Position numbers and translations under genes: made by a program. Under the pieces are notes generated by a model, which worked only from the letters and a program-made list of their open reading frames with translations, searched no databases and was not told where the DNA came from. Below are positions 1-64,000 of a DNA stretch of 64,000 nt, piece by piece; position 1 is the stretch's first letter, and each line of letters starts with the position of its first letter. This DNA is from a virus: positions 1 to 64,000 of IMG/VR virus record IMGVR_UViG_3300021963_000057, one strand, 5' to 3'.

Positions 1-924
1 TCTGGCGCAACATTTGCCAATGCAGCCTTCACAAGAGCTAACTCTGCATATGCAAAGGCAAACTCGGCACTTGCAAATACATCAGGTATATTCGATGGTT
101 CACTAATCATTACACAAAACTTGGATGTTAATTCATCAATCAAGTTTGCAAATGCAACATTCACATCAACACAAGGTTTGGTTACAATCAGTGCATCAAA
201 TACTGGTGCAACTCAACCAACTGGGGGTGATGGTTATGTTTTACACATGACTGGTAAACATAACATTCCCGTTAGAGTAGTATCCGATTCTTTTGGTGCC
301 AACGGGCAACTCGTTTTCCCATTGTTTGGTGGTCGTGCAGCAAGAGGTAATGTAACTAATCCATCTGCGGTTCAAACAGGTGATGTTCTAACACGAATTG
401 GTGCAAGTGGTTTTGGTGAAACATCATATCAATCTGGTGGTACGTCTAGAATAGATTTTGTTGCAACAGAAAATCATACAGATACATCCAGAGGCACAGC
501 AATTAAATTCTATAATGTACAAGAAGGTTCAAATACATTATCAGAAATTGCCAGTTTCAATGCAAACACAGTTACAATTACTGGTGTAGTTAATCCCGCA
601 AAAGGTTTCATCTATACACCTAGAATTCTACAAGGTGCTCAGACCGCAATCACAATCGACTTTGCAACAGACTCTATGGTTCGTGCTACATTCTCAGCAA
701 CAGTAACAAACACACTCGCAAACTATGTTGCAGGTAAAATTGTTGAAGTATGGTTAACAAATACAGCAGGTAACGGACAAACAGTTGTACACGGATGCTT
801 GGCAAACAACTCGACTATTGGTGCAACATCATTAACAATCGCATCAGGTCGCTCAGTCTACTTAAAGTACTTTAGTATTAGCGGAGACAATGCAAATACT
901 TTCGTTGCAGTAACATACGCATAA
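1..924 (+). CDS. Tail fibre / virion structural protein, 5'-truncated by window edge
   Basis: The reading frame is open from base 1, so the gene begins outside the window; the TTG at 121 is not its start. The first 27 codons read as the alanine/asparagine repeat seen in several fibres here (FANAAFTRANSAYAKAN). The rest is a beta-rich Ser/Thr/Gly sequence with no enzyme motif, ending in AVTYA and a TAA. It lies 10 bases before the gp8-like gene, which fits a baseplate-attached fibre or adhesin. The exact role is not recognisable; the virion assignment rests on composition, repeat and neighbours. Confidence 0.75.
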   Translation, partial: SGATFANAAFTRANSAYAKANSALANTSGIFDGSLIITQNLDVNSSIKFANATFTSTQGLVTISASNTGATQPTGGDGYVLHMTGKHNIPVRVVSDSFGANGQLVFPLFGGRAARGNVTNPSAVQTGDVLTRIGASGFGETSYQSGGTSRIDFVATENHTDTSRGTAIKFYNVQEGSNTLSEIASFNANTVTITGVVNPAKGFIYTPRILQGAQTAITIDFATDSMVRATFSATVTNTLANYVAGKIVEVWLTNTAGNGQTVVHGCLANNSTIGATSLTIASGRSVYLKYFSISGDNANTFVAVTYA

Positions 925-934
925 TAAATAAATC

Positions 935-2314
935 ATGGCAAATAAAAATATACTCACAAACGATTCAAAGGTCTCTCAAATAGACCTGTTGTATTATGCA
1001 CCAGTTGCAGTGGTACCACCTGCAATCACAACACCAATTCATTCTTACTATTGTTTCTTGGCCAAGCCAACTCCATGGGTAGACGATAATAATCCAAACA
1101 CACCTACAACTGATTTGAAATCTATCAAACAGATTCAAAAGAATATTTTTGTTACGAAACAAATTAAGACCAGTGACATTTCACCAGTCATTCAACGAAT
1201 TGATTGGCAAACAAATTGGATATATGATTACTTCCGTGATGATGTTGATATGTTGACTAAGGATGAAAATGGTTTTCTAACCAAATTATTCTATGTTAAA
1301 AACAGGTATGACCAAGTTTTCAAGTGTTTGTGGAATAATAATGGTGCAGAATCAACAAGAGAACCGTACTTTGAACCTGGTACATATTCAGCCAACAAAA
1401 TTTTCCAAGGTGATGATGGTTACAAATGGAAATTTATGTATACCATTGACACCGGACTGAAACTGAAATTCATGGACAGAGAATGGATGCCGGTGCAGGT
1501 GGGTTCAAACACGCCAAACCCATTGGTTACCAGTGCAGGTGCAGGTAGTATAGATGTTATTAATGTCATAGATGGTGGGTCAGGATACGACACGGTCAAT
1601 GCGGTTGTGTATGTCACTATCACAGGTGACGGAACAGGTGCAACTGCATCCGCAAACGTGGAGTCTTTGGTGGACGGTGGTTCAATCAGAGATATTATTG
1701 TGGTAAATCCAGGTAGTAACTATACATATGCCAACGTTGCAATAACTTCCGCAATTGGTGGTAATGCAAACGTTACATGGGCAACTTCACCAATCGGCGG
1801 CCACGGATTTGATCCAATTTCTGAATTGGGTTGCGGTCACCTCATGTTGACTGCTGAATTTGATGGTGATGAAAATGGTTTTATACCCACAGATATTGAC
1901 TACCATCAAGTTGGTATTTTGGTAAATCCAACAACAAAACAATTCAATCCAAATCCAGCCAATGGTGTCATCTATAGTACAACAACAAATGTAGTTGTAG
2001 CACCAGGTTCAGATGCGGGTTATACACCAGATGAATTCATATATCAAGGCACTTTGGAGAATCCATCATTTTATGCAAACGTTTTGAGTTTTGATAGTGA
2101 TTCCAACCTGATTAAGCTGATAAATACAACTGGAACTCCAGCAAATAACAGTCCAATATTTGGCCAAGATTCAAAGACAACAAGAACATTACTGTCATAC
2201 AGTACTCCAAATTTTGCAGTTCATTCTGGTTATATGATTTATGTAGAAAATAGATCCGGTGTTCAAAGAAGTACTGATGGTATAGAACAATTCAGATTCG
2301 TATTAGGTTTCTAA
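935..2314 (+). CDS. 8: Baseplate wedge protein, T4 gp8-like
   Basis: 459 residues, recognised by T4 gp8 features: an N-terminal wedge domain containing DWQTNWIYDYF, a central DGYKWKFMYTID (compare DGYVWEYLFEI of T4), and the C-terminal HSGYMIYVENR followed by a hydrophobic Phe-ended tail. gp8 forms part of the hexagonal baseplate wedge. The protein is about 125 residues longer than T4 gp8 (334). Much of the excess is a Gly/Val beta module at residues ~200-285 (DGGSGYDTVNAVVYVTITGD and GDGTGATASAN) that interrupts the gp8 sequence. A related module occurs in the next gene. Start ATG follows the upstream stop by 10 bases. Confidence 0.88.
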   Translation: MANKNILTNDSKVSQIDLLYYAPVAVVPPAITTPIHSYYCFLAKPTPWVDDNNPNTPTTDLKSIKQIQKNIFVTKQIKTSDISPVIQRIDWQTNWIYDYFRDDVDMLTKDENGFLTKLFYVKNRYDQVFKCLWNNNGAESTREPYFEPGTYSANKIFQGDDGYKWKFMYTIDTGLKLKFMDREWMPVQVGSNTPNPLVTSAGAGSIDVINVIDGGSGYDTVNAVVYVTITGDGTGATASANVESLVDGGSIRDIIVVNPGSNYTYANVAITSAIGGNANVTWATSPIGGHGFDPISELGCGHLMLTAEFDGDENGFIPTDIDYHQVGILVNPTTKQFNPNPANGVIYSTTTNVVVAPGSDAGYTPDEFIYQGTLENPSFYANVLSFDSDSNLIKLINTTGTPANNSPIFGQDSKTTRTLLSYSTPNFAVHSGYMIYVENRSGVQRSTDGIEQFRFVLGF

Positions 2315-2323
2315 GGGAAAAAA

Positions 2324-5300
2324 ATGGCTTTAAATTTTAACGTTGATCCATACTATGACGATTTCGATGGAGCGAAAAACTTCCATCGCATATTGTTTAA
2401 ACCTGGTGTTGCTGTACAGGCAAGAGAATTAACGCAAGCACAAACAATATTACAAAATCAAATCACCAGTTTTGCTGATAACATTTTCAAGCAAAATTCT
2501 CCTGTTACTGGTGGCCAAGTTACAACCAACTTTGACGTAAAGTACGTTAAAATCCAATCATCATATAATGGTATCACGATTGATGTTGAAAACTTTCAAG
2601 ATAAACTAATTAGAAATGCCACCGGTACTGTTGTTGCAAGAGTGTTGACAACAGCTGTTGCTACTGGCACCGCAGATGAAGGTGATCCTGCAACATTGAT
2701 TGTTTCTTATAAAACAGGTACAGAATTTAGTGACAATGAAGTTATATACGATGCAGATTCAAACTTAACTTGCCAAGCAATGCCTAGTGCTGCGGTTGGT
2801 TCTTCATCTATTGCATCCATTTCACAAGGTGTTTTCTATGTTCTCGGTAACTTTGTACAAGTATCACCACAAACTGTTATACTAAGCAAATACGATAACA
2901 CACCATCTAAACGTGTTGGTTTAGATATCAGTGAAACAATTTATGACTATGCAAACGATAATTCTTTGTTGGATCCAGCAGTTGGTGCATCTAACTACCA
3001 AGCTCCTGGTGCAGACCGTTATGTAATCAGTTTACAACTATCATCTAGACCATTATATTTTGGTGATGATGCATTGTTTATTGAACTTGTTCGCATAGAA
3101 GATGGTAATGTATACAGAATGGTTGATGGTTCAGTCTATGCAACTATTGATGATTACTTTGCAAAACGTGATTATGAAACGAATGGTGACTACATCATTC
3201 AAGATTTTAAATTTACACCTAAAACTTATGATGAGGATGCCAACAAATACACAATGAGTGTTGGACCAGGTTTAGCATATGTACATGGTTACCGTGTAGA
3301 AAATCCTTCACCACTCAATATAATTTCGAATCGTGCAAGAACTACAGCTACACAGGAAAACGAACCTGCTTTCATAGATTATGGTAGTTATTTCTTAGTT
3401 AGTAACGTTGCAGGTACTGGTGAATATACTTTCCCTGTAACAACAGCCAACACAGTAGATTTCCACTGCGTTGCCAACACAGATATCAATACTGCAAACT
3501 CGACAACTTACAATTCAACATTGGTTGCCACAGCGTATATCCGTGGACTACAATTTCAAAGTAGTCCAACAAATGGTCAGGCAAATACATACATATTCAA
3601 AGCACACGTTTATGATATTGAAAACAAATCAATTTCAGCAAATGTAATTTCTGCAAACGCAACATCTATTACACTTCCTTTTATTAATGGAAAAACTTCA
3701 GGTGTTGACCATGCTTATGATGGCGTAAATGTTACCATTTCTAAAGGTACTAATGCGGGTGAAACAAGAACCATCTCCAATTACAATGGTTCAACAAGAG
3801 TTGCAACAGTAAGCCAAGAATGGAGTGTTACACCAGATAGCAGTTCCGTTTATGTTTTGAACTTTGATACACCAGATATTGAGTCTATGGTGTTTACAAA
3901 TAGTGATGGAACATATCCAAAAACAAGATACGCAAGTGCTGAGATAGACAATACAGGTAAAGTCGGAAACGTGGCCACAGGTGATGCCATATTTGAAAAT
4001 CCAAACATACCTGAAATGATTTACCCAATCGGTAATCCATATGTGTCAAGTATTACATCAACATCTTACACAACATATCAAGAAATTAAAGGTGTAAATT
4101 TTAACGTTGATGGTGATACATTATCCGCTACATTATCATACACAGGAAGTTATGCGGGTGTTATTAAACATTTAGGTAATGAAAACTCAACATTGTCTAA
4201 TGATGTTGTTGAACAATGTTATACAATTATTGTTACTGATAGAAAATCAAATAGTACATTGACTAATGGCCAAGTTGTGCCATGGACAGTTAGTGGTAGA
4301 ACCGTTAAACTAAATGATGTTGGTTCTATAGCCACATTTGAAACAGAAACATCAGATTTAACTGCATTTACCGCAACAATTATTGCAAAAGTTTTTGTGG
4401 TCAATGCTTCAAGTACCAACCACGTTCTAAGAATCAAGAATCTTGTTACTGGTAATACAACTGCTGTATCAAGTAATGCTTCAGGTTATATGACAACTGT
4501 GGCCACAAATACATTTGTTGATGATTCAGCAAGTTCAAAAGGTCATGTTTACATCAAGGCTGCTGGAGTTGTTTCAAACGGAACAAAACAATCATTGTAT
4601 TTGTCTGACGTTAAACAACTTGTAAAAATCATAGATACGAAAACTGATATTTACCCAACTGTTGCTATGTTGACAGACGCTTCTTATGATGTTACAAACC
4701 GTTATACGTTTGATAGTGGTCAAAGAGATAATTACTATGACCATGCATCAGTAACATTAAGACCTGGTGCTGTGAAACCTACTGGTAATATTCTCATCAT
4801 TGTGGATTATTATAAACATAGTGGTGGTGATGGTTACTTTAGTAAAATGTCATACATTGACAACTCAAGTTCAGCAGAAAACTACAATCAAATTCCTTCT
4901 TACAAAAGTAAATATGGTACACAATATAGTCTAAGAGATTGTATTGACTTTAGACCAGTAAGACTTAATGCACAAACACAATTTGTTTTCCGTCATACCG
5001 ATTCAGACTTGAGTGTAGGTTCATTGTTACCAGCTGATTTGTCAACCTTTATTTGTGACTATTCATATTACCTAGGTCGTAGAGATAAATTAATTATTAC
5101 TAAAGACAAAGCAATTCAAATTATTGAAGGATCACCATCCATCAACCCACTATTACCTAGTGAACCAGAAGGTGCATTGGTGTTGGCCAATATTACGCAC
5201 AAACCATACACCGGTAATATACCAACAGAAATGAATACAGGTTTATCAGACCTATCTGTGCAATCTGTTCAACACCGCCGTTATACAATGGCTGATATCG

Positions 5301-8300
5301 CTGGTTTAGATACACGAATCAATAGAATCGAATACTATACTGCATTAAACGCATTAGAACAAAATGCAAACTCATTACAAATATCAGATTCATATGGTCT
5401 AAACAGGTTCAAAAACGGTATTATGGTAGATGACTTTTCTGGATACGCTGCGTCAGATGCAGGTATTACAGATTATAAAGCATCAATTAATCGTAGAACA
5501 AAACAAATGACAGCAAAACAAACTGTCAAGAATTTCCCATTAAAGAGCTTGGCCTTAGCATACAACATGGAAAGACCACGAAGTTCTGTAATTTCTAGTT
5601 TTAATTTTGCGAGAACAAGTGATGGTTATACTAACTATTTCTCACTACCATATACAACTACCAATATTGTTGCACAAAAACTTGCAAGTAGAACAATAAA
5701 TATCAATCCCTTTTCTGTAACAAATGCAAAAGGATTAGTAGCACTATCACCTAACGTAGATAATTGGGTTGATACATCTCACTCTCCTTCACTGTTGATT
5801 GTTGATCCAGACTTACATATTTGGCAAAGTTCCGATGAAATTAACACATTGATTTCAGGTGACTGGCAAACAGTTTCCGGTACAATGACACTGCAAAAAG
5901 AAACTTCAACTTCAAGAAGTTGGGACAATAGATGGGTTGATAATCGAACACTAGAACACATTACGGAAGTTACAACAACATCAACATATAAGAAAGTAAC
6001 AAATCAAACTGGTACCGATTTACTAGGTGCATACAGCCAGATAGATAATACATATTCATTGAATAATGGATATATTAATGACATTAGTATTCTTTCATGG
6101 ATTAGACCACAAGAAGTTGTTATCCGTGCTCAAGATATGTTGTATAAAACAGAAATACACGCTTTCTTTGACACAGTAAATGTTGATAACTACATCAAGA
6201 AAGCAAACATTATTGAGTTGACTAATGTTGTAGGAAAATTTAACCAAAATGATATTGTTGGATACTATTCTTCAGGTACATTTGTACCAACAGGTATTGT
6301 TATTGGCATTTATGATTATCCAAATAATGATAATGTAAGATTGTATGTTTCTGGTGATGGTGCAACAACAACATATCATAGTGGAAATGTATTACAAAAT
6401 GCTTTCTTCGATGAAGATGGTGTATATCAAACAAGCGAAGCACAAGGAACATTCAGTAGTCAAACACACAATGGTGGTTTGATACAAGCAGTGAATAGTT
6501 CAACATCAATAACATTGTCTACTTTGGCTTCTTCAACAAGCACGGACTATATTGGAAGTAAACTATACATTACACAAGGTGTTGGCAAAGGACAATCAGC
6601 GATAATTACTGGTTACAACGGAACAACCAAAGTTCTTACATTAGCCACAGCAATAACATGTTCAGTGAAAGATTTATATTCTATCGGTTCTTTTGTTACG
6701 GATGAACAAGGTAGTTTCTTTGGTGTTTTCACGATACCAGAAAGAACTTTCAACAATGGAACTAGAGTGTTCCGTATGGACAACCGTTTCAACGGAAATG
6801 AATCTACTATAACAACTTTTGCAGAAGGTACTTTCTATGCATCTGGACTACAGGTCAATAAACAAAATATTGATTTTGGTGCATCACCATCTGGAGCAAA
6901 AGATACCTTTACACAAACAAAGAAAAGAGATGTTGTAACTTCTGAAACCAGAGTTACTAAAGCACAAAGATTTTGGTATACCAAACACGATCCTGTTTCG
7001 CAAACATTTATTATTGACAAAGAAAACTTTGCAAATGGAGCATACATCACTTCTGTCAGAGTATTCTTTGCAACAAAACCAACCAGTGATACTGCGCCAG
7101 TAACTCTATCTATTGTGGGAACACTAAATGGTTATCCAAATGGATCAACGTTAGACAATTCTATTGTGGTTTTACCTGCAAACCAAATTAAAACATCATC
7201 ATCACCACAATACTTGGATGAAACAACATACACAGAATTCGTTTTTGATTCACCAGTTTACATTCAATCAGATGTAATGTATGCAATAATTTTAAGGTCA
7301 CAGTCAAACGAGTATACATTATACACAGCTGCAAACGGTGACCAAGCATTGCCCTCATCTGTGAAGAATCTTGCAACTGATCCATATCCAAGTTCAATCA
7401 CAAAGATTGCAACAGCACCATATGTTGGTTCATTATTCTTGTCACAGAACTCACAAACATGGACAGCGGATCAAAACCAAAGTTTGATGTTCACCATCGA
7501 ACGTGCCAAGTTTGATATAACAAAAACACCATCAATCAGAATGGTTGTTCCTAAGAAGATGCCATCCAGAACTTTGATTGAAAATCAAATTGATTATTAT
7601 ATCAACGCAAACACAATGGTTAACAAAGTTGGAACAACTTCAAATGAAGACCTGTTGGTTGGTGCATTTAATCTTACAACTACCGATTTTATTCCATCAT
7701 CGACTTCAATAACATATACATATTCAGCTAAATTACAAAGTAATACTGAAACATCCGAAGTTAATATTAATCCAGGTAAATATGGAACAACAATGTACAA
7801 CCATATCTATTTGAATGATAACAGAGGTGAGAGAATAATTGAAGCCAACTCAACAACATCATTCTCCATGTATGGTTATTTGGAATCAACTGATGATGCA
7901 GTTTCACCTATCATTTCAGATGCAGGTACATCTGTATTCACGATTGAATATGATATAAACAATTGTCCACTATCAAACGGTTTGATTTCTATCACCAATA
8001 ATGGTAGTGGTTACAATGCAAACTTAACATCCGTTACTGTTTCTGCACCAACAGGTAAGAATGGTGAACAAGCATATGCAACAGCCAATGTTGTTGATGG
8101 TATTATTGATGCAATTTATATCACTACTCCAGGTGCCGGTTACATTGAAACACCAACCATCATAATTGCTGATGCAAACGGCACACCAGGAACAGGTGCA
8201 ACCGCAGTTGTTGCGGGTGAAACATCATCCAGTGGTGGTCCAGCAGCAACACGTTATATAACGAAAAAAGTTGTACTAGACGGTGGTTTCGATTCAGGTG

Positions 8301-8668
8301 ACCTGAATATTTACTTATCTGCATATCGTCCACTTGGAACTGATATAAATGTATATTACAAAGTTTTGAGTAGAAATGATACACAAAAATTTGATGATGG
8401 TTACTGGCAATTAATGACAAAAACCAACAGCAGTGATGGTAAATACTCACAAGCAAGAGAAAATATACATGAATATACTTTTGCACCTGGAACTTCAGGT
8501 AAAGAACAAGGTTTTGTTTCATACTTGAGTAATAATGGACAGACGTATTATACATTCAGTCAGTTTGCAATTAAGATTGTGTTGACAACAACAGACAAAA
8601 CTCTTGTTCCTTATTTGTCGGATTTAAGATGTATTGCTTTGCCACCAAATACTAACACGGTATTCTGA
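2324..8668 (+). CDS. Giant baseplate/fibre protein with DUF4815-type N terminus
   Basis: 2114 residues, preceded by an AAGGGAAAAAA Shine-Dalgarno region. The N terminus (YYDDFDGAKNFHRILFKPG, VQARELTQAQTILQNQI) matches what I recall of DUF4815, found in large structural proteins of T4-like marine phages next to gp8. The middle is a long beta-rich stretch without enzyme motifs. At residues ~1885-1965 there is a GSGY/TGATA beta module like the one inserted in gp8. The C terminus has a jelly-roll-like segment (YLSAYRPLGTDINVYYKVLS). It is likely a peripheral baseplate protein that carries or extends fibres. The family match is from memory, the role inferred. Confidence 0.7.
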   Translation: MALNFNVDPYYDDFDGAKNFHRILFKPGVAVQARELTQAQTILQNQITSFADNIFKQNSPVTGGQVTTNFDVKYVKIQSSYNGITIDVENFQDKLIRNATGTVVARVLTTAVATGTADEGDPATLIVSYKTGTEFSDNEVIYDADSNLTCQAMPSAAVGSSSIASISQGVFYVLGNFVQVSPQTVILSKYDNTPSKRVGLDISETIYDYANDNSLLDPAVGASNYQAPGADRYVISLQLSSRPLYFGDDALFIELVRIEDGNVYRMVDGSVYATIDDYFAKRDYETNGDYIIQDFKFTPKTYDEDANKYTMSVGPGLAYVHGYRVENPSPLNIISNRARTTATQENEPAFIDYGSYFLVSNVAGTGEYTFPVTTANTVDFHCVANTDINTANSTTYNSTLVATAYIRGLQFQSSPTNGQANTYIFKAHVYDIENKSISANVISANATSITLPFINGKTSGVDHAYDGVNVTISKGTNAGETRTISNYNGSTRVATVSQEWSVTPDSSSVYVLNFDTPDIESMVFTNSDGTYPKTRYASAEIDNTGKVGNVATGDAIFENPNIPEMIYPIGNPYVSSITSTSYTTYQEIKGVNFNVDGDTLSATLSYTGSYAGVIKHLGNENSTLSNDVVEQCYTIIVTDRKSNSTLTNGQVVPWTVSGRTVKLNDVGSIATFETETSDLTAFTATIIAKVFVVNASSTNHVLRIKNLVTGNTTAVSSNASGYMTTVATNTFVDDSASSKGHVYIKAAGVVSNGTKQSLYLSDVKQLVKIIDTKTDIYPTVAMLTDASYDVTNRYTFDSGQRDNYYDHASVTLRPGAVKPTGNILIIVDYYKHSGGDGYFSKMSYIDNSSSAENYNQIPSYKSKYGTQYSLRDCIDFRPVRLNAQTQFVFRHTDSDLSVGSLLPADLSTFICDYSYYLGRRDKLIITKDKAIQIIEGSPSINPLLPSEPEGALVLANITHKPYTGNIPTEMNTGLSDLSVQSVQHRRYTMADIAGLDTRINRIEYYTALNALEQNANSLQISDSYGLNRFKNGIMVDDFSGYAASDAGITDYKASINRRTKQMTAKQTVKNFPLKSLALAYNMERPRSSVISSFNFARTSDGYTNYFSLPYTTTNIVAQKLASRTININPFSVTNAKGLVALSPNVDNWVDTSHSPSLLIVDPDLHIWQSSDEINTLISGDWQTVSGTMTLQKETSTSRSWDNRWVDNRTLEHITEVTTTSTYKKVTNQTGTDLLGAYSQIDNTYSLNNGYINDISILSWIRPQEVVIRAQDMLYKTEIHAFFDTVNVDNYIKKANIIELTNVVGKFNQNDIVGYYSSGTFVPTGIVIGIYDYPNNDNVRLYVSGDGATTTYHSGNVLQNAFFDEDGVYQTSEAQGTFSSQTHNGGLIQAVNSSTSITLSTLASSTSTDYIGSKLYITQGVGKGQSAIITGYNGTTKVLTLATAITCSVKDLYSIGSFVTDEQGSFFGVFTIPERTFNNGTRVFRMDNRFNGNESTITTFAEGTFYASGLQVNKQNIDFGASPSGAKDTFTQTKKRDVVTSETRVTKAQRFWYTKHDPVSQTFIIDKENFANGAYITSVRVFFATKPTSDTAPVTLSIVGTLNGYPNGSTLDNSIVVLPANQIKTSSSPQYLDETTYTEFVFDSPVYIQSDVMYAIILRSQSNEYTLYTAANGDQALPSSVKNLATDPYPSSITKIATAPYVGSLFLSQNSQTWTADQNQSLMFTIERAKFDITKTPSIRMVVPKKMPSRTLIENQIDYYINANTMVNKVGTTSNEDLLVGAFNLTTTDFIPSSTSITYTYSAKLQSNTETSEVNINPGKYGTTMYNHIYLNDNRGERIIEANSTTSFSMYGYLESTDDAVSPIISDAGTSVFTIEYDINNCPLSNGLISITNNGSGYNANLTSVTVSAPTGKNGEQAYATANVVDGIIDAIYITTPGAGYIETPTIIIADANGTPGTGATAVVAGETSSSGGPAATRYITKKVVLDGGFDSGDLNIYLSAYRPLGTDINVYYKVLSRNDTQKFDDGYWQLMTKTNSSDGKYSQARENIHEYTFAPGTSGKEQGFVSYLSNNGQTYYTFSQFAIKIVLTTTDKTLVPYLSDLRCIALPPNTNTVF

Positions 8669-8670
8669 TT

Positions 8671-8892
8671 ATGCATTTATTAAAGGTACAAGGCACCAAA
8701 CTGGTGAGGGATCCTAGGAGTGGTGCCATTATCAACCAAGACAAAACTGGATTAGATGAGTACTTGGCTAGACGCCGTGGTATGGAGTCTCAAAAGGAAG
8801 AAATAAATAAAGTAAAGTCTGATATCATAGAAATGAAACAAGACATGACAGAAATAAAAAGTTTGTTACTAAAACTATTAGAAAAAGGTTAA
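8671..8892 (+). CDS. Small conserved-type phage protein with C-terminal coiled coil
   Basis: 73 residues between the giant baseplate protein and the S74 fibre, with gaps of 2 and 1 bases. The N-terminal half has a short beta-like segment (KVQGTKLVRDPRSGAIINQD). The C-terminal half is a heptad-like helix rich in Glu/Lys/Ile (residues ~38-72) that could form a coiled coil. I recall similar small proteins in the same position in T4-like cyanophages. It may be a trimerising adaptor or chaperone for the flanking fibres, but that is inference; no enzymatic motif is present. Confidence 0.65.
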   Translation: MHLLKVQGTKLVRDPRSGAIINQDKTGLDEYLARRRGMESQKEEINKVKSDIIEMKQDMTEIKSLLLKLLEKG

Positions 8893-8893
8893 A

Positions 8894-11800
8894 ATGGCTA
8901 ATACAGTTACCACATTAAATTATGCCAATACATTCGGCCATTGGTTGGCTGCAACTGACGCATTGATTGCTGAAAATAATACATTGGCCAAAGATAATTA
9001 TGTAAAAGATTCTGGTACAATTTATCTTTCAGAGGGAACATTAAACGCTTTACAATCAAACGGTAACGTTATCGTACAAAAAGCGTTGATGGTCCAAGGT
9101 GTTGGTTCTTATGCAACAGTTCAAAATGATTTGACAGTTGAACGCCAAGGTCTATTTACCAATACCGATTTGAGTATTGTTGCAACAGGTAATGTACAAG
9201 TTGGGAATACATTGATTGTATCTGGTGCAGGTTATGGTGTTCAAGTTGATAATGATGCGTTGATTGGTGGTGATTTGGTAATTGGTGGTAACTTAGAACT
9301 AAACATTCTAGAAGCTAGACAAAAGGTCAACACAGAAACTTTGTCTGTAACAGGAACAACATACACCAACAAACTGCAATCAAATAACCAAGTTGTAACT
9401 GGCATACTCACTGCAAACACTAACATATACACAAGTCGTTTACAGTCAAACACTTCTATAACAACAACAGAAATTCAGGCTAATACCGTAATTAATGCTG
9501 CCACAATTTCTGTAACTACTGGCATGTATGGTAATTTACTACAAGCCAACTCAAGTGTTAATACTTCAAATGCATCCATTGTAAACACAGTATACACCAA
9601 AGACTTGCAAGCCAACTCAAGTGTTAATACTTCAAATGCATCCATTGTTAATACATTGTATGCAAAAAATTTGGTTGCTAATTCTAAAATAACTGTGCCT
9701 GATGCTTATGTTACATCGAATGCTCATATAACTGAGAATATATTTGTTTCGGGTTCAGGATATGCATATGATTTTTATGCAGCAAATACCGTGTTTAGTG
9801 ATTCCATATATGCGAATACAGTTTACTTCCAAAACAATCTTACAACTGTAGGTAATACCAATTCTACATCATTTTTTGCATCTTCAAATATAACCACACA
9901 AACACTATATTCATTAGATTCTTTTGGTGATTATCTTACTGCAAACCTACACATTTATACACCATCAATTGACGTTGAGGGTACCACATTGACACGTTTT
10001 GTTCAAGCAAATTCGTCAATGAATACATCAAACTCAAGTGTGGTCAATACAAGTTACACAAAATATTTGATTGCAAACACACTGGTTACAACTGCTGGAC
10101 TTAATTCTTTAGGTAAGACACATACAAATACTTTACAAGCCAACACTTCAGCAAATACACAAACATTATCCGTTACTGAACGTGCATTAATTGACCGTGT
10201 TCAAGCCAATACATCCGTTAACACAGACATTTTAAGTGTTGGTACAATTGCATATTCAAATAAATTTCAAGCAAACAATTCTGTAAATGCTGCTGTTATA
10301 AGTGTTAGTGGAAATGTGTACACAGATAAAGTGCAGGCAAATTCGGCCGTAAATACTGCAACACTAATGGTAACAGAAAAGATTGATGCGAATGATGCGT
10401 CAGTTTTTGTTCACGATTTGGAAACTTTGGGTTCATTATCTGTTGGTACTGATTTCATTATCAACGGCACAACAATTTATAACTCAGATACATTTACTTT
10501 AAATGCAAGTGCAGCTGACGGACAATTTGCTTATATTTCTGTAAACAGAGGTTCGTCTGGTGCTAATGCAGAGATTCGTTGGAATGAATCTAGTGAATGG
10601 TGGGACATTTATGAAACCAACAGTGGTGAATACTTCAGAATTCTAACTGATGAACACATCAGTGACGTATTAGATTCTACTAATTCATTGGTTGTTGCTT
10701 CATCGGCAGCAGCTAATGCATTGAATGATAATATTCAAACAGCAAATACATATCTAAAAGGTCGTGTCACTTCAGCTGAAAGTTTTGCTAACAGTGCTTT
10801 TGTAAGAGCCAACTCATCCTATACTGCACAAAACACAACAGCGGCATTTGCTAATGCGGCATTCAGACACGCTAACGCAGCTTTCGAATCTGCAAATAAT
10901 GTGGCACCTCAAGTGGCACCAGCATACGGTCATGCTAATGCTGCATTTGATAAGGCTAATACTGTTGTATCAACTATCAAAGGAACAACAGGTTCTGTTA
11001 CTGCAAGTAACGCTGGTATTACACTAAAGAGTAACAATGGTATTGTTATATTTGCCACAAATGATAACAGTACTGGTAACACACTTGCAATTAGTACTTC
11101 ACAAGACCTAAGAACAACTGGTTCACCAACTTTTGCCGGTTTGTCACTGACAACTCCACTACAAGTTGGCCAAGGTGGTACAGGAACAACATCCTATGCA
11201 TCATTATTTGGTTTAGCAATAACTGCTGCAGCAGGTTCTGGTGCTGACGGAAAGGTTCTTGGTACAGATGGTGCTGGTGGTTATTCTTGGGTAACAGGTG
11301 GTTCAGGTGGAGGTGGTGGTACACAACCAGGTTCTAGAATCAGTTCATCACGTTTATCATATACCGGTGATGACCTTACTTCAAAATTTACCACACCAAC
11401 GCATAGTGTTGGTACACAACTACGTGCATACATTAATGGTGTTCGTCAACTAGAATCTGAATACTGGTCATTCACTGCAAACTCAATCATATGGTTTAAA
11501 TCACCACCAGTAACAGGTGATTCAATACTCATTGAAGTTGATGGTTATGCTGTGTATGAATACTTTGCAAATAATATTGTTTATGGTCCTGCTTCAGGTG
11601 ACATTGTTGGTTCAACCATTCAAGATGCAATTGATAACCTAGAAACAAGAAAGATGCCAAAAGGTGGTGGCACATTTACAGGCCGTGTTGAAGGCCTAAC
11701 GATGCCAACAACAACGTCAAATACTGTATTTGCAACAACTCAATTTGTAAATCAACTTGCAAACTCTAATTATACATTCTCACATAGTATTAGTGGTAAC

Positions 11801-13123
11801 GCAGGATCAGTAACAAATGGACTATATTCAAGTGTTACATATGAAAATCCTTCTTGGTTATCAACTCTTGCAGCATCAAAACTTACCGGTACTATTGCTG
11901 ATGCTAGATTGGCCGACCAATCAAGTGTAACTGCTGGTCATTATGGTTCTGCAAGTAAAGTCACAAAAGTTTATGTTGATTCAAAAGGTAGAGTTACTTC
12001 CGTGGCCAACGTGGATATTGCTATCACTAGGTCACAAATTACCGATTTCCCAACTTTTACTGATGCAACAAATGCCGACAATATTGTTTCTGGCACACTG
12101 AATAATGCCAGACTGGGCACTCAGGCAGGCCTAACAGCAGGTTCTTATGGTGGCACCAACAAGGTAGGAACATTTACAGTCAATGCAAAAGGTATAGTTA
12201 CCGCCGCATCAGATAGTCAAATCGCAATTACAAAATCACAAGTGACAGACTTCCCAACACTTGCGGCTTCCGCTACAACAGATACAACCAATGCTGGTAA
12301 TATTAGTAGTGGTACACTACCTGATGCTAGAATGCCTTCCGGTTATGCAAAATTGGCTGGAGCTGCATTTAGTGGTGAAACAACTGTAACAGGTGCTGGC
12401 AAAATTATATTAGCTACATCAGGTGATATTACTGCATACAGAAGTGGTGGCACAACAGGTGTAGTATTCTTAAATAGTGCTCAAAGTAAATATTTGTACT
12501 TTGATGGAACAAAATATTATATGCCTGGAGCAGCACTGAATGTTAATGGTTCTGATGTTATGAATACATCGGATGGATATAATATTACTGGTACACGCAA
12601 CTACGTTAGTTCTTCTTCTGTAAATGTTGCCACTCAATCAGGCACATTAGTTGCATATGGTAGTAGTGGATCCATTGGCACAAACCATGCAACCATGTCT
12701 TTCCATAGACCAGGTGCATATGCTGTTAACATGGGACTTGACAACGACAACGTGTTCAGAATTGGCGGTTGGTCTGCGGCCGCAAATAGATTCCAAATGG
12801 ACATGAGTGGTAATTTAACAATGGCAGGTAACGTAACTGCTTATTCTGATGTACGATTGAAAACAAACATTCAAACCATTGAAAATGCATTAGACAAAGT
12901 GATGCAAATGCGTGGTGTTTCTTATGAAAGAATAGATAATGGTGAAAAAAATGTTGGTGTTATCGCACAAGAAATAAAAGAAGTTCTTCCAGAAGTTGTT
13001 CTAGAACGTGAAGGTGACGACCAATATATGTCAGTATCTTACGGCAATATTGTTGGTGTTTTGATTGAAGCAATTAAAGAACTTAAAGCAGAGATTGAAG
13101 AATTAAAAGGACAGAATAAATGA
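8894..13123 (+). CDS. Long tail fibre with C-terminal Peptidase_S74 intramolecular chaperone
   Basis: 1409 residues. The N terminus (YANTFGHWLAATDALIAEN) resembles fibre attachment regions. Residues ~110-520 are a degenerate repeat of about 30 residues (LQANSSVNTSNASIVNT), probably a fibrous beta shaft. An ANAAF/ANSSY tract follows near 640-690, then QGGTGTTS repeats. The C terminus contains YSDVRLKTNIQ followed by MRGVSYERIDNGEKNVGVIA and a helical tail. This is the S74 autoproteolytic chaperone domain, which trimerises the fibre and in characterised members cleaves before the Ser of the SDxRLK motif (here Ser ~1318). The stop overlaps the next ATG. Confidence 0.85.
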   Translation: MANTVTTLNYANTFGHWLAATDALIAENNTLAKDNYVKDSGTIYLSEGTLNALQSNGNVIVQKALMVQGVGSYATVQNDLTVERQGLFTNTDLSIVATGNVQVGNTLIVSGAGYGVQVDNDALIGGDLVIGGNLELNILEARQKVNTETLSVTGTTYTNKLQSNNQVVTGILTANTNIYTSRLQSNTSITTTEIQANTVINAATISVTTGMYGNLLQANSSVNTSNASIVNTVYTKDLQANSSVNTSNASIVNTLYAKNLVANSKITVPDAYVTSNAHITENIFVSGSGYAYDFYAANTVFSDSIYANTVYFQNNLTTVGNTNSTSFFASSNITTQTLYSLDSFGDYLTANLHIYTPSIDVEGTTLTRFVQANSSMNTSNSSVVNTSYTKYLIANTLVTTAGLNSLGKTHTNTLQANTSANTQTLSVTERALIDRVQANTSVNTDILSVGTIAYSNKFQANNSVNAAVISVSGNVYTDKVQANSAVNTATLMVTEKIDANDASVFVHDLETLGSLSVGTDFIINGTTIYNSDTFTLNASAADGQFAYISVNRGSSGANAEIRWNESSEWWDIYETNSGEYFRILTDEHISDVLDSTNSLVVASSAAANALNDNIQTANTYLKGRVTSAESFANSAFVRANSSYTAQNTTAAFANAAFRHANAAFESANNVAPQVAPAYGHANAAFDKANTVVSTIKGTTGSVTASNAGITLKSNNGIVIFATNDNSTGNTLAISTSQDLRTTGSPTFAGLSLTTPLQVGQGGTGTTSYASLFGLAITAAAGSGADGKVLGTDGAGGYSWVTGGSGGGGGTQPGSRISSSRLSYTGDDLTSKFTTPTHSVGTQLRAYINGVRQLESEYWSFTANSIIWFKSPPVTGDSILIEVDGYAVYEYFANNIVYGPASGDIVGSTIQDAIDNLETRKMPKGGGTFTGRVEGLTMPTTTSNTVFATTQFVNQLANSNYTFSHSISGNAGSVTNGLYSSVTYENPSWLSTLAASKLTGTIADARLADQSSVTAGHYGSASKVTKVYVDSKGRVTSVANVDIAITRSQITDFPTFTDATNADNIVSGTLNNARLGTQAGLTAGSYGGTNKVGTFTVNAKGIVTAASDSQIAITKSQVTDFPTLAASATTDTTNAGNISSGTLPDARMPSGYAKLAGAAFSGETTVTGAGKIILATSGDITAYRSGGTTGVVFLNSAQSKYLYFDGTKYYMPGAALNVNGSDVMNTSDGYNITGTRNYVSSSSVNVATQSGTLVAYGSSGSIGTNHATMSFHRPGAYAVNMGLDNDNVFRIGGWSAAANRFQMDMSGNLTMAGNVTAYSDVRLKTNIQTIENALDKVMQMRGVSYERIDNGEKNVGVIAQEIKEVLPEVVLEREGDDQYMSVSYGNIVGVLIEAIKELKAEIEELKGQNK

Positions 13124-14094
13124 CAACAAAGATAACGCCATCAGTACTGGCAAATACAGCAGTTACTGCTGGCTCTTATGGTGATGCCACACAAATACCA
13201 ACGGTTGCAATTGATGCACAAGGTAGAATTACTTCTGCATCACAACAAGCTGTAGCAATAAGTACAAGTCAAGTAACATCTGGTACATTTGCTGATGCAA
13301 GATTACCGGATAAAATTAGTTCAACATCGGTTGGTTCTGCAAGTCATGTATCTCGTTTTACTGTCGATGCTAAAGGTAGAGTTACTTCAGCAAATAGTAT
13401 AGCGATTCAAATCGCAACTTCACAAATTACTGGTTATCCAACTTTTGCAACATCAGCAACAACTGATACAACTGATGCAGATAATATTACATCAGGTACT
13501 TTGGCAAAAGAAAGACTGCCTGATACTGCTGTTACTGTTGGTACATATGGTTCAGCAGCAGGATCATCCTACTCAAGATTTGTTGTCGATTCGTCAGGAC
13601 GAATTACTTCAGCTGCAAACGTTTCAATTCAAATATTACCAGCACAAGTTACTGGTTTGGCCACATCAGCCACAACAGATACAACTGATGCGAGTAATAT
13701 TACAACAGGAACTTTACCATCAGCCAGATTATCAATAACAAACGTCAACGCAGGTTCTTATGGTTCACAATCTCATGTAACGAGATTTACTGTTGACAAT
13801 AGAGGTAGACTCACATCAGCAAACAACATTGCAATTGCAATCAACGCATCAGCTGTAGCAGGCCTAGCATCAGTTTCCACATCAGGTTCTTATTTTGATT
13901 TGCGTGATAAACCAAGTATACCAACCGTACTGAATACACTTTCAACAGGTTATCCAGTAGGTTCAATCTATATGAATGGTTTAGATGGTGAAAATCCAAA
14001 TACTTTATTAGGTTTTGGTACATGGACAGCTGTTTCAAATACTGCATTTACACCAGACATTGATCCACTCTATGTTTGGATGCGAACCGAATAA
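13120..14094 (+). CDS. Tail fibre protein with tandem beta repeats and collar-like C terminus
   Basis: 324 residues, starting in an ATGA overlap with the S74 fibre, so probably translationally coupled. It has four or five copies of a ~60-residue unit (SVGSASHVSRFTVDAKGRVT, then SANSIAIQIATSQITG) closely related to units in the C-terminal half of the upstream fibre. The last ~60 residues (GYPVGSIYMNGLDGENPNTL and LLGFGTWTAVS) look like the conserved segment of phage-collar or short-fibre tips. It is likely a fibre distal piece. The shared repeats suggest it arose by partial duplication of the neighbour. Confidence 0.75.
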   Translation: MTTKITPSVLANTAVTAGSYGDATQIPTVAIDAQGRITSASQQAVAISTSQVTSGTFADARLPDKISSTSVGSASHVSRFTVDAKGRVTSANSIAIQIATSQITGYPTFATSATTDTTDADNITSGTLAKERLPDTAVTVGTYGSAAGSSYSRFVVDSSGRITSAANVSIQILPAQVTGLATSATTDTTDASNITTGTLPSARLSITNVNAGSYGSQSHVTRFTVDNRGRLTSANNIAIAINASAVAGLASVSTSGSYFDLRDKPSIPTVLNTLSTGYPVGSIYMNGLDGENPNTLLGFGTWTAVSNTAFTPDIDPLYVWMRTE

Positions 14095-14096
14095 GT

Positions 14097-14104
14097 AATA
14101 AATA
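14097..14104 (+). promoter_or_regulatory. Candidate T4-type late promoter (AATAAATA)
   Basis: One mismatch from the T4 late -10 box TATAAATA. By T4 spacing the transcript would start near 14110, giving a ~14-base leader that contains the AAGGGG ribosome site of the next gene. The surrounding bases (TAATAAATACC, then AAAGGGG) resemble the element before gp13 at 30378. Confidence 0.5.
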
Positions 14105-14123
14105 CCTCTAAAGGGGTTAAAAA

Positions 14124-14465
14124 ATGTCAGCAGGTTATCAAGAATTATTTTTAGAAAAAGGTTCAAATTTTACCACGTCCGTAGCATTGGATCAAGCTGA
14201 CGGTTCACCTTTTCAATTGGTCGATTGCCAAGTTAAAGCTACCATGAAAAAATCTTATTATTCTAGTAGCACAACCGCAGAATTTATTATAACAATTAAT
14301 GACCCGACTGAAGGTATCTTAATTATGTCTTTGCCATATGCAAATACAGCAAACATTTCTCCCGGTAGATATGTATATGACGTTGCTATTAAAGATTCTT
14401 CTAATAATGTTTCAAGGGTTTTAGAGGGAATTGTGAACGTGTTACCTCAAGTTACTGTATTTTAA
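14124..14465 (+). CDS. Small virion-associated protein, beta-rich (unknown)
   Basis: 113 residues with a strong AAGGGG site seven bases before ATG and a candidate late promoter just upstream. The sequence (FLEKGSNFTTSVALDQADGS, VKATMKKSYYSS, SPGRYVYDVAIKDSSNNVSR) reads as an immunoglobulin-like or baseplate-upper-protein-like beta sandwich. Such small proteins are common among fibre genes of T4-like aquatic phages. The function is not recognised; an adaptor or decoration role is inferred from position. Confidence 0.65.
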   Translation: MSAGYQELFLEKGSNFTTSVALDQADGSPFQLVDCQVKATMKKSYYSSSTTAEFIITINDPTEGILIMSLPYANTANISPGRYVYDVAIKDSSNNVSRVLEGIVNVLPQVTVF

Positions 14466-14474
14466 AGGAAAATC

Positions 14475-15008
14475 ATGGCAACAGTAACAGTTAGACAACC
14501 AGCAACTGTCAAAGTAAGGGTAGAAGGACAAAAAACAAGAGTCCAGACTCTTTCTTATGGTACAAAAACACTTAGAAGTTTAACAGACTTGTCACTCACT
14601 GGTGCAAACACTGGTGATGTAATCATATACAATGCCAACACAAAGACATTTAGTGCAAAAGGTCTTGGTGCGGATACACCTGTTCACGGACATTTATTAC
14701 CAACAGAATCTAGAACATATGACCTTGGTTCCAGAACTAAAAAATTCCGAAGTCTATATCTAAGTGGTAACACAATTGACCTGGACGGAACACAAATTAA
14801 ATCTGAAGGCACAACAGGTGCAATTACGTTTGCAGCTGCACCAACAGAATCCAATCCTAATCCTATTGCGATTGTCGTTTCTCCAGTTGGTGGTTTTGCG
14901 CCTGTACAAACAGTTGGTGGTGTAATATCCGAACAAGCAATTCAAGCCGCAGTAGCAAACTCAGTAACTTATTTGGCATTCCAAGGTGCAGACTCGGGTT
15001 TCTTTTAA
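14475..15008 (+). CDS. Virion structural protein, fibre-like (unknown)
   Basis: 177 residues, ribosome site AAAGGAAAA. The N-terminal 30 residues are basic with alternating Val (TVRQPATVKVRVEGQKTRVQ). The middle carries a fibre-type sequence (RTYDLGSRTKKFRSLYLSGN) familiar from phage fibre shafts, and the C terminus is helical (EQAIQAAVANSVTYLAFQGA). No catalytic motif is seen. It sits in a chain of fibre genes with a 3-base gap to the next. A structural role is likely; the exact place in the virion is unknown. Confidence 0.65.
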   Translation: MATVTVRQPATVKVRVEGQKTRVQTLSYGTKTLRSLTDLSLTGANTGDVIIYNANTKTFSAKGLGADTPVHGHLLPTESRTYDLGSRTKKFRSLYLSGNTIDLDGTQIKSEGTTGAITFAAAPTESNPNPIAIVVSPVGGFAPVQTVGGVISEQAIQAAVANSVTYLAFQGADSGFF

Positions 15009-15011
15009 AAT

Positions 15012-15236
15012 ATGGCAAATACAACGATACAGATACTGCGTTCCTATGCGAACACCGCACCGGCCAACTTGGCGGACGGTGAATTAGCATACTCATATCT
15101 GTCAAATACACTTTTTATTGGTAGTACCACATTAAATGTGGAAACTCAATTATGGTCCAACAATGTTATTAGTATTGGTGGACCAGATTATATTGCTAAT
15201 GCGGTTAGTGTAATTGACGGCGGCATTTTTTCATAA
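15012..15236 (+). CDS. Short protein made almost only of a fibre N-terminal anchor
   Basis: 74 residues. The first ~40 (TTIQILRSYANTAPANLADG, ELAYSYLSNTLFIG) are closely similar to the N terminus of the following 636-residue fibre (TSILIKRSTTVGVPTSLQAG, ELAYSYLSNTIFIG). Here the chain ends shortly after in VIDGGIFS, resembling the LDGGQF ending of that fibre. It looks like an anchor module without a shaft: either a remnant of a deleted fibre or a dedicated adaptor. No SD is obvious (TTTTAAAATATG), so coupling to the upstream gene is likely. Confidence 0.65.
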   Translation: MANTTIQILRSYANTAPANLADGELAYSYLSNTLFIGSTTLNVETQLWSNNVISIGGPDYIANAVSVIDGGIFS

Positions 15237-15239
15237 ATA
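15232..15239 (+). promoter_or_regulatory. Candidate late promoter (CATAAATA)
   Basis: One mismatch from TATAAATA, overlapping the upstream stop codon. The predicted transcript start near 15245 leaves a ~35-base leader before the ATG at 15280. Confidence 0.5.
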
Positions 15240-15279
15240 GATAATAGGATTAATCCAACCAACAACAAGGATAATAATA

Positions 15280-17190
15280 ATGGCGAATACCTCGATTCTA
15301 ATTAAACGTTCCACCACGGTAGGCGTACCAACAAGCCTACAAGCTGGTGAGTTAGCGTACTCATACTTATCAAATACCATATTCATTGGTACACCAGGCG
15401 GAAATGGTGTTGTTAATGTTGGTGGTCATTACTATACTTCACAGATTGATTCCGCAACGGCATCAAATACTGTAAACACAATCGTTAAACGTGATGCTGC
15501 AGGTAACGTTGCAGTTGGTCACATCACTGCTCGTGGACTTACAATCGGTAGTAACGAGTTTGGTACAAACGGTTTTACAGGTAACGCCAATTCCGCAACA
15601 CAATTTCAAACAGACAGATACATTGATGTTACTGGTGGTGACATTACTGCATCTGCACAGTTGTTTAACGGTACTGCAAATGCTACACTAAGTGCGTCAC
15701 TTAATGCTGTTGCTGGTCTAACTGCTGGTGTTTATGGTGGCGTAACAAACATTCCAGTTGTTACTGTTGCTGCAAATGGTCGTGTTATGGCCATTGCAAA
15801 CACCAGTATTTCCACAGACTTGTTGATTGCTGGTGATTCTGGTACAGATACAATTCATCTAGCTGATGATACATTAAGATTCATTGGCGGTGAAGGTATC
15901 ACATCAACAGTATCTGACAATGCAGTTTCTTTTGGTGTTGACACAACAGTTGTTCGTGCAAATACTGGAAGTTTGACACAAACTATTGATGGTAACATCG
16001 TCATCAGTGGTAACTTGAGTGTTCTAGGTACAGAAACCATCATCGGTGTTACTACACTTGAAGTTTCTGATCCATTATTATACTTAGCTGGTAACAACTA
16101 CGTATCTGATGTAGTTGATATTGGTTGGGTTGCAAACTACAACAACGGTTCTGCAAACCTACATGCTGGTATGATTCGTCATGCTGGTGATAAAGACTTC
16201 TACGTTTTTGATAGTTACAACGTTGAACCAGATAATAACGTCATTGACATTACTGGCAATGGTTTCCATATTGCAAACTTACATGCAAACTTAATCTCTA
16301 CATGGTCTAACGTTACATCATTACATGTTGGTACATTAGATGTTGCTGGTGCAACAACACTTAAATCATTATCTTTAACTGATGACCTAACAGTATCTAA
16401 CGGTGGTACTGGCGCAAGTTCATTCACAGCAGGTGCAATCCTTGTTGGTGATGGTACAAACTCACTGAAGACACTAGCAAATAGCACATACACCGCAACA
16501 GGAACAGGTGCTGCAAACAACACAGTATCTTCAATCACAGTTGATGCATACGGTAGAGTAACTGCTGCAACGTTTGAACAGATTACTGGTCTAACAGTTG
16601 GCCAAGGCGGTACTGGTGCAAGTTCATTCACTGCTGGTCAAGTTGTTATTGGTAACGGCACTGGTGCTCTCGTACAACTTGCAAACGTTTCTTCAATCAA
16701 CACAAACGTTGCAACATCAAACACAGTTGGAAACATTACAACAGACGTATATGGTCGTGTAACAGGATTCACACAACAAGAAATCTCTGGTCTATCAGTT
16801 GCTCAAGGTGGTACTGGTGCATCAACATTGAGTGCAGGTGGTTTGTTAATTGGTAACGGAACAGGTGCAATTTCTACACTTGCAAACGTTACTTACACAT
16901 TGACTGGTACACTAGGTGCAGCTAAGACAATCACATCGTTGACTGTTGATGCATATGGCCGTGTAAGTGCAGCAACTGCCGCAGACATTTCTGGTTTGAC
17001 TGTTGCTCAAGGTGGTACAGGTGCTTCAACATTCACCGCAAAAGGTATCGTATACGGTGATGGCACAAATGCACTAGCAGTTACTGCTGCGGCCGGTTCA
17101 TCCGACCAAACATGGTCTAACCAAATTCTTACAACAACCAATGCAGGTGTTCCTGTTTGGACATCCACTTTGGATGGAGGTCAATTCTAA
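15280..17190 (+). CDS. Tail fibre protein with QGGTGAS repeats
   Basis: 636 residues. The N-terminal anchor (ILIKRSTTVGVPTSLQAGEL) is shared with the preceding 74-residue protein. Residues ~100-360 are a beta-rich shaft. From ~375 to the C terminus there are four copies of a ~65-residue unit centred on GLTVGQGGTGASSFTAG, each with a VDAYGRVTAAT segment; these units also occur in the 1409- and 324-residue fibres. The end VWTSTLDGGQF matches the usual end of such fibres. A receptor-binding or spacer fibre is likely; no enzyme domain is visible. Confidence 0.75.
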   Translation: MANTSILIKRSTTVGVPTSLQAGELAYSYLSNTIFIGTPGGNGVVNVGGHYYTSQIDSATASNTVNTIVKRDAAGNVAVGHITARGLTIGSNEFGTNGFTGNANSATQFQTDRYIDVTGGDITASAQLFNGTANATLSASLNAVAGLTAGVYGGVTNIPVVTVAANGRVMAIANTSISTDLLIAGDSGTDTIHLADDTLRFIGGEGITSTVSDNAVSFGVDTTVVRANTGSLTQTIDGNIVISGNLSVLGTETIIGVTTLEVSDPLLYLAGNNYVSDVVDIGWVANYNNGSANLHAGMIRHAGDKDFYVFDSYNVEPDNNVIDITGNGFHIANLHANLISTWSNVTSLHVGTLDVAGATTLKSLSLTDDLTVSNGGTGASSFTAGAILVGDGTNSLKTLANSTYTATGTGAANNTVSSITVDAYGRVTAATFEQITGLTVGQGGTGASSFTAGQVVIGNGTGALVQLANVSSINTNVATSNTVGNITTDVYGRVTGFTQQEISGLSVAQGGTGASTLSAGGLLIGNGTGAISTLANVTYTLTGTLGAAKTITSLTVDAYGRVSAATAADISGLTVAQGGTGASTFTAKGIVYGDGTNALAVTAAAGSSDQTWSNQILTTTNAGVPVWTSTLDGGQF

Positions 17191-17234
17191 GCTGACTATA
17201 TAATGTAATAGATTTTTTATGATAGGAGTTTGAA

Positions 17235-17927
17235 ATGGGAAATGAAAAGTATTTAAATTATTACATTGAGACATTAACGGCGACAATGACAGATTGTGTT
17301 GTACGAAATGTCTCAATGCAAGCGAATGCTAAGATTACTGATGAGGTTGTAAAAGAACAGACTGAACAAATTGAAGCATTGGTTAAGTTAAATAGTGAAC
17401 TACAAGAAACAGTTCAAAATTTAAAACAAACCAATGCAACAAATGAAAGTAATGCCTTACAAGAGTTGAAAAACAAGTTGACTGAAACTGAAGGTCTTGT
17501 TGCAAAACATAAACAAGATTATGAAGAATTGATTAATAAGTTTAGAGACTATGATAGTGTTAAGAATCAGGCAACACACGTTGAAACCTTTAAAGGTGAA
17601 TTGATTAGAGCCAGAGAAGAAACTAACCGAGTTCGCACTGAACTTGAAACTAGAATCAACTCTATTAATGCTGAAACTAATGGAAAAATTAGTGGCATTA
17701 ATGAAGAAAATGAAAAGAATGTTAGACTGTTAATTCAGAAACATGAAACTGAGAAAGGTAATCTGAATAATAAGATTGCCGAATTGACTGAAAAGATTGA
17801 ATACTTACAACTACCTCCTGCCAAGCGAAAAAAAATTGACGAACAGCTGAATAAAGAAGTGGCACCAACAACCTTAACAAGTTTAGTTGGTACCGATGGC
17901 GTACTCAAGGATGGCGGAACGTTTTAA
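17235..17927 (+). CDS. Long coiled-coil virion-type protein
   Basis: 230 residues, ATAGGAG site eight bases upstream. Residues ~35-200 are nearly continuous heptad-rich helix (EQIEALVKLNSELQETVQNL and HETEKGNLNNKIAELTEKIE), so a long coiled coil is expected. The C terminus (LTSLVGTDGVLKDGGTF) ends like the fibres around it (DGGQF, DGGIF), which supports membership of the virion set. It may be a rod-like spacer or whisker-like piece; the precise function is not recognisable. It is followed after 4 bases by another fibre gene. Confidence 0.65.
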   Translation: MGNEKYLNYYIETLTATMTDCVVRNVSMQANAKITDEVVKEQTEQIEALVKLNSELQETVQNLKQTNATNESNALQELKNKLTETEGLVAKHKQDYEELINKFRDYDSVKNQATHVETFKGELIRAREETNRVRTELETRINSINAETNGKISGINEENEKNVRLLIQKHETEKGNLNNKIAELTEKIEYLQLPPAKRKKIDEQLNKEVAPTTLTSLVGTDGVLKDGGTF

Positions 17928-17931
17928 GTAA

Positions 17932-18933
17932 ATGTCAAACACAGCAATACAGTTAAAAAAATCAGGCGTAACAGGGAACACACCATCAGGTCTTGCATTT
18001 GGTGAGGTTGCTCTCAACTACGCCGATGGTAAACTGTATTATAAAAACAGTCTTGGTGGTACATCGTACATCAACAACCAATATTCGTTTGACACAATCA
18101 ACTCAAACAACTCCCTAATATTTGCGGGAAGTAGTTCAGACACCTTGTCTTTTGTTGCTGGTAATAATATAACCATCAGCACCAATACAACTACAAAAAC
18201 AATCACAATCAATTCAACATCTGGTGGTGATCCAAGTTATGCTTTTGATAAAGCAAACGCAGCATTCAACAAAGCAAACAACGCACTTGCAAATACAAGT
18301 GGAACAACATTTGATGGTGATTTGTTAATTGGTAGTAGTGGTAAACTAACAGTATTGGCGGTTGGTGGTGATGAAGGCGGTGAAATTCTTTTAGGCAAAG
18401 CTGTTAGCAACACGACTTTGAGTGGCACAGGCGTAACAATTGATGTATGGCAAAACAGATTAAGATTCTTTGAACAAGGTGGTTCTGCCAGAGGTGCTTA
18501 CATTGATTTAAGTGCTGCAACTGCTGGTGTTGGTAGTGATTTATTATCTGGTGGCGGTGGCGGTACAACAGACACAACCGCAAGAGTTTCCGCACAAGCT
18601 GCGTTTGATAAAGCAAACTCAGCAGGTTCATTTGCTAACGGTGCTTTCGACAGAGCAAACTCCGGATATGGTGTTGCAAATACCGGTTCTTCATTTGCTA
18701 ATGGAGCATTTCTTACCGCCAATTCATCATATAATGCACAGAATACTACCGCATCATTTGCTAACGGTGCATTTGTAACAGCTAATTCAGCAGCAAGTTT
18801 CGCCAACGGTGCATTTTCAGAAGCCAATATTGCATACACTCATGCAGAAGCAGCATATGCAAAAGCAAATACAGGTACAACCGCACTAGACGTAAACTCC
18901 GAAATCATTGCATTTACTATCGCCTTTAGTTGA
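17932..18933 (+). CDS. Tail fibre with ANAAF/FANGAF pentadecapeptide repeats
   Basis: 333 residues. The N-terminal anchor (AIQLKKSGVTGNTPSGLAFG, EVALNYADGKLYY) is a variant of the anchor at 15012 and 15280. A short beta region follows. Residues ~220-320 hold tandem 15-residue units of the type FANGAFxxANSAxxx, interrupted by QNTTAS. The end is a hydrophobic strand (IIAFTIAFS). The repeats probably form an extended trimeric helix or beta shaft. The same repeat, also similar at the DNA level, recurs in the genes at 1, 8894, 19292 and 25378. Confidence 0.75.
   Translation: MSNTAIQLKKSGVTGNTPSGLAFGEVALNYADGKLYYKNSLGGTSYINNQYSFDTINSNNSLIFAGSSSDTLSFVAGNNITISTNTTTKTITINSTSGGDPSYAFDKANAAFNKANNALANTSGTTFDGDLLIGSSGKLTVLAVGGDEGGEILLGKAVSNTTLSGTGVTIDVWQNRLRFFEQGGSARGAYIDLSAATAGVGSDLLSGGGGGTTDTTARVSAQAAFDKANSAGSFANGAFDRANSGYGVANTGSSFANGAFLTANSSYNAQNTTASFANGAFVTANSAASFANGAFSEANIAYTHAEAAYAKANTGTTALDVNSEIIAFTIAFS
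18598..18880 (+). repeat. FANGAF/ANSA coding repeat tract
   Basis: Tandem ~45-base units encoding FANGAFxxANSAxxS. Near-copies of phrases such as TCATTTGCTAACGGTGC recur in other fibre genes of the window. Confidence 0.75.
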
Positions 18934-18936
18934 TGA

Positions 18937-18944
18937 AATAAATA
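18937..18944 (+). promoter_or_regulatory. Candidate late promoter (AATAAATA)
   Basis: One mismatch from TATAAATA. A start near 18950 leaves a short leader with AAGGAAA before the ATG at 18964. Confidence 0.4.
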
Positions 18945-18963
18945 GAGGATTAAGGAAATTTAA

Positions 18964-19290
18964 ATGGCAAATACTTTTAAAAATCAACTACAAGCAGCAG
19001 TCGGAACATCACCAACTACCATCTACACAGCAGGTGTGGGTGTATCGGCCACAGTTATTGGTATGACAATTGCAAATATATTGAACTCAACTATAACCGC
19101 AAACGTTATAGTAACTTCTAGTGGTTCAGATTATTATATGGTCAAGATGGCAGAAATTGAACCAGGCAATTCATTGATTACCATAGGTGGTGACCAAAAA
19201 TTGGTACTAGAAGCCAATGACATTATAAAGGTTTCAACAAGTAACGCCTCAGCAGCTGATGTTATTTTGAGTTTATTGGAAATAACATAA
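18964..19290 (+). CDS. Small virion protein, beta-sandwich type (unknown)
   Basis: 108 residues with an AAGGAAATTTAA leader. Hydrophobic strands alternate with Ser/Thr turns (ATVIGMTIANILNSTITANV, IKVSTSNASAADVILSLLEI), with no cysteine pairs or catalytic motif. It resembles the 119-residue protein at 20936 in length, strand pattern and acidic, strand-like C terminus, and both immediately precede a large adhesin or fibre gene. Proteins of this look are common in T4-like aquatic phages. It could be a decoration or adaptor domain; the role is unknown. Confidence 0.65.
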   Translation: MANTFKNQLQAAVGTSPTTIYTAGVGVSATVIGMTIANILNSTITANVIVTSSGSDYYMVKMAEIEPGNSLITIGGDQKLVLEANDIIKVSTSNASAADVILSLLEIT

Positions 19291-19291
19291 T

Positions 19292-20926
19292 ATGCAATTC
19301 ACTTACATTGGTAATCAAAGTAAAAAGGATGTAAGGTTAGCTGGTTCATTTGCTAATGGTGCATTTGTAACTGCTAACTCAGCAGCCAGTTTCGCCAATG
19401 GTGCCTTTACAACAGCCAATTCTGGTGCAACATTTGCTAACAGTGCCTTTGTAACTGCTAACTCTGCATATACATCACAGAACACCACGGCTGGTTTTGC
19501 AAATGGTGCTTTTGTAACTGCTAACTCAGCTGCAAGTTTTGCCAATGGCGCATTTACAACAGCAAATTCTGGTGCATCGTTTGCTAACAGTGCTTTTGAC
19601 CACGCCAATGCAGCCTACAACGCAGCAAATACTAGTGGTGCTGATAGTTGGGCTAGAACACAAGCCAATAACGCATATGACAAGGCAAATTCTGCCGGTT
19701 CATTTGCTAATAGTGCTTTCTCTCAAGCCAATTTGGCATATAATGCAATTATAACCAGTAGTAATACGGCTTCGTTGTATTATTTGACACGAACATTTAC
19801 TGGTGATGGTAGTACAACCGATTTTACAGTAACAGCAAACACCACATCAAACAGTATTCTTGTTTTTGATAACGGTATTACACAAAATCCAATAGTTGAT
19901 TATAGTGTAAGTGGCACAACATTAACTTTCACAACTGCACCAAGCACTGGTTCTGTAATACAAGTTCGTGAAATGTTGAGTAACGTTCCAGTAGTTACAG
20001 ATAATTCCAATTCTGCATTTGATAGAGCAAATGCTGCGTATATTCGAGCCAATTCATCTTATACTGCACAAAATACAACTGCATCATTTGCTAACGGTGC
20101 TTTCGATAGAGCCAATTCAGCAGCAAGTTTTGCCAACGGTGCTTTTATAAAAGCAAACTCATCTTACGCTGCACAGAACACCACGGCTGATTTCGCAAAT
20201 GGTGCTTTCGTAACAGCCAATTCTGGTGCATCATTTGCTAATGCTTCTTTCTTGAGAGCTAATGCTTCTTATCTTGCACAGAACACCACAGCTGATTTTG
20301 CCAACGGTGCATTTGTAACAGCTAATGCATCCTACATATCACAAAACACCACGGCTGGTTTTGCAAATGGTGCATTTATAACCGCTAATGCTTCTTATCT
20401 TGCACAAAACACTACATCTGATTTTGCCAACGGTGCTTTCTTAACAGCCAATTCTGGTGCATCATTTGCTAATGCTGCATTTGATAGAGCAAATGCCGCT
20501 TATGCACAAGCAAATACTGGAGGTGGTGGCAGTGGTGCAGATGCATGGGCAAGAGACACCGCAAATGCAGCATTCATAAAGGCAAATTCAGCCTTTGATG
20601 CCGCAAATACAGCTGCAAATACATCTGGAAATACAAGTGTTACAATGGTTACTGATAGTTTTGTTGCCAATGGCAGCACAACAACATTTACTTTAACCAT
20701 GACACCCACAGATAAATACTATACAACTGTGTCTGTTGATGGTATTATTCAACATAAAAGTACATATAGTTTATCAGCCAATGTAATTACATTAGATAGT
20801 ACATTAGAAAACGGAGCACTTGTTGATATCACAACAACTGGTGTTGTAGGTTATTCAACTGGTGGTGGCGGAGGCGGTGTATCAATTAGTAAATCTATTG
20901 CAATGGCAATAGTGTTTGGTTTATAA
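19292..20926 (+). CDS. Tail fibre dominated by FANGAF/ANSA repeats
   Basis: 544 residues, starting one base after the previous stop. It contains two long tracts of 15-residue units (residues ~17-150 and ~235-410; e.g. ASFANGAFVTANSAASFANG) separated by a beta domain (LTRTFTGDGSTTDFTVTANT, VLVFDNGITQNP-like). A second copy of that beta domain is near the C terminus (VDGIIQHKSTYSLSANVITL). It ends with a Gly-rich linker and a hydrophobic strand. It is a modular fibre of repeat shaft plus globular knobs, probably receptor-binding or spacer. The repeat tracts would be prone to unequal recombination. Confidence 0.75.
   Translation: MQFTYIGNQSKKDVRLAGSFANGAFVTANSAASFANGAFTTANSGATFANSAFVTANSAYTSQNTTAGFANGAFVTANSAASFANGAFTTANSGASFANSAFDHANAAYNAANTSGADSWARTQANNAYDKANSAGSFANSAFSQANLAYNAIITSSNTASLYYLTRTFTGDGSTTDFTVTANTTSNSILVFDNGITQNPIVDYSVSGTTLTFTTAPSTGSVIQVREMLSNVPVVTDNSNSAFDRANAAYIRANSSYTAQNTTASFANGAFDRANSAASFANGAFIKANSSYAAQNTTADFANGAFVTANSGASFANASFLRANASYLAQNTTADFANGAFVTANASYISQNTTAGFANGAFITANASYLAQNTTSDFANGAFLTANSGASFANAAFDRANAAYAQANTGGGGSGADAWARDTANAAFIKANSAFDAANTAANTSGNTSVTMVTDSFVANGSTTTFTLTMTPTDKYYTTVSVDGIIQHKSTYSLSANVITLDSTLENGALVDITTTGVVGYSTGGGGGGVSISKSIAMAIVFGL
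19341..19752 (+). repeat. FANGAF/ANSA coding repeat tract, first block
   Basis: About nine tandem 45-base-like units with high internal DNA similarity (GCTAATGGTGCATTTGTAAC-type phrases). In the protein they give FANGAF(V/T)TANSAAS. Confidence 0.8.
20008..20520 (+). repeat. FANGAF/ANSA coding repeat tract, second block
   Basis: About eleven units, many spaced by QNTTADFANGAF (e.g. CACAGAACACCACGGCTG). This is the most repetitive DNA in the window. Confidence 0.8.
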
Positions 20927-20935
20927 GGATTTAAA

Positions 20936-21295
20936 ATGACAACTCCAAATATAGCAGCATTAACAACAATTACAGGAAATACACAAGTACAAGCTGTGAC
21001 AACATCAGCCACACCAATTGTAAATAATCCTTCTGCAAGTGGACAAATATTGAAAATAAATTCTTTAATTATTTCAAATATAAACGCAACAACAGCACAA
21101 GATATTACAGTAGATTTATATAGAAACACAACAGCATATAAATTGGTGAGTACAGTTTCTATTGCGGCCGATAGTTCTTTTACAGCATTAGACAAAACAT
21201 TATCCATTTATCTTCTTGAAGGCGACCAATTAAGATTGACGGCAAGTAATAATAGTACACTACAAGCGATTTGTTCATTCGAGGAAATTAGTTAA
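20936..21295 (+). CDS. Small virion protein, beta-sandwich type (unknown)
   Basis: 119 residues, ribosome site AAGGATTTAAA. Strand-rich (ILKINSLIISNINATTAQDI, YLLEGDQLRLTASNNSTLQA) with an acidic C terminus (SFEEIS). It is similar in style to the 108-residue protein at 18964. Its stop TAA overlaps the ATG of the giant LamG adhesin by one base, so the two are probably co-translated and may act together, for example as an adaptor for the adhesin. No enzymatic motif; function unknown. Confidence 0.65.
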   Translation: MTTPNIAALTTITGNTQVQAVTTSATPIVNNPSASGQILKINSLIISNINATTAQDITVDLYRNTTAYKLVSTVSIAADSSFTALDKTLSIYLLEGDQLRLTASNNSTLQAICSFEEIS

Positions 21296-24200
21296 TGTTT
21301 AATTCTGGTATTCTTGGAAAAAGGTCAAAGGATACAACAGGTATTGTTTCTGTCCGTGACAACTTTAACCAACAAAATTATCCGGTACCTACAATTACCA
21401 GTTTTTCAGTTACGGATGAATCTTACAATCCAACGGATGATACTGCAATTGATACAGCAGGCGGACAAACTATTGTTTTAAATGGTTATGGTTTTGCGCC
21501 TGGTATCACCGTTATGGTTAATTCTTCGAACATAAGTGTCGTAACATATATTGATCCTAACAGAATATCTTTCACCGCACCAGCATTATCTTCAGGTAGT
21601 TATACGGTTTATGCAACTAACGTTAATGGTGGTACAGCAATATTGGTACCAGGTTTAGTTTATTCAGGAATACCAACATTTACAACATCTGCTGGTTCAT
21701 TAGGTTCATATTACGAAACAACTTCTATCAACACCTCTGTTAGTGCAACCGGTGATACACCAATTACATACTCTGTGGTATCAGGATCATTGCCTTCTGG
21801 TGCAACATTAAGTTCAAACGGAACTCTTTCAGGTACAGCTCCAGCTGATTACTCAAGTTCAACTTATTCATTCGTCATTCAAGCAAGTGATGCTGAAAAT
21901 CAAGATACTATTCGTTCATTCAATTTAACAATCAATACGGATGTTGTGTCGTTTTCCACACCAGCAAACAATGTAACATATAATGTTATGGGAAATAGTC
22001 CAATATCAAATGTTACTGCAAGCGCAACATCAGCTGCAGGTTATGGTGTATTATATTCATCTACAGGCCTACCCACTGGTTTAACGATTGATGCTGGAAC
22101 AGGTGTTATATCAGGAACACCAACAGTTGAAGCAAGTAATAATTCAATCATAACCGCAACAGCAAATACAACAACTCGTTCTTCAACATTATATATTAAT
22201 TGGGTTGTTTCTTTAGGTGATTTGTATTGGAAACAAACATCATTATTATTGAATGGTGAAACTCCTGTAACACCATATATTAGTGATGCAAGTGCTAATA
22301 ATGTAGCGTTAACTGTTGTTGGTAATCCGGTTCCAACAAAATTTAATCCATACCAAGATGGTTACTACAGTAATTATTTTGATGGTACTGGGGATTATTT
22401 AACTGCTGCTTCAAGTACAGCTTTTCAACTTGGCACCGGAGATTACACGTTCGAAGCTTGGATATACCCAACTGCGTTAGGTTCAAATAATAGTAATAAT
22501 ATTTTGAATATTGGTACTTATATAACCGGATTATTGATTAGATGTGCGGCAACTACAGGTATTGAAATTTACACCAACAATACACAACGTTTACTTACTG
22601 CAACCGGACTCACACAAAATGCTTGGCAGCATATTGCATTAGTTAGAAGCGGAAGCTCTTGTACATTTTATGTAAATGGCACCAGTATTGGTACATTTAC
22701 AGATTCTAGTAGTATTTCTCCTGCAACGGCTACAGTTACAATCGGTATGGCAGCACATAATAGCAGTGAATTCTTTACTGGTTATATGAGTAATTACAGA
22801 TTGGTAAAGGGTACAGCAGTATATACATCCGCATTTACTCCATCAACATCACCATTAACTGCTATTTCAGGTACAAGTTTATTAACTTGCCAATCAAACA
22901 GATTAATTGATAAATCATCTAATGCATTTACTATTACAAAAAATGGTGACACATCAGTAACACAAGTGCAACCATTTACAGTTTCGAATGATTATACTGG
23001 AGTTTATTTTCCATCCACATCCGATTATTCAACATTTACCGGAACTACCGCACAAGTTTTTGGTACAGGTGATTTTACAGTTGAATGTTGGGTGTATGCA
23101 ACTAATACTGGTACAACAACTGGTCATAATATTTCAAGGCCATCAACTTTGACCAATACGTGGTCACTGCAAACATATAATAGCGCACTAAACTGGTTAT
23201 TCGGTTCAACAACTCTAGGAACTGGTGCCGTTCCAGTATATGCATGGTCACACCTTTGTGTCAGTCGTGTTTCTGGTGTAACAAAAGGATTTGTAAACGG
23301 AACGCAAACATTCTCTGTAGCAGATACAAACAATTACTCAGCATCACCAACTAGACCTATTGGTCCTGGTGGAGGTGGTGCAGCGGTGTTCTATGTTTCT
23401 GATTTCAGAGTTGTTGTTGGATCCGGAGTAACATCAGTCACTGTACCTACATCACCATTAACAGCAATAACAAACACACAATTATTGACTCACCAATATA
23501 GTGGTGCTGTAGTTAATCAAACTATTATAGACAACGGACAATTCAATAACATTATCACAAGAAACGGTAATGCAAGTCAAGGTACATTTAGTCCTTATAG
23601 TCAAACTGGCTGGAGTAATTTCTTTGATGGTAGTGGTGATTATATAGATGTTACTGGAATACCTGTGGCAGCAACAGGACAATTCACAGTTGAAGCATGG
23701 ATATACACCAACAAAGTTAATAGTTCTACCAATCAGATGATATACTCACAGTATAACACAACCGATTCTAATAGATTTACTATTAATATAAACACATCCA
23801 ACAAATTAACAGTGACACATCCTTCAGGTAACATCACTGGTGCAACAACAATAACACCATATCAATGGAATCATATTGCGGTAACTAGAGATGCAAGCAA
23901 TACACTTAGAATATTTTTAAATGGTGTAGTTGATGCATCATCGTCAAGTTGGACAAATTCAATATTTCAAACCAATGCAAGGATTGGATATTATCCAAAC
24001 ACTCCACTAGATTACTTTAATGGTTATATCAGTAATCTAAGAGTATTGAGTGGGACTGGATTATACACTGAAGCATTCACACTACCAACCACAGCATTAA
24101 CTGCAATAGCAAACACAACTTTATTAACTTGTGGATCAAACAGATTTGTTGATAATTCAAATAATAATTATACATTAACTAGAACTGGTGATGTGTCAGT

Positions 24201-25359
24201 TCAAGCCTTTAGTCCATTTGGAGGAACAGCTTATAATCCAAGTTTGCATGGTGGCAGTGTATACTTTGACGGTAGTGGTGATTATCTCACAATTCCAACT
24301 AGTACAAATTTCGGATTCGGTTCAGGAGATTTTACTGTTGAGTTTTGGGTATATCCTACAGCTACCACCAGACAAGACTGGATAGACATTACAGATGGAA
24401 CAAATAGAGTTTTGGTTTATTATAGTGGTAGCGCAATCACATTCTATAGTGTACCTACAAATGCTGCAGCAATTACCGGACCTGCAATTGTCGCCAGACA
24501 ATGGTATCATATAGCGTTATCAAAAAGTTCTGGTTCTTCTAGACTATTTGTTAATGGCGTTCAAGTTGGTGCTACATACGCAACAAATCAAACTTATTCA
24601 GCAACAATGCCAATAACAATTGGTAAAGACAGTGCCGGATCAACACACGTTACTGGTTATATCAGTGATATTAGGATCACTAAAGGCTTAGGAATATATA
24701 CTGCAAATACTTCGGTACCAACTACGCCGGCGACAAATTATTCCACATCTAGACCAGCAAGTTTGTTATTGAATATGAATAATGGCGGTATAACTGACAA
24801 ACACAGTAGTCATACATTTGAAACAGTGGGTAATGCTCAATTAAGTACTGCTGTCAAAAAGTATGGTAGTGCTAGTATGTATTTTGACGGCAACGGAGAT
24901 AGATTAGTAATTCCATACTCAACTTTATTTTCACAAATGCAACCATATACGGTTGAATTTTGGTTCTATCCAACAAATAATGGTGTTACCGGTCAATATA
25001 TATTTGCTCGAAATTCAGGTGGTTTTTTTAATCTCAATTGGTTCGGAACTATTATGAGGGTAGACAAACAAGGTACGGGTATACAGATTACCGGATCAAC
25101 TACCATGGCAGTAAATCAATGGCACCATTTTGCCATGACGTATGATGGCACCAACACAAAGATATGGGTAAATGGTGTATTAGATGGTTCTGTTGCCGGT
25201 ACAAGTACTAGTGATACTAGCGCAAATATAACTATTGGATACTATGAAGCTTCAGGAACATCTTCTTACTATGGTTACATAGATGATTTTAAGTTTACTA
25301 AAGGTGTGGCACTTTACACTTCCAACTTCACACCACCAACACAATTACTAACATCATAA
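21295..25359 (+). CDS. Giant adhesin: IPT/TIG, Ig-like and five LamG-like domains
   Basis: 1354 residues. Residues ~30-120 look like an IPT/TIG domain (IVLNGYGFAPGITVMVNSSN). Residues ~122-300 hold two putative Ig/cadherin-like repeats (YSVVSGSLPSGATLSSNGTL; SSTGLPTGLTIDAGTGVISG). The rest is five ~200-residue concanavalin A-like (LamG) lectin domains, each opening with a YFDGSGDYLT-type motif and GDFTVEFWVYP, followed by W(Q/H)H(I/F)A and FVNGV. Such domains bind carbohydrates, so this is probably a receptor- or glycan-binding fibre. The C terminus ends TPPTQLLTS. No signal peptide, as expected for a virion protein. Confidence 0.82.
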   Translation: MFNSGILGKRSKDTTGIVSVRDNFNQQNYPVPTITSFSVTDESYNPTDDTAIDTAGGQTIVLNGYGFAPGITVMVNSSNISVVTYIDPNRISFTAPALSSGSYTVYATNVNGGTAILVPGLVYSGIPTFTTSAGSLGSYYETTSINTSVSATGDTPITYSVVSGSLPSGATLSSNGTLSGTAPADYSSSTYSFVIQASDAENQDTIRSFNLTINTDVVSFSTPANNVTYNVMGNSPISNVTASATSAAGYGVLYSSTGLPTGLTIDAGTGVISGTPTVEASNNSIITATANTTTRSSTLYINWVVSLGDLYWKQTSLLLNGETPVTPYISDASANNVALTVVGNPVPTKFNPYQDGYYSNYFDGTGDYLTAASSTAFQLGTGDYTFEAWIYPTALGSNNSNNILNIGTYITGLLIRCAATTGIEIYTNNTQRLLTATGLTQNAWQHIALVRSGSSCTFYVNGTSIGTFTDSSSISPATATVTIGMAAHNSSEFFTGYMSNYRLVKGTAVYTSAFTPSTSPLTAISGTSLLTCQSNRLIDKSSNAFTITKNGDTSVTQVQPFTVSNDYTGVYFPSTSDYSTFTGTTAQVFGTGDFTVECWVYATNTGTTTGHNISRPSTLTNTWSLQTYNSALNWLFGSTTLGTGAVPVYAWSHLCVSRVSGVTKGFVNGTQTFSVADTNNYSASPTRPIGPGGGGAAVFYVSDFRVVVGSGVTSVTVPTSPLTAITNTQLLTHQYSGAVVNQTIIDNGQFNNIITRNGNASQGTFSPYSQTGWSNFFDGSGDYIDVTGIPVAATGQFTVEAWIYTNKVNSSTNQMIYSQYNTTDSNRFTININTSNKLTVTHPSGNITGATTITPYQWNHIAVTRDASNTLRIFLNGVVDASSSSWTNSIFQTNARIGYYPNTPLDYFNGYISNLRVLSGTGLYTEAFTLPTTALTAIANTTLLTCGSNRFVDNSNNNYTLTRTGDVSVQAFSPFGGTAYNPSLHGGSVYFDGSGDYLTIPTSTNFGFGSGDFTVEFWVYPTATTRQDWIDITDGTNRVLVYYSGSAITFYSVPTNAAAITGPAIVARQWYHIALSKSSGSSRLFVNGVQVGATYATNQTYSATMPITIGKDSAGSTHVTGYISDIRITKGLGIYTANTSVPTTPATNYSTSRPASLLLNMNNGGITDKHSSHTFETVGNAQLSTAVKKYGSASMYFDGNGDRLVIPYSTLFSQMQPYTVEFWFYPTNNGVTGQYIFARNSGGFFNLNWFGTIMRVDKQGTGIQITGSTTMAVNQWHHFAMTYDGTNTKIWVNGVLDGSVAGTSTSDTSANITIGYYEASGTSSYYGYIDDFKFTKGVALYTSNFTPPTQLLTS

Positions 25360-25377
25360 TAGTTTGATAAATAAAAC

Positions 25378-26421
25378 ATGTCAACACAAGTAACTCCATC
25401 AAGATTAGATTCAACTAAAGATTTTTCGTCTTTGGTGCCGTCTGCCTATGCGGCAGCAAACGCAGCTTTTGTGCAGGCAAATGCTGCCTTTGCTCAAGCA
25501 AATACAGGTGGTGGCGGTGCGGGTTCAGATGCTTGGGCCAGAGATACAGCTAATGCATCATTCCTACAAGCAAACTCTGCGGCATCATTTGCCAATGGTT
25601 CTTTTGTAACCGCCAACACAGCTGCAAGTTTTGCCAATGGTGCTTTCTTAAGAGCCAACGCATCATATACAGCTCAAAACACTACGGCTGAATTTGCTAA
25701 TGGTTCTTTTTTAACTGCTAACTCGGCAGCCAGCTTTGCTAATGCAGCATATCAATCACAAAATACTACCGCATCATTTGCTAATGGTTCTTTCATTGCG
25801 GCAAACTCAGCAGGTTCATTTGCCAATGCAGCCTTTGTAACAGCCAACTCTGGTGCATCATTTGCCAATTCTGCATATGCACATGCCAATGCAGCATATG
25901 CTCAAGCAAATACTGGTGGGTCAGGTACAGATGCATGGGCAAGAGATACAGCAAATGCCGCTTATGCACATGCAAACGCAGCCTTTACAACAGCTAATAC
26001 TGGCGGTGGTGGCGGCTCAGACACATGGGCTAGAGCACAGGCCAATGCTGCGTTTGCAAAAGCAAATTCTGAAATTATAATTTTCGCAGTAACAGACGAC
26101 ACATCAAATATCACAGTCAGTTCTGCTAGGGCGTCATTCAGAGCACCTTCTGCAATGACATTAACTGGTCTACCTAGAGCATCACTAAATGTTGCTTCAA
26201 CATCCGGTATAGTTAACGTTGATATTAAGATAGCAGGAACAACAATACTTGGTTCAAATAAATTAACAATAGATGCAACAGAAAAAACCAGTACAACTGC
26301 TGCAACACCAACAACATATGTGACAACATCGGTAGCTGATGATGCGGAAATTAGTGTTGATATTCTTGGTGCTGGTACAGGTGCAAAAGGTTTAAAGATA
26401 ACTCTTTACTATACGGATTAA
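25378..26421 (+). CDS. Repeat fibre with C-terminal beta domain (adhesin cassette copy A, part 1)
   Basis: 347 residues. The N terminus (VTPSRLDSTKDFSSLVPSAY) is followed by 15-residue ANAAF/FANGSF units to residue ~225. The C-terminal ~115-residue domain begins IIIFAVTDDTSNITVSS and continues ASFRAPSAMTLTGLPRAS and TIDATEKTSTTAATPT, ending GLKITLYYTD. The 155-residue protein at 28941 shares both the N terminus and this C-terminal domain but lacks most of the repeats, so they are paralogues. In both copies a glycine-rich protein follows directly. The C-terminal domain is likely a knob that positions the adhesin. Confidence 0.75.
   Translation: MSTQVTPSRLDSTKDFSSLVPSAYAAANAAFVQANAAFAQANTGGGGAGSDAWARDTANASFLQANSAASFANGSFVTANTAASFANGAFLRANASYTAQNTTAEFANGSFLTANSAASFANAAYQSQNTTASFANGSFIAANSAGSFANAAFVTANSGASFANSAYAHANAAYAQANTGGSGTDAWARDTANAAYAHANAAFTTANTGGGGGSDTWARAQANAAFAKANSEIIIFAVTDDTSNITVSSARASFRAPSAMTLTGLPRASLNVASTSGIVNVDIKIAGTTILGSNKLTIDATEKTSTTAATPTTYVTTSVADDAEISVDILGAGTGAKGLKITLYYTD
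25441..26070 (+). repeat. ANAAF/FANGSF coding repeat tract
   Basis: Tandem 45-base-like units encoding FANGSF(V/L/I)xANSAAS, with GGGG-containing spacers (AQANTGGGG). Similar units occur in the fibres at 17932 and 19292. Confidence 0.78.
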
Positions 26422-26422
26422 T

Positions 26423-28507
26423 ATGTCGGGTGTTATGTTTATTAATAATGCAGTGAATTACATAGCATTAGCGGGTCAAGAAGAATGGACATCCAGTTCA
26501 GGTACTTTTACTTGGATTGTACCTAGAGGTGTCTATGAAATTCATGTTTGTTGTATTGGTGGTGGAGGCGGTGGCGGAGCTCACGCTACTGCACCAGCTG
26601 GCGGTGGTTATGGTGGTTCGTTAGCATGGGGTAATAAAATACCAGTAACACCTGGAGAACAAATAACCGTTCGGGTGGGTGACGGGGGTGGTAATGCAAT
26701 TGGCACTGGTGTAAGTGGTGGTTCCGGCGGCGAATCTTATATCGCAAGAGGTGCCACAAGATTGTTAAGTGCTGCTGGTGGTCCAGGTGGTGGAACAACA
26801 TTAGCAGGTACAAATCAAAGTACAACTTCAACAGCAGTTAGTGGAACAAATAGTGTATATGGTTTAACTGACGCATCTTATAGTCACGGTGGACCATCAT
26901 ATGTAACTAACGCAACATCAAGTGAGAGATGTTCTGGCGGTGGCGGCGCAGCAGGATACGCCTCAATTGCAAACATTGGAACAATCACAGGTGGAATTGG
27001 TGGACCCAATAATACCGGATACACATCAGGGACCAGTGGCGGTAGCGGAGGTGGTTCCGGAGGCATTTCATCTGACACTGGAGGTGCTGGTGGAGGTACA
27101 GGACCATGGGGTCAAGGCACTAGCGGATCAGCCGCTTCAACAACAGGTGGTTGGGCTGGCGTAGGTGGTTCGGGTGGCCTGCCGACTGCAAGTTTTGAGA
27201 GTCCACCTGCACAATCTATCGCATCAGCTTGGAGTGCATCAAGTTGGTCACCCAATGCAGGATTATTTGGCGGTGGTGGCGGCGGTGGATTAAACTCAAA
27301 CCCAGGTACAGGTTCCGGTTTCGGTGCAAGAGGTTGTGTGAGAATAATGTGGGGAGAAGGCAGAGGGTATCCTTCAACAAATACAGGTGACTACTATGGT
27401 TCAACCGCTGTAACAAGTAGTCAACAAAATTATTTTACGCCAGGAACATATACATGGACTGTTCCAGCAGGCGTTAGAGAATTTTCAGTGTGCGCTATAG
27501 GTGGTGGCGGAGCAGGTATGCAAGGCACTACTACAACAGGAAAAGGCAGTGGTGGTGGTGGCGCTTTAGCGTGGGCGAATTTCAAGTGTGAACCTGGAGA
27601 ATCATTTACTGTAGTAGCCGGTGCTGCAGGACAATCAACTGCATTAAACACTGCAACCGCAGGTGGTGCCAGTACTGTTACTAGAAACGTTTCGTTTAAA
27701 GGGTTTATATCAGGAACAAATTTGTACATTACTGAAATGATTTCAGGATTAATAACAACCGCAATAACTATAACGGGCTCGGGTGTAACATCAACAACAA
27801 TAAATGCATTTCAAACGGGTGAATATGGTAAAGAAGGAACTTATACGATAGGTACTTCACAAACAGTAGGAACATTAGACTCACCAATCACATTTAGTGG
27901 TACTTTGTTATTAATGACAGCTGGCGGCGGTGGTGCTGCTTTAGCTGTTGGTGGTGGCACACCATCAGGAGGAACATATTCTGTACACTCAACTGCAAAA
28001 AGTAGTGGAGGCATGAGTGGCGGTGCTGGTGGCACAAGTAACTCATCGACAACTGCGTTTGGTGGTAGTGGAGGTGGTGCAGGAGGATACCAAGGCACAG
28101 CAGGCGGTGCCGGAAGAAATTCATCTTCAGCTCTAAATGGAAACTATCCAACACCATATGTAGCTAATAGAATTTCAATGACGGGTGGATCATCGAGTGG
28201 ACGTAATGGTGGTGCTGCGGGTGCGATGGGTGCTGGCGGTGGTGGTACAGGAATATATGGCACAGGTAGAGAGCCTGGACAAGATACTGGTCAAGTATCT
28301 TCAGCACTTAATTCAGGTGGTGTTGCAGGCAGCGGAGGACAAGACGGTACCGCACCAGCAGGCACTGGCCAAGGTGGCCAGTTCGGAGGTGGCGGCGGCG
28401 GATCAGGTAACAACTACACTGCTGGTCGAGCAAACGGTGGAATTGGTGGTGTAAGAATAACTTGGGGTGCTAGACACAAGTATCCCGCACCAACAACAGA
28501 TGTTTAA
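26423..28507 (+). CDS. Glycine-rich adhesin (cassette copy A, part 2)
   Basis: 694 residues with two homologous halves. Each opens with a short strand motif (SGTFTWIVPRGVYEIHVCCI; PGTYTWTVPAGVREFSVCAI), then GGGG runs and long Gly/Ser loops, and ends in VRIMWGEGR or VRITWGARH plus YP. This is the 'glycine-rich domain' architecture known from phage tail-tip adhesins, where stacked polyglycine helices present variable loops to the receptor. It directly follows the repeat fibre (one base after its stop). Internal duplication and a second copy at 29405 suggest recurrent expansion of receptor-binding surfaces. Confidence 0.78.
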   Translation: MSGVMFINNAVNYIALAGQEEWTSSSGTFTWIVPRGVYEIHVCCIGGGGGGGAHATAPAGGGYGGSLAWGNKIPVTPGEQITVRVGDGGGNAIGTGVSGGSGGESYIARGATRLLSAAGGPGGGTTLAGTNQSTTSTAVSGTNSVYGLTDASYSHGGPSYVTNATSSERCSGGGGAAGYASIANIGTITGGIGGPNNTGYTSGTSGGSGGGSGGISSDTGGAGGGTGPWGQGTSGSAASTTGGWAGVGGSGGLPTASFESPPAQSIASAWSASSWSPNAGLFGGGGGGGLNSNPGTGSGFGARGCVRIMWGEGRGYPSTNTGDYYGSTAVTSSQQNYFTPGTYTWTVPAGVREFSVCAIGGGGAGMQGTTTTGKGSGGGGALAWANFKCEPGESFTVVAGAAGQSTALNTATAGGASTVTRNVSFKGFISGTNLYITEMISGLITTAITITGSGVTSTTINAFQTGEYGKEGTYTIGTSQTVGTLDSPITFSGTLLLMTAGGGGAALAVGGGTPSGGTYSVHSTAKSSGGMSGGAGGTSNSSTTAFGGSGGGAGGYQGTAGGAGRNSSSALNGNYPTPYVANRISMTGGSSSGRNGGAAGAMGAGGGGTGIYGTGREPGQDTGQVSSALNSGGVAGSGGQDGTAPAGTGQGGQFGGGGGGSGNNYTAGRANGGIGGVRITWGARHKYPAPTTDV

Positions 28508-28520
28508 TTAAGGAAAAACT

Positions 28521-28934
28521 ATGAATTTATGTATTGAAATTTATGAAGGCAATCCAATCAATCATCCAATCCAACAATCCAATTTGGAAATGATTTATCC
28601 TGGTATAGATTTTGAAAATTTACCTGAAAAATATTGTAAATTTGTTCGTGTTGAGAAACCATTTCCTAAATGGGATGAAGTTATTGAAGGACCAGAATAC
28701 AAAATTATTGATGGTGTTTGTTATGATGTATGGACAATTAATAAAATTTCTGATGAAGAACGTCAGCAAAAAATTGCAGATTTAGTTGCATCTTGTCCTT
28801 ATCCATCATGGACAATAGATTATGAAAATCATAATATAATACCACCAACGCCAATGCCAGAACAAGGTTCTTGGACATGGGACGAAGCAACTCTTTCTTG
28901 GGTCGAATATGTGGAACCAACAGACAACATATAA
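28521..28934 (+). CDS. Hypothetical protein, possible fibre-assembly chaperone
   Basis: 137 residues, AAGGAAAAACT ribosome site. Unlike its neighbours it is acidic, with ordinary codon and residue variety (IEIYEGNPINHPIQQSNLEM). The end has a Trp-rich segment (PEQGSWTWDEATLSWVEYVE) resembling the C-terminal pattern of tail-fibre assembly (Tfa-like) proteins. It sits between the two adhesin cassettes, the usual place for a fibre chaperone. The assignment is inference from context and a short motif; a virion protein remains possible. Confidence 0.5.
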   Translation: MNLCIEIYEGNPINHPIQQSNLEMIYPGIDFENLPEKYCKFVRVEKPFPKWDEVIEGPEYKIIDGVCYDVWTINKISDEERQQKIADLVASCPYPSWTIDYENHNIIPPTPMPEQGSWTWDEATLSWVEYVEPTDNI

Positions 28935-28940
28935 TAAAAA

Positions 28941-29408
28941 ATGACAACAAAAATAAAACTACCCAATATAGACACATCGTATGATTATTCATCTTTGGTA
29001 CCAGCATCATTTGCACAGGCTAATGCGGCATTTTTATCTGCAAACAATGCAGGTAATGTTTATATGACGATAGCTCTTAGTGATGAAACAACTGCAATTA
29101 CAACAGGTACATCAAAAGTAACTTTCAGAGCACCACATGCAATGACATTAAATCAATTACCTAGAGCATCACTAGCTACTGCAAGTACATCAGGTAATCC
29201 AGCAATTGATATTAATAAAAACGGCACAAGTATTTTTAGCACCACATTAACCATAGATGCTAACGAAAAAACAAGTGTGACTGCCGCAACGCCCGCAGTG
29301 TTGTCCACCACAACGTTTGCAGATGATGATGAAATAACTATGGATATAGATACAGCCGGTACAGACGCAAAAGGATTAAAAGTCACATTATATTATAGAA
29401 GAACATGA
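28941..29408 (+). CDS. Small fibre protein (adhesin cassette copy B, part 1)
   Basis: 155 residues. The N terminus (SYDYSSLVPASFAQANAAFL) and C-terminal domain (TFRAPHAMTLNQLPRASLAT, LTIDANEKTSVTAATPAV, GLKVTLYYRRT) align with the 347-residue protein at 25378. Only one ANAAF unit remains between them, so it is a short paralogue. Its end overlaps the next ATG (ATGA), as expected for co-translation with the glycine-rich partner. Probably a shorter fibre carrying the same knob domain. Confidence 0.72.
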   Translation: MTTKIKLPNIDTSYDYSSLVPASFAQANAAFLSANNAGNVYMTIALSDETTAITTGTSKVTFRAPHAMTLNQLPRASLATASTSGNPAIDINKNGTSIFSTTLTIDANEKTSVTAATPAVLSTTTFADDDEITMDIDTAGTDAKGLKVTLYYRRT

Positions 29409-30352
29409 GATTTCTTATAAATTCATATGTACTTGGGGCTTCTGGCGTTGCACCAGGTCAACAAGAATATACAACACCAGGAACATATAGTTTTGTTGTA
29501 CCAACAGGTGTAACAAGTGTATCTGTTGTTTGTATTGGTGGTGGCGGTGCAGGTTCAGTCGGCGGCGGCGCATCATCAAGAACTCCAGGTGGCGGCGGTG
29601 GCGGCCTAGGGTATAAAAATAACATATCAGTTACTCCAGGAGCAAGTTATACGGTTGTTGTTGGTGCAGGCCAAACTAGATTGGCTGTGTCTACTGCAAC
29701 AGACGTTTATCCTGGTGGTTCAGGTGGCGATAGTTATTTTATAGATACATCTACAGTTAAAGGTGGTGGCGGTGGCGGCGCAGGAAGCAATGCTGGTTCA
29801 TCAGGCGGCAGTTATGTTGGTGATGGAGGTGGTGCTGGCGGCGGTGTGACAGGAAACACTAGTGACCGAGCAGAAGGTGGTGGCGGCGCTGGCGGATACT
29901 CTGGTACAGGTGGTATCGGAGGCCAAGCAAACAGTAATAGTGGTAACGGTGGTTCAGGATCAGGCGGCGGAGGCGGAGGCGGCGGTGCTGCATGGACTAC
30001 AAGTGGCAGTTCTTATCGTGCGGGTTCGGGTGGTGGAACAGGATTATTAGGCCAAGGATCAAACGGTACTGGCGGCACATTTAATAGTGGTGCTGGGACT
30101 GGCGGTTCAAATCCGCAAGGTGGAGGTGGTGGCGGTGGTTCTGGTGGTGGAAATGGTACAAGCGGCGGCATATCAACATCAGACACAAACATAGGTGGTA
30201 GTTATGGCGGTGGTGGTGGTGGTGTATCAAGAAATACAGGAACAGTGTATAGTGGCAGTGGGCAAAATGGAGGTGTCCGTATTATGTGGGCTGGTACCAG
30301 AGTGGGTGATGTATCAAGAGCCTACCCATCGACAAATACAGGAAACTTATAA
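29405..30352 (+). CDS. Glycine-rich adhesin (cassette copy B, part 2)
   Basis: 315 residues, one copy of the unit found twice in the 694-residue protein: TTPGTYSFVVPTGVTSVSVV, then CIGGGGAG and many GGGG loops, ending NGGVRIMWAG and AYPSTNTGNL. Glycine-rich tail-tip adhesin by architecture. The start ATG overlaps the upstream gene by four bases. The loops differ from copy A, consistent with diversification of receptor contacts. It is the last gene of the fibre region; the neck genes begin 50 bases later. Confidence 0.75.
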   Translation: MRFLINSYVLGASGVAPGQQEYTTPGTYSFVVPTGVTSVSVVCIGGGGAGSVGGGASSRTPGGGGGGLGYKNNISVTPGASYTVVVGAGQTRLAVSTATDVYPGGSGGDSYFIDTSTVKGGGGGGAGSNAGSSGGSYVGDGGGAGGGVTGNTSDRAEGGGGAGGYSGTGGIGGQANSNSGNGGSGSGGGGGGGGAAWTTSGSSYRAGSGGGTGLLGQGSNGTGGTFNSGAGTGGSNPQGGGGGGGSGGGNGTSGGISTSDTNIGGSYGGGGGGVSRNTGTVYSGSGQNGGVRIMWAGTRVGDVSRAYPSTNTGNL

Positions 30353-30377
30353 ATGAAATTTCTGCCGCCAGAAGAAT

Positions 30378-30385
30378 AATAAATA
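30378..30385 (+). promoter_or_regulatory. Candidate late promoter (AATAAATA) before gp13
   Basis: AATAAATACC followed by CCTATAGGGGG. By T4 spacing the start falls near 30391, giving a ~12-base leader that carries the AGGGGG ribosome site of the ATG at 30403. The layout matches the site at 14097. Confidence 0.55.
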
Positions 30386-30402
30386 CCCTATAGGGGGAAA
30401 AC

Positions 30403-31176
30403 ATGGCCACAATAACAACAAGAACAGCATTTAAAGATTACTGCTTACGTAGACTAGGATTTCCAGTAATCGAAATCAACGTTGATGACGACCAGGTAGA
30501 AGACCGTATTGACGATGCATTACAATACTGGCAAGACTATCACTTTGATGGTCTACAAAAGGTTTATTACATTAAAAGAATAGACCAAAACGATATTGAT
30601 AACAAATATTTGGATATATCTGAAGCCACAGATTCATCAAACAACGCATTACAAATTGCTGGTATCACCAGAATATTCCCTATTTCCGATTCTCTTTCTC
30701 AAGTCAATATGTTTGATTTGAGATACCAATTGCGTTTGAATGAGTTGTATGACTTTACATCCGCATCATACATCAACTATACCATGACACAACAACATCT
30801 ACGTATGTTGGAACAATTGTTTAGTGGTGAAGTACCTATTAGATTTCAAAGACACATGCAAAGATTGTACATTGATTGGGCTTGGGGTCACAGCGAAGCA
30901 CCAGTTGGTACAACAGTGATTGCAGAGTGTTATGCAACAATTGATCCTGACATTTATACGCAGGCATGGAATGACCGATGGTTAAAAGAATATGCAACAG
31001 CACTTATCAAGCGTTCTTGGGGTAACAACCTTAAAAAGTTTGAAGGCATTCAATTGCCAGGTGGTGTCAAACTAAATGGCGACAAGATTTATCAAGAAGC
31101 CAAAAACGAGATAGATGCTCTACATGCGGAAATTGGTGACAAGTATGGTGCACCACTAGAAATGTTCATGAACTAA
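30403..31176 (+). CDS. 13: Neck protein, T4 gp13-like
   Basis: 257 residues. The N-terminal KDYCLRRLGFPVIEINVDDD and QVEDRIDDALQYWQDYHFDG are characteristic of gp13 of T4-like phages. gp13 and gp14 form the neck that joins the filled head to the tail. The gene is first in the 13-14-15 block, directly followed (1 base) by gp14, as in T4. Slightly shorter than T4 gp13 (309). A strong AGGGGG site lies upstream. High confidence from motif plus gene order. Confidence 0.87.
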   Translation: MATITTRTAFKDYCLRRLGFPVIEINVDDDQVEDRIDDALQYWQDYHFDGLQKVYYIKRIDQNDIDNKYLDISEATDSSNNALQIAGITRIFPISDSLSQVNMFDLRYQLRLNELYDFTSASYINYTMTQQHLRMLEQLFSGEVPIRFQRHMQRLYIDWAWGHSEAPVGTTVIAECYATIDPDIYTQAWNDRWLKEYATALIKRSWGNNLKKFEGIQLPGGVKLNGDKIYQEAKNEIDALHAEIGDKYGAPLEMFMN

Positions 31177-31177
31177 T

Positions 31178-32059
31178 ATGGCAACCTCGGTTTATTTCAA
31201 TAATTATAACTCTCTTGCTGAGCAGAGGGTAATTGAAGACTTGATTGTTGAGTCAATCAAGATTATGGGTTTTGACGCCTACTATTTACCTATTGAAAAT
31301 GAAACCGATAGAGACATATTGTATGGTGAGGATCCAATTAAGAGATTTAGTTCAGCCTTCCCAATTGAATTTTACTTATCAAGTTCAATGGAATATGGTG
31401 GTGAAAAAGAATTCTTTTCTAAGTTTGGTCTTGAGATTAAGAACACTGTTAACATTATTCTTTCTAAACGTTCTTTCTCACAAAGAGTACCACAAGATTC
31501 TTTTACTAGACCCCGTGAAGGCGATTTAATTTATGTACCATTCTTAAATGGTACTGGTGAATTATTTGAAATCAAATTCACAAACCAGACCAAAGACTTT
31601 TTCATGTTAGGTCGCAAGATACCATTCTTCTATGAATTGGAACTAGAGAAATTCAAGTATTCACAAGAAGTTATCGACACTGGTGTGGAAGATATTGATG
31701 ATGTTATGATTCAATCAAGTTACACTTTAGACTTGATTGTTGGCCAAGGTGAAGGTTCATATGAAGCAAGAGAAATTGTATATCAATCTGATGATGGCAC
31801 ACAAGCAAATGCATGGGTTGTGGCTATCGTACAAGAATTTATTAAGCCAGAAGATACACTAAAAGTTACCAATATTGCAGGTGAATTCAGAGATAACGTT
31901 GCAATCATTGGTGCAACAAGTAATGCAGAATACTATTTGGCATCTTTTGATCCGTTAAAAGATAGTACAAGAAATGAAACATATGACAATGCATATTTGT
32001 TTGATACTGCAAATAATATTATTGACTTTACAGAAACAAATCCGTTTGGAAGAATTTAA
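31178..32059 (+). CDS. 14: Neck protein, T4 gp14-like
   Basis: 293 residues. Shares with T4 gp14 the order of an ESI-type helix (IVESIKIMGFDAYYLPIENE), FGEDP-like GEDPIKRFSSAF, FFSKFGLEIKN and REGDLIYVPFLNG. It forms the neck with gp13, closing the portal vertex after packaging and making the tail attachment site. Its stop overlaps the next ATG by one base. Somewhat longer than T4 gp14 (256), with an extra C-terminal beta region. Confidence 0.85.
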   Translation: MATSVYFNNYNSLAEQRVIEDLIVESIKIMGFDAYYLPIENETDRDILYGEDPIKRFSSAFPIEFYLSSSMEYGGEKEFFSKFGLEIKNTVNIILSKRSFSQRVPQDSFTRPREGDLIYVPFLNGTGELFEIKFTNQTKDFFMLGRKIPFFYELELEKFKYSQEVIDTGVEDIDDVMIQSSYTLDLIVGQGEGSYEAREIVYQSDDGTQANAWVVAIVQEFIKPEDTLKVTNIAGEFRDNVAIIGATSNAEYYLASFDPLKDSTRNETYDNAYLFDTANNIIDFTETNPFGRI

Positions 32060-33075
32060 TGTCAACATATAATCGTGTCATAAGAAAATTGGTTGTCGGA
32101 TTTGGTAATCTGTTTGATAACATTACCTTGTATAGATTTAAACCAGATGAAACAGAATCAGAAAGATTCATTGTTCCTATTACATATGCAAGTAAAGAAC
32201 GTTATGTCATGCGTATTGAACAAGATGCGACACTAGACAAAAAGGTTCAGATAACTTTACCTCGTATGTCATTTGAGATGGCCGGTCTGTCTTATGATTC
32301 TAGTAGAAAACAAAACACAAACATTAAGAATTTTTCTGGAACTCCACCATCAGGAATTTTATCACAATATAATCCAGTACCATACAATTTTGATTTTAAC
32401 TTATACATCTATGTTCGAAATATAGAAGATGGTACACAAATCATTGAACATATATTGCCATTTTTTACACCAGATTATACGATTAAATTGAATTTGATTC
32501 CTGAAATGGGTATCATCAAAGAAGTTCCTGTCATTTTAAATTCCACATCACATGAAATTACATATGAAGGTGGTAGAGAAAATGAAACACGTATGATTGT
32601 TTGGACATTAAACTTTACAGTTAAAGGTTTCATATTTGGTAAGGTTTCAGAAACTGGTGTCATCAACCGTGCATTTGTTTCTGTATACAATCTAGTATCT
32701 CCACAAGAGGTGATTGAATTCTACATGAATTTAGATTCTGGTTTTGGTACCTACAAAGTGGGTGAAACAGTTTATCAAGGTTACACACCAGATGATGCAA
32801 CAGCAACAGCTGTTGTAGTACAATTCACCGATAACGTATTGAGACTAAAAGAACTAACAGGAAACTTCGTGTCAGATAAACCTATATACGGAATTAACAC
32901 ATTGGCAAACTATAACTTTACATCATACAACTTGAACCCATTGAAATTCGTTGAAGTTGATTCTGTTGGCAGAGTTAGTACAGATATCGACTATATGTCT
33001 GTTGATAAAGAAGATGCTAAGGCTGATAATACATTGGCTGAAGTCACAACAATCAACAAGGCTGCAAACCAATAA
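32059..33075 (+). CDS. 15: Tail terminator / sheath stabiliser, T4 gp15-like
   Basis: 338 residues. Diagnostic segments are FGNLFDNITLYRF, RFIVPITYASKERYVMRIEQ, LSQYNPVPYNFDFNLYIYVR and IEHILPFFTPDYTIKLNLIP, which parallel T4 gp15 (IRVPITYASKEHFM, VVSQYNPSPIKM, VEQILPYFQPHF). gp15 hexamers cap the tail sheath and tube and contact the neck. About 65 residues longer than T4 gp15; the extension is a C-terminal beta domain (VGETVYQGYTPDDATATAVV). Order 13-14-15 is conserved. Confidence 0.87.
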   Translation: MSTYNRVIRKLVVGFGNLFDNITLYRFKPDETESERFIVPITYASKERYVMRIEQDATLDKKVQITLPRMSFEMAGLSYDSSRKQNTNIKNFSGTPPSGILSQYNPVPYNFDFNLYIYVRNIEDGTQIIEHILPFFTPDYTIKLNLIPEMGIIKEVPVILNSTSHEITYEGGRENETRMIVWTLNFTVKGFIFGKVSETGVINRAFVSVYNLVSPQEVIEFYMNLDSGFGTYKVGETVYQGYTPDDATATAVVVQFTDNVLRLKELTGNFVSDKPIYGINTLANYNFTSYNLNPLKFVEVDSVGRVSTDIDYMSVDKEDAKADNTLAEVTTINKAANQ

Positions 33076-33093
33076 ACAAAACGAGAGAATTAA

Positions 33094-35085
33094 ATGTCTA
33101 AACAAACTATTAATATTGGTATTAGAGCAAATGATGGTAAAGGTGATTCATTACGAGTTGCTTTTACTAAAACAAATAACAACTTCACTGAGTTGTATAC
33201 CACAGTTGCAAATAATTCTAATACATCAAACACCTACTATGAAACCAACCAAGAGTTGGCACAGAATGCTTACAACAAGGCAAACACCGCATCACTAGGT
33301 GACATTTTGTTTGACCACACAACGATGTATAGTAATACTCACGTTGAAGTTGGTAATGACCACCATGGCCGCAGAGCATGGGGTTTAACATTTGGCCAAA
33401 CAACAACAGTTGCAAATAGTGTTTTTGGTACCAGTGTTGCATTTGATACTGCAAATAATATTTTGGTTGCAATGACAACTCCAAATGAAGTTACGGGTCT
33501 ACCACAATCAACAGTTATTAAATTTGATCCATATGGATCAATTTTCTGGAGAAAATCGGTACCAGCATCAAACGTAAACAATACATTACTACCAAGTTAT
33601 GCCGAATCTGTTGCTGTTGATGCAAACAACAACGTGTATCTATTAACAAATATACCAGATGATTCATCAACACTGGTAACCAAGTTTAACTATCTTGGTC
33701 AAAATGTATGGAATACCTTAATTTCTGATTCTATTGGTTCAACTGAAATTGTTGTTGATGACCAAGAATTTCCATACTACATTGGTCAACACAATTTAAT
33801 TACAGGTTTAGATATTACAGGTGAATTATATTTCACACACTTTAATGCAGGTATAGGTAATGCATATTCTATTATTACATTACCAACTGCATATAGTGGA
33901 GGTGGTGTGTTGGTTGGTTCGGATAATGGTCATGTACACAAGTTTGATACAGAAGGTGTTTATTTGTGGTCAAACGAAGTTGATTCTGGTGGAAATCACA
34001 TCGTATCATTAACTTATGATACCTCAAATAATTGGTATGCAGCAACAAACACAAACATTTATAAGTTTAGAGCCAACAATCAATTAATTTGGGAAAAAGA
34101 AATAACAGGATTAAATGCAAATCTTTCCGCAATTAAATATAGTGGTGATTATTTGTATGCAACACAAACAGGTACAGTAGAAAATAATGAAAGAGGTTTT
34201 GTAAACTATAAGTTACATGCAGCAAACGGAGAACTTGTTTGGGCAAATGCATTACAAATACCTTACGTTGATAATGAACACCGAAATGGTTACCGAAACT
34301 TTGATGTTAAAGGTGACTTCATGGTTGGTGTTGGCCATGCTTCTTTTGATGTAGATGTTGCAACAATATACCAATTACCCGTTGATGGTACTTTGGCAGG
34401 AACTTATTTTGGTGCTCAGTCTACGAAGTGGGCTGAAGGTAATCCTATAGAATTTACATACGTTACTGTACCAGAAGCTGGAACTACAACAAGTTCAACA
34501 GTTGGTTCAGGCAATACAACAATAACTATTGCAGAGAATACCAACTATTCTTACACAATGAATACTGTTGTATATCAAAACCCAAGTCCAGAAAACGAAG
34601 AAACATTAACATATTTCACACAAAATTGGGACTTCACTGGAGACGGAACATTAGTTATTCCATCTTCTGGTTCTGATTTGGCAATAGAGTTTAGCGGTAA
34701 AGGTGTTGCTAACGTTGGTTCAATCACTGCTAGAACTGCTGCAGCGACATGGAATGGAAATACTTCATTTGAATTAGATGTTACTGCATTAATTAATAAA
34801 TTAACACCACAACTAGGTGATGGTGGTGAACAATATCACTTAGCGGATGGCGTTGAAGGTCAAATAATGTATATTGTTCCAGGAACTGGTGGCGAGATGA
34901 ATAATCAATTCACAACTATGTCTTTTGATAATGCAAGATGGTCTAATGGTAATGGTGTGATTAATGAAAATACATCAGTGTCTTGGTGGTTGCCATTTCA
35001 AAACCCAAATGGTGGCAGTACTGCTGTACTAACTTTGATATTCACTGACGGCGCTTGGAACCTACCACACAACTGGTTCGATTAA
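33094..35085 (+). CDS. Virion protein with PQQ-like beta-propeller repeats
   Basis: 663 residues inserted between gp15 and gp16. The N terminus (INIGIRANDGKGDSLRVAFT, KTNNNFTELYT) is a typical fibre-attachment segment of T4-like aquatic phages. Residues ~110-400 contain five blade-like repeats of KFDxxGxxxW type (VIKFDPYGSIFWRK, LVTKFNYLGQNVWN, HVHKFDTEGVYLWS, IYKFRANNQLIWEK, YKLHAANGELVWAN), suggesting a PQQ/WD-like propeller. The C-terminal part (NWDFTGDGTLVIPSSG) is a fibre-tip-like beta domain. A neck-attached or extra receptor-binding fibre is plausible; the position and propeller are unusual. No secretion signal. Confidence 0.68.
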   Translation: MSKQTINIGIRANDGKGDSLRVAFTKTNNNFTELYTTVANNSNTSNTYYETNQELAQNAYNKANTASLGDILFDHTTMYSNTHVEVGNDHHGRRAWGLTFGQTTTVANSVFGTSVAFDTANNILVAMTTPNEVTGLPQSTVIKFDPYGSIFWRKSVPASNVNNTLLPSYAESVAVDANNNVYLLTNIPDDSSTLVTKFNYLGQNVWNTLISDSIGSTEIVVDDQEFPYYIGQHNLITGLDITGELYFTHFNAGIGNAYSIITLPTAYSGGGVLVGSDNGHVHKFDTEGVYLWSNEVDSGGNHIVSLTYDTSNNWYAATNTNIYKFRANNQLIWEKEITGLNANLSAIKYSGDYLYATQTGTVENNERGFVNYKLHAANGELVWANALQIPYVDNEHRNGYRNFDVKGDFMVGVGHASFDVDVATIYQLPVDGTLAGTYFGAQSTKWAEGNPIEFTYVTVPEAGTTTSSTVGSGNTTITIAENTNYSYTMNTVVYQNPSPENEETLTYFTQNWDFTGDGTLVIPSSGSDLAIEFSGKGVANVGSITARTAAATWNGNTSFELDVTALINKLTPQLGDGGEQYHLADGVEGQIMYIVPGTGGEMNNQFTTMSFDNARWSNGNGVINENTSVSWWLPFQNPNGGSTAVLTLIFTDGAWNLPHNWFD

Positions 35086-35100
35086 AATAAATAAAAAACT

Positions 35101-35520
35101 ATGAATACATTTGACAAAAACATGGAAAAATTATTTGATGTAACACCGGTCGAACAAGAGGCAAAGCCTTTGGTGCCGGTGGTTACCACACCAGTTGAAG
35201 ATGGTCCTGATTTAAAAACAGACTTGCATGATGCATATCAACAAACAAAAGACAATCTACAAGAACTAATTGATAATGGCAAAGATGCAATGGAAGAATT
35301 GCGACAGATTGCTGCAGCAGGACAACATCCACGTGCGTTTGAAGTCTATGCAACATTACTAAAGAACGTGGTTGATGCAAACAAAGAACTACTTGCAGTG
35401 CAAAAACAAATGCGTACCATGGATGGTAAGCCTAGAGAAGGTGATACCAAAATTGATAAAGCCATTTTTGTTGGTTCAACCGCAGAATTAAATAAATTCC
35501 TCAAAGGTAAAGATGAGTGA
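35101..35520 (+). CDS. 16: Small terminase subunit, T4 gp16-like
   Basis: 139 residues, mainly helical, with a central coiled-coil pattern (KTDLHDAYQQTKDNLQELID; REPE-like HPRAFEVYATLLKNVVDANK ELL). This matches gp16 of T4-like phages, which regulates packaging and binds gp17. It ends overlapping gp17 by eight bases, the conserved 16-17 overlap. Its length is close to T4 gp16 (164). The TAAATAAAAAACT leader has no clear SD. Confidence 0.82.
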   Translation: MNTFDKNMEKLFDVTPVEQEAKPLVPVVTTPVEDGPDLKTDLHDAYQQTKDNLQELIDNGKDAMEELRQIAAAGQHPRAFEVYATLLKNVVDANKELLAVQKQMRTMDGKPREGDTKIDKAIFVGSTAELNKFLKGKDE

Positions 35521-37201
35521 TTTAAGAAACGGCGAAGCATACCGTGACAATCCTTTACTTAAAAAGGCAGGTGTCAAGGTAGAATATACAGAAGAACAAG
35601 TTGCTGAGTATATTAAATGTTCTAAAGACCCTGTTTATTTTGCCAAGAATTATGTGAAGATTGTTAACGTTGACGAAGGTCTAATCAACTTTAAGATGTG
35701 GCCATTCCAAGAAAAGATGTTGAAACTTTTTAAGGACAATCGTTTCGTAATTACCAAATGTCCTCGACAAGTTGGTAAAACTACCACAACCGTTGCATAC
35801 ATGTTATGGGCAACCATCTTTACAGACAGTCAAAACTGTGCAGTTCTAGCCAACAAGGGTTCTCTTGCAAGAGATATTTTATCCAAATACCAACTTGCAT
35901 ACGAAAACTTACCTATGTGGTTGCAACAAGGTATTGTGACCTGGAACAAAGGTAACGTTGAATTGGAGAACGGTTCTAAGATTGTTGCAGCATCTACATC
36001 AAGTTCTGCAATTCGTGGAGGTTCTTTTAACATCGTATTTTTGGATGAATTTGCGTTCGTTCCAAACAATATTGCGGAAGAATTCTTTAACTCTGTTTAC
36101 CCTGTAATTTCATCAGGTAAAAAGACAAAAATTATTATTGTGTCTACACCAAATGGTATGAATCTATTCTACAAGTTATGGATGGACTCAATCAATAAGA
36201 AAAACAACTATGTGAATTTTGAAATTCATTGGTCACACGTACCAGGCCGTGACGAAAAGTGGAAAGAAGAAACCATTCGTAACACTTCCGAAAGACAGTT
36301 TGCACAAGAGTTTGAAACAGAATTTTTGGGTTCTTCCAACACATTGATTTCTGGATACAAATTACAACAATTGGTATACATTGACCCTATTGCAAACCAT
36401 GACCTATTAAAAATTTACGAACATCCGGTTAGAGAAGGTGTCAATGAATCCAAATCAGACCACCTGTATGCAATTACGGTTGACGTTTCAGAAGGTAAGA
36501 ACCTTGACAGTTCAGCCTTCTCTGTAATTGATATCTCACAGACACCATACAAACAAGTGGCAACTTATAAGAGTTCGTCAATTACACCCATTCTTTTTCC
36601 AACTGTGATTTATAATACCGCAAGATATTACAATGATGCGTATGTACTCGTAGAAATTAATAACAACCCACAGGTGGCAGATTCGTTACATGCGGATTTT
36701 GAATATGAAAATCTATGGAAGATATTTACAGGCAATAAGAAGCCCCAACAATTATCAGCAGGTTTTGCCCGTGGTGTCCAGATGGGTCTAAAAATGTCAC
36801 CGCAAGTCAAGGCAATTGGTTGTTCAAACCTTAAGACTTTGATTGAAGGTGACAAATTACTAATACAGGATTTTGATACATACTCAGAGTTGACCACTTT
36901 TATTCAACAGAAGAACTCTTTTTCTGCGGAAGAAGGTGCAAACGATGACATGGTTATGTCTTTGGTGATGTTTTCGTGGGTAACAACCCAACAATATTTT
37001 AAAGAAATTGTTAATCACGATATTCGTAAACAAATTCAATTGGAGAATATGAACCAGATGGACGATGATGTTCTACCGGCTCCAATTATAGAAGATGGTT
37101 TAGAACATGATTTTGAAATTGTTGGTGGTGATATGTGGGAACTTGCAGACGGTGGAGAAACGTATGCGAAGTTTATGAGAAACAGATTGGAAAGGTTATA
37201 A
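35513..37201 (+). CDS. 17: Large terminase (ATPase/nuclease), T4 gp17-like
   Basis: 562 residues. The ATPase domain has Walker A CPRQVGKTT (83-91) and Walker B IVFLDE (174-179) followed by a coupling motif (IIIVSTPNG, ~207-215). The C-terminal RNase H-fold nuclease begins ITVDVSEGKN, whose Asp (~324) corresponds to the catalytic Asp of T4 gp17, with further acidic residues (VEINNNP, NDDMVMSL). It powers headful DNA packaging into the prohead through gp20. Overlaps gp16 upstream; followed by the gp18 promoter region. Confidence 0.95.
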   Translation: MSDLRNGEAYRDNPLLKKAGVKVEYTEEQVAEYIKCSKDPVYFAKNYVKIVNVDEGLINFKMWPFQEKMLKLFKDNRFVITKCPRQVGKTTTTVAYMLWATIFTDSQNCAVLANKGSLARDILSKYQLAYENLPMWLQQGIVTWNKGNVELENGSKIVAASTSSSAIRGGSFNIVFLDEFAFVPNNIAEEFFNSVYPVISSGKKTKIIIVSTPNGMNLFYKLWMDSINKKNNYVNFEIHWSHVPGRDEKWKEETIRNTSERQFAQEFETEFLGSSNTLISGYKLQQLVYIDPIANHDLLKIYEHPVREGVNESKSDHLYAITVDVSEGKNLDSSAFSVIDISQTPYKQVATYKSSSITPILFPTVIYNTARYYNDAYVLVEINNNPQVADSLHADFEYENLWKIFTGNKKPQQLSAGFARGVQMGLKMSPQVKAIGCSNLKTLIEGDKLLIQDFDTYSELTTFIQQKNSFSAEEGANDDMVMSLVMFSWVTTQQYFKEIVNHDIRKQIQLENMNQMDDDVLPAPIIEDGLEHDFEIVGGDMWELADGGETYAKFMRNRLERL

Positions 37202-37212
37202 AACCAGCCTTT

Positions 37213-37220
37213 CATAAATA
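37213..37220 (+). promoter_or_regulatory. Candidate late promoter (CATAAATA) before tail sheath gene
   Basis: One mismatch from TATAAATA. The predicted start near 37226 gives a ~43-base leader with CAAGGAG before gp18. Confidence 0.55.
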
Positions 37221-37268
37221 CTCTTATGGTATTTTGCCAAAAGAACATAATAATTCAAGGAGAATAAA

Positions 37269-38960
37269 ATGGCATTTCAAATCTCTCCAGGCGTAAATGT
37301 AGCTGAGGTGGATGCAACAACAGTTGTACCCGCAGTTCAACAGACCGCTGGTGCATTTGCTGGAAACTTCCAATGGGGTCCAGCAGACAAGGTAAAACAA
37401 ATAGATAGTGAAATAACACTTGTAAGTACATACGGTAAACCTAATTCAGACTCAGCAGTATCATTTTTTACAGCTGCAAACTTCTTGTCTTATGGTAACA
37501 ACTTAAGTATTGTGCGTTCTATTGGTGCATTAGCAAACAATGCAACCGATGGTAGTACATTGAATGTACAAATTAAAAACGAAGACGTTTATGAAGCTTC
37601 ATATTTGTTAAGTGACAATGGCAACGACTATGGTCCGTTTGCAGCTCGTTATGCAGGTTTATTAGGTAACTCTCTGACTGTACACGTTTGTGCAAACACA
37701 ACAACATATAGCACATGGGCATACAAAAACTATTTCACATCAGCGCCAGGTACATCAGACTTTGCAGATTCTGTGAATGGATCAGATGACGAAATGCATA
37801 TTGTGGTTGTTGACACAGACGGTTTATTTACAGGTTCAGCTGGTTCAATTTTAGAAACATATGGTTTCGTTTCAGCTGCTTCTGATGCTGTAATTAACGG
37901 TGTTACAAATTACTATAAACAAGTTATTTTTAATAACTCAAGATATATCTATGCAATGGATCCTGTTGATTATGCAACAACATCTGCGACATGGGGCACC
38001 ACAGCTGCAGGCAAAACTTTTGCGAGACCAGCAACCAACCAAACAGTGAGTTTGACTACAGGTTCTTCTGTAAATCCTACAGACGGAAACATACAATCAT
38101 CTTACGATTTGTTTGCAAATAAAGAAGCTATTGATGTTGCATTGGTGTTGTCAGGTGGCCATTCAATTACAGTCCAACAATATGTTATAGACAATATTGC
38201 AGTTGGTCGTGCTGATTGTGTTGCCTTCATTTCTCCAAGATATGCAGACGTTGTAAACAAAGCAGGTCAAGAAACCACTAATATCGAAGACTGGTTAACA
38301 ACACTGTCAAGAAGTTCTTCTTACGTTGTTGCCGACTCTGGTTGGAAATATCAATTTGACAAGTACAACAACACATACCGTTGGATTCCATTGAATGGCG
38401 ATGTTGCTGGTCTATGTGTATACACAGATAATATTCGTGACCCATGGTTCTCTCCAGCAGGTTTCAACCGTGGTTCAATTAAGAACTGCATTAAGTTGGC
38501 ATGGAATCCAAATAAATCATACCGTGACACATTGTATGCCGCAGGTGTAAACCCTGTTGTATCTTTCCCTGGTCAAGGTACAGTGTTGTTTGGTGACAAA
38601 ACATTGTTGAACAAACCATCTGCATTTGACAGAATCAACGTTCGCCGTTTGTTCATCACACTTGAGAAAGCAATTGCACAAGCTGCTAAGTTCTCAATGT
38701 TCGAATTGAATGATGAGTTTACTAGAGCACAATTCATCGCTTTAGTATCACCATTCTTGCGTGACATTCAAGGCCGCCGTGGTTTAACAGACTTTAGAGT
38801 TGTTTGCGATGCAACAAATAACACACAACAAGTTATTGATAGTAACCAATTTGTTGGTGATATCTACATTAAACCTGCACGCTCTGTCAACTACATTCAG
38901 TTGAACTTTGTCGCTGTTGGCACTGGTGTTGACTTCGTAACAATCGTTGGCGCAGCTTAA
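37269..38960 (+). CDS. 18: Tail sheath protein, T4 gp18-like
   Basis: 563 residues with a strong CAAGGAG site. Characteristic start ISPGVNVAEVDATTVVPAVQ and QTAGAFAGNFQWGPADKVK. The conserved C-terminal sheath core has FDRINVRRLFITLEKAIAQA, FEPN-like FELNDEFTRAQFIALV and RGLTDFRVVCDATNNT. It forms the contractile sheath around the gp19 tube. Shorter than T4 gp18 (659), as expected since surface domains vary. Part of the 17-18-19-20 order. Confidence 0.95.
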   Translation: MAFQISPGVNVAEVDATTVVPAVQQTAGAFAGNFQWGPADKVKQIDSEITLVSTYGKPNSDSAVSFFTAANFLSYGNNLSIVRSIGALANNATDGSTLNVQIKNEDVYEASYLLSDNGNDYGPFAARYAGLLGNSLTVHVCANTTTYSTWAYKNYFTSAPGTSDFADSVNGSDDEMHIVVVDTDGLFTGSAGSILETYGFVSAASDAVINGVTNYYKQVIFNNSRYIYAMDPVDYATTSATWGTTAAGKTFARPATNQTVSLTTGSSVNPTDGNIQSSYDLFANKEAIDVALVLSGGHSITVQQYVIDNIAVGRADCVAFISPRYADVVNKAGQETTNIEDWLTTLSRSSSYVVADSGWKYQFDKYNNTYRWIPLNGDVAGLCVYTDNIRDPWFSPAGFNRGSIKNCIKLAWNPNKSYRDTLYAAGVNPVVSFPGQGTVLFGDKTLLNKPSAFDRINVRRLFITLEKAIAQAAKFSMFELNDEFTRAQFIALVSPFLRDIQGRRGLTDFRVVCDATNNTQQVIDSNQFVGDIYIKPARSVNYIQLNFVAVGTGVDFVTIVGAA

Positions 38961-38966
38961 TAAATA
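38959..38966 (+). promoter_or_regulatory. Candidate late promoter (AATAAATA) before tail tube gene
   Basis: Overlaps the gp18 stop codon. The predicted start near 38972 leaves a 14-base leader with ATAGGAGA before the ATG at 38986. Confidence 0.45.
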
Positions 38967-38985
38967 AACGATATAGGAGAAAACA

Positions 38986-39528
38986 ATGGCATTTAATGTA
39001 GCAGAATTCAGAGCTAATATGATTGGAGACGGCGCACGTCCTAATCTATTCTCTGTCTCTTTAATATTCCCTTCAAACGTATCGAACTCAACAGCTGCAG
39101 GTCAAAAACTAACCTTTATGGCCAAGACAGCTCAATTACCAGGTTCGTCAATTGGTACTGTTCCAGTGTATTACTTTGGCCGTGAAATGAAATTTCCTGG
39201 CAATAGAACATTCGCTGATTGGACATTAACCATCATCAATGATGAAGATTTCGTGATTAGAAATTCTTTAGAAAACTGGATGAATTCTATCAACAGTCAT
39301 GCAACCAATGTAAGAAGTGGTGCAGCCAGAAATTCTAACGGATATTCTGTTGACGCAAACGTTATTCAATATGGTAAAACAGGTAACGAATTGAAAAAAT
39401 ATAAATTCGTTGGTATGTTCCCATTAGATTTGGCACCAATCGACCTAGATTGGGGTTCAAATGACTCAATTGAAGAATTCACTTGTACGTTTGCATACCA
39501 ATTCTGGGAAACAGACACAACATCTTGA
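38986..39528 (+). CDS. 19: Tail tube protein, T4 gp19-like
   Basis: 180 residues, ATAGGAG site. It has gp19-family motifs: RPNLFSVSLIFPSN, FMAKTAQLPGSSIGTVPVYY, FGREMKFPGNRTFADWTLTI and NDEDFVIRNSLENWMNSINS. It stacks as hexameric rings forming the inner tail tube inside gp18. A paralogue-like gene lies at 45564. A perfect hairpin terminator follows, so the 18-19 transcript probably ends before gp20. Confidence 0.94.
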   Translation: MAFNVAEFRANMIGDGARPNLFSVSLIFPSNVSNSTAAGQKLTFMAKTAQLPGSSIGTVPVYYFGREMKFPGNRTFADWTLTIINDEDFVIRNSLENWMNSINSHATNVRSGAARNSNGYSVDANVIQYGKTGNELKKYKFVGMFPLDLAPIDLDWGSNDSIEEFTCTFAYQFWETDTTS

Positions 39529-39535
39529 TATATGA

Positions 39536-39567
39536 GGGAGGCCCGTTAGGGTCTCCCATGTTTTTTT
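39536..39567 (+). terminator. Intrinsic terminator after tail tube gene
   Basis: Nine-pair stem GGGAGGCCC / GGGTCTCCC (one G-T pair) with loop GTTA, then ATG and seven T residues. Located between the gp19 stop and gp20. Confidence 0.85.
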
Positions 39568-39589
39568 GATTTTATAATTACACACAAAT

Positions 39590-41341
39590 ATGGCAAATAA
39601 CACAAATAAATTTTCATTGTTCGGTTTTACTATTTCTCGTCAGAAGGATGAGGAAGATGCAATCGTCCAACAATCATTTGCACCACCAACGCAAGACGAT
39701 GGGGCATTAACTATTACATCTGCCGCTTATTACGGCACATACGTTGACCTTGACGGTACCGCAAAGAATGAGGTGGAACTTATTTCTCGTTACCGTGAAA
39801 TGGCAATGCAACCTGAAATAGAATCTGCAATAGATGATATAGTTAATGAAGCCATTGTGCAAGACGATGATGGTAAAATAACACAAATCATTTTGGATGA
39901 TTTGAAAGTAAATGACAAAATCAAAAAAGCCATCAAAGAAGAATTCAATACCGTTTTACGTATGTTGGATTATAGAAAAATGGCCCAAGATATTTTCCGC
40001 CGTTACTATGTTGATGGTAGAATGTATTATCACATCATTATTGACCGTGAGAATCCACAAGAAGGTATCAAAGAACTTCGTTACATAGACCCACGTAGAT
40101 TACGTAAGGTCCGTGAAATGAAGAAACAAAAGGATGAAAGAACTGGTGCAGATATTATGCAACCAGTCAACGAATACTATATCTACAACGACAAAGTTGT
40201 TAGTGGTAGTGCATCCAATTTTGGTCCTGTTGGTGTTCGTATTACAACAGACTCTATTATTTCGGTGGTATCGGGCCTTATGGACTCCCGCCGTGCCGTG
40301 GTGTTATCATATCTACACAAAGCAATCAAGCCTCTTAATCAATTAAGGATGATTGAAGATGCAACTGTTATCTATCGTATTTCACGTGCTCCTGAGCGCC
40401 GCATTTTTTATATTGACGTTGGTAATTTGCCTAAGTTAAAAGCAGAACAATACCTACGTGATATCATGGTCAAGTATAAAAACAAACTTGTGTATGATGC
40501 GAACACAGGTGAAGTGCGTGATGACCGTAAGTTCATGTCTATGATGGAAGACTTTTGGTTACCACGTAGAGAAGGTGGCAAAGGCACAGAGATTACTACA
40601 CTACCAGGTGGACAAAACCTAGGTGAGTTGGAAGACGTTAAATACTTTCAAAAGAAACTGTATGGTGCCTTGTGTGTTCCAATCTCCAGGTTAGAACCTA
40701 ATCAAGGATTCTCACTTGGTCGTTCATCAGAAATTACACGTGATGAATTGAAGTTCTCTAAGTTTGTGGACAGACTAAGAAACAAATTCTCCGATGTATT
40801 CAACCAAGCCTTGCGTGTACAGTGTGTACTAAAAGGTATCTGTACAGATGAAGAATGGGAATTGTTTAGAGAAAACATTCATTATGATTTCATCAAAGAT
40901 AATAATTTCTCCGAATTAAAAGAAGCGGAATTAATTTCACAACGATTATCTCTACTTCAATCGGTTGATCCATATACTGGTCGTTACTTCTCACAAAAAT
41001 GGATTCAACAAAATGTGTTGCGTCTAACAGATGATGAGATTGCTGAAATGGATTCAGAGATTGAAAAAGAAAAAGAAATGGGTCTTGGATTACCAGTCTC
41101 AGTAACAAATGATGTTGCACAACAACAAATGATGGGACAAGTTCAGACCGACCAAATGGTACAACAATCAGAATTAATGCCTGATAATGCACCGACTGGT
41201 GGTTCCAGTTCTGGTGGTGATACTTCATCATCAAAAAGTAAACCAAAAGAAAAAAGTTCCAGTGGATCAAAATCAGTTAAAGGTGACCTCAGCTTAGAAG
41301 AAGTTGAAACAACGTTTACTAGATTAAAACGTATTTTATAA
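39590..41341 (+). CDS. 20: Portal protein, T4 gp20-like
   Basis: 583 residues. Recognisable segments are YREMAMQPEIESAIDDIVNE, RYYVDGRMYYHIIIDRENPQ, RYIDPRRLRKVREMKK, HKAIKPLNQLRMIEDATVIY, RISRAPERRIFYIDVGNLPK and SRLEPNQGFSLGRSSEITRD. The dodecameric portal sits at one vertex, initiates prohead assembly and is the channel for gp17-driven packaging. The Ser/Gly/Lys-rich C-terminal tail (residues ~530-570) is low complexity. No SD is obvious (ACACACAAAT before ATG), so its translation start may be weak. Confidence 0.95.
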   Translation: MANNTNKFSLFGFTISRQKDEEDAIVQQSFAPPTQDDGALTITSAAYYGTYVDLDGTAKNEVELISRYREMAMQPEIESAIDDIVNEAIVQDDDGKITQIILDDLKVNDKIKKAIKEEFNTVLRMLDYRKMAQDIFRRYYVDGRMYYHIIIDRENPQEGIKELRYIDPRRLRKVREMKKQKDERTGADIMQPVNEYYIYNDKVVSGSASNFGPVGVRITTDSIISVVSGLMDSRRAVVLSYLHKAIKPLNQLRMIEDATVIYRISRAPERRIFYIDVGNLPKLKAEQYLRDIMVKYKNKLVYDANTGEVRDDRKFMSMMEDFWLPRREGGKGTEITTLPGGQNLGELEDVKYFQKKLYGALCVPISRLEPNQGFSLGRSSEITRDELKFSKFVDRLRNKFSDVFNQALRVQCVLKGICTDEEWELFRENIHYDFIKDNNFSELKEAELISQRLSLLQSVDPYTGRYFSQKWIQQNVLRLTDDEIAEMDSEIEKEKEMGLGLPVSVTNDVAQQQMMGQVQTDQMVQQSELMPDNAPTGGSSSGGDTSSSKSKPKEKSSSGSKSVKGDLSLEEVETTFTRLKRIL

Positions 41342-41354
41342 TTAGGAGATAAAA

Positions 41355-41567
41355 ATGCCAACAGCAAGAGAAATCATAGATTATGCAGAAACAGACAATG
41401 CGGTTGAAATGCGTGATGCATTATATGCTGCACTACATGATAGAGTTATGTCTCATATCGAAACACATAAAGCAGAAGTTGCAAAACAACTGATGAATCC
41501 AGAAGGTGCAACCGCTGAAGATGAAGTTGTGTATGCATCAGAACCTGCCGCAACAGAAGCAGAATAA
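41355..41567 (+). CDS. 67: Prohead core protein, gp67-like
   Basis: 70 residues, strong TTAGGAGATA site. A helical N-terminal half (MRDALYAALHDRVMSHIETH) and a very acidic C-terminal half (EDEVVYASEPAATEAE) fit the small prohead core protein gp67 of T4, which lies at the same place between 20 and 21. In T4 it is cut to peptides during head maturation. Similarity is in size, charge and position more than in sequence, so the symbol is tentative. Confidence 0.65.
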   Translation: MPTAREIIDYAETDNAVEMRDALYAALHDRVMSHIETHKAEVAKQLMNPEGATAEDEVVYASEPAATEAE

Positions 41568-41579
41568 TTTTGACACTGG

Positions 41580-41587
41580 TATAAATA
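41580..41587 (+). promoter_or_regulatory. Late promoter, perfect TATAAATA
   Basis: Exact match to the T4 late -10 box in the gap before the 173-residue gene. The predicted start near 41593 is 21 bases before its ATG. Confidence 0.72.
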
Positions 41588-41613
41588 TTATTCAAACATA
41601 ACAGGAATTACAA

Positions 41614-42135
41614 ATGTCAAATTCATTTACATATCAAGTAATAAAGGATACCACAGAACATACAGTTATTAAATTAACCGGTTCTTTTGATGGTACAGGC
41701 CAAGAAGCCAATGCTGTTCGTATTCAAGCAAATACACTATACGGTGCAATGGATACTTCTAAAGGTAACTTACTTTCTTCTAGTGCAAATACAGGTGCAT
41801 TAGATTTTTACGGTTTATCTGTATATCGTTTATGGTATGACTGTGCATCTGGTGGTGACGTAACACTTTCTTGGAACGCAGCAACACCATTGCCTATATT
41901 TGTAATGAATGGTAACGGTGAATATGATTCTGCTGGTAACTGGGTAACAATACCAAACAACGCAAAAGGTACCACCGGATGCAAAGGTGATATTGCTGTT
42001 ACAACTAGAGGTATGGCAGCAAATGATAGTTACACAATGATTTTGGAATTACGTAAAGACAACGAACATTATCAACGTGGTCATTTGAGTGATCCAGCTG
42101 CGTTTAACTATGGCCCATATGCCATGAAACCATAA
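41614..42135 (+). CDS. Beta-rich virion-type protein between gp67 and gp21 (unknown)
   Basis: 173 residues, ACAGGAATT ribosome site and a perfect late promoter of its own. The sequence reads as a jelly-roll-like sandwich (HTVIKLTGSFDGTGQEANAV, DFYGLSVYRLWYDCASGGDV, TLSWNAATPLPIFVMNGNGE) with a C-terminal YNYGPYAMKP-like tail. I recall similar proteins in T4-like aquatic phages annotated only as structural. T4 itself has gene 68 here, but this protein is not gp68-like. A head decoration or outer capsid protein is an inference. Confidence 0.6.
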   Translation: MSNSFTYQVIKDTTEHTVIKLTGSFDGTGQEANAVRIQANTLYGAMDTSKGNLLSSSANTGALDFYGLSVYRLWYDCASGGDVTLSWNAATPLPIFVMNGNGEYDSAGNWVTIPNNAKGTTGCKGDIAVTTRGMAANDSYTMILELRKDNEHYQRGHLSDPAAFNYGPYAMKP

Positions 42136-42145
42136 GGTAACAATA

Positions 42146-42790
42146 ATGAAACTCATACGAGAACTTACCGAATCGGTACAATACTTAACGGAAGAAAAAG
42201 ATGGAAAGAAAACACTTTACATCGAAGGTCCGTTTCTAGTAGCAGAAGCAGTTAACAAAAACAAACGCATGTACAAAGAAGAAACAATGCGTAATGAAGT
42301 TAACCGTTACAACGAAGAATACATTTCTAAAAATCGTGCCTTTGGTGAACTGGGACATCCAGACACCCCATCCATTAATCTTGACCGTGTATCACACTTA
42401 ATTGTTGGTCTGCGTCAAGAAGGAAATGCTTGGATAGGCAAAGCAAAAATTCTTGAAACCCCTATGGGTAACATTGCAAGAAATCTTATTGAAGGTGGGG
42501 CACAACTTGGTGTATCATCTAGAGGTATGGGTTCTCTTAAAATGGAAAACGGCATCAATGTCGTTCAAGGAGACTTTCATCTGGCCACAGCGGCAGATAT
42601 TGTAGCAGACCCTTCTGCACCTGGTGCTTTTGTGCAAGGTATTATGGAAGGTAAGGAATGGATGTTAGTTAATGGTATCTGGACAGAACAACATTACGAT
42701 GTTGCTAAACAGGAAATCAAACAAGCATCAAGCAAAGATATTGAAGCAGTAAGCTTAAAAATCTTTGAAAACTTCCTTAAAAAACTTTAA
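42146..42790 (+). CDS. 21: Prohead maturation protease, T4 gp21-like
   Basis: 214 residues, like T4 gp21 (212). It has the protease signatures FGELGHPDTPSINLDRVSH with catalytic-type His71, and GAQLGVSSRGMGSL with Ser124/125, as in herpesvirus-type prohead proteases (T4 His85, Ser140). The N-terminal YIEGPFLVAEAVNKNKRMY is typical. It cleaves gp22, gp67 and gp23 after Glu during head maturation. Lies between gp67 and gp22 in the conserved order. Confidence 0.92.
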   Translation: MKLIRELTESVQYLTEEKDGKKTLYIEGPFLVAEAVNKNKRMYKEETMRNEVNRYNEEYISKNRAFGELGHPDTPSINLDRVSHLIVGLRQEGNAWIGKAKILETPMGNIARNLIEGGAQLGVSSRGMGSLKMENGINVVQGDFHLATAADIVADPSAPGAFVQGIMEGKEWMLVNGIWTEQHYDVAKQEIKQASSKDIEAVSLKIFENFLKKL

Positions 42791-42791
42791 A

Positions 42792-42799
42792 TATAAATA
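42792..42799 (+). promoter_or_regulatory. Late promoter, perfect TATAAATA, before scaffold gene
   Basis: Exact T4 late box directly after the gp21 stop. A second partial copy (TATAAATC) follows at ~42805. The predicted start near 42805 leaves ~23 bases with CAAGGAGA. Confidence 0.75.
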
Positions 42800-42827
42800 T
42801 CCAATATAAATCAAGGAGATTCTCAAA

Positions 42828-44090
42828 ATGGGAAAATTTAATCTGACAGACGCCGCTAAAGCAATTCTAACAGAAGGTGCAAAAGAAAATTTTGAAGCTT
42901 CTGTAAGCCGTGGCCACAAAGACGGTCCTTCAAAGTTGCCTACATCTGTTGCTTATGGCACTAAAGATGTTGGTGAAGTTGCAGGCGAAATCAAGAAGCA
43001 AGACGATGAGACTGGTGACTACACAAAAGGTACACCAACAGCAACACCTCCAGGTGCAACACCACCAGTTGGTTCACAACCTGCACAGAAGTTGTCTGGT
43101 CCTGCTGACTCACAAGGTTCTGAACACAAAGCTGTTCAAGCTGCAGCAACTGATTACAACGCAATTCGTGACCGTATCAAAGCTAAACTTGCTCCACAAA
43201 TGATGCAAGCAAATCCAGGTGCAACATTCCAATCTTATGCTGAAGAAGCAGAAGAAGAATCTGATGATGTTGTTGCTGAAGAAAAAGAAGGTCATGAAGA
43301 CTCAGCCGAAGACAAAAAAATGATTAAGGCCATGATGAAGAAACAAAAGATGAAAGAACAAATGGACCAAGACGTAGGTGCATTGCTTTCAGGTGAAGAC
43401 CTTTCAGAAGAATTCAAATCAAAAGCTACTACAATTTTCGAATCTGCCGTTGTTGCTCGTTCACAATCTATCATGGAAGAAGTTGAAGAAGCATTGTACG
43501 AAGAATTCGAAGTTGCTGTTGAAGCAGTTAAAGAAGATTTGGCTAAGAAGTTGGATGACTACATCAACTACATGGCTGAAGAATGGTTCAAAGAAAACCA
43601 ATTGGCAATCGAAAAAGGTCTACGTGCCGAAATCGTTGAAGATTTCATCCGTGGTCTAAAAGGTCTATTCGAAGAACACTATATTGACATTCCAGAAGAA
43701 AAAGTGGATGTTGTGGAAGAATTGACAACTAAGGTTGAAGAATTGGAATCTTCTATCAACGAAGAAATTTCACGTAACGTTGAAATGAAGAAACAAATTA
43801 ACGAGTTTAAAAAGAATGAGGCTATACATGCAGTATGTGAAGGCCTAACGCAGACACAAGTAGAGAAACTTAAATCACTCGCAGAGAGCGTTGAGTTTAC
43901 TACTGAAGAAGAATTTGGTCGCAAACTAGAAACATTGGTAGATTCATACTTCCAACAATCAGTTAAAGCACCAGTTAGTTCTGCCCTGAACGAAGCTGTT
44001 GAAGTTGAGGACGAAAAAGCACCATCGGCTGCTGTTGATCCTGCAATTGCACAGTACGCACAAATCATCTCTAAATCATTGGTTAAATAA
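42828..44090 (+). CDS. 22: Prohead core scaffold protein, T4 gp22-like
   Basis: 420 residues, strong CAAGGAG site. Highly charged and helical, with Glu-rich stretches (YAEEAEEESDDVVAEEKEGH) and long coiled-coil segments (VVEELTTKVEELESSINEEI; IHAVCEGLTQTQVEKLKSLA), typical of gp22. It forms the internal scaffold of the prohead and is degraded by gp21. Longer than T4 gp22 (269): residues ~35-100 are a Pro/Thr/Gln-rich low-complexity insertion. The segment VCEGLTQTQVEKLKSLAE is conserved in gp22 of T4-like phages. Confidence 0.88.
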   Translation: MGKFNLTDAAKAILTEGAKENFEASVSRGHKDGPSKLPTSVAYGTKDVGEVAGEIKKQDDETGDYTKGTPTATPPGATPPVGSQPAQKLSGPADSQGSEHKAVQAAATDYNAIRDRIKAKLAPQMMQANPGATFQSYAEEAEEESDDVVAEEKEGHEDSAEDKKMIKAMMKKQKMKEQMDQDVGALLSGEDLSEEFKSKATTIFESAVVARSQSIMEEVEEALYEEFEVAVEAVKEDLAKKLDDYINYMAEEWFKENQLAIEKGLRAEIVEDFIRGLKGLFEEHYIDIPEEKVDVVEELTTKVEELESSINEEISRNVEMKKQINEFKKNEAIHAVCEGLTQTQVEKLKSLAESVEFTTEEEFGRKLETLVDSYFQQSVKAPVSSALNEAVEVEDEKAPSAAVDPAIAQYAQIISKSLVK

Positions 44091-44093
44091 ATA
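44086..44093 (+). promoter_or_regulatory. Candidate late promoter (AATAAATA) before major capsid gene
   Basis: One mismatch from TATAAATA, overlapping the gp22 stop. The predicted start near 44099 leaves ~31 bases containing CAAGGAGA. Confidence 0.5.
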
Positions 44094-44130
44094 AAATTTA
44101 CCAACAAAAGATACTTACAAGGAGACACTC

Positions 44131-45477
44131 ATGTATCTAACAGAAGAACTACAAAAGAAATGGGCACCAGTGCTTGAGCACGAAGGCCTAGAGTCTATCA
44201 AAGACCCATACAAGAAAGCTGTTACAGCACTTGTTTTGGAAAACCAACAACGTGAAATGGCTGCTGCTGCACAACAGTTGAATGAAACTGCTGTTTCTGC
44301 TGCACCAACAAACGTTACAGGTTCTGGCATTTCTAACTACGATCCAATCTTGATTAGCTTGGTTCGCCGTGCATTGCCTAACTTGATTGCTTATGACGTT
44401 GCTGGCGTTCAGCCAATGACAGGACCTACAGGTCTTATCTTCGCAATGCGTGCTCGTTACGACACACAATCAGGTGGTCCATCAAATACAAACGAAGCAT
44501 TCTTCAACGAAGCAAATACAGAATTCTCTGGTGCATTGTCTACATCTAACCCATACGGTTTTCGTGGTAACAACGCAACTGACATCCGTACAAGCCCTGT
44601 TCAAGACTTGACTGCTAACCACTATACAACTGGTATCGCAATGACTACAGCAACTGCTGAAGCTTTGGGTGCTGATACAGATAGTCCTTTCAAACAAATG
44701 GCATTCTCAATTGAGAAAGTTACTGTTACTGCACAATCACGTGCTTTGAAGGCTGAATACTCTCTAGAACTTGCACAAGACTTGAAGGCAATTCATGGCT
44801 TGGACGCAGAAACAGAGTTGTCAAACATCCTTTCTACAGAAATTTTGTCTGAAATCAACCGTGAAGTTATCCGTACAATCTATACAACTGCTGTTGCAGG
44901 TGCTCAATATGGTACCACAACTGCTGGTGCATTTGACTTGGACACAGACTCTAACGGTCGTTGGTCAGTTGAACGTTTCAAAGGTTTGATTTTCCAAATC
45001 GAACGTGATGCTAACGTTATTGCAAAACAAACTCGTAGAGGTAAAGGTAACGTGATGATTGTATCATCTGACGTTGCTTCCGCTATGGCTATGGCTGGTG
45101 TTCTACAGTACACTCCTGCATTGTCTGCTGACTTGCAAGTTGATGACACTGGTAACACATTTGCTGGTATGTTGCACGGTCGTATCAAGGTCTACATCGA
45201 CCCATACTTCGGTGGTTACACATCTAACCAAGAATTGGTTACAATCGGTTATAAGGGTTCTTCTCCTTATGACGCTGGTCTATTCTACTGCCCATACGTT
45301 CCTCTACAAATGGTTCGTGCAGTTGACCAGTACACATTCCAACCAAAGATTGGTTTCAAGACTCGTTACGGCATGGTTGCAAACCCATTCGCAAACGGTC
45401 TTGCATCTGGCAACGGTGCATTGAACCCACGTACAAACGTGTACTACCGTATCTTCCAAGTTAAAAACTTGATGTAA
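44131..45477 (+). CDS. 23: Major capsid protein, T4 gp23-like
   Basis: 448 residues, strong CAAGGAG site. The HK97-fold capsid is recognised by LVRRALPNLIAYDVAGVQPM, TGPTGLIFAMRARYDTQSGG, SRALKAEYSLELAQDLKAIH, RGKGNVMIVSSDVASAMAMA and YVPLQMVRAVDQYTFQPKIG. A gp21-type cleavage site is likely after LNE (residues 50-52), which would release an N-terminal peptide as in T4. Codon use is enriched in C/T-ended preferred codons compared with the fibres, as expected of the most abundant virion protein. Followed by a strong terminator. Confidence 0.96.
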   Translation: MYLTEELQKKWAPVLEHEGLESIKDPYKKAVTALVLENQQREMAAAAQQLNETAVSAAPTNVTGSGISNYDPILISLVRRALPNLIAYDVAGVQPMTGPTGLIFAMRARYDTQSGGPSNTNEAFFNEANTEFSGALSTSNPYGFRGNNATDIRTSPVQDLTANHYTTGIAMTTATAEALGADTDSPFKQMAFSIEKVTVTAQSRALKAEYSLELAQDLKAIHGLDAETELSNILSTEILSEINREVIRTIYTTAVAGAQYGTTTAGAFDLDTDSNGRWSVERFKGLIFQIERDANVIAKQTRRGKGNVMIVSSDVASAMAMAGVLQYTPALSADLQVDDTGNTFAGMLHGRIKVYIDPYFGGYTSNQELVTIGYKGSSPYDAGLFYCPYVPLQMVRAVDQYTFQPKIGFKTRYGMVANPFANGLASGNGALNPRTNVYYRIFQVKNLM

Positions 45478-45506
45478 GATAAAAAGTCACCGCAGAGTGA
45501 TATTTT

Positions 45507-45534
45507 AAGACCACCTTCGGGTGGTCTTTTTTTT
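45507..45534 (+). terminator. Intrinsic terminator after major capsid gene
   Basis: Perfect nine-pair stem AAGACCACC / GGTGGTCTT with a TTCG tetraloop, running into an eight-T tract. Confidence 0.93.
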
Positions 45535-45563
45535 GGCTCCTAAATACTGATAGAGGAGATAAA

Positions 45564-46076
45564 ATGACAGCACTAAACAGAAGTCCTGAAAATACAAACC
45601 TATTACAACCAACAAAGTTTTTGTTGACATTTGACAGAATTAGAACCACACAATATTTCTGCCAAACAGTTAATCTTCCTGGTGTAAGTTTGGGTGAAGT
45701 AAGTAGGGCAACACCATTCTTGGATATGTTTTCACCTGGCACTAAACTAACATACGATCCATTGGTCGTAGAGTTTATATTGGATGAAGAATTGCAAGGA
45801 TGGAAAAATTTGTATGATTGGTTCTTGTCTATGGCTGATCCAAATGGTTTTGAAAAACGTGACGGTAGTAGAGAACTACAAATGAATAAACATTTTTCGG
45901 ATGCTACTTTAACTGTGTTGAGTGGATTAAATAATCCTTTGTTGAGAATACAATATGTTAACGTATTTCCATTGAGTATTGGAGATATTAGATTTGATAC
46001 CACACAATCTGCGGATACAATATTGACCGCAACGGCAACATTTAGATATCAATCATATACATACTTGACAGTTTAA
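45564..46076 (+). CDS. gp19-family tail tube-like protein (gp3 or gp54 candidate)
   Basis: 170 residues, GAGGAGAT site, preceded by a weak late-like CCTAAATA (45539). FLLTFDRIRTTQYFCQTVNL, PGVSLGEVSRATPF, TYDPLVVEFILDEELQGWKN and LYDWFLSMADPNGF belong to the broad gp19-like tube family, but the protein is clearly different from the gp19 at 38986. In cyanophages a gene at this place after gp23 is often called gp3 (tail completion); gp54, the tube initiator, is another gp19 relative in T4. Sequence alone does not separate these; a tail tube terminator or initiator is most likely. Confidence 0.75.
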   Translation: MTALNRSPENTNLLQPTKFLLTFDRIRTTQYFCQTVNLPGVSLGEVSRATPFLDMFSPGTKLTYDPLVVEFILDEELQGWKNLYDWFLSMADPNGFEKRDGSRELQMNKHFSDATLTVLSGLNNPLLRIQYVNVFPLSIGDIRFDTTQSADTILTATATFRYQSYTYLTV

Positions 46077-46093
46077 TCATTTTGTGTTATAAT
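46066..46093 (+). promoter_or_regulatory. Sigma-70-type promoter upstream of uvsY
   Basis: TTGACA at 46066-46071 (inside the last codons of the upstream gene), 16-base spacer, TATAAT at 46088-46093. Both hexamers match consensus. Predicted start near 46100. Confidence 0.78.
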
Positions 46094-46095
46094 GT

Positions 46096-46161
46096 TTTGA
46101 ATAGATAGAATGACATTAAGTTGTTGATTCTAAAGAATAATTTGATATATTTGAATAGATA
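46096..46161 (+). repeat. 12-base direct repeat flanking the uvsY leader
   Basis: TTTGAATAGATA occurs at 46096-46107 (predicted transcript start) and again at 46150-46161, its last base being the A of the uvsY ATG. It may be an operator or translational control site. Confidence 0.6.
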
Positions 46162-46595
46162 TGGAAACACTTGAACAAGTTTTAAAAATGTGGGAATCGG
46201 ATGCGGTTATAGACCAAACCGAGCCATCTAAAGAACTACTAAACATTCCCAAATATCATAGTAAGTATCTTGGCATTCTTACTAAACATAAAATTGCATC
46301 AAAGAAAGCACACTTTGATTATCTACGTATGCGTAAAGTAAAATGGGAATACTTTACTGGCAAAATGTCCGAAGAAGAATTGGAACAATACGGTTGGGAA
46401 CCATTCCAGTTTGCACTCAAATCGGATATCAATACTTACCTAGAAGCAGACAAAGACCTTATCAAGTTGCTTGAGAAGAAGGTCTACCACGAAGAAGTTA
46501 TTTCTGTAATCGAATCCGTGTTAGCAGAACTTAAACAAAGAACGTGGCAGTTAAGAGATTTTATTTCTTGGGAGAAATTCGTTGCCGGACAATAA
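46161..46595 (+). CDS. uvsY: Recombination mediator UvsY
   Basis: 144 residues, similar in size to T4 UvsY (137). LNIPKYHSKYLGILTKHKIA, KKAHFDYLRMRKVKWEYFTG, KMSEEELEQYGWEPFQF and LRDFISWEKFVAGQ are UvsY signatures. UvsY loads the UvsX recombinase onto gp32-coated single-stranded DNA. The start has no Shine-Dalgarno; instead it is overlapped by TTTGAATAGATA, a 12-base sequence that also occurs at the predicted transcript start (46096). Confidence 0.88.
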   Translation: METLEQVLKMWESDAVIDQTEPSKELLNIPKYHSKYLGILTKHKIASKKAHFDYLRMRKVKWEYFTGKMSEEELEQYGWEPFQFALKSDINTYLEADKDLIKLLEKKVYHEEVISVIESVLAELKQRTWQLRDFISWEKFVAGQ

Positions 46596-46752
46596 TATAC
46601 TATCAATTTCAATTGATACATTAAACCTTTTTTCTTTTATGGTTGGCATGTTTTTTGCTGCAACCATGTGGAGAACTAGGGCTTTATATTATGTCGTTTT
46701 TTATTTTGTGTGTTTGGCATTATATTACGGTTTGAGATATCATTATGGTTGA
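46582..46752 (+). CDS. Small membrane protein ORF between uvsY and uvsW (TTG start)
   Basis: 56 codons starting at TTG 46582 with GGGAGAA six bases upstream; it overlaps the end of uvsY by 14 bases and the start of uvsW by 8. An in-frame ATG at 46639 would give a 37-residue form. The protein has a hydrophobic central segment (LNLFSFMVGMFFAATMW) and a second one (ALYYVVFYFVCLALYYGLRY), suggesting two membrane passes. Without it the 149-base gap would be empty in a tightly packed region. Function unknown. Confidence 0.55.
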   Translation: MPDNNILSISIDTLNLFSFMVGMFFAATMWRTRALYYVVFYFVCLALYYGLRYHYG

Positions 46753-48232
46753 ACACATTACAATAACAAAAGTAAATGAGGTGTACGGCAAAGTGGTCTG
46801 TGAACGCCACGTTGCAAGGGAACTGTCAGAATACTTCACGTTCTTTGTACCTGGTTATCAGTTCGTTCCAGCCTATCGGAATCGCATTTGGGATGGTAAG
46901 ATTCGTCTATTCAATCTACAGACCAGTCAACTATATCTTGGATTGATTCCATATCTTACAGAGTTTTGTGATGAACGTGAGTATGCATACTCGCATGACC
47001 TGATTGAAGATGAATATTCTGTGTATCATGCACACAAGTTCTTTGATACTTTGAATCTACATTCAAATGGTAAACCAATCGGTGTCAGAGAACATCAACA
47101 AAATGCGTTTATTGAAGCAATACAGAAACGTAGAACCTTATTGTTGTCACCAACCGCATCAGGCAAATCACTTATCATATACTTGTTGTTTAGACAATTA
47201 TTGGATTATCAAGACCTGAAAGGTTTAATTATTGTACCGACAACATCATTGGTAGAACAGTTGTACACAGACTTCCAAGATTATTCAAGTGAAAATGGTT
47301 TTGATGTTGAAGATAATGTACACAGAATCTACCAAGGTAAAGATAAAGTAACTGATAAAAAACTTACAATATCCACTTGGCAATCATTGTACAAACTTCC
47401 ACCAGAGTATTTTCAACAGTTCGATTATGTGATTGGTGATGAGGCACACCTATTCAAGGCACAGTCTTTAACATCTATACTGACAGCCTGTGTTAATGCC
47501 AAATACCGAGTTGGTCTTACTGGAACTTTGGACGGAACCAAAACACACAAACTGGTATTAGAAGGTTTATTTGGCCCAACTAAAAAGGTTATCACCACCA
47601 AAGAGTTGATTGATAAGAAACAATTATCTCCATTTAATATCAAGTGTTTGGTGTTGAAACATTCTGATGAGATTTGTCAAGAAATGAAAGACAAGTCTTA
47701 TCCAGATGAATTGAAATTTTTAATTGAATCTGAAAATCGAAATCGTTTTATTCGTAACTTAGCCGTAAGTTTGAACAAGAACACGTTGGTGTTGTTTCAA
47801 ATGAAGAAGCATGGTAAGTTACTTTACGAAATGATTAAAGAAAAGGCAATTGGCCGAAATGTATTCTTTGTTGACGGTGACGTTGAAACGGATGTCAGAG
47901 AAGAAATACGCAGACTCATGGAGATATCCGAAAACGCCATCTTTGTGGCATCGTTTGGTACAACAAGTACCGGTATCAACATCAAAAACTTACACAATAT
48001 CATATTCACATCGCCGTCAAAATCGAGAGTTAGAAATTTACAATCTATTGGCCGTGGATTAAGGCAATCTGATAACAAAGAGATTGCAACACTTTATGAT
48101 ATTGCAGACGACTTAAGAATCAAAAAACACACAAACTTTACTTTACAACACTTCGTTGAAAGAGTGAAGATATATAATGAAGAACAGTTCTCTTTTAAGA
48201 TTTACAATATAGGACTAAAAAATGGCAGTTAA
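46745..48232 (+). CDS. uvsW: DNA/RNA helicase UvsW
   Basis: 495 residues, about the size of T4 UvsW (503). Superfamily 2 motifs: Q-like GVREHQQNAFIEAI (113-126), Walker A SPTASGKS (135-142), Ia IVPTTSLVEQL, DEAH box GDEAHLF (231-237), motif III GLTGTLDG, IV/V TTSTGINIKNLHNIIF and VI SIGRGLRQSDNKE. The N-terminal ~100 residues match the UvsW substrate-binding domain (FFVPGYQFVPAYRNRIWDGK, IRLF). It unwinds R-loops and drives branch migration, helping the switch from origin- to recombination-dependent replication. Confidence 0.94.
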   Translation: MVEHITITKVNEVYGKVVCERHVARELSEYFTFFVPGYQFVPAYRNRIWDGKIRLFNLQTSQLYLGLIPYLTEFCDEREYAYSHDLIEDEYSVYHAHKFFDTLNLHSNGKPIGVREHQQNAFIEAIQKRRTLLLSPTASGKSLIIYLLFRQLLDYQDLKGLIIVPTTSLVEQLYTDFQDYSSENGFDVEDNVHRIYQGKDKVTDKKLTISTWQSLYKLPPEYFQQFDYVIGDEAHLFKAQSLTSILTACVNAKYRVGLTGTLDGTKTHKLVLEGLFGPTKKVITTKELIDKKQLSPFNIKCLVLKHSDEICQEMKDKSYPDELKFLIESENRNRFIRNLAVSLNKNTLVLFQMKKHGKLLYEMIKEKAIGRNVFFVDGDVETDVREEIRRLMEISENAIFVASFGTTSTGINIKNLHNIIFTSPSKSRVRNLQSIGRGLRQSDNKEIATLYDIADDLRIKKHTNFTLQHFVERVKIYNEEQFSFKIYNIGLKNGS

Positions 48233-48572
48233 AATTTTACGTTTAAAAGATGGTCTGGATATAATCTGTGACTGCATTTTTGAAAAAGATAACAAAGTGG
48301 TGATTGACAATCCCATGTTGTTTGAACTCAGAGGCATGAATCTGGTATTGCAATACTGGTTACCAATGGCCGTAATGAAAGGTGAATCTGTTGAGATGAG
48401 AATGGATAACATTCTCTGCACGATGGATCCAACCGATGATTTTGAAGAATACTATTCAATGTCTGTTATTAGATTGAAAGACTCTGAGAGAAAAGAAAGA
48501 GAAGTGGATCTCAACGATGAGATACTAGCAGCTTTCGAAGAAAAGGAAATTGGTAAATCCTTAATACATTAA
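48222..48572 (+). CDS. Conserved-type phage protein, possible Sm-like fold
   Basis: 116 residues overlapping the end of uvsW by 11 bases. The first half (VKILRLKDGLDIICDCIFEK, KVVIDNPMLFELR) has the strand pattern of small Sm-like barrels. The second half includes LQYWLPMAVMKGESVEMRMD, and the C terminus is charged and helical. I recall homologous uncharacterised proteins in T4-like cyanophages near uvsW and gp55. The Sm-like idea is an inference from strand spacing only. No catalytic residues are apparent. Confidence 0.6.
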   Translation: MAVKILRLKDGLDIICDCIFEKDNKVVIDNPMLFELRGMNLVLQYWLPMAVMKGESVEMRMDNILCTMDPTDDFEEYYSMSVIRLKDSERKEREVDLNDEILAAFEEKEIGKSLIH

Positions 48573-48589
48573 TATCATAGGGGGACACC

Positions 48590-48652
48590 GTGGACTATAT
48601 CACATGTCAAGCCCTTTGTCAACAACTTTTTATGGTACATTTGAATGAGTAA
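48590..48652 (+). CDS. 20-codon leader ORF overlapping the gp55 start
   Basis: GTG start at 48590 with a strong AGGGGG site eight bases upstream; the stop TAA at 48650-48652 lies inside gp55, whose ATG is at 48645. gp55 itself has no Shine-Dalgarno (ACATTTGA before ATG). Ribosomes finishing this ORF would terminate on the gp55 start, so it may serve translational coupling. The peptide (VDYITCQALCQQLFMVHLNE) has no recognised function. Confidence 0.5.
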   Translation: MDYITCQALCQQLFMVHLNE

Positions 48653-49190
48653 ACAGAAACATTATATAAACAATGCAGACTTCCTAAAGGCACTTGTCGA
48701 TTACAAGACCAGATGCGTAGAGGCCGAACAGGCTGGCAAACCAAAACCAAACATTCCCAATTACATTGGTGAATGCTTTATGAAAATTGCCGAAGGTCTA
48801 TCACACAAACCAAACTTCATCAACTACACTTACCGTGACGAAATGATTTCCGATGGTATTGAAAACTGCTTGATGTACTTTGAGAACTTTGACCCGTCTA
48901 AGTCTAACAATCCATTTGCCTATTTTACACAAGTTATCTACTTTGCATTCCTACGTAGAATACAAAAAGAAAAGAAACAACTATACGTCAAGTACAAGGC
49001 CACAGAGATGTATGGTATTCTGGATGAATTTGAAATGTTAGAATCGGAAGATGGTAGTACCAAACAATTCGAACTATATGAAAATATTGCAGAGTTCATT
49101 GAAACATATGAAGATGCCAGAAAAACTAAGAAGGCTGGCAAAGACGCTGCAAAGAAACCAAAAGGGCTTGAAAAATTTATTGAGGAGTGA
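48645..49190 (+). CDS. 55: Late-transcription sigma factor, T4 gp55-like
   Basis: 181 residues (T4: 185). NADFLKALVDYKTRC, MKIAEGLSHKPNFINYTYRD, EMISDGIENCLMYFENFDPS and NPFAYFTQVIYFAFLRRIQK follow T4 gp55 closely, a minimal sigma-70 region 2 protein. With the clamp gp45 and a co-activator it directs host RNA polymerase to TATAAATA late promoters, which are found ahead of structural genes here. The C terminus is basic (KAGKDAAKKPKGLEKF). It lacks its own SD; see the leader ORF at 48590. Confidence 0.92.
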   Translation: MSKQKHYINNADFLKALVDYKTRCVEAEQAGKPKPNIPNYIGECFMKIAEGLSHKPNFINYTYRDEMISDGIENCLMYFENFDPSKSNNPFAYFTQVIYFAFLRRIQKEKKQLYVKYKATEMYGILDEFEMLESEDGSTKQFELYENIAEFIETYEDARKTKKAGKDAAKKPKGLEKFIEE

Positions 49191-49194
49191 TATA

Positions 49195-49635
49195 ATGAAA
49201 GTTGGATTTACTTGTTCCACTTTTGATTTGTTTCATGCTGGGCATATTATAATGCTCAAGGAAGCCAAACAACAGTGTGATTATCTTATAGTTGGATTAC
49301 AAACTGACCCCACTATTGATAGACCAAAAGAAAAGAACAGACCGGTTCAAAGCATTTTTGAAAGGTATGTACAACTACAGGCCTGCAAATATGTGGATGA
49401 AATTGTGGTTTATGCCACGGAAAAAGACCTGTTGGATATATTGCTTTCTTTTCCAATTAATGTTAGAATCTTAGGTGATGAGTATGAAAGCAAAACCTTT
49501 ACTGGTAGACAAGAGTGTATGAATAAAGGTATAAAATTTTACTTTAATAAACGTGAACACACCTTCTCAACAACAGAGTTGAGGCAAAGAGTTGTGGATG
49601 CGGAAGCAGAAAAGTTGATGAAAAATATAGTATGA
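49195..49635 (+). CDS. Cytidylyltransferase-like nucleotidyltransferase
   Basis: 146 residues from the ATG at 49195, preceded by GAGGAG. An upstream in-frame ATG at 49051 lies inside gp55 and is not credible. It has the HxGH motif of the nucleotidyltransferase fold (FTCSTFDLFHAGHIIMLKEA; HAGH at ~14-17) and the STTELRQR motif, the usual ISSTxxR position. It resembles glycerol-3-phosphate cytidylyltransferases (TagD). It would activate an alcohol phosphate as a CDP derivative, perhaps for lipid or glycan precursors. Known in T4-like marine phages; substrate unknown. Overlaps gp47 by four bases. Confidence 0.82.
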   Translation: MKVGFTCSTFDLFHAGHIIMLKEAKQQCDYLIVGLQTDPTIDRPKEKNRPVQSIFERYVQLQACKYVDEIVVYATEKDLLDILLSFPINVRILGDEYESKTFTGRQECMNKGIKFYFNKREHTFSTTELRQRVVDAEAEKLMKNIV

Positions 49636-50699
49636 AAGTTGCGATAATTACCGACCAACATTTTGGTGCCAGAAACGATTCAACATTGTTTTTGGATTTC
49701 TTTGAGAAGTTTTATAAAGAGACTTTCTTTCCGGCCTTGGTAAAAGAAAAAATTGATACCGTACTTATTCTTGGTGATACGTTTGACCGTAGAAAGTATG
49801 TTAACTTCTTCTCATTGAAACGTGCCAAACAAATGTTCTTTGACCCGTTGTTTGACTTGGGCATTCAAGTGCATATGTTGGCCGGTAACCACGACACATA
49901 CTTTAAAAATACCAACGATGTTAATTCTGCCGACTTGTTGTTAGGTGAATACGGTATTACACTAAATGTTATTGACCATCCAACCGAAATATATGTTGGA
50001 CCACATAAGATTTGTATGATGCCTTGGATTTGTCCCGAGAATTATGAAGATTCTTTAGAGACATTGAAAGAGACCGATGCAAAGTTTTGTATGGGTCATT
50101 TTGAAATTGCAGGCTTTGCCATGTATCGTGGTATGCCATCTGAAGGAGGGTTAGACCGTGGTATTTTTAGGAAGTTTAGTCACACTTTTAGTGGTCATTA
50201 CCATCACAAATCTTCTAGTGATGATATCTACTATTTGGGCAATCCATACGAACTTACTTGGCAGGATTATAATGACCCTCGGGGTTTTCATTTGTTTGAC
50301 TTGGATACTCACCAACTTGAATTCATAGAAAATCCAAATAAAATGTTCCATCGTATTATTTACGATGACAAAGAACAATCTATCAAAGAGATTGACGGTA
50401 AAGATTTAAAACCATACACAAACACATATGTTAAAGTGGTTGTAATTAATAAAAACAACCCGTATTTGTTTGACAAATTCATGAATAACCTGTATAATGT
50501 AAACCCTGCTGATATTACTATTGCAGAAGATTTTACAGAATTAGAAGATGGTGATGAAGCGATTGATGAAGCCGAAGACACACTCACCATATTAAACAAG
50601 TATGTTGATGGTATTACGGAAGAAAGTATTGACAACGACAAGTTGAAAACATTATTGAAAGAACTCTACGTAGAGGCATTGAATACTGAACAAGCATGA
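49632..50699 (+). CDS. 47: Recombination nuclease subunit, T4 gp47 (Mre11/SbcD-like)
   Basis: 355 residues (T4: 339). Metallophosphoesterase motifs in order: ITDQHFG (Asp8, His10), LILGDTFDRRK (~45-55), MLAGNHDTYF (~88-97), GHFEIAGF and FSGHYHHKSS. With gp46 it forms the Mre11-Rad50-type complex that resects DNA ends for recombination-dependent replication. Overlaps the previous gene by four bases and gp46 by four bases (ATGA), so the complex is co-translated. Confidence 0.94.
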   Translation: MKVAIITDQHFGARNDSTLFLDFFEKFYKETFFPALVKEKIDTVLILGDTFDRRKYVNFFSLKRAKQMFFDPLFDLGIQVHMLAGNHDTYFKNTNDVNSADLLLGEYGITLNVIDHPTEIYVGPHKICMMPWICPENYEDSLETLKETDAKFCMGHFEIAGFAMYRGMPSEGGLDRGIFRKFSHTFSGHYHHKSSSDDIYYLGNPYELTWQDYNDPRGFHLFDLDTHQLEFIENPNKMFHRIIYDDKEQSIKEIDGKDLKPYTNTYVKVVVINKNNPYLFDKFMNNLYNVNPADITIAEDFTELEDGDEAIDEAEDTLTILNKYVDGITEESIDNDKLKTLLKELYVEALNTEQA

Positions 50700-52414
50700 T
50701 TTTATTCCAAAAGATTAAGTGGAAGAATTTTCTATCCACTGGAGCACACTTTACTGAAATTGATTTTACCAAGTCCAATAACACATTGATTATTGGTCAC
50801 AATGGCGCAGGCAAGTCCACAATTTTGGATGCATTATGTTTTGGATTGTTTGGTAAACCTTTTCGTAAGATTAACAAGCCACAATTACTCAACTCTGTCA
50901 ACGGCAAAGAAGCCGTTGTAGAAGTTCATTTCAATATTGGACAAAAAAGATACAAAGTAATTCGTGGTATTAAACCAAATGTATTTGAAATTTATCTGAA
51001 TGATGTATTGCTGAACCAAGATGCAGCTGCAAAAGACTATCAAGAGATACTAGAGAATAATATTCTCAAACTAAATTACAAGTCCTTTACGCAGGTTGTC
51101 ATTCTTGGTTCAGCATCATTTGTTCCGTTCATGCAGTTATCGGCATCTGACCGTAGAGCAATCATTGAAGACCTACTAGACATTCAAATTTTTTCCTCAA
51201 TGAACAATGTTATCAAGGAGAAGAACTCGGCCATCAAAGAAGAATTGAATAAAACCAAGTATGCAATTTCTCTTACCGAAGAAAAGATAACTCTACAAAA
51301 ACAAAACATCGAAGAACATAAAAAGAACCATGATGCAGAAATTAAACGCAAACAGGAAGAAATAGAAAAATCAAAAACTCAAATGAGTACATTGCAAAGT
51401 GATATTCAGTTGATTAATAAACATATTGCGGTATTACAGAATAGGGTTGGTGATAAGAAAGAGAAGCTGGATAAAAAATCCAAGAGTCTATTTCAAATCA
51501 AAGGTAAAGTGCAAACTAATATTGACCGAAACCAAAAGGAGATTGACTTCTATGAAAACAACCACGATTGTCCAACTTGCAAACAGTCTATCACACCTGA
51601 GTGGAAAGATTCTCAAGTACAAGAAAAGTCAGAGAAAATCACTACACAAAAAACTGGATTGGTTGAGATTGAACAGGAACTAACCAAAGTAACTGCCGAA
51701 ATCAAATTAATAACAGATATACTTTCGCATATCAGTGAACATAATGGTGAAGTTATTAAACATACTTCTACCATATCAGCAATAAACAACTACATCACCA
51801 AGTTGAATACTGAGATTGATGAGTTGACTAAGAAACAAACCAACACAGAAGGTAGTGACCAAAAGTTAACTGAATTGAATACTGCACTGGAAGAACACCG
51901 TAAAGCTTATGAAGTGAGTTTGACCGAAAAACATTACCATGAATTTGCAGGTACTTTGTTGAAAGATGGCGGCATTAAGACACGTATCATTAAACAATAT
52001 TTGCCAATTATGAATAAGTTGATTAACAAGTACCTGAAAGCCATGGACTTCTTTGTCAACTTTAACATCAACGAAAACTTTGAAGAAACAATTAAGAGTA
52101 GACACCGTGATGACTTCTCTTATGCCAATTTTTCGGAAGGTGAAAAAATGCGTATTGATTTGGCACTATTGTTTACTTGGCGACAGATTGCCAAACTAAA
52201 GAATAGTACGAATACAAATTTGTTGATACTTGATGAAGTGTTTGATTCTAGCCTTGATACCGTAGGTACTGAAGAATTTCTGAAGTTGATACAAGAAATG
52301 GGTGCAGATACGAACGTGTTTGTTATCTCACATAAAGGCGACCAACTGTTCGATAAGTTCCGTTCGGTTATTAAATTTGAAAAGAAAAATAATTTTTCAA
52401 GGATTGCAAAATGA
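50696..52414 (+). CDS. 46: Recombination nuclease subunit, T4 gp46 (Rad50/SbcC-like)
   Basis: 572 residues (T4: 560). Walker A IIGHNGAGKST (32-42), Q-loop region TQVVILGSASFVPFMQL, two coiled-coil arms (residues ~165-270 and ~305-400) meeting at a zinc hook CPTC (~292-295), ABC signature FSEGEKMRIDLALLF (~478) and Walker B LLILDEVFDSSLD (~509-521). ATPase partner of gp47 in end resection. Four-base overlaps at both ends. Confidence 0.95.
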   Translation: MILFQKIKWKNFLSTGAHFTEIDFTKSNNTLIIGHNGAGKSTILDALCFGLFGKPFRKINKPQLLNSVNGKEAVVEVHFNIGQKRYKVIRGIKPNVFEIYLNDVLLNQDAAAKDYQEILENNILKLNYKSFTQVVILGSASFVPFMQLSASDRRAIIEDLLDIQIFSSMNNVIKEKNSAIKEELNKTKYAISLTEEKITLQKQNIEEHKKNHDAEIKRKQEEIEKSKTQMSTLQSDIQLINKHIAVLQNRVGDKKEKLDKKSKSLFQIKGKVQTNIDRNQKEIDFYENNHDCPTCKQSITPEWKDSQVQEKSEKITTQKTGLVEIEQELTKVTAEIKLITDILSHISEHNGEVIKHTSTISAINNYITKLNTEIDELTKKQTNTEGSDQKLTELNTALEEHRKAYEVSLTEKHYHEFAGTLLKDGGIKTRIIKQYLPIMNKLINKYLKAMDFFVNFNINENFEETIKSRHRDDFSYANFSEGEKMRIDLALLFTWRQIAKLKNSTNTNLLILDEVFDSSLDTVGTEEFLKLIQEMGADTNVFVISHKGDQLFDKFRSVIKFEKKNNFSRIAK

Positions 52415-53004
52415 ATACAGAAGATATTGTCTTATATAACACAGAAGAAACGATTAAGGTTGCACCGACAGCCGAAAAGGTTGAAACGTTTGACTTGGTA
52501 CCGCCAGACCATCCAGCACTTTACAAAGTCCTACCAGAGTTTGATTTTGAAAATGCACCAATCAATCCAAATAGTTTTGCATCTACATTGGTGGAGACTT
52601 GTAGAAAACATCATGGTATTGGTCTATCTGCAAATCAATGTGGTTTTGAATACCGTGTTTTTGTTATGGGTGCCGGTGAAGAATATGTGGCATATTTCAA
52701 TCCAAAAATCATTTCATCAAGTGGCGAAAAACACATGGAAGAAGGATGCCTTTCATTTCCTTTCTTAAATCTCCACATTACCAGACCAGAAACTGTAGAG
52801 GTTGAATACCAGGATTTCACAGGTGAGAAACGTACCAAAACTTTTAATGGCATATCTGCAAGATGTTTTCTTCATGAGCTTGACCACATGAACGGGATAG
52901 TGTATACTAGTCGTGTAAAACCACTTGCGTTACAATTTGGTTTGAAAAAGTTGGATAAAATTAGACGCAAGTACTTTAACCCTAAGAAAACCAAAAGAAC
53001 TTAA
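52411..53004 (+). CDS. def: Peptide deformylase
   Basis: 197 residues. All three deformylase motifs are intact: GIGLSANQ (69-76), EGCLS (111-115) and HELDH (155-159), whose Cys and two His bind the catalytic metal. It removes the N-formyl group from new proteins. Phage deformylases are well known in marine T4-like phages. An N-terminal extension of ~25 residues and a basic C terminus (LKKLDKIRRKYFNPKKTKRT) flank the core. Start overlaps gp46, stop overlaps the next ATG. Confidence 0.93.
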   Translation: MNTEDIVLYNTEETIKVAPTAEKVETFDLVPPDHPALYKVLPEFDFENAPINPNSFASTLVETCRKHHGIGLSANQCGFEYRVFVMGAGEEYVAYFNPKIISSSGEKHMEEGCLSFPFLNLHITRPETVEVEYQDFTGEKRTKTFNGISARCFLHELDHMNGIVYTSRVKPLALQFGLKKLDKIRRKYFNPKKTKRT

Positions 53005-54269
53005 TGGCCACACCTATAGATTATGTTGATGCTCAGTGGGAAAAATGGCAGGTACTAAATGATCCTGAACGTTTCGAACACATTGACACTGAGCAATTGA
53101 AAGAGATATTGATTAAGGACCTTACGTATGCCTCACAAATGGATGTACGTGAGTATACCTTATATCAAAAGTGGTTAGAGGTGCATGAGAAATATCCAAC
53201 CAGAACAATCAGTACACTCTTTGATGAAGAAGTGCAATTGGTAGATGTTACACAAAAGAAACTGGTTGAGAAAGTCAAAAAAAACTTTTGGATGCCAGAA
53301 GGTCCAGATGACTATGAAAAATTAAAGCCAAGATTAGTCTTATCTAACGGACCTTTGGCAGAAACATGGAATACAGTACGTACATTTTCTTCTACGATGA
53401 AGAATAACTCCAACATTGGCCGCAATCTTTATTACACTGTGGTTGATGAAAACACCGACAAGTATCTTGGTGTTATCTGTATATCATCTGACTTCTTGGA
53501 CTTGACTCCAAGAGATACCGCAATTGGTTGGCCACGTGATGTTAAGACACAACAAGGCATGATTAATCATACAGCAATTGGTTCTACAATCGTTCCACTA
53601 CAACCACTTGGTTTCAATTATATGGGTGGTAAATTGTTGGCATTGTTGTGTCTTGCTGATACCGTACAGAATGATTGGAAAAGACAATATGGAGACGTTC
53701 TTGTTGGAGTTACAACTACTTCCCTTTATGGCAACACTAAGTCCAATGGTCTATCTCAGTATGATGGTCTTGAACATTGGAACAAAATGGGTTTCTCTAG
53801 TGGTTCGGTTGCTTTTGAACCGTCCAGAAAAACCAGAGCAATGATTTATGATTGGGTAAAAGAGAATCACACACGTAAATATTTTGAGTGGTGGGAAGCC
53901 AAGAATCAAAAAGGTTTGCCACTTAAACGTGACCACAAAAATCGTACATTAAATTTTGCGTATGGTAAGTTGGGTATTCCAAAAGAACTTATCCGTACAG
54001 AGCATCAGAGAGGCATCTATTTCTCACCTCTCTATAACAACACCAATGAATATCTTAGGAAAGAAATTGGTGATGAACAACTGGTCAAATCATTTGATAC
54101 CAGTGAAGAAACCTTGACGCAAATTTGGAAAACCAAATATGCCAAAGGTCGTATATCAATGTTGAAGAAAAAGAATAATGTATCTTATGAATCATTATTT
54201 TATGATGACTTGATATACCTGTCTTGGGAAGAAACCAAGGCTAAGTATCTACCACAAGTTGGCAGATAA
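53004..54269 (+). CDS. DruA/DUF4338-like protein (tentative)
   Basis: 421 residues. The central region has the order typical of what I recall of DUF4338 (DruA of Druantia systems): LGVICISSDFLDLTPRDTAI plus GW, a run ending TIVPLQPLGFNYMGGKLLAL, then DWKRQYGDVLVGVTTTSLYG and LEHWNKMGFSSGS, paralleling 'RDxxIGW ... LAS ... DWxxxYG xPxLxxT ... W xxLGxTxG'. The N-terminal ~100 residues are helical. I also recall such proteins in aquatic T4-like phages. DruA's activity is not securely known. It could be a nucleic-acid enzyme or counter-defence factor. Starts on the deformylase stop. Confidence 0.5.
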   Translation: MATPIDYVDAQWEKWQVLNDPERFEHIDTEQLKEILIKDLTYASQMDVREYTLYQKWLEVHEKYPTRTISTLFDEEVQLVDVTQKKLVEKVKKNFWMPEGPDDYEKLKPRLVLSNGPLAETWNTVRTFSSTMKNNSNIGRNLYYTVVDENTDKYLGVICISSDFLDLTPRDTAIGWPRDVKTQQGMINHTAIGSTIVPLQPLGFNYMGGKLLALLCLADTVQNDWKRQYGDVLVGVTTTSLYGNTKSNGLSQYDGLEHWNKMGFSSGSVAFEPSRKTRAMIYDWVKENHTRKYFEWWEAKNQKGLPLKRDHKNRTLNFAYGKLGIPKELIRTEHQRGIYFSPLYNNTNEYLRKEIGDEQLVKSFDTSEETLTQIWKTKYAKGRISMLKKKNNVSYESLFYDDLIYLSWEETKAKYLPQVGR

Positions 54270-54290
54270 AAAAGTATACCGCCAATATAC

Positions 54291-54319
54291 TTGACACACA
54301 CACTAAGTAATAGTATAAT
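54291..54319 (+). promoter_or_regulatory. Consensus sigma-70-type early promoter
   Basis: TTGACA 54291-54296, 17-base spacer, TATAAT 54314-54319. The predicted start near 54326 coincides with a small hairpin CTTGC-GAAAT-GCAAG (54327-54341) followed by a T-rich run, at the 5' end of the transcript. Confidence 0.88.
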
Positions 54320-54376
54320 GTGAATACTTGCGAAATGCAAGACTTTTGTTTTTAACTTTGTCATTAGGAGATTATT

Positions 54377-54649
54377 ATGACTACCAAAATTTCTGCGAAA
54401 GAAAAAATCCTCAATTATTTGAGCAAGACTGAGGGTTACAACACCCTTTCCACAGCACAAGCACGTGCTCGTTTCGGAATCCAAAATGTTTCCGCACGTA
54501 TTGATGAGTTGCGCCAAGAAGGCCACTGCATCTACACCAACACCAAAACACGTGGTGATGGTTCTAAGGTATCTGTATACCGTTTGGGTACACCAACTAA
54601 AGCAATGGTTCGTACCGCACTTAAAGCTGGTTACAGCTTCAGCGCTTAA
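54377..54649 (+). CDS. Helix-turn-helix DNA-binding protein
   Basis: 90 residues, strong TTAGGAG site, driven by the consensus promoter at 54291 and closed by a terminator: a single-gene unit. The sequence (KEKILNYLSKTEGYNTLSTA, QARARFGIQNVSARIDELRQ, EGHCIYTNTK) reads as a winged helix-turn-helix with recognition helix NVSARIDELR, ending GTPTKAMVRTALKAGY. Similar small HTH proteins are common in T4-like cyanophages. Preferred, GC-richer codons and strong signals suggest high expression. A regulator or nucleoid-like protein is likely; the target is unknown. Confidence 0.75.
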   Translation: MTTKISAKEKILNYLSKTEGYNTLSTAQARARFGIQNVSARIDELRQEGHCIYTNTKTRGDGSKVSVYRLGTPTKAMVRTALKAGYSFSA

Positions 54650-54660
54650 TTATTAAGCTA

Positions 54661-54689
54661 ATAGGGATCCATGCCGGATCCCTATTTTT
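54661..54689 (+). terminator. Intrinsic terminator after HTH gene
   Basis: Perfect ten-pair stem ATAGGGATCC / GGATCCCTAT, loop ATGCC, then five T residues. It lies before the real start of the glycosyltransferase gene. Confidence 0.93.
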
Positions 54690-54703
54690 GTTTTGGAGAG
54701 AAA

Positions 54704-55522
54704 ATGGAAATTTCAATTAAAAAAGAAGAACTTCAGAAGAAAAGCATTTTCGTTGCTACACCTATGTACGGCGGCATGAATCATGGACTTTATGCCAAGG
54801 CATGTCTTGATTTACAAGCACTCTGTATGCAATATGGTGTTACAGTGAAATTCTCATTTCTTTTCAATGAGTCTTTAATTACACGTGCTAGAAATTATCT
54901 TGTTGATGAATTCTTGCACCGTTCAGATTGCACACACATGTTGTTCATTGATGCTGATATTCACTTCAATCCACAAGATGTTATTGCCTTGTTGGCCTTA
55001 GACAAGGATGTTATTGGTGGTCCTTATCCTAAGAAAGCGATTAAGTGGTCGTCAGTTAAGAAAGCATTGGCTAAAAATCCAGATATGGAAGCAAGTGCTT
55101 TAGATAAAGTTACTGGTGATTATGTTTTCAATCCAGTAAGAGGCACAGATAAATTTAGTGTTGCCGATCCACTTGAAGTGTTGGAAATCGGTACCGGTTT
55201 TATGATGGTTAAACGTGAAGTTTTCCCTAAGTTTGCAGAAGCATTCCCACATCTACGTTACAAACCAGACCACGTTGGCCAAGCCAACTTTGATGGTTCA
55301 CGTTACATTCATGCGTTCTTTGATACGTTGATTGACACCAAAGATTCTCCAACAGGCGGTGGTTCAGACCGTTACTTGTCAGAAGATTACATGTTCTGTC
55401 AACTGTGGCGTAAGATTGGTGGTTCTATTTGGTTGTGTCCTTGGATGCGAGCAGACCACATTGGTACCTATCACTTTAAAGGTGATATGCCAGCAGTAGC
55501 AAATTACGTTGGAGAAATGTAA
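54704..55522 (+). CDS. Glycosyltransferase-like protein (GT-A type)
   Basis: 272 residues from the ATG at 54704 with GGAGAG upstream; the in-frame ATG at 54671 lies in the terminator loop and is rejected. SIFVATPMYGGMN opens the fold, a DAD motif (83-85, MLFIDADIHFNP) is the likely nucleotide-sugar/metal site, followed by VIGGPYPKKAIKW and IGTGFMMVKREVF, then SEDYMFCQLWRKIGG, all typical of family-2-like transferases in aquatic T4-like phages. Target (DNA, virion or host glycan) unknown. The stop overlaps gp1's ATG by one base. Confidence 0.82.
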   Translation: MEISIKKEELQKKSIFVATPMYGGMNHGLYAKACLDLQALCMQYGVTVKFSFLFNESLITRARNYLVDEFLHRSDCTHMLFIDADIHFNPQDVIALLALDKDVIGGPYPKKAIKWSSVKKALAKNPDMEASALDKVTGDYVFNPVRGTDKFSVADPLEVLEIGTGFMMVKREVFPKFAEAFPHLRYKPDHVGQANFDGSRYIHAFFDTLIDTKDSPTGGGSDRYLSEDYMFCQLWRKIGGSIWLCPWMRADHIGTYHFKGDMPAVANYVGEM

Positions 55523-56184
55523 TGATTGTTGGTTTACTTGGATTCATTGGTTCAGGTAAAGGCACTGCCGGTGACATTCTTAAAGACCTTGGCTTTACTC
55601 CTGTGAGTTTTGCCAAAGGTGTTAAAGATGTTGCCGCAGAAATGTTTGGTTGGCCACGACACCTATTAGAAGGTGATACTGAACAGTCCAGACAATGGCG
55701 TGAACAACCAGATAAATTCTGGTCAGAAGAATTTGGTCGTGAGTTTACACCAAGACTAGCACTACAATTAATGGGTACAGAAGTTGGTCGTGAAGTTTTT
55801 CACTCTGATTTTTGGATCATCAAATTGAAAAATTATATACAAAAAAATCCAAATCAAGATTATGTTATTACTGATGTACGTTTTCAAAATGAAATTGAAT
55901 TCGTTCATCAGAACAAAGGCATTCTCATAGAGATACAACGTGGTACTACACCACATTGGTATGAGATTGCATCCAAGGCCAATCGTGGTGACTGGAAAGC
56001 GGAAGAATTTATGTTGAAGCAATCTGGTGTACATGAATCTGAATGGCGTTGGATTGGTGGTTACGTTGACCATCACATTGACAACCAAGGTTCTTTGGAA
56101 GAATTAAAGAACAAATTGATTAAATGCTTGACAACCTCTTATGGTCCAGGTATAATGAGTGAATTGAAACAAGGAGTATCGTAA
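55522..56184 (+). CDS. 1: Deoxynucleoside monophosphate kinase, T4 gp1-like
   Basis: 220 residues. P-loop GFIGSGKGT (7-15), then FAKGVKDVAAEMFGW and SRQWREQPDKFWSEEFGREF. The conserved LQLMGTEVGREVFHSDFWII and YVITDVRFQNEIEFV match the kinase fold of T4 gp1, as does the end DHHIDNQGSLEELKNKL. It would phosphorylate dNMPs for phage DNA synthesis. It sits between the glycosyltransferase and clamp genes with single-base overlaps at both ends. Confidence 0.84.
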   Translation: MIVGLLGFIGSGKGTAGDILKDLGFTPVSFAKGVKDVAAEMFGWPRHLLEGDTEQSRQWREQPDKFWSEEFGREFTPRLALQLMGTEVGREVFHSDFWIIKLKNYIQKNPNQDYVITDVRFQNEIEFVHQNKGILIEIQRGTTPHWYEIASKANRGDWKAEEFMLKQSGVHESEWRWIGGYVDHHIDNQGSLEELKNKLIKCLTTSYGPGIMSELKQGVS

Positions 56185-56861
56185 TGAAATTATCTAATGA
56201 GACCTTAACGGTTCTTAAAAACTTTGCCAACATTAATCCTGGTATTGAGTTTAAGACTGGTAAGAAATTGACAACTATTTCCGCAACAAAGACTGTCTTG
56301 GCAAAGGCAGGCATCAAAGATGACTTTCCACAGGATTTCTGCATCTATGATTTGAACCAGTTTTTGTCCGTACAATCTCTGTACAAAGATGGTGAAATTG
56401 ATTTTGATGACAAACATGTTATCTTCAAAGTTGGTCGTAAGAAACTAAACTATCGCAAAACTGCAAAGAGCATGATTGTGACACCACCAGATAAAGAATT
56501 AACATTGCCTTCTGTTGATGTGTCATTCACATTGAAAGAAGAAGAACTTGCTTCTATCCTAAAGACTGCGAGCATCCTACAATCACCTAACATTGCCATC
56601 ATGTCTGATGGTGAAAAGATTTCTATCACAACCTGTGATGCAAAAGATAACTCTGCACATACCGATTCAACAGAAATTGCTGATGGTAACGGCAAGAAGT
56701 TTAAGGCTTTGTTTTTGACAGAGAACTTTAAAATGATTTCTGGTTCTTATGAAGTACAAATTTCATCTAAAGGTTTGTCATACTTCAAGAACACTAAAGA
56801 AGATATGGAATACTGGATCGCCATCGAAGCCAAAGAATCTGACTTGTCGTTCGGAGAATAA
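56184..56861 (+). CDS. 45: Sliding clamp, T4 gp45-like
   Basis: 225 residues (T4: 228). The start is on the gp1 stop with AAGGAG upstream. MKLSNETLTVLKNFANINPG and FKTGKKLTTISATKTVLAKA match the first clamp domain; later segments FYDLNQFLSV-like FCIYDLNQFLSVQSL and LSYFKNTKEDMEYWIAIEAK are typical. The trimer encircles DNA as the polymerase processivity factor and, in T4, is the mobile activator of gp55-dependent late transcription. Confidence 0.93.
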   Translation: MKLSNETLTVLKNFANINPGIEFKTGKKLTTISATKTVLAKAGIKDDFPQDFCIYDLNQFLSVQSLYKDGEIDFDDKHVIFKVGRKKLNYRKTAKSMIVTPPDKELTLPSVDVSFTLKEEELASILKTASILQSPNIAIMSDGEKISITTCDAKDNSAHTDSTEIADGNGKKFKALFLTENFKMISGSYEVQISSKGLSYFKNTKEDMEYWIAIEAKESDLSFGE

Positions 56862-56862
56862 T

Positions 56863-57138
56863 ATGACTAAAGTAAATACACTATTTGGTTCTTTTGATGA
56901 AGACCAACTGAAAAAACTTAAAGGTTATGTTGATGAAATGGTTCTACACATGAACCGAAATCAATCAAACAACGATGCAATGAAAGACATTGTAGATGTT
57001 GCCAATGAAGAATTAAAAGTGCCTAAGAAGATTATCAAGCGTATGGCAAAAACACAATTTAAAAACTCATTTCAAACTGAAGTGGCAGAATCAAAAGAAT
57101 TTGAAGCCTTGTTTGAAAGTATGAATGGAGTTAAATGA
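56863..57138 (+). CDS. DsbA-like double-stranded DNA-binding protein (tentative)
   Basis: 91 residues from the ATG at 56863 (GGAGAATA upstream, two bases after the gp45 stop). A longer reading from 56749 would lie inside gp45 and is rejected. Mainly helical: DEDQLKKLKGYVDEMVLHMN and IVDVANEELKVPKKIIKRMA, then KTQFKNSFQTEVAESKEFEA. Size and pattern (basic helix after an xxDELxV turn, acidic C terminus) resemble T4 DsbA, which binds DNA near late promoters. Evidence is modest; a hypothetical protein is the alternative. Confidence 0.55.
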   Translation: MTKVNTLFGSFDEDQLKKLKGYVDEMVLHMNRNQSNNDAMKDIVDVANEELKVPKKIIKRMAKTQFKNSFQTEVAESKEFEALFESMNGVK

Positions 57139-57335
57139 TGGGTGAAATACGCACATGGATTGATAAAGAACAGTACATTGCTGTACTTGAAAAAGAAATC
57201 AGTGTATTACAATCCAGATATGATCCAAGTCAAGAAGGCACTGGTCATTACAATACAGCAATTCATGTATTGCAAAATAGAGTCGCTGAACTTGAACTAG
57301 AAATGATTTGGCCATTTCCAGATGCAACAAATTGA
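57135..57335 (+). CDS. Small hypothetical protein with coiled-coil segment
   Basis: 66 residues, ATGA overlap with the upstream gene. It begins MMGEIRTWIDKEQYIAVLEK and has two short helices (YIAVLEKEISVLQSRY; AIHVLQNRVAELELEMIW) with heptad-like hydrophobics, ending FPDATN. No motif is recognised. The 14-base overlap with the next gene supports a compact operon. Function unknown. Confidence 0.55.
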   Translation: MMGEIRTWIDKEQYIAVLEKEISVLQSRYDPSQEGTGHYNTAIHVLQNRVAELELEMIWPFPDATN

Positions 57336-57672
57336 AATACCATTCTTCTATCCACTAACGGAACAAACTTCGTTGGAGTTAGATTTTACTCCAAGTGAAC
57401 AATGGATTGCAGAGTGGCGAAACAAACAATGGAGTCCTGTCACCAGTGGCAGTTACTTAATTAGTAATGGTGGTGTTGGTATTGGAACAATCGCAGCATC
57501 ATGGTCACAACCAACAACCGAGTTTGTTATAAGACCTAGTGAAAAGAATGTTGGTAAGTGGGAAATCACAAGCGGAATGTTTGTGTATAGACCCACTAAG
57601 CCAAATACAGTCGTAAGATTTTTTGCCAAGTTACTGCTTGGCTTTAAATGGCACGATGAAATTCAATCGTAA
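57322..57672 (+). CDS. Hypothetical protein
   Basis: 116 residues. The first half is Trp/Glu-rich (PSEQWIAEWRNKQWSPVTSG); the second half is strand-rich, ending with a basic helix (VVRFFAKLLLGFKWHDEIQS). The start lies inside the upstream gene in another frame and has no clear SD, so coupling is likely. It is the last gene before a perfect palindrome with a T run (57690). No family is recognised. Confidence 0.5.
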   Translation: MQQIEIPFFYPLTEQTSLELDFTPSEQWIAEWRNKQWSPVTSGSYLISNGGVGIGTIAASWSQPTTEFVIRPSEKNVGKWEITSGMFVYRPTKPNTVVRFFAKLLLGFKWHDEIQS

Positions 57673-57689
57673 AAAATTGGATATAGTAT

Positions 57690-57716
57690 TGAAACAATAA
57701 TTATTGTTTCATTTTT
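57690..57716 (+). terminator. Perfect AT-rich palindrome with T run (terminator or operator)
   Basis: TGAAACAATAA / TTATTGTTTCA is an uninterrupted 22-base palindrome followed by five T residues. As RNA it gives a stem of up to 11 pairs with terminator form; as DNA it could be a dimeric operator. It separates the gp45 group from the ParB-like gene. Confidence 0.65.
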
Positions 57717-57779
57717 AATTAGAGTTCGTGTCTTGTTAAGGTTTTCTTACAGCACCTACTTATTTTATAAGGAAAAATC

Positions 57780-58793
57780 ATGTTCGATACAAAAACTATC
57801 GACCCTAATAAGGTCACGTTTACACAAATCAAATCTCCAGGCATACGATTCAAAGACCGTGTCCGCATTAAATTCTCGGAGATAAATTCCCCTGCTTTTA
57901 AAACTGGTAATCCTGTTAGGATGAAAGGTAAAAACGTTTCTCATATTCAACGATTGGAAATTTCATTTGCTCAAGGTATTGATTACACCCAAATGCCTCC
58001 TTCGGTGATTGAAAAATCCAATAATGACGGTGGAATTATCACAAAGTATGAATTAATTACAGGCAACCATAGTTTCGAAGCCATGAAAAATATTGGTTTC
58101 GATGAATGGGTGTTTGATATCTATGAATTAATTCCAAATTCTGGATATGGATATGAAGATGCTATTCGTACATTCCAATTAAAAGAAAACAATGAATCTC
58201 CAAAGTTAGGTTCTTGCGAGGAAGATGTTGTAAATATTATTTGTCGATTGATAGACCATGCTTCAAAATTGGTTGAAGCAAAAGAGGATAGTATTAAATC
58301 TTATGTTGATTCTGTTTGCACATACATGCACTGGCAAACAAGATCCAAAATTGTGAGAGATACGATTCGTAAACTATCAAAGAGTGGTAAAAACCCATAC
58401 AGAGATTATATCACTTATACTGCAAGTGATGTGGGTGAATTTTTGCAAAAAAATACAGACCTTGTTGCTTTTGGTGAATTTGATATGACTCGACAAAAAA
58501 CTGGTTGGTCAATTTTAGAGGGATATGAATATGAAATTTTGATGAATGCTATTAAAAAATATCATTCTGAAAAACGTGAATCCTACTTCACACTACATAC
58601 AGGAAGTTTAACGGACAAACTATCAACTGCCAAAGAGAAACGTCAGAAGATGGTTAACAATCTAAGCAACCTCGAAAACTCTTTGTTGAGTGTTTTTGAA
58701 TATTATCAATTAAATGGAAAATTTCCATGGCATACTATGGGTGCTTTGCCACAAGATGTCCGTGGTGGTGAACAAGATTATATCTATTTCTAA
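57780..58793 (+). CDS. ParB-like nuclease-domain protein
   Basis: 337 residues, AAGGAAAAATC site. ISFAQGIDYTQMPPSVIEK followed by LITGNHSFEAMKNIGFDEW has the ParB/Srx order (target strand, then GxHRxEAxxxxG), here with a GNH box. The C-terminal two thirds are helical (VVNIICRLIDHASKLVEAKE; SKIVRDTIRKLSKSGKNPYR) and could bind DNA. It stands alone, bounded by a palindrome upstream and a hairpin downstream, between gp45 and gp44, which are adjacent in T4. An acquired nuclease, regulator or homing-type element is possible; activity unproven. Confidence 0.6.
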   Translation: MFDTKTIDPNKVTFTQIKSPGIRFKDRVRIKFSEINSPAFKTGNPVRMKGKNVSHIQRLEISFAQGIDYTQMPPSVIEKSNNDGGIITKYELITGNHSFEAMKNIGFDEWVFDIYELIPNSGYGYEDAIRTFQLKENNESPKLGSCEEDVVNIICRLIDHASKLVEAKEDSIKSYVDSVCTYMHWQTRSKIVRDTIRKLSKSGKNPYRDYITYTASDVGEFLQKNTDLVAFGEFDMTRQKTGWSILEGYEYEILMNAIKKYHSEKRESYFTLHTGSLTDKLSTAKEKRQKMVNNLSNLENSLLSVFEYYQLNGKFPWHTMGALPQDVRGGEQDYIYF

Positions 58794-58798
58794 GTGAC

Positions 58799-58827
58799 TT
58801 GACATGGCCTTCGGGCCATGTTATAAT
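58799..58827 (+). promoter_or_regulatory. Consensus early promoter whose spacer is a perfect hairpin
   Basis: TTGACA 58799-58804, 17-base spacer, TATAAT 58822-58827. The stem ACATGGCC / GGCCATGT with a TTCG loop (58802-58821) covers the last three bases of the -35 and the entire spacer. It drives gp44/gp62/regA. Confidence 0.85.
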
Positions 58828-58834
58828 TTTATTT
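58802..58834 (+). terminator. UUCG hairpin with imperfect T tract after ParB-like gene
   Basis: Perfect eight-pair stem with TTCG tetraloop (58802-58821), followed by TATAATTTTATTTT. The T tract is interrupted, so termination may be partial. The same bases form the promoter for gp44. Confidence 0.6.
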
Positions 58835-58853
58835 TATATTATGGAGAATTTGA

Positions 58854-59786
58854 ATGTCGCACATTTTATGGGTCGAAAAGTATCGTCCTAAAACTATTGA
58901 AGATTGTATTCTTCCTGATGGTATCAAAGCAACATTTCAGGAGTATGTAAACCGCAAAGAGATTCCTAACCTCTTGTTGTCTGGTTCTGCTGGTGTTGGT
59001 AAAACTACAATTGCAAAAGCACTTTGTGAAGAAGTCGGTTGCGATTACATTATGATTAACGGTTCAGACGAATCGGGTATTGATGTTCTACGGAACAAAA
59101 TCAAGAACTATGCATCATCTATGTCCCTGTCAGGCGGCCGCAAGGTCGTTATCATTGACGAAGCGGACTATCTAAATCCAAATTCAACTCAACCTGCCAT
59201 GCGTGGTGCGATTGAGGAGTTTGCATCTAACTGTTCTTTCATCTTCACATGTAACTTTAAAAACAGAATCATTGACCCAATTCATTCTCGTTGTACCGTT
59301 GTTGATTTTAAAATCAATGGCAGTAAACAAAAGATGGCAGCTGCCTTCTTCAAACGTGTTGAGTGGATTCTTGAACAAGAAGGAGTTACTTATGATAAGC
59401 AAGTGGTTGCTGCCGTTATCACGAAACATTTTCCTGATAATCGCCGTGTTCTCAACGAGCTTCAGCGTTATAGTGTTAGCGGCACAATTGACAAAGGTAT
59501 TCTTGCATCAGTTTCCGATGTGCAGCTAAATGAGTTGGTGACTTCACTTATGAACAAAGACTTTGCTTCTTGTCGTAAATGGGTCACAAACAACCTTGAT
59601 AATGATATCACCAGAATCTTTAGAAATATCTATGATGGTTTGTATGAGAAGTTGAAACCAAATTCTGTGCCACAAATGGTACTAATCTTGGCAAAGTATC
59701 AATATCAATCAGCCTTTGTTGCAGACCATGAAATCAATTTGATTGCCTGTCTGACAGAAATTATGGTCGAATGTGAATTCAAATGA
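58854..59786 (+). CDS. 44: Clamp loader large subunit, T4 gp44-like
   Basis: 310 residues (T4: 319), TGGAGAA site. AAA+ motifs: RPKTIEDCILP box, Walker A GSAGVGKT (44-51), Walker B VVIIDEADYL (98-107), sensor 1 FIFTCNFKNRI and SRC arginine-finger motif (145-147), sensor 2 region DNRRVLNELQRYS. The gp44 tetramer with gp62 opens the gp45 clamp and loads it on primed DNA. Four-base overlap with gp62. Confidence 0.95.
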   Translation: MSHILWVEKYRPKTIEDCILPDGIKATFQEYVNRKEIPNLLLSGSAGVGKTTIAKALCEEVGCDYIMINGSDESGIDVLRNKIKNYASSMSLSGGRKVVIIDEADYLNPNSTQPAMRGAIEEFASNCSFIFTCNFKNRIIDPIHSRCTVVDFKINGSKQKMAAAFFKRVEWILEQEGVTYDKQVVAAVITKHFPDNRRVLNELQRYSVSGTIDKGILASVSDVQLNELVTSLMNKDFASCRKWVTNNLDNDITRIFRNIYDGLYEKLKPNSVPQMVLILAKYQYQSAFVADHEINLIACLTEIMVECEFK

Positions 59787-60172
59787 GTCCGTTCGATTAT
59801 GCCGATTACATCCTGAGAAAGAAGGTGCCGGATGGTGAATTGGACTTCAAAGATTATGCACCTTTTCTAATCAATAGGTCTTTGTCCAACCATTTAGATT
59901 GTGTCTTGTACGCCAACGACATGAACCTCTGGCCAGGAATCGACAAGGACATGCAATACCAGTATCTTCTAAATAGTATCAGGCCTATGAAACGTAAGTT
60001 CGTTCCATGGCAAAAGGCCGATTCTGAGAAGGATATTGAGTGCGTGAAAACCTATTTTGGGTATTCAAACTCCAAGGCTAAAGAAGCCCTACGTATCCTC
60101 ACCGATGAACAAATCGCTGATATAAAAACAAAAATAGATACAGGCGGAGTGAAGAATAATGATAGAAATTAA
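59783..60172 (+). CDS. 62: Clamp loader small subunit, T4 gp62-like
   Basis: 129 residues, overlapping gp44 (ATGA) and regA by 14 bases. It begins MSPFDYADYILRKKVPDGEL, then DFKDYAPFLINRSLSNHLDC, VLYANDMNLWPGIDKDMQYQ, YLLNSIRPMKRKFVPW. The segment 'PFLINRSLS..D....AN.MN' is typical of gp62 in T4-like phages. Much shorter than T4 gp62 (187) but similar to aquatic relatives. Invariant 44-62-regA order supports the call. Confidence 0.9.
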   Translation: MSPFDYADYILRKKVPDGELDFKDYAPFLINRSLSNHLDCVLYANDMNLWPGIDKDMQYQYLLNSIRPMKRKFVPWQKADSEKDIECVKTYFGYSNSKAKEALRILTDEQIADIKTKIDTGGVKNNDRN

Positions 60173-60566
60173 AGACTTAGTTGAAGTGACGTTGGATGAC
60201 AAAGATGATTTTTTAAAGGTACGTGAGACACTGACCCGTATTGGTGTTGCCTCTAAGAAAGACCAGACACTGTACCAATCTTGCCACATTCTCCACAAGC
60301 GTGGACAATACTATGTGGTACATTTCAAAGAACTATTTGCCTTAGATGGCAAACCAACCGACATTACCGAAAACGACCTATCACGTAGGAATGCCATTGC
60401 AAACCTATTGGAAGATTGGGGTTTGGTAAAGATTGTCAACAAAAAACAAACCGAGGTGCCACCACCTATCTTCTTGTCACAGATTAAAATATTGTCACAC
60501 AAAGAAAAGAATGACTGGCAACTTACACCAAAGTATAATATTGGTAAAAAACCGAACGGTTCTTGA
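60159..60566 (+). CDS. regA: Translational repressor RegA
   Basis: 135 residues (T4: 122). DFLKVRETLTRIGVASKKDQ, TLYQSCHILHKRGQYYVVHF and KELFALDGKPTDITENDLSR are almost superimposable on T4 RegA. It binds AU-rich sites over the start codons of early mRNAs, represses their translation and can repress itself. The C terminus (YNIGKKPNGS) is slightly extended. The last codons overlap the TTGACA of the next promoter (60563). Confidence 0.95.
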   Translation: MIEIKDLVEVTLDDKDDFLKVRETLTRIGVASKKDQTLYQSCHILHKRGQYYVVHFKELFALDGKPTDITENDLSRRNAIANLLEDWGLVKIVNKKQTEVPPPIFLSQIKILSHKEKNDWQLTPKYNIGKKPNGS

Positions 60567-60591
60567 CAACTAGTATAAATACTGATATAAT
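60563..60591 (+). promoter_or_regulatory. Consensus early promoter of the hsp20 leader
   Basis: TTGACA 60563-60568 (over the regA stop), 17-base spacer, TATAAT 60586-60591; predicted start near 60598. The spacer contains a perfect late box. Confidence 0.87.
60574..60581 (+). promoter_or_regulatory. Late promoter TATAAATA nested in early promoter spacer
   Basis: Exact T4 late box between the -35 and -10 of the early promoter. The predicted late start (~60587) would fall in the early -10 box. Confidence 0.7.
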
Positions 60592-60593
60592 AG

Positions 60594-60719
60594 TCCCATT
60601 CGGGATGGGAAAAAAGGTGCTCCACCTACCTTAGGAGCGTACTAAAACGGGCAAACGTATTGTCACTGGAGAACGTAACCAGTACCTCAACCGATACGCC
60701 TTCGGGGTATCAATTTTTT
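60594..60719 (+). ncRNA. Structured leader / candidate small RNA upstream of hsp20
   Basis: About 125 noncoding bases with four possible hairpins. They are TCCCAT-TCGGG-ATGGGA (60594-60610); GCTCC/GGAGC around a loop ACCTACCTTA (~60620-60638); ACTGG/CCAGT (~60665-60682); and GATACGCC-TTCG-GGGTATC with one bulged G (60693-60711), followed by AATTTTTT. The last has terminator form, so the transcript may end there as a small RNA or read through into hsp20. No ORF or known RNA family is recognised. The ribosome site of hsp20 lies downstream of all hairpins. Confidence 0.55.
60693..60719 (+). terminator. Terminator-like hairpin before hsp20 (attenuator?)
   Basis: GATACGCC / GGGTATC stem (one bulge) with TTCG loop and six T residues, 24 bases upstream of the hsp20 ATG. 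Confidence 0.6.
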
Positions 60720-60742
60720 AATCTCGCTTTTAGGAGAAACAC

Positions 60743-61198
60743 ATGACAAATCTTATGAAAGATTTTTTCACGGCCGACAAAATGTTCAGCCAAATTCAAC
60801 CATTCAGTGTAGGATTCAACGACACGTTGGAACTTATGCGTGAAGCAGCAGCGGCCGCTGCATCTAAAGCCGTAGCATATCCTCCATACAACATCAAACA
60901 GGTAAAAGAAAACAAGTACGTCATTGAAATGGCAGTTGCTGGTTTTGCTAAGTCCGATATTGAGATGACTTTGGAAGGAAATAAACTTGTAATTAAAGCT
61001 GCATCTAAAGAAGATGATTCTGAGGAATATCTATACAAAGGTATTGCCAACCGTGCATTTGAACGCACCTTTACTCTCGCAGATAAAGTAGAAATCAAAG
61101 ATGCAGAAATGATGAATGGCATGCTTAAAATTTGGTTAGAAAACATGGTCAAAGTTCAAGATGCCGTTAAGAAAATTACTATTAAGGACAGCGAATGA
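60743..61198 (+). CDS. hsp20: Small heat-shock protein, Hsp20/IbpA-like
   Basis: 151 residues, TTAGGAG site. Residues ~45-140 form an alpha-crystallin domain: YPPYNIKQVKENKYVIEMAV, AGFAKSDIEMTLEGNKLVIK, YKGIANRAFERTFTLADKVE and NGMLKIWLENMVK (the I/L-x-I/L-type tail is weak). It resembles IbpA-type chaperones and is a frequent gene of T4-like cyanophages. It would hold unfolded proteins, perhaps during capsid assembly. The early promoter, nested late promoter and structured leader suggest expression throughout infection. Confidence 0.93.
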   Translation: MTNLMKDFFTADKMFSQIQPFSVGFNDTLELMREAAAAAASKAVAYPPYNIKQVKENKYVIEMAVAGFAKSDIEMTLEGNKLVIKAASKEDDSEEYLYKGIANRAFERTFTLADKVEIKDAEMMNGMLKIWLENMVKVQDAVKKITIKDSE

Positions 61199-61260
61199 AT
61201 TGGTGGCCTGTCTCCGATGAGGAGTGGGAACAACTGAATTATCCAGAAAAGTTCCGGTAA
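61195..61260 (+). CDS. 21-residue ORF coupled to hsp20 (tentative)
   Basis: The ATG overlaps the hsp20 stop (ATGA) and the ORF ends five bases before a strong terminator. The peptide MNWWPVSDEEWEQLNYPEKF plus R is Trp- and acid-rich. Coupled position and clean end before the terminator make translation plausible, but such a short ORF could be chance. No function assigned. Confidence 0.35.
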   Translation: MNWWPVSDEEWEQLNYPEKFR

Positions 61261-61264
61261 TAGT

Positions 61265-61293
61265 AAAGAGGTTGCTTGACAACCTCTTTTTTT
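61265..61293 (+). terminator. Intrinsic terminator after hsp20 operon
   Basis: Perfect ten-pair stem AAAGAGGTTG / CAACCTCTTT, loop CTTGA, running into seven T residues. Its loop and 3' arm form the -35 of the next promoter. Confidence 0.93.
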
Positions 61294-61304
61294 ACCTGTA
61301 TAAT
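61276..61304 (+). promoter_or_regulatory. Consensus early promoter overlapping a terminator
   Basis: TTGACA 61276-61281 (terminator loop and 3' arm), 17-base spacer, TATAAT 61299-61304. The predicted start (~61311) coincides with the ATG of the next gene. Confidence 0.88.
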
Positions 61305-61310
61305 ATCACT

Positions 61311-61493
61311 ATGAAAACTGAAAAACAATACATCAAAAAAGTTCGTGTTAAAACCACGTTGGAGAATTACTACGTGTGTTCACCAGAGACTAAAGAGATT
61401 GATGGTGTTCAATTCGTTTACGTAATTAAGAACATTGGTATTAGGGAAACACCTAAACTAATGAGGAAAGAATCATTAGAATACGTCAAATAA
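61311..61493 (+). CDS. Small basic protein, probably from a leaderless mRNA
   Basis: 60 residues from the ATG at 61311. Readings starting further upstream (61224) would run through the terminator and promoter. There is no SD: the -10 box ends six bases before ATG, so the ATG is at the transcript start. MKTEKQYIKKVRVKTTLENY, then YVCSPETKEIDGVQFVYVIK and RKESLEYVK suggest a small beta-rich protein. No family recognised. It is directly followed (base 61494) by a tRNA gene, so mRNA and tRNA may share one transcript. Confidence 0.65.
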   Translation: MKTEKQYIKKVRVKTTLENYYVCSPETKEIDGVQFVYVIKNIGIRETPKLMRKESLEYVK

Positions 61494-61568
61494 GGGCCTA
61501 TAGCTTAATGGTAAAGCAGTGAACTCATAATTCATTGAGTCTAGGTTCAATTCCTAGTGGGCCCACCA
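61494..61568 (+). tRNA. tRNA with anticodon CAT (Met, or Ile2 after lysidine modification)
   Basis: Complete cloverleaf of 75 bases including encoded CCA. Acceptor GGGCCTA / TGGGCCC, D arm GCTT...AAGC, anticodon stem GTGAA / TTCAT with loop CTCATAA, five-base variable loop, T arm CTAGG-TTCAATT-CCTAG, discriminator A. The C4-G69 and C5-G68 pairs are those used by TilS to recognise tRNA-Ile2 in E. coli, so it may read AUA rather than AUG. Confidence 0.95.
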
Positions 61569-61586
61569 TTTTTATTAAGGAGTATC

Positions 61587-62036
61587 ATGTCGATTACAAT
61601 TAAAAATCTTGAGAGTGCATTGGCTGGAGAAAGTCAGGCACATATCAAATATCGTTACTTTGCTAAGATTGCTCGTGAAGAAGGTCACGAAGAAATTGCA
61701 AAACACTTTGAACACACAGCTGACCAAGAATTGCTTCATGCATGGGGTCATTTGGAGTTGTTGATTGGTAAACCATCAACCAAAGAATGTTTGGAGAAAG
61801 CAATTGAAGGTGAAACATATGAGTTCACACAGATGTATCCAAATATGAAAGCAGAAGCAGAGTTAGAAGGAAATCAGGAAGCTGTTCGTGAAGCTGCACA
61901 TCAAATTGCAGAATCACAAACTCACGCTGAAGAATTCCGTGCAGTACTTGCTAAGGCAGAAAAACGTTTCGCTGCTTTGACTAAGATTGAAAAACGCCAT
62001 GCAGAAGCATATCAACAAAAATTGGGAGAACTATAA
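61587..62036 (+). CDS. Rubrerythrin (diiron domain only)
   Basis: 149 residues from the ATG at 61587 (TAAGGAGT upstream); a longer reading from 61557 would begin in the tRNA 3' end and is rejected. Ferritin-like four-helix protein with the rubrerythrin pattern ESQAHIKYRYFAKIAREEGH, then FEHTADQELLHAWGHLELL and later AHQIAESQTHAEEFRAVLAK, giving two ExxH iron motifs. Rubrerythrins reduce hydrogen peroxide with electrons from rubredoxin. The usual C-terminal rubredoxin domain is missing, but a separate rubredoxin gene starts on its stop codon. Likely protects against peroxide or scavenges iron during infection. Confidence 0.9.
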   Translation: MSITIKNLESALAGESQAHIKYRYFAKIAREEGHEEIAKHFEHTADQELLHAWGHLELLIGKPSTKECLEKAIEGETYEFTQMYPNMKAEAELEGNQEAVREAAHQIAESQTHAEEFRAVLAKAEKRFAALTKIEKRHAEAYQQKLGEL

Positions 62037-62170
62037 TGAGTGAAATACATGTGTGCGTAGTTTGTGGACATGAACATGATGAAGCAACAGAAGGTGCATG
62101 GAACACATTGCCTGATGACTTTATTTGTCCTGAATGTGGATGTGGTAAAGAAGATTACGAGGTCCTGTGA
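62036..62170 (+). CDS. Rubredoxin-like protein, 44 residues
   Basis: Short ORF with ATG overlapping the rubrerythrin stop by one base and GGGAGAA upstream. Two iron-binding CxxC motifs: CVVCGHEHDEATEG (first pair at residues 7 and 10) and ICPECGCGKEDYEV (second pair at ~32 and 35), with the rubredoxin signature LPDDFICPECG between. It matches the one-iron FeS4 rubredoxin family, slightly shorter than usual (~52). It probably donates electrons to the adjacent rubrerythrin. The GTGA at its end overlaps the next start. Confidence 0.88.
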   Translation: MSEIHVCVVCGHEHDEATEGAWNTLPDDFICPECGCGKEDYEVL

Positions 62171-62595
62171 AACAAAAATTTCGTGATGCGTATATGAAAG
62201 TGGCTGAGACATTCGCAGAATTGTCCTCGGCTGTTAGACTTCATGTTGGTGCCATTGTAGTCAAAGATGACAGAATTATTTCAATTGGTTACAATGGTAT
62301 GCCCTCAGGTTGGGATAACAACTGTGAGTATGAAGAAGGTGATGAGTTAGGTGGTTATTATTTAAAAACTAAACCTGAGGTGTTACATGCTGAAACAAAT
62401 GCGATTGCCAAGTTGGCTAAATCTAACGAATCTGGTATGGGTGCTACTATGTTTATTACCCATGCTCCATGTTTGGACTGTGCCAAACTTATCTACCAAA
62501 GTGGTATTAACCATGTTTTATACCGGAACTCTTATCGGAGTGATGATGGTATCAAGTTTTTGGAAAAAGCCTTAGTCACTGTGGAAAAAATCTAA
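62167..62595 (+). CDS. cd: dCMP deaminase
   Basis: 142 residues, GTG start overlapping the rubredoxin stop (GTGA), ACGAGG upstream. Zinc deaminase motifs LHAETNAI (His74, Glu76) and HAPCLDCAKL (Cys102, Cys105) are intact; the N-terminal VGAIVVKDDRIISIGYNGMP is typical of dCMP deaminases including T4 cd. It converts dCMP to dUMP for thymidylate synthesis, supporting AT-rich phage DNA. Co-translated with rubrerythrin/rubredoxin although functionally distinct. Confidence 0.93.
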   Translation: MKQKFRDAYMKVAETFAELSSAVRLHVGAIVVKDDRIISIGYNGMPSGWDNNCEYEEGDELGGYYLKTKPEVLHAETNAIAKLAKSNESGMGATMFITHAPCLDCAKLIYQSGINHVLYRNSYRSDDGIKFLEKALVTVEKI

Positions 62596-62598
62596 TCA

Positions 62599-62606
62599 TC
62601 TAAATA
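62599..62606 (+). promoter_or_regulatory. Candidate late promoter (TCTAAATA) with leader hairpin
   Basis: One mismatch from TATAAATA just after the dCMP deaminase stop. A perfect seven-pair hairpin CTAAGGG / CCCTTAG (62608-62629) follows and ends at the ribosome site AGGAG of the next gene, whose G it partly includes. Confidence 0.45.
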
Positions 62607-62638
62607 ACTAAGGGTAATGTCGCCCTTAGGAGACCAGG

Positions 62639-63157
62639 ATGATTATTCGTGTGGTTAACTGTCCGGATAGAGACTTCAAACCCTTTATAGAAAGGGCAGC
62701 ACAGTTTTACGCCAAGGAACTAATACCCAATACACGCATAAGAAACAACTGTACAACAGAAATAAAGTTCTGTACAAAGATTAATGAATATGGTTTTGCA
62801 AGTATTGAAGATTACAATACCAGAAAACAACCTCGAAAATTCTTAATAGAGATTCATCCCAACCTTGGTTCAAGAAGAATACTGGAAACACTGGCACATG
62901 AAATGGTTCATGTGAAACAATACATCGAAGGTGAAACCAATGATGAATTGACCAGATGGAGAGGTAAGAGAGTTGATCCAGACAAAATTGATTATTGGGT
63001 TCAGCCATGGGAGATAGATGCTTATGGTCGTGAACCAGGATTACTTACAAAGTTTGCAATATCGGAACATTTGTGGGAAGTATTTGATGATTTTGTTGAT
63101 CCTTCCGGTCCAATAAATTGTTATCCTATTGCATGGAAATTAAAGAATGTCAGTTGA
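62639..63157 (+). CDS. SprT-like zinc metalloprotease-family protein
   Basis: 172 residues, TTAGGAGACC site. The zinc motif HEMVH (87-91) in LETLAHEMVHVKQYIEGETN, a possible third ligand in WEIDAYGREPG, and a preceding strand KFLIEIHPNLGSRRI fit the SprT-like fold widespread in T4-like aquatic phages. The role is unknown; related host proteins act on DNA-protein crosslinks. The end overlaps the next gene by 11 bases. Confidence 0.78.
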   Translation: MIIRVVNCPDRDFKPFIERAAQFYAKELIPNTRIRNNCTTEIKFCTKINEYGFASIEDYNTRKQPRKFLIEIHPNLGSRRILETLAHEMVHVKQYIEGETNDELTRWRGKRVDPDKIDYWVQPWEIDAYGREPGLLTKFAISEHLWEVFDDFVDPSGPINCYPIAWKLKNVS

Positions 63158-63686
63158 AGCGGATAGATTTACTTACGGCCAAGGTAACATAAAGATTGTT
63201 ACAAATTTTCCAGGAAAAAAAGTCAAGTTAGGAAAATATTGTTCAGTTGCAGCAGATGTTCAAGCTTTTCTTGGTGGTAATCACAGAGTTGATTGGATAA
63301 CAACGTTTCCTTTTGGTCACATAAGCACAAGCGAAATCAATGTATCTAAAGTAGATGGACATCCAGGTACAAATGGTGATATCATTATTGGCAATGATGT
63401 TTGGTTAGGAACAGGATGTGTCTTAATGTCTGGTATAACAATTGGTGATGGTGCTGTCGTTGCTGCACATTCTCATGTTGTTAAAGATGTTGCACCTTAT
63501 ACTCTTGTTGGTGGAAATCCAGCAAAGCCAATCAAACTTAGATTCGAACAACATATTGTTGATGCATTAATGGAATTAAAATGGTGGGATTTAGATGTTG
63601 ATGTGGTAAAGTTAATCGTTCCGGTCTTGTGTGCTGAACCAAATTATGATACAATCCAAGACTTAATACAAAAATATAAAAAATAA
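63147..63686 (+). CDS. Hexapeptide-repeat O-acetyltransferase (CatB/XAT-like)
   Basis: 179 residues. Left-handed beta-helix repeats: VKLGKYCSVAADVQAF at the start, then IIIGNDVWLGTGCVLMSGIT, IGDGAVVAAHSHVVKDVAPY and TLVGGNPAKPIKLRF. The GGNHRVDW motif (43-50) contains the catalytic-type His46 of xenobiotic acetyltransferases, followed by TTFPFGHI. It transfers acetyl from acetyl-CoA to a hydroxyl group. In a phage, surface polysaccharide is a more likely target than an antibiotic. Last complete gene in the window. Confidence 0.87.
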   Translation: MSVEADRFTYGQGNIKIVTNFPGKKVKLGKYCSVAADVQAFLGGNHRVDWITTFPFGHISTSEINVSKVDGHPGTNGDIIIGNDVWLGTGCVLMSGITIGDGAVVAAHSHVVKDVAPYTLVGGNPAKPIKLRFEQHIVDALMELKWWDLDVDVVKLIVPVLCAEPNYDTIQDLIQKYKK

Positions 63687-63700
63687 TTTCAAAAAACCGC

Positions 63701-63729
63701 TTGCCGAGGCTTAAAAGTTCCTATATAAT
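63701..63729 (+). promoter_or_regulatory. Sigma-70-type promoter of the terminal RNA/leader
   Basis: TTGCCG 63701-63706 (four of six), 17-base spacer, TATAAT 63724-63729; predicted start ~63736. The sequence from the -10 box onward, TATAATAACACTATGAAAA, is nearly identical to that at 61299. Confidence 0.82.
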
Positions 63730-63735
63730 AACACT

Positions 63736-63849
63736 ATGAAAAATATTAAACACATATCCTTATCGTTGCAGCCGGAGTATCGCACATTTAATTGCGCTGA
63801 TAGCTCATGGGCGATTACGACCGGGTTTTGTGTAAAGATGGAGAACTAA
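63736..63849 (+). CDS. 37-residue leader ORF, leaderless start (tentative)
   Basis: The ATG is at the predicted transcript start, as at 61311, with no SD. The peptide begins MKNIKHISLSLQPEYRTFN and continues CADSSWAITTGFCVKMEN. Its last codons and stop cover the antiterminator strand (63823-63833), so translation could favour the downstream terminator. It may be a leader peptide or may be untranslated within a structured RNA. Confidence 0.4.
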   Translation: MKNIKHISLSLQPEYRTFNCADSSWAITTGFCVKMEN

Positions 63850-63879
63850 TACAGAAGTTCTAAAAAAGACTCCAAACAC

Positions 63880-63912
63880 AAAACCCTAGACCTAAAAAAT
63901 CTAGGGTTTTTT
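63880..63912 (+). terminator. Intrinsic terminator of the attenuator-like RNA
   Basis: Perfect eleven-pair stem AAAACCCTAGA / TCTAGGGTTTT, nine-base loop, then TTTTTTG. Seven bases of its 5' arm can instead pair with 63823-63829. Confidence 0.9.
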
Positions 63913-63939
63913 GTTTGTTGTTTCAATACAACGTAGTGG

Positions 63940-63990
63940 TTGCCAGAATCTTTGGTTCTGTTACAATACACACTGTTCTTTAAAAATTTG
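63940..63990 (+). promoter_or_regulatory. Probable promoter followed by boxA-like antitermination site
   Basis: TTGCCA 63940-63945, 16-base spacer containing CAGAA/TTCTG, TACAAT 63962-63967. At the predicted start lies TGTTCTTTAAAAATTTG (63974-63990), very like the boxA element of proteobacterial rRNA leaders. The transcript runs out of the window. The rest of the 314 bases after 63686 holds only the RNA features listed; no gene is seen. Confidence 0.5.
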
Positions 63991-64000
63991 TTGTAGTTTA

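What the first reader, a model, noticed from the sequence alone, without database searches (positions are those of the whole stretch)
61587..62595. Split rubrerythrin / 44-residue rubredoxin redox pair fused into the dCMP deaminase operon
The rubrerythrin lacks its usual rubredoxin domain, and an independent tiny rubredoxin with both CxxC motifs starts on its stop codon. Its own stop overlaps the GTG of dCMP deaminase. An oxygen/peroxide-detoxifying pair in an obligately lytic-type phage suggests the virus maintains redox or iron balance in the infected cell. The rubredoxin is short enough to be skipped by standard gene callers. Seen: motifs and overlaps. Known: rubrerythrin reduces peroxide using rubredoxin. 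Inferred: an auxiliary peroxidase system.
Basis: partly seen in the sequence, partly recalled or inferred. Interest (0 to 1): 0.75.

Follow-up and report, generated by a model that had tools for sequence, protein, structure and literature searches.

The report
Phage-borne rubrerythrin–rubredoxin gene pair
This T4-like virus of bacteria carries two adjacent genes for a peroxide-removing iron protein and its tiny electron-carrier partner; the same pair is common in bacteria and in hundreds of environmental virus contigs, so it is a real but largely borrowed antioxidant kit rather than a new invention.

Summary
Window 61587-62036 encodes a 149-aa rubrerythrin without a rubredoxin domain. A 44-codon rubredoxin (62036-62170) starts on its stop codon, and a dCMP deaminase (62167-62595) overlaps the rubredoxin stop. 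The pair is conserved: 79 of 80 related viral loci keep the rubredoxin immediately downstream, and the one exception is cut by its contig end. All four Cys are invariant. The 'split' is not a phage invention. Of 80 bacterial relatives (mostly Burkholderiales), 77 have the same separate rubredoxin gene, and cyanobacteria have the two fused. A Vampirovibrio chromosome carries the phage-type overlapping pair beside a thiol-peroxidase-like gene. Best reading: a phage-borne 'cyanobacterial-type' rubrerythrin peroxidase plus rubredoxin, probably expressed early and reduced by host enzymes. dCMP deaminase is an incidental neighbour, immediately downstream in only 22 of 80 loci. The characterised cyanobacterial relative takes electrons from FNR, bypassing rubredoxin. 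And the whole subfamily replaces one canonical bridging Glu of the di-iron site by Ser (ES-x-x-H) and keeps a second invariant ExxH 26 residues later, so full chemical equivalence to classical rubrerythrin is not certain.

The parts
61276..61304 (+). Perfect sigma-70 promoter (TTGACA-17-TATAAT) upstream of the transcription unit; its -35 lies in the loop and 3' arm of a terminator hairpin (61265-61289)
   Evidence: 12/12 match; similar promoter about 310-410 nt upstream of rbr in most syntenic relatives, e.g. L003, L009, L011-L013, L016-L020, L025, L028, L058, L062, L071
61311..61493 (+). 60-aa ORF of unknown function, first gene of the unit
   Evidence: No Pfam/PHROG hit; homologue in 24/80 relatives
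61494..61568 (+). tRNA-Met (CAT) between orf60 and rbr
   Evidence: ARAGORN
61587..62036 (+). rbr: one-domain 'cyanobacterial-type' rubrerythrin, 149 aa, with extended helix D carrying ESxxH (109-113) and a second ExRH (135-138)
   Evidence: PF02915 4e-15; PDB rubrerythrins 2e-21; AF2 pLDDT 92 with Foldseek hits to 1nnq and sulerythrin; residue conservation
62036..62170 (+). rub: 44-aa short-loop rubredoxin, C7-x2-C10 and C31-x2-C34, start overlapping the rbr stop (TAATG)
   Evidence: PF00301 3.8e-7; PDB rubredoxins; AF2 pLDDT 90 with Foldseek to 2v3b, 6nw1, 6rxn
62167..62595 (+). dCMP deaminase (142 aa, GTG start overlapping the rub stop); neighbour, not part of the redox pair
   Evidence: PF00383, phrog_174; directly downstream of the pair in only 22/80 relatives

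Best explanation
The two genes are a phage-carried peroxide-reducing module. Rbr is a ferritin-like di-iron peroxidase of the 'cyanobacterial-type' group (Cardenas group 5, one-domain branch). Rub is its separate electron carrier. They are translationally coupled and probably transcribed early from a host-type sigma-70 promoter at 61276. During infection the pair would reduce H2O2 to water with host NAD(P)H, passed on by a host reductase (rubredoxin reductase or FNR) because none was found on the phage record. That would protect iron enzymes the phage depends on, such as its own class I ribonucleotide reductase, and the host cell until lysis. Shown: gene identity, fold, overlap, purifying selection, co-conservation, phage context, promoter match. 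Inferred: early timing, peroxidase activity, the rubredoxin-to-Rbr electron path, and the benefit to infection.
For: Family and structure matches. Pair kept in 79/80 viral loci, the exception being a contig end, with ligands and Cys invariant and purifying selection. The same two-gene arrangement occurs in 77/80 bacterial relatives, the three others being cut at contig ends, and as a fused Rbr-Rd protein in 27 cyanobacterial relatives, a Rosetta-stone link between the two. In Vampirovibrio (L117) the pair sits beside a thiol-peroxidase-like gene. Genuine phages: clamp loader, RegA, terminase, portal and scaffold on the window; T4-type prohead protease in all ten of the long relatives from G195 to G204. 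Relatives RbrA (PMC6616624) and ferriperoxin (PMC3317640) are demonstrated FNR-dependent peroxidases.
Against: The canonical helix-D bridging Glu is Ser in this subfamily, so the di-iron site may differ. Anabaena RbrA is reduced by FNR without its rubredoxin domain, so Rub may not be the donor. Rbr and Rub distances correlate only modestly (Mantel r 0.29; in the subset with dCMP deaminase, 0.22 against 0.37 for Rbr-deaminase). There are no expression or activity data for any phage member.
Confidence: 0.62

Rival explanations
1. Rbr is reduced directly by host FNR (as Anabaena RbrA is), and Rub serves another acceptor or acts as a spare donor. The two are co-selected, but Rub is not the main donor to Rbr.
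For: RbrA and ferriperoxin are FNR-dependent; FNR reduces RbrA's di-iron centre without its rubredoxin domain (PMC6616624; PMC3317640). Rub evolves faster than Rbr (dN/dS 0.23 against 0.14), and the distance correlation between them is modest.
Against: Rub was never absent or displaced in 80 testable phage copies (79 relatives plus the window) and 77 bacterial copies; it is fused to Rbr in cyanobacteria.
Confidence: 0.17
2. Iron or redox support for the phage's class I ribonucleotide reductase: Rbr removes peroxide or buffers iron so that NrdB's di-iron/tyrosyl radical is built and maintained, linking the pair to dNTP supply (dCMP deaminase next door).
For: NrdB on the window's record and in 12/12 long relatives carrying the pair; dCMP deaminase adjacent in 22/80 loci.
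Against: Class I RNR is near universal in T4-like phages (my knowledge; not tested on phages without rbr), so co-occurrence is weak evidence. Two clearly different score classes of NrdB occur with the pair. 39/80 loci share no other window neighbour within the fetched stretch.
Confidence: 0.13
3. The altered ligand set (Ser110 for the bridging Glu) and the second invariant ExxH mean this subfamily binds metal differently (other metal, second site, or storage/oxidase role) and is not a classical rubrerythrin peroxidase.
For: S110 invariant in 81 phage, 79 proteobacterial and 29 cyanobacterial-phylum sequences, where solved structures have Glu (B. pseudomallei E124, sulerythrin E126); E135/H138 invariant in the same sets.
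Against: A member, Anabaena RbrA, is reported to be an active peroxidase with strong activity (PMC6616624); E109 adjoins and may supply the missing carboxylate.
Confidence: 0.08

Closest known systems
'Cyanobacterial-type' (group 5) rubrerythrin, one-domain proteobacterial branch (Cardenas et al. 2016, PMC5114695), found here next to a separate rubredoxin gene
   Same: 57-66% identity to Burkholderiales proteins over the full length; no Rd domain; separate rubredoxin gene directly downstream; same ESxxH and second ExxH motifs
   Different: Phage genes overlap (TAATG) instead of a typical gap of about 25-135 nt; phage rubredoxin has 20 (or 17) residues between the CxxC motifs instead of 29. Assignment to group 5 is by my comparison; their network was not rebuilt.
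Vampirovibrio sp. chromosomal rbr-rub pair (L117)
   Same: 78% identity, same TAATG overlap, same short-loop rubredoxin (20-residue spacing); sister to the phage clade in the tree (100/100)
   Different: Located on a 1.49-Mb bacterial contig between a thiol-peroxidase-like gene and enolase; direction of transfer not resolved
Anabaena RbrA type (cyanobacterial fused Rbr-Rd; NADPH/FNR-dependent peroxidase, PMC6616624)
   Same: 45-51% identity of cyanobacterial fused proteins over the ferritin-like part, with the same motif pair; that RbrA itself is one of this type rests on the paper's description and my inference
   Different: Rubredoxin fused in one chain with a long loop; FNR delivers electrons without the Rd domain
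Pelagibacter phage Mosig rubrerythrin (MT647606)
   Same: A one-domain rubrerythrin in a T4-like phage
   Different: 38% identity, canonical ExxH in helix D (aerobic-type look), no CxxC-CxxC small ORF within the 8.4 kb examined: a separate acquisition
Rubrerythrin or rubredoxin-fold AMGs reported singly in viral surveys and Vibrio phages (PMC10146946, PMC10199544, PMC10671443)
   Same: The idea of oxidative-stress auxiliary genes in phages is already published
   Different: Single genes; no rbr-rub pair described in the passages read

Membership tests
Rubrerythrin (ferritin-like di-iron peroxidase) | Pfam PF02915 match over the gathering score, four-helix bundle | tested here: met
   56.8 bits against a cut-off of 22.8; AF2 four long helices, Foldseek best hits all rubrerythrins/sulerythrin
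Rubrerythrin (ferritin-like di-iron peroxidase) | Di-iron ligands: E (helix A), ExxH (helix B), ExxE (helix C), ExxH (helix D) | tested here: inconclusive
   E15, E48/H51, E76/E79 and H113 invariant; the helix-D bridging Glu position is Ser110 with Glu109 next to it, in all 81 phage and all bacterial relatives. No coordinates were available to measure the site
Rubrerythrin (ferritin-like di-iron peroxidase) | NAD(P)H-dependent peroxide reduction | not testable with these tools
   Known for relatives RbrA and ferriperoxin
Classical two-domain rubrerythrin (group 1) | C-terminal rubredoxin domain in the same chain | tested here: not met
   Stop codon at 62034-62036; rubredoxin is a separate ORF
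Cyanobacterial-type (group 5) rubrerythrin | Closest relatives are one-domain proteobacterial and fused cyanobacterial proteins; signature motifs shared | tested here: met
   (the published similarity network itself was not rebuilt)
Rubredoxin | Two CxxC(G) iron-binding motifs and rubredoxin fold | tested here: met
   C7, C10, C31, C34 invariant in all 80 phage copies; PF00301 30.5 bits against 23; Foldseek to 2v3b, 6nw1, 6rxn
Phage auxiliary metabolic gene | Encoded within a genuine phage genome and conserved in related phages | tested here: met
   T4-type core genes on the window; prohead protease on 12/18 related records, 10/10 of G195-G204
Phage auxiliary metabolic gene | Expressed and beneficial during infection | not testable with these tools
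   Only a consensus promoter and purifying selection as proxies

The most novel reading that the evidence does not exclude
The phage/proteobacterial/cyanobacterial subfamily has a remodelled metal centre (ES-x-x-H in place of ExxH in helix D) plus a second invariant ExxH on an extended helix D that may form an additional, inter-subunit metal or docking site. T4-like phages have spread this variant, with an overlapping mini-rubredoxin gene, as a standard antioxidant cassette.
Probability: 0.25. Interest if true: 0.6.

Novelty: new member of a known kind. Interest (0 to 1): 0.42.

Why it matters
It shows that peroxide detoxification genes are carried by many environmental T4-like phages (380 confirmed related stretches in IMG/VR by a pattern scan, a lower bound; records up to 355 kb), although only distant relatives (under 60% identity) of either protein exist among about 50,000 annotated phage records. 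If active, phages manage H2O2 during infection, which can be tested with two small proteins. It also exposes an apparently unremarked signature (ESxxH plus a second ExxH) shared by a whole rubrerythrin subfamily.

Tried and rejected
Phage-specific domain splitting: rejected, bacteria have the same split. Chance 44-codon ORF: rejected by conservation. Functional link to dCMP deaminase: weakened, adjacent in 22/80 loci only. Phage-encoded reductase: no Pyr_redox_2 or NAD_binding_1 match on the 104.6-kb record, which may be incomplete. Anaerobic RNR protection: no NRDD on the record. Alternative assignment of E135/H138 as the canonical helix-D ligands: disfavoured because AF2 gives one continuous helix 97-148 in which 109-113 should lie opposite E76/E79 (inferred from hairpin register, no coordinates) and the HMM alignment to solved structures is gap-free there. 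A distance-matrix test for co-transfer of rbr and rub was not decisive. The search for related loci with the 44-aa protein failed on length.

Full report
WHAT IS THERE. The window is part of a 104.6-kb T4-like phage record: clamp-loader genes, RegA, terminase, portal and head scaffold match PHROG families. At 61587-62036 lies a 149-aa rubrerythrin, at 62036-62170 a 44-aa rubredoxin, and at 62167-62595 a dCMP deaminase. The ATG at 61587 is the right rbr start: it has AAGGAG at 61577-61582, and the longer GTG alternative would begin inside a tRNA-Met.

IS IT REAL? A scan of IMG/VR with the Rbr confirmed 380 related stretches; the best 80 were fetched. In 79 a small rubredoxin ORF follows immediately, and the remaining locus ends 44 nt after the Rbr stop. 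Counting the window, the start overlaps the stop by one base in 72 copies, by four bases in 6, and is at other offsets in 2. All four Cys are invariant, and so are the Rbr ligand residues. Pairwise dN/dS medians are 0.14 for rbr and 0.23 for rub, though dS is high (about 1.1-1.2). AF2 models are confident (pLDDT 92 and 90) and match solved rubrerythrins and rubredoxins.

WHERE IT COMES FROM. The closest cellular proteins (57-66% identity) are mostly from Burkholderiales; 77 of 80 bacterial loci (one of them Vampirovibrio) have a rubredoxin ORF right after rbr, and the other three end within 200 nt of it. Cyanobacteria have the same protein with the rubredoxin fused at its C-terminus (27 of the 30 loci fetched, read). 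This matches group 5 of Cardenas et al. 2016, in which 42% of members lack the Rd domain (PMC5114695). So the separated rubredoxin is the normal bacterial state for the subfamily. One bacterial locus, Vampirovibrio L117 on a 1.49-Mb contig, has the phage-type version: 78% identity, TAATG overlap, 20-residue CxxC spacing. A thiol-peroxidase-like gene (my reading of its sequence, not a profile search) lies upstream and enolase downstream. In the tree the 58 distinct phage proteins group together (89/74, moderate) with Vampirovibrio as sister (100/100), on a long branch from betaproteobacteria. Direction of transfer cannot be told, and the phage sample is the best-scoring 80 only.

CONTEXT. About 34 of 80 viral loci share the window's clamp-loader/RegA neighbourhood; 39 share none of the nine tested neighbours except rub within the fetched stretch. 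dCMP deaminase directly follows the pair in 22. Of 18 long related records, 12 carry the T4-type prohead protease, including all from 106 to 355 kb in G195-G204. The pair therefore sits in several backgrounds and belongs with itself rather than with the deaminase. A distance-matrix comparison gave a modest Rbr-Rub correlation (r 0.29), not clearly better than Rbr-deaminase in the subset that has it; tight co-transfer is thus not proved. A perfect TTGACA-17-TATAAT promoter at 61276, overlapping a terminator hairpin, precedes orf60-tRNA-rbr-rub-deaminase and recurs in most syntenic relatives; early expression is inferred.

HOW IT PROBABLY WORKS. Relatives are peroxidases: Anabaena RbrA and Hydrogenobacter ferriperoxin reduce H2O2 with NADPH and FNR (PMC6616624; PMC3317640). 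No flavin reductase of the two tested families was found on the phage record, so electrons would come from the host. Whether Rub is the donor is inferred from its constant company and from the cyanobacterial fusion; against it, FNR bypasses the rubredoxin domain of RbrA. Protecting the phage's own class I ribonucleotide reductase (also in 12/12 long relatives) is possible but weakly supported.

In the gap-free alignment to solved rubrerythrins, the bridging Glu of helix D (B. pseudomallei E124, sulerythrin E126) is Ser110 in this protein, with Glu109 just before it. Ser110 is invariant in 81 phage, 79 proteobacterial and 29 cyanobacterial-phylum sequences; Glu109 is invariant but for one Asp. 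A second ExxH (E135, H138) is invariant too, although the spacing between the motifs differs by four residues in fused cyanobacterial proteins. AF2 puts both on one long helix (97-148), the second beyond the bundle by register. Either the site is completed by E109 or the subfamily binds metal differently; an experiment must decide.

NOVELTY. Closest published statements are single rubrerythrin or rubredoxin AMGs in surveys; no paper on the pair in phages was found in the library searched, which lacks most subscription journals. The annotated phage collection holds only distant relatives (below 60% identity). I file it as a new member of a known kind: a known bacterial rbr-rub pair now seen as a widespread phage cassette.

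Noticed in passing
window 61265-61304: A terminator hairpin (61265-61289) and a perfect sigma-70 promoter (61276-61304) overlap, so the -35 lies inside the hairpin; a similar overlap (promoter 58799-58827, hairpin 58800-58823) occurs before the clamp-loader genes.
   Followed up: partly
L117 2340-3590: A Vampirovibrio chromosome carries the phage-type overlapping rbr-rub pair beside a thiol-peroxidase-like gene, suggesting gene exchange between these bacteria and phages in one direction or the other.
   Followed up: partly
window 61911-62012 (Rbr residues 109-142): Invariant ESxxH plus a second invariant ExxH across the whole cyanobacterial-type rubrerythrin subfamily; function of the second motif unknown.
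   Followed up: partly
window 62639-63157: 172-aa ORF with an HExxH-like stretch (AHEMVHVKQ) and a weak match to a PHROG metalloprotease family.
   Followed up: no
window 63147-63686: Hexapeptide-repeat transferase (acetyltransferase-like) downstream, matching phrog_16087 of unknown function.
   Followed up: no
window 60743-61198: Phage Hsp20 small heat-shock protein just upstream; a homologue is found in 35 of the 80 related loci.
   Followed up: partly
L082 3986-4411 (Pelagibacter phage Mosig): A different, aerobic-type-looking rubrerythrin in another T4-like phage, without a rubredoxin ORF nearby: an independent acquisition.
   Followed up: partly
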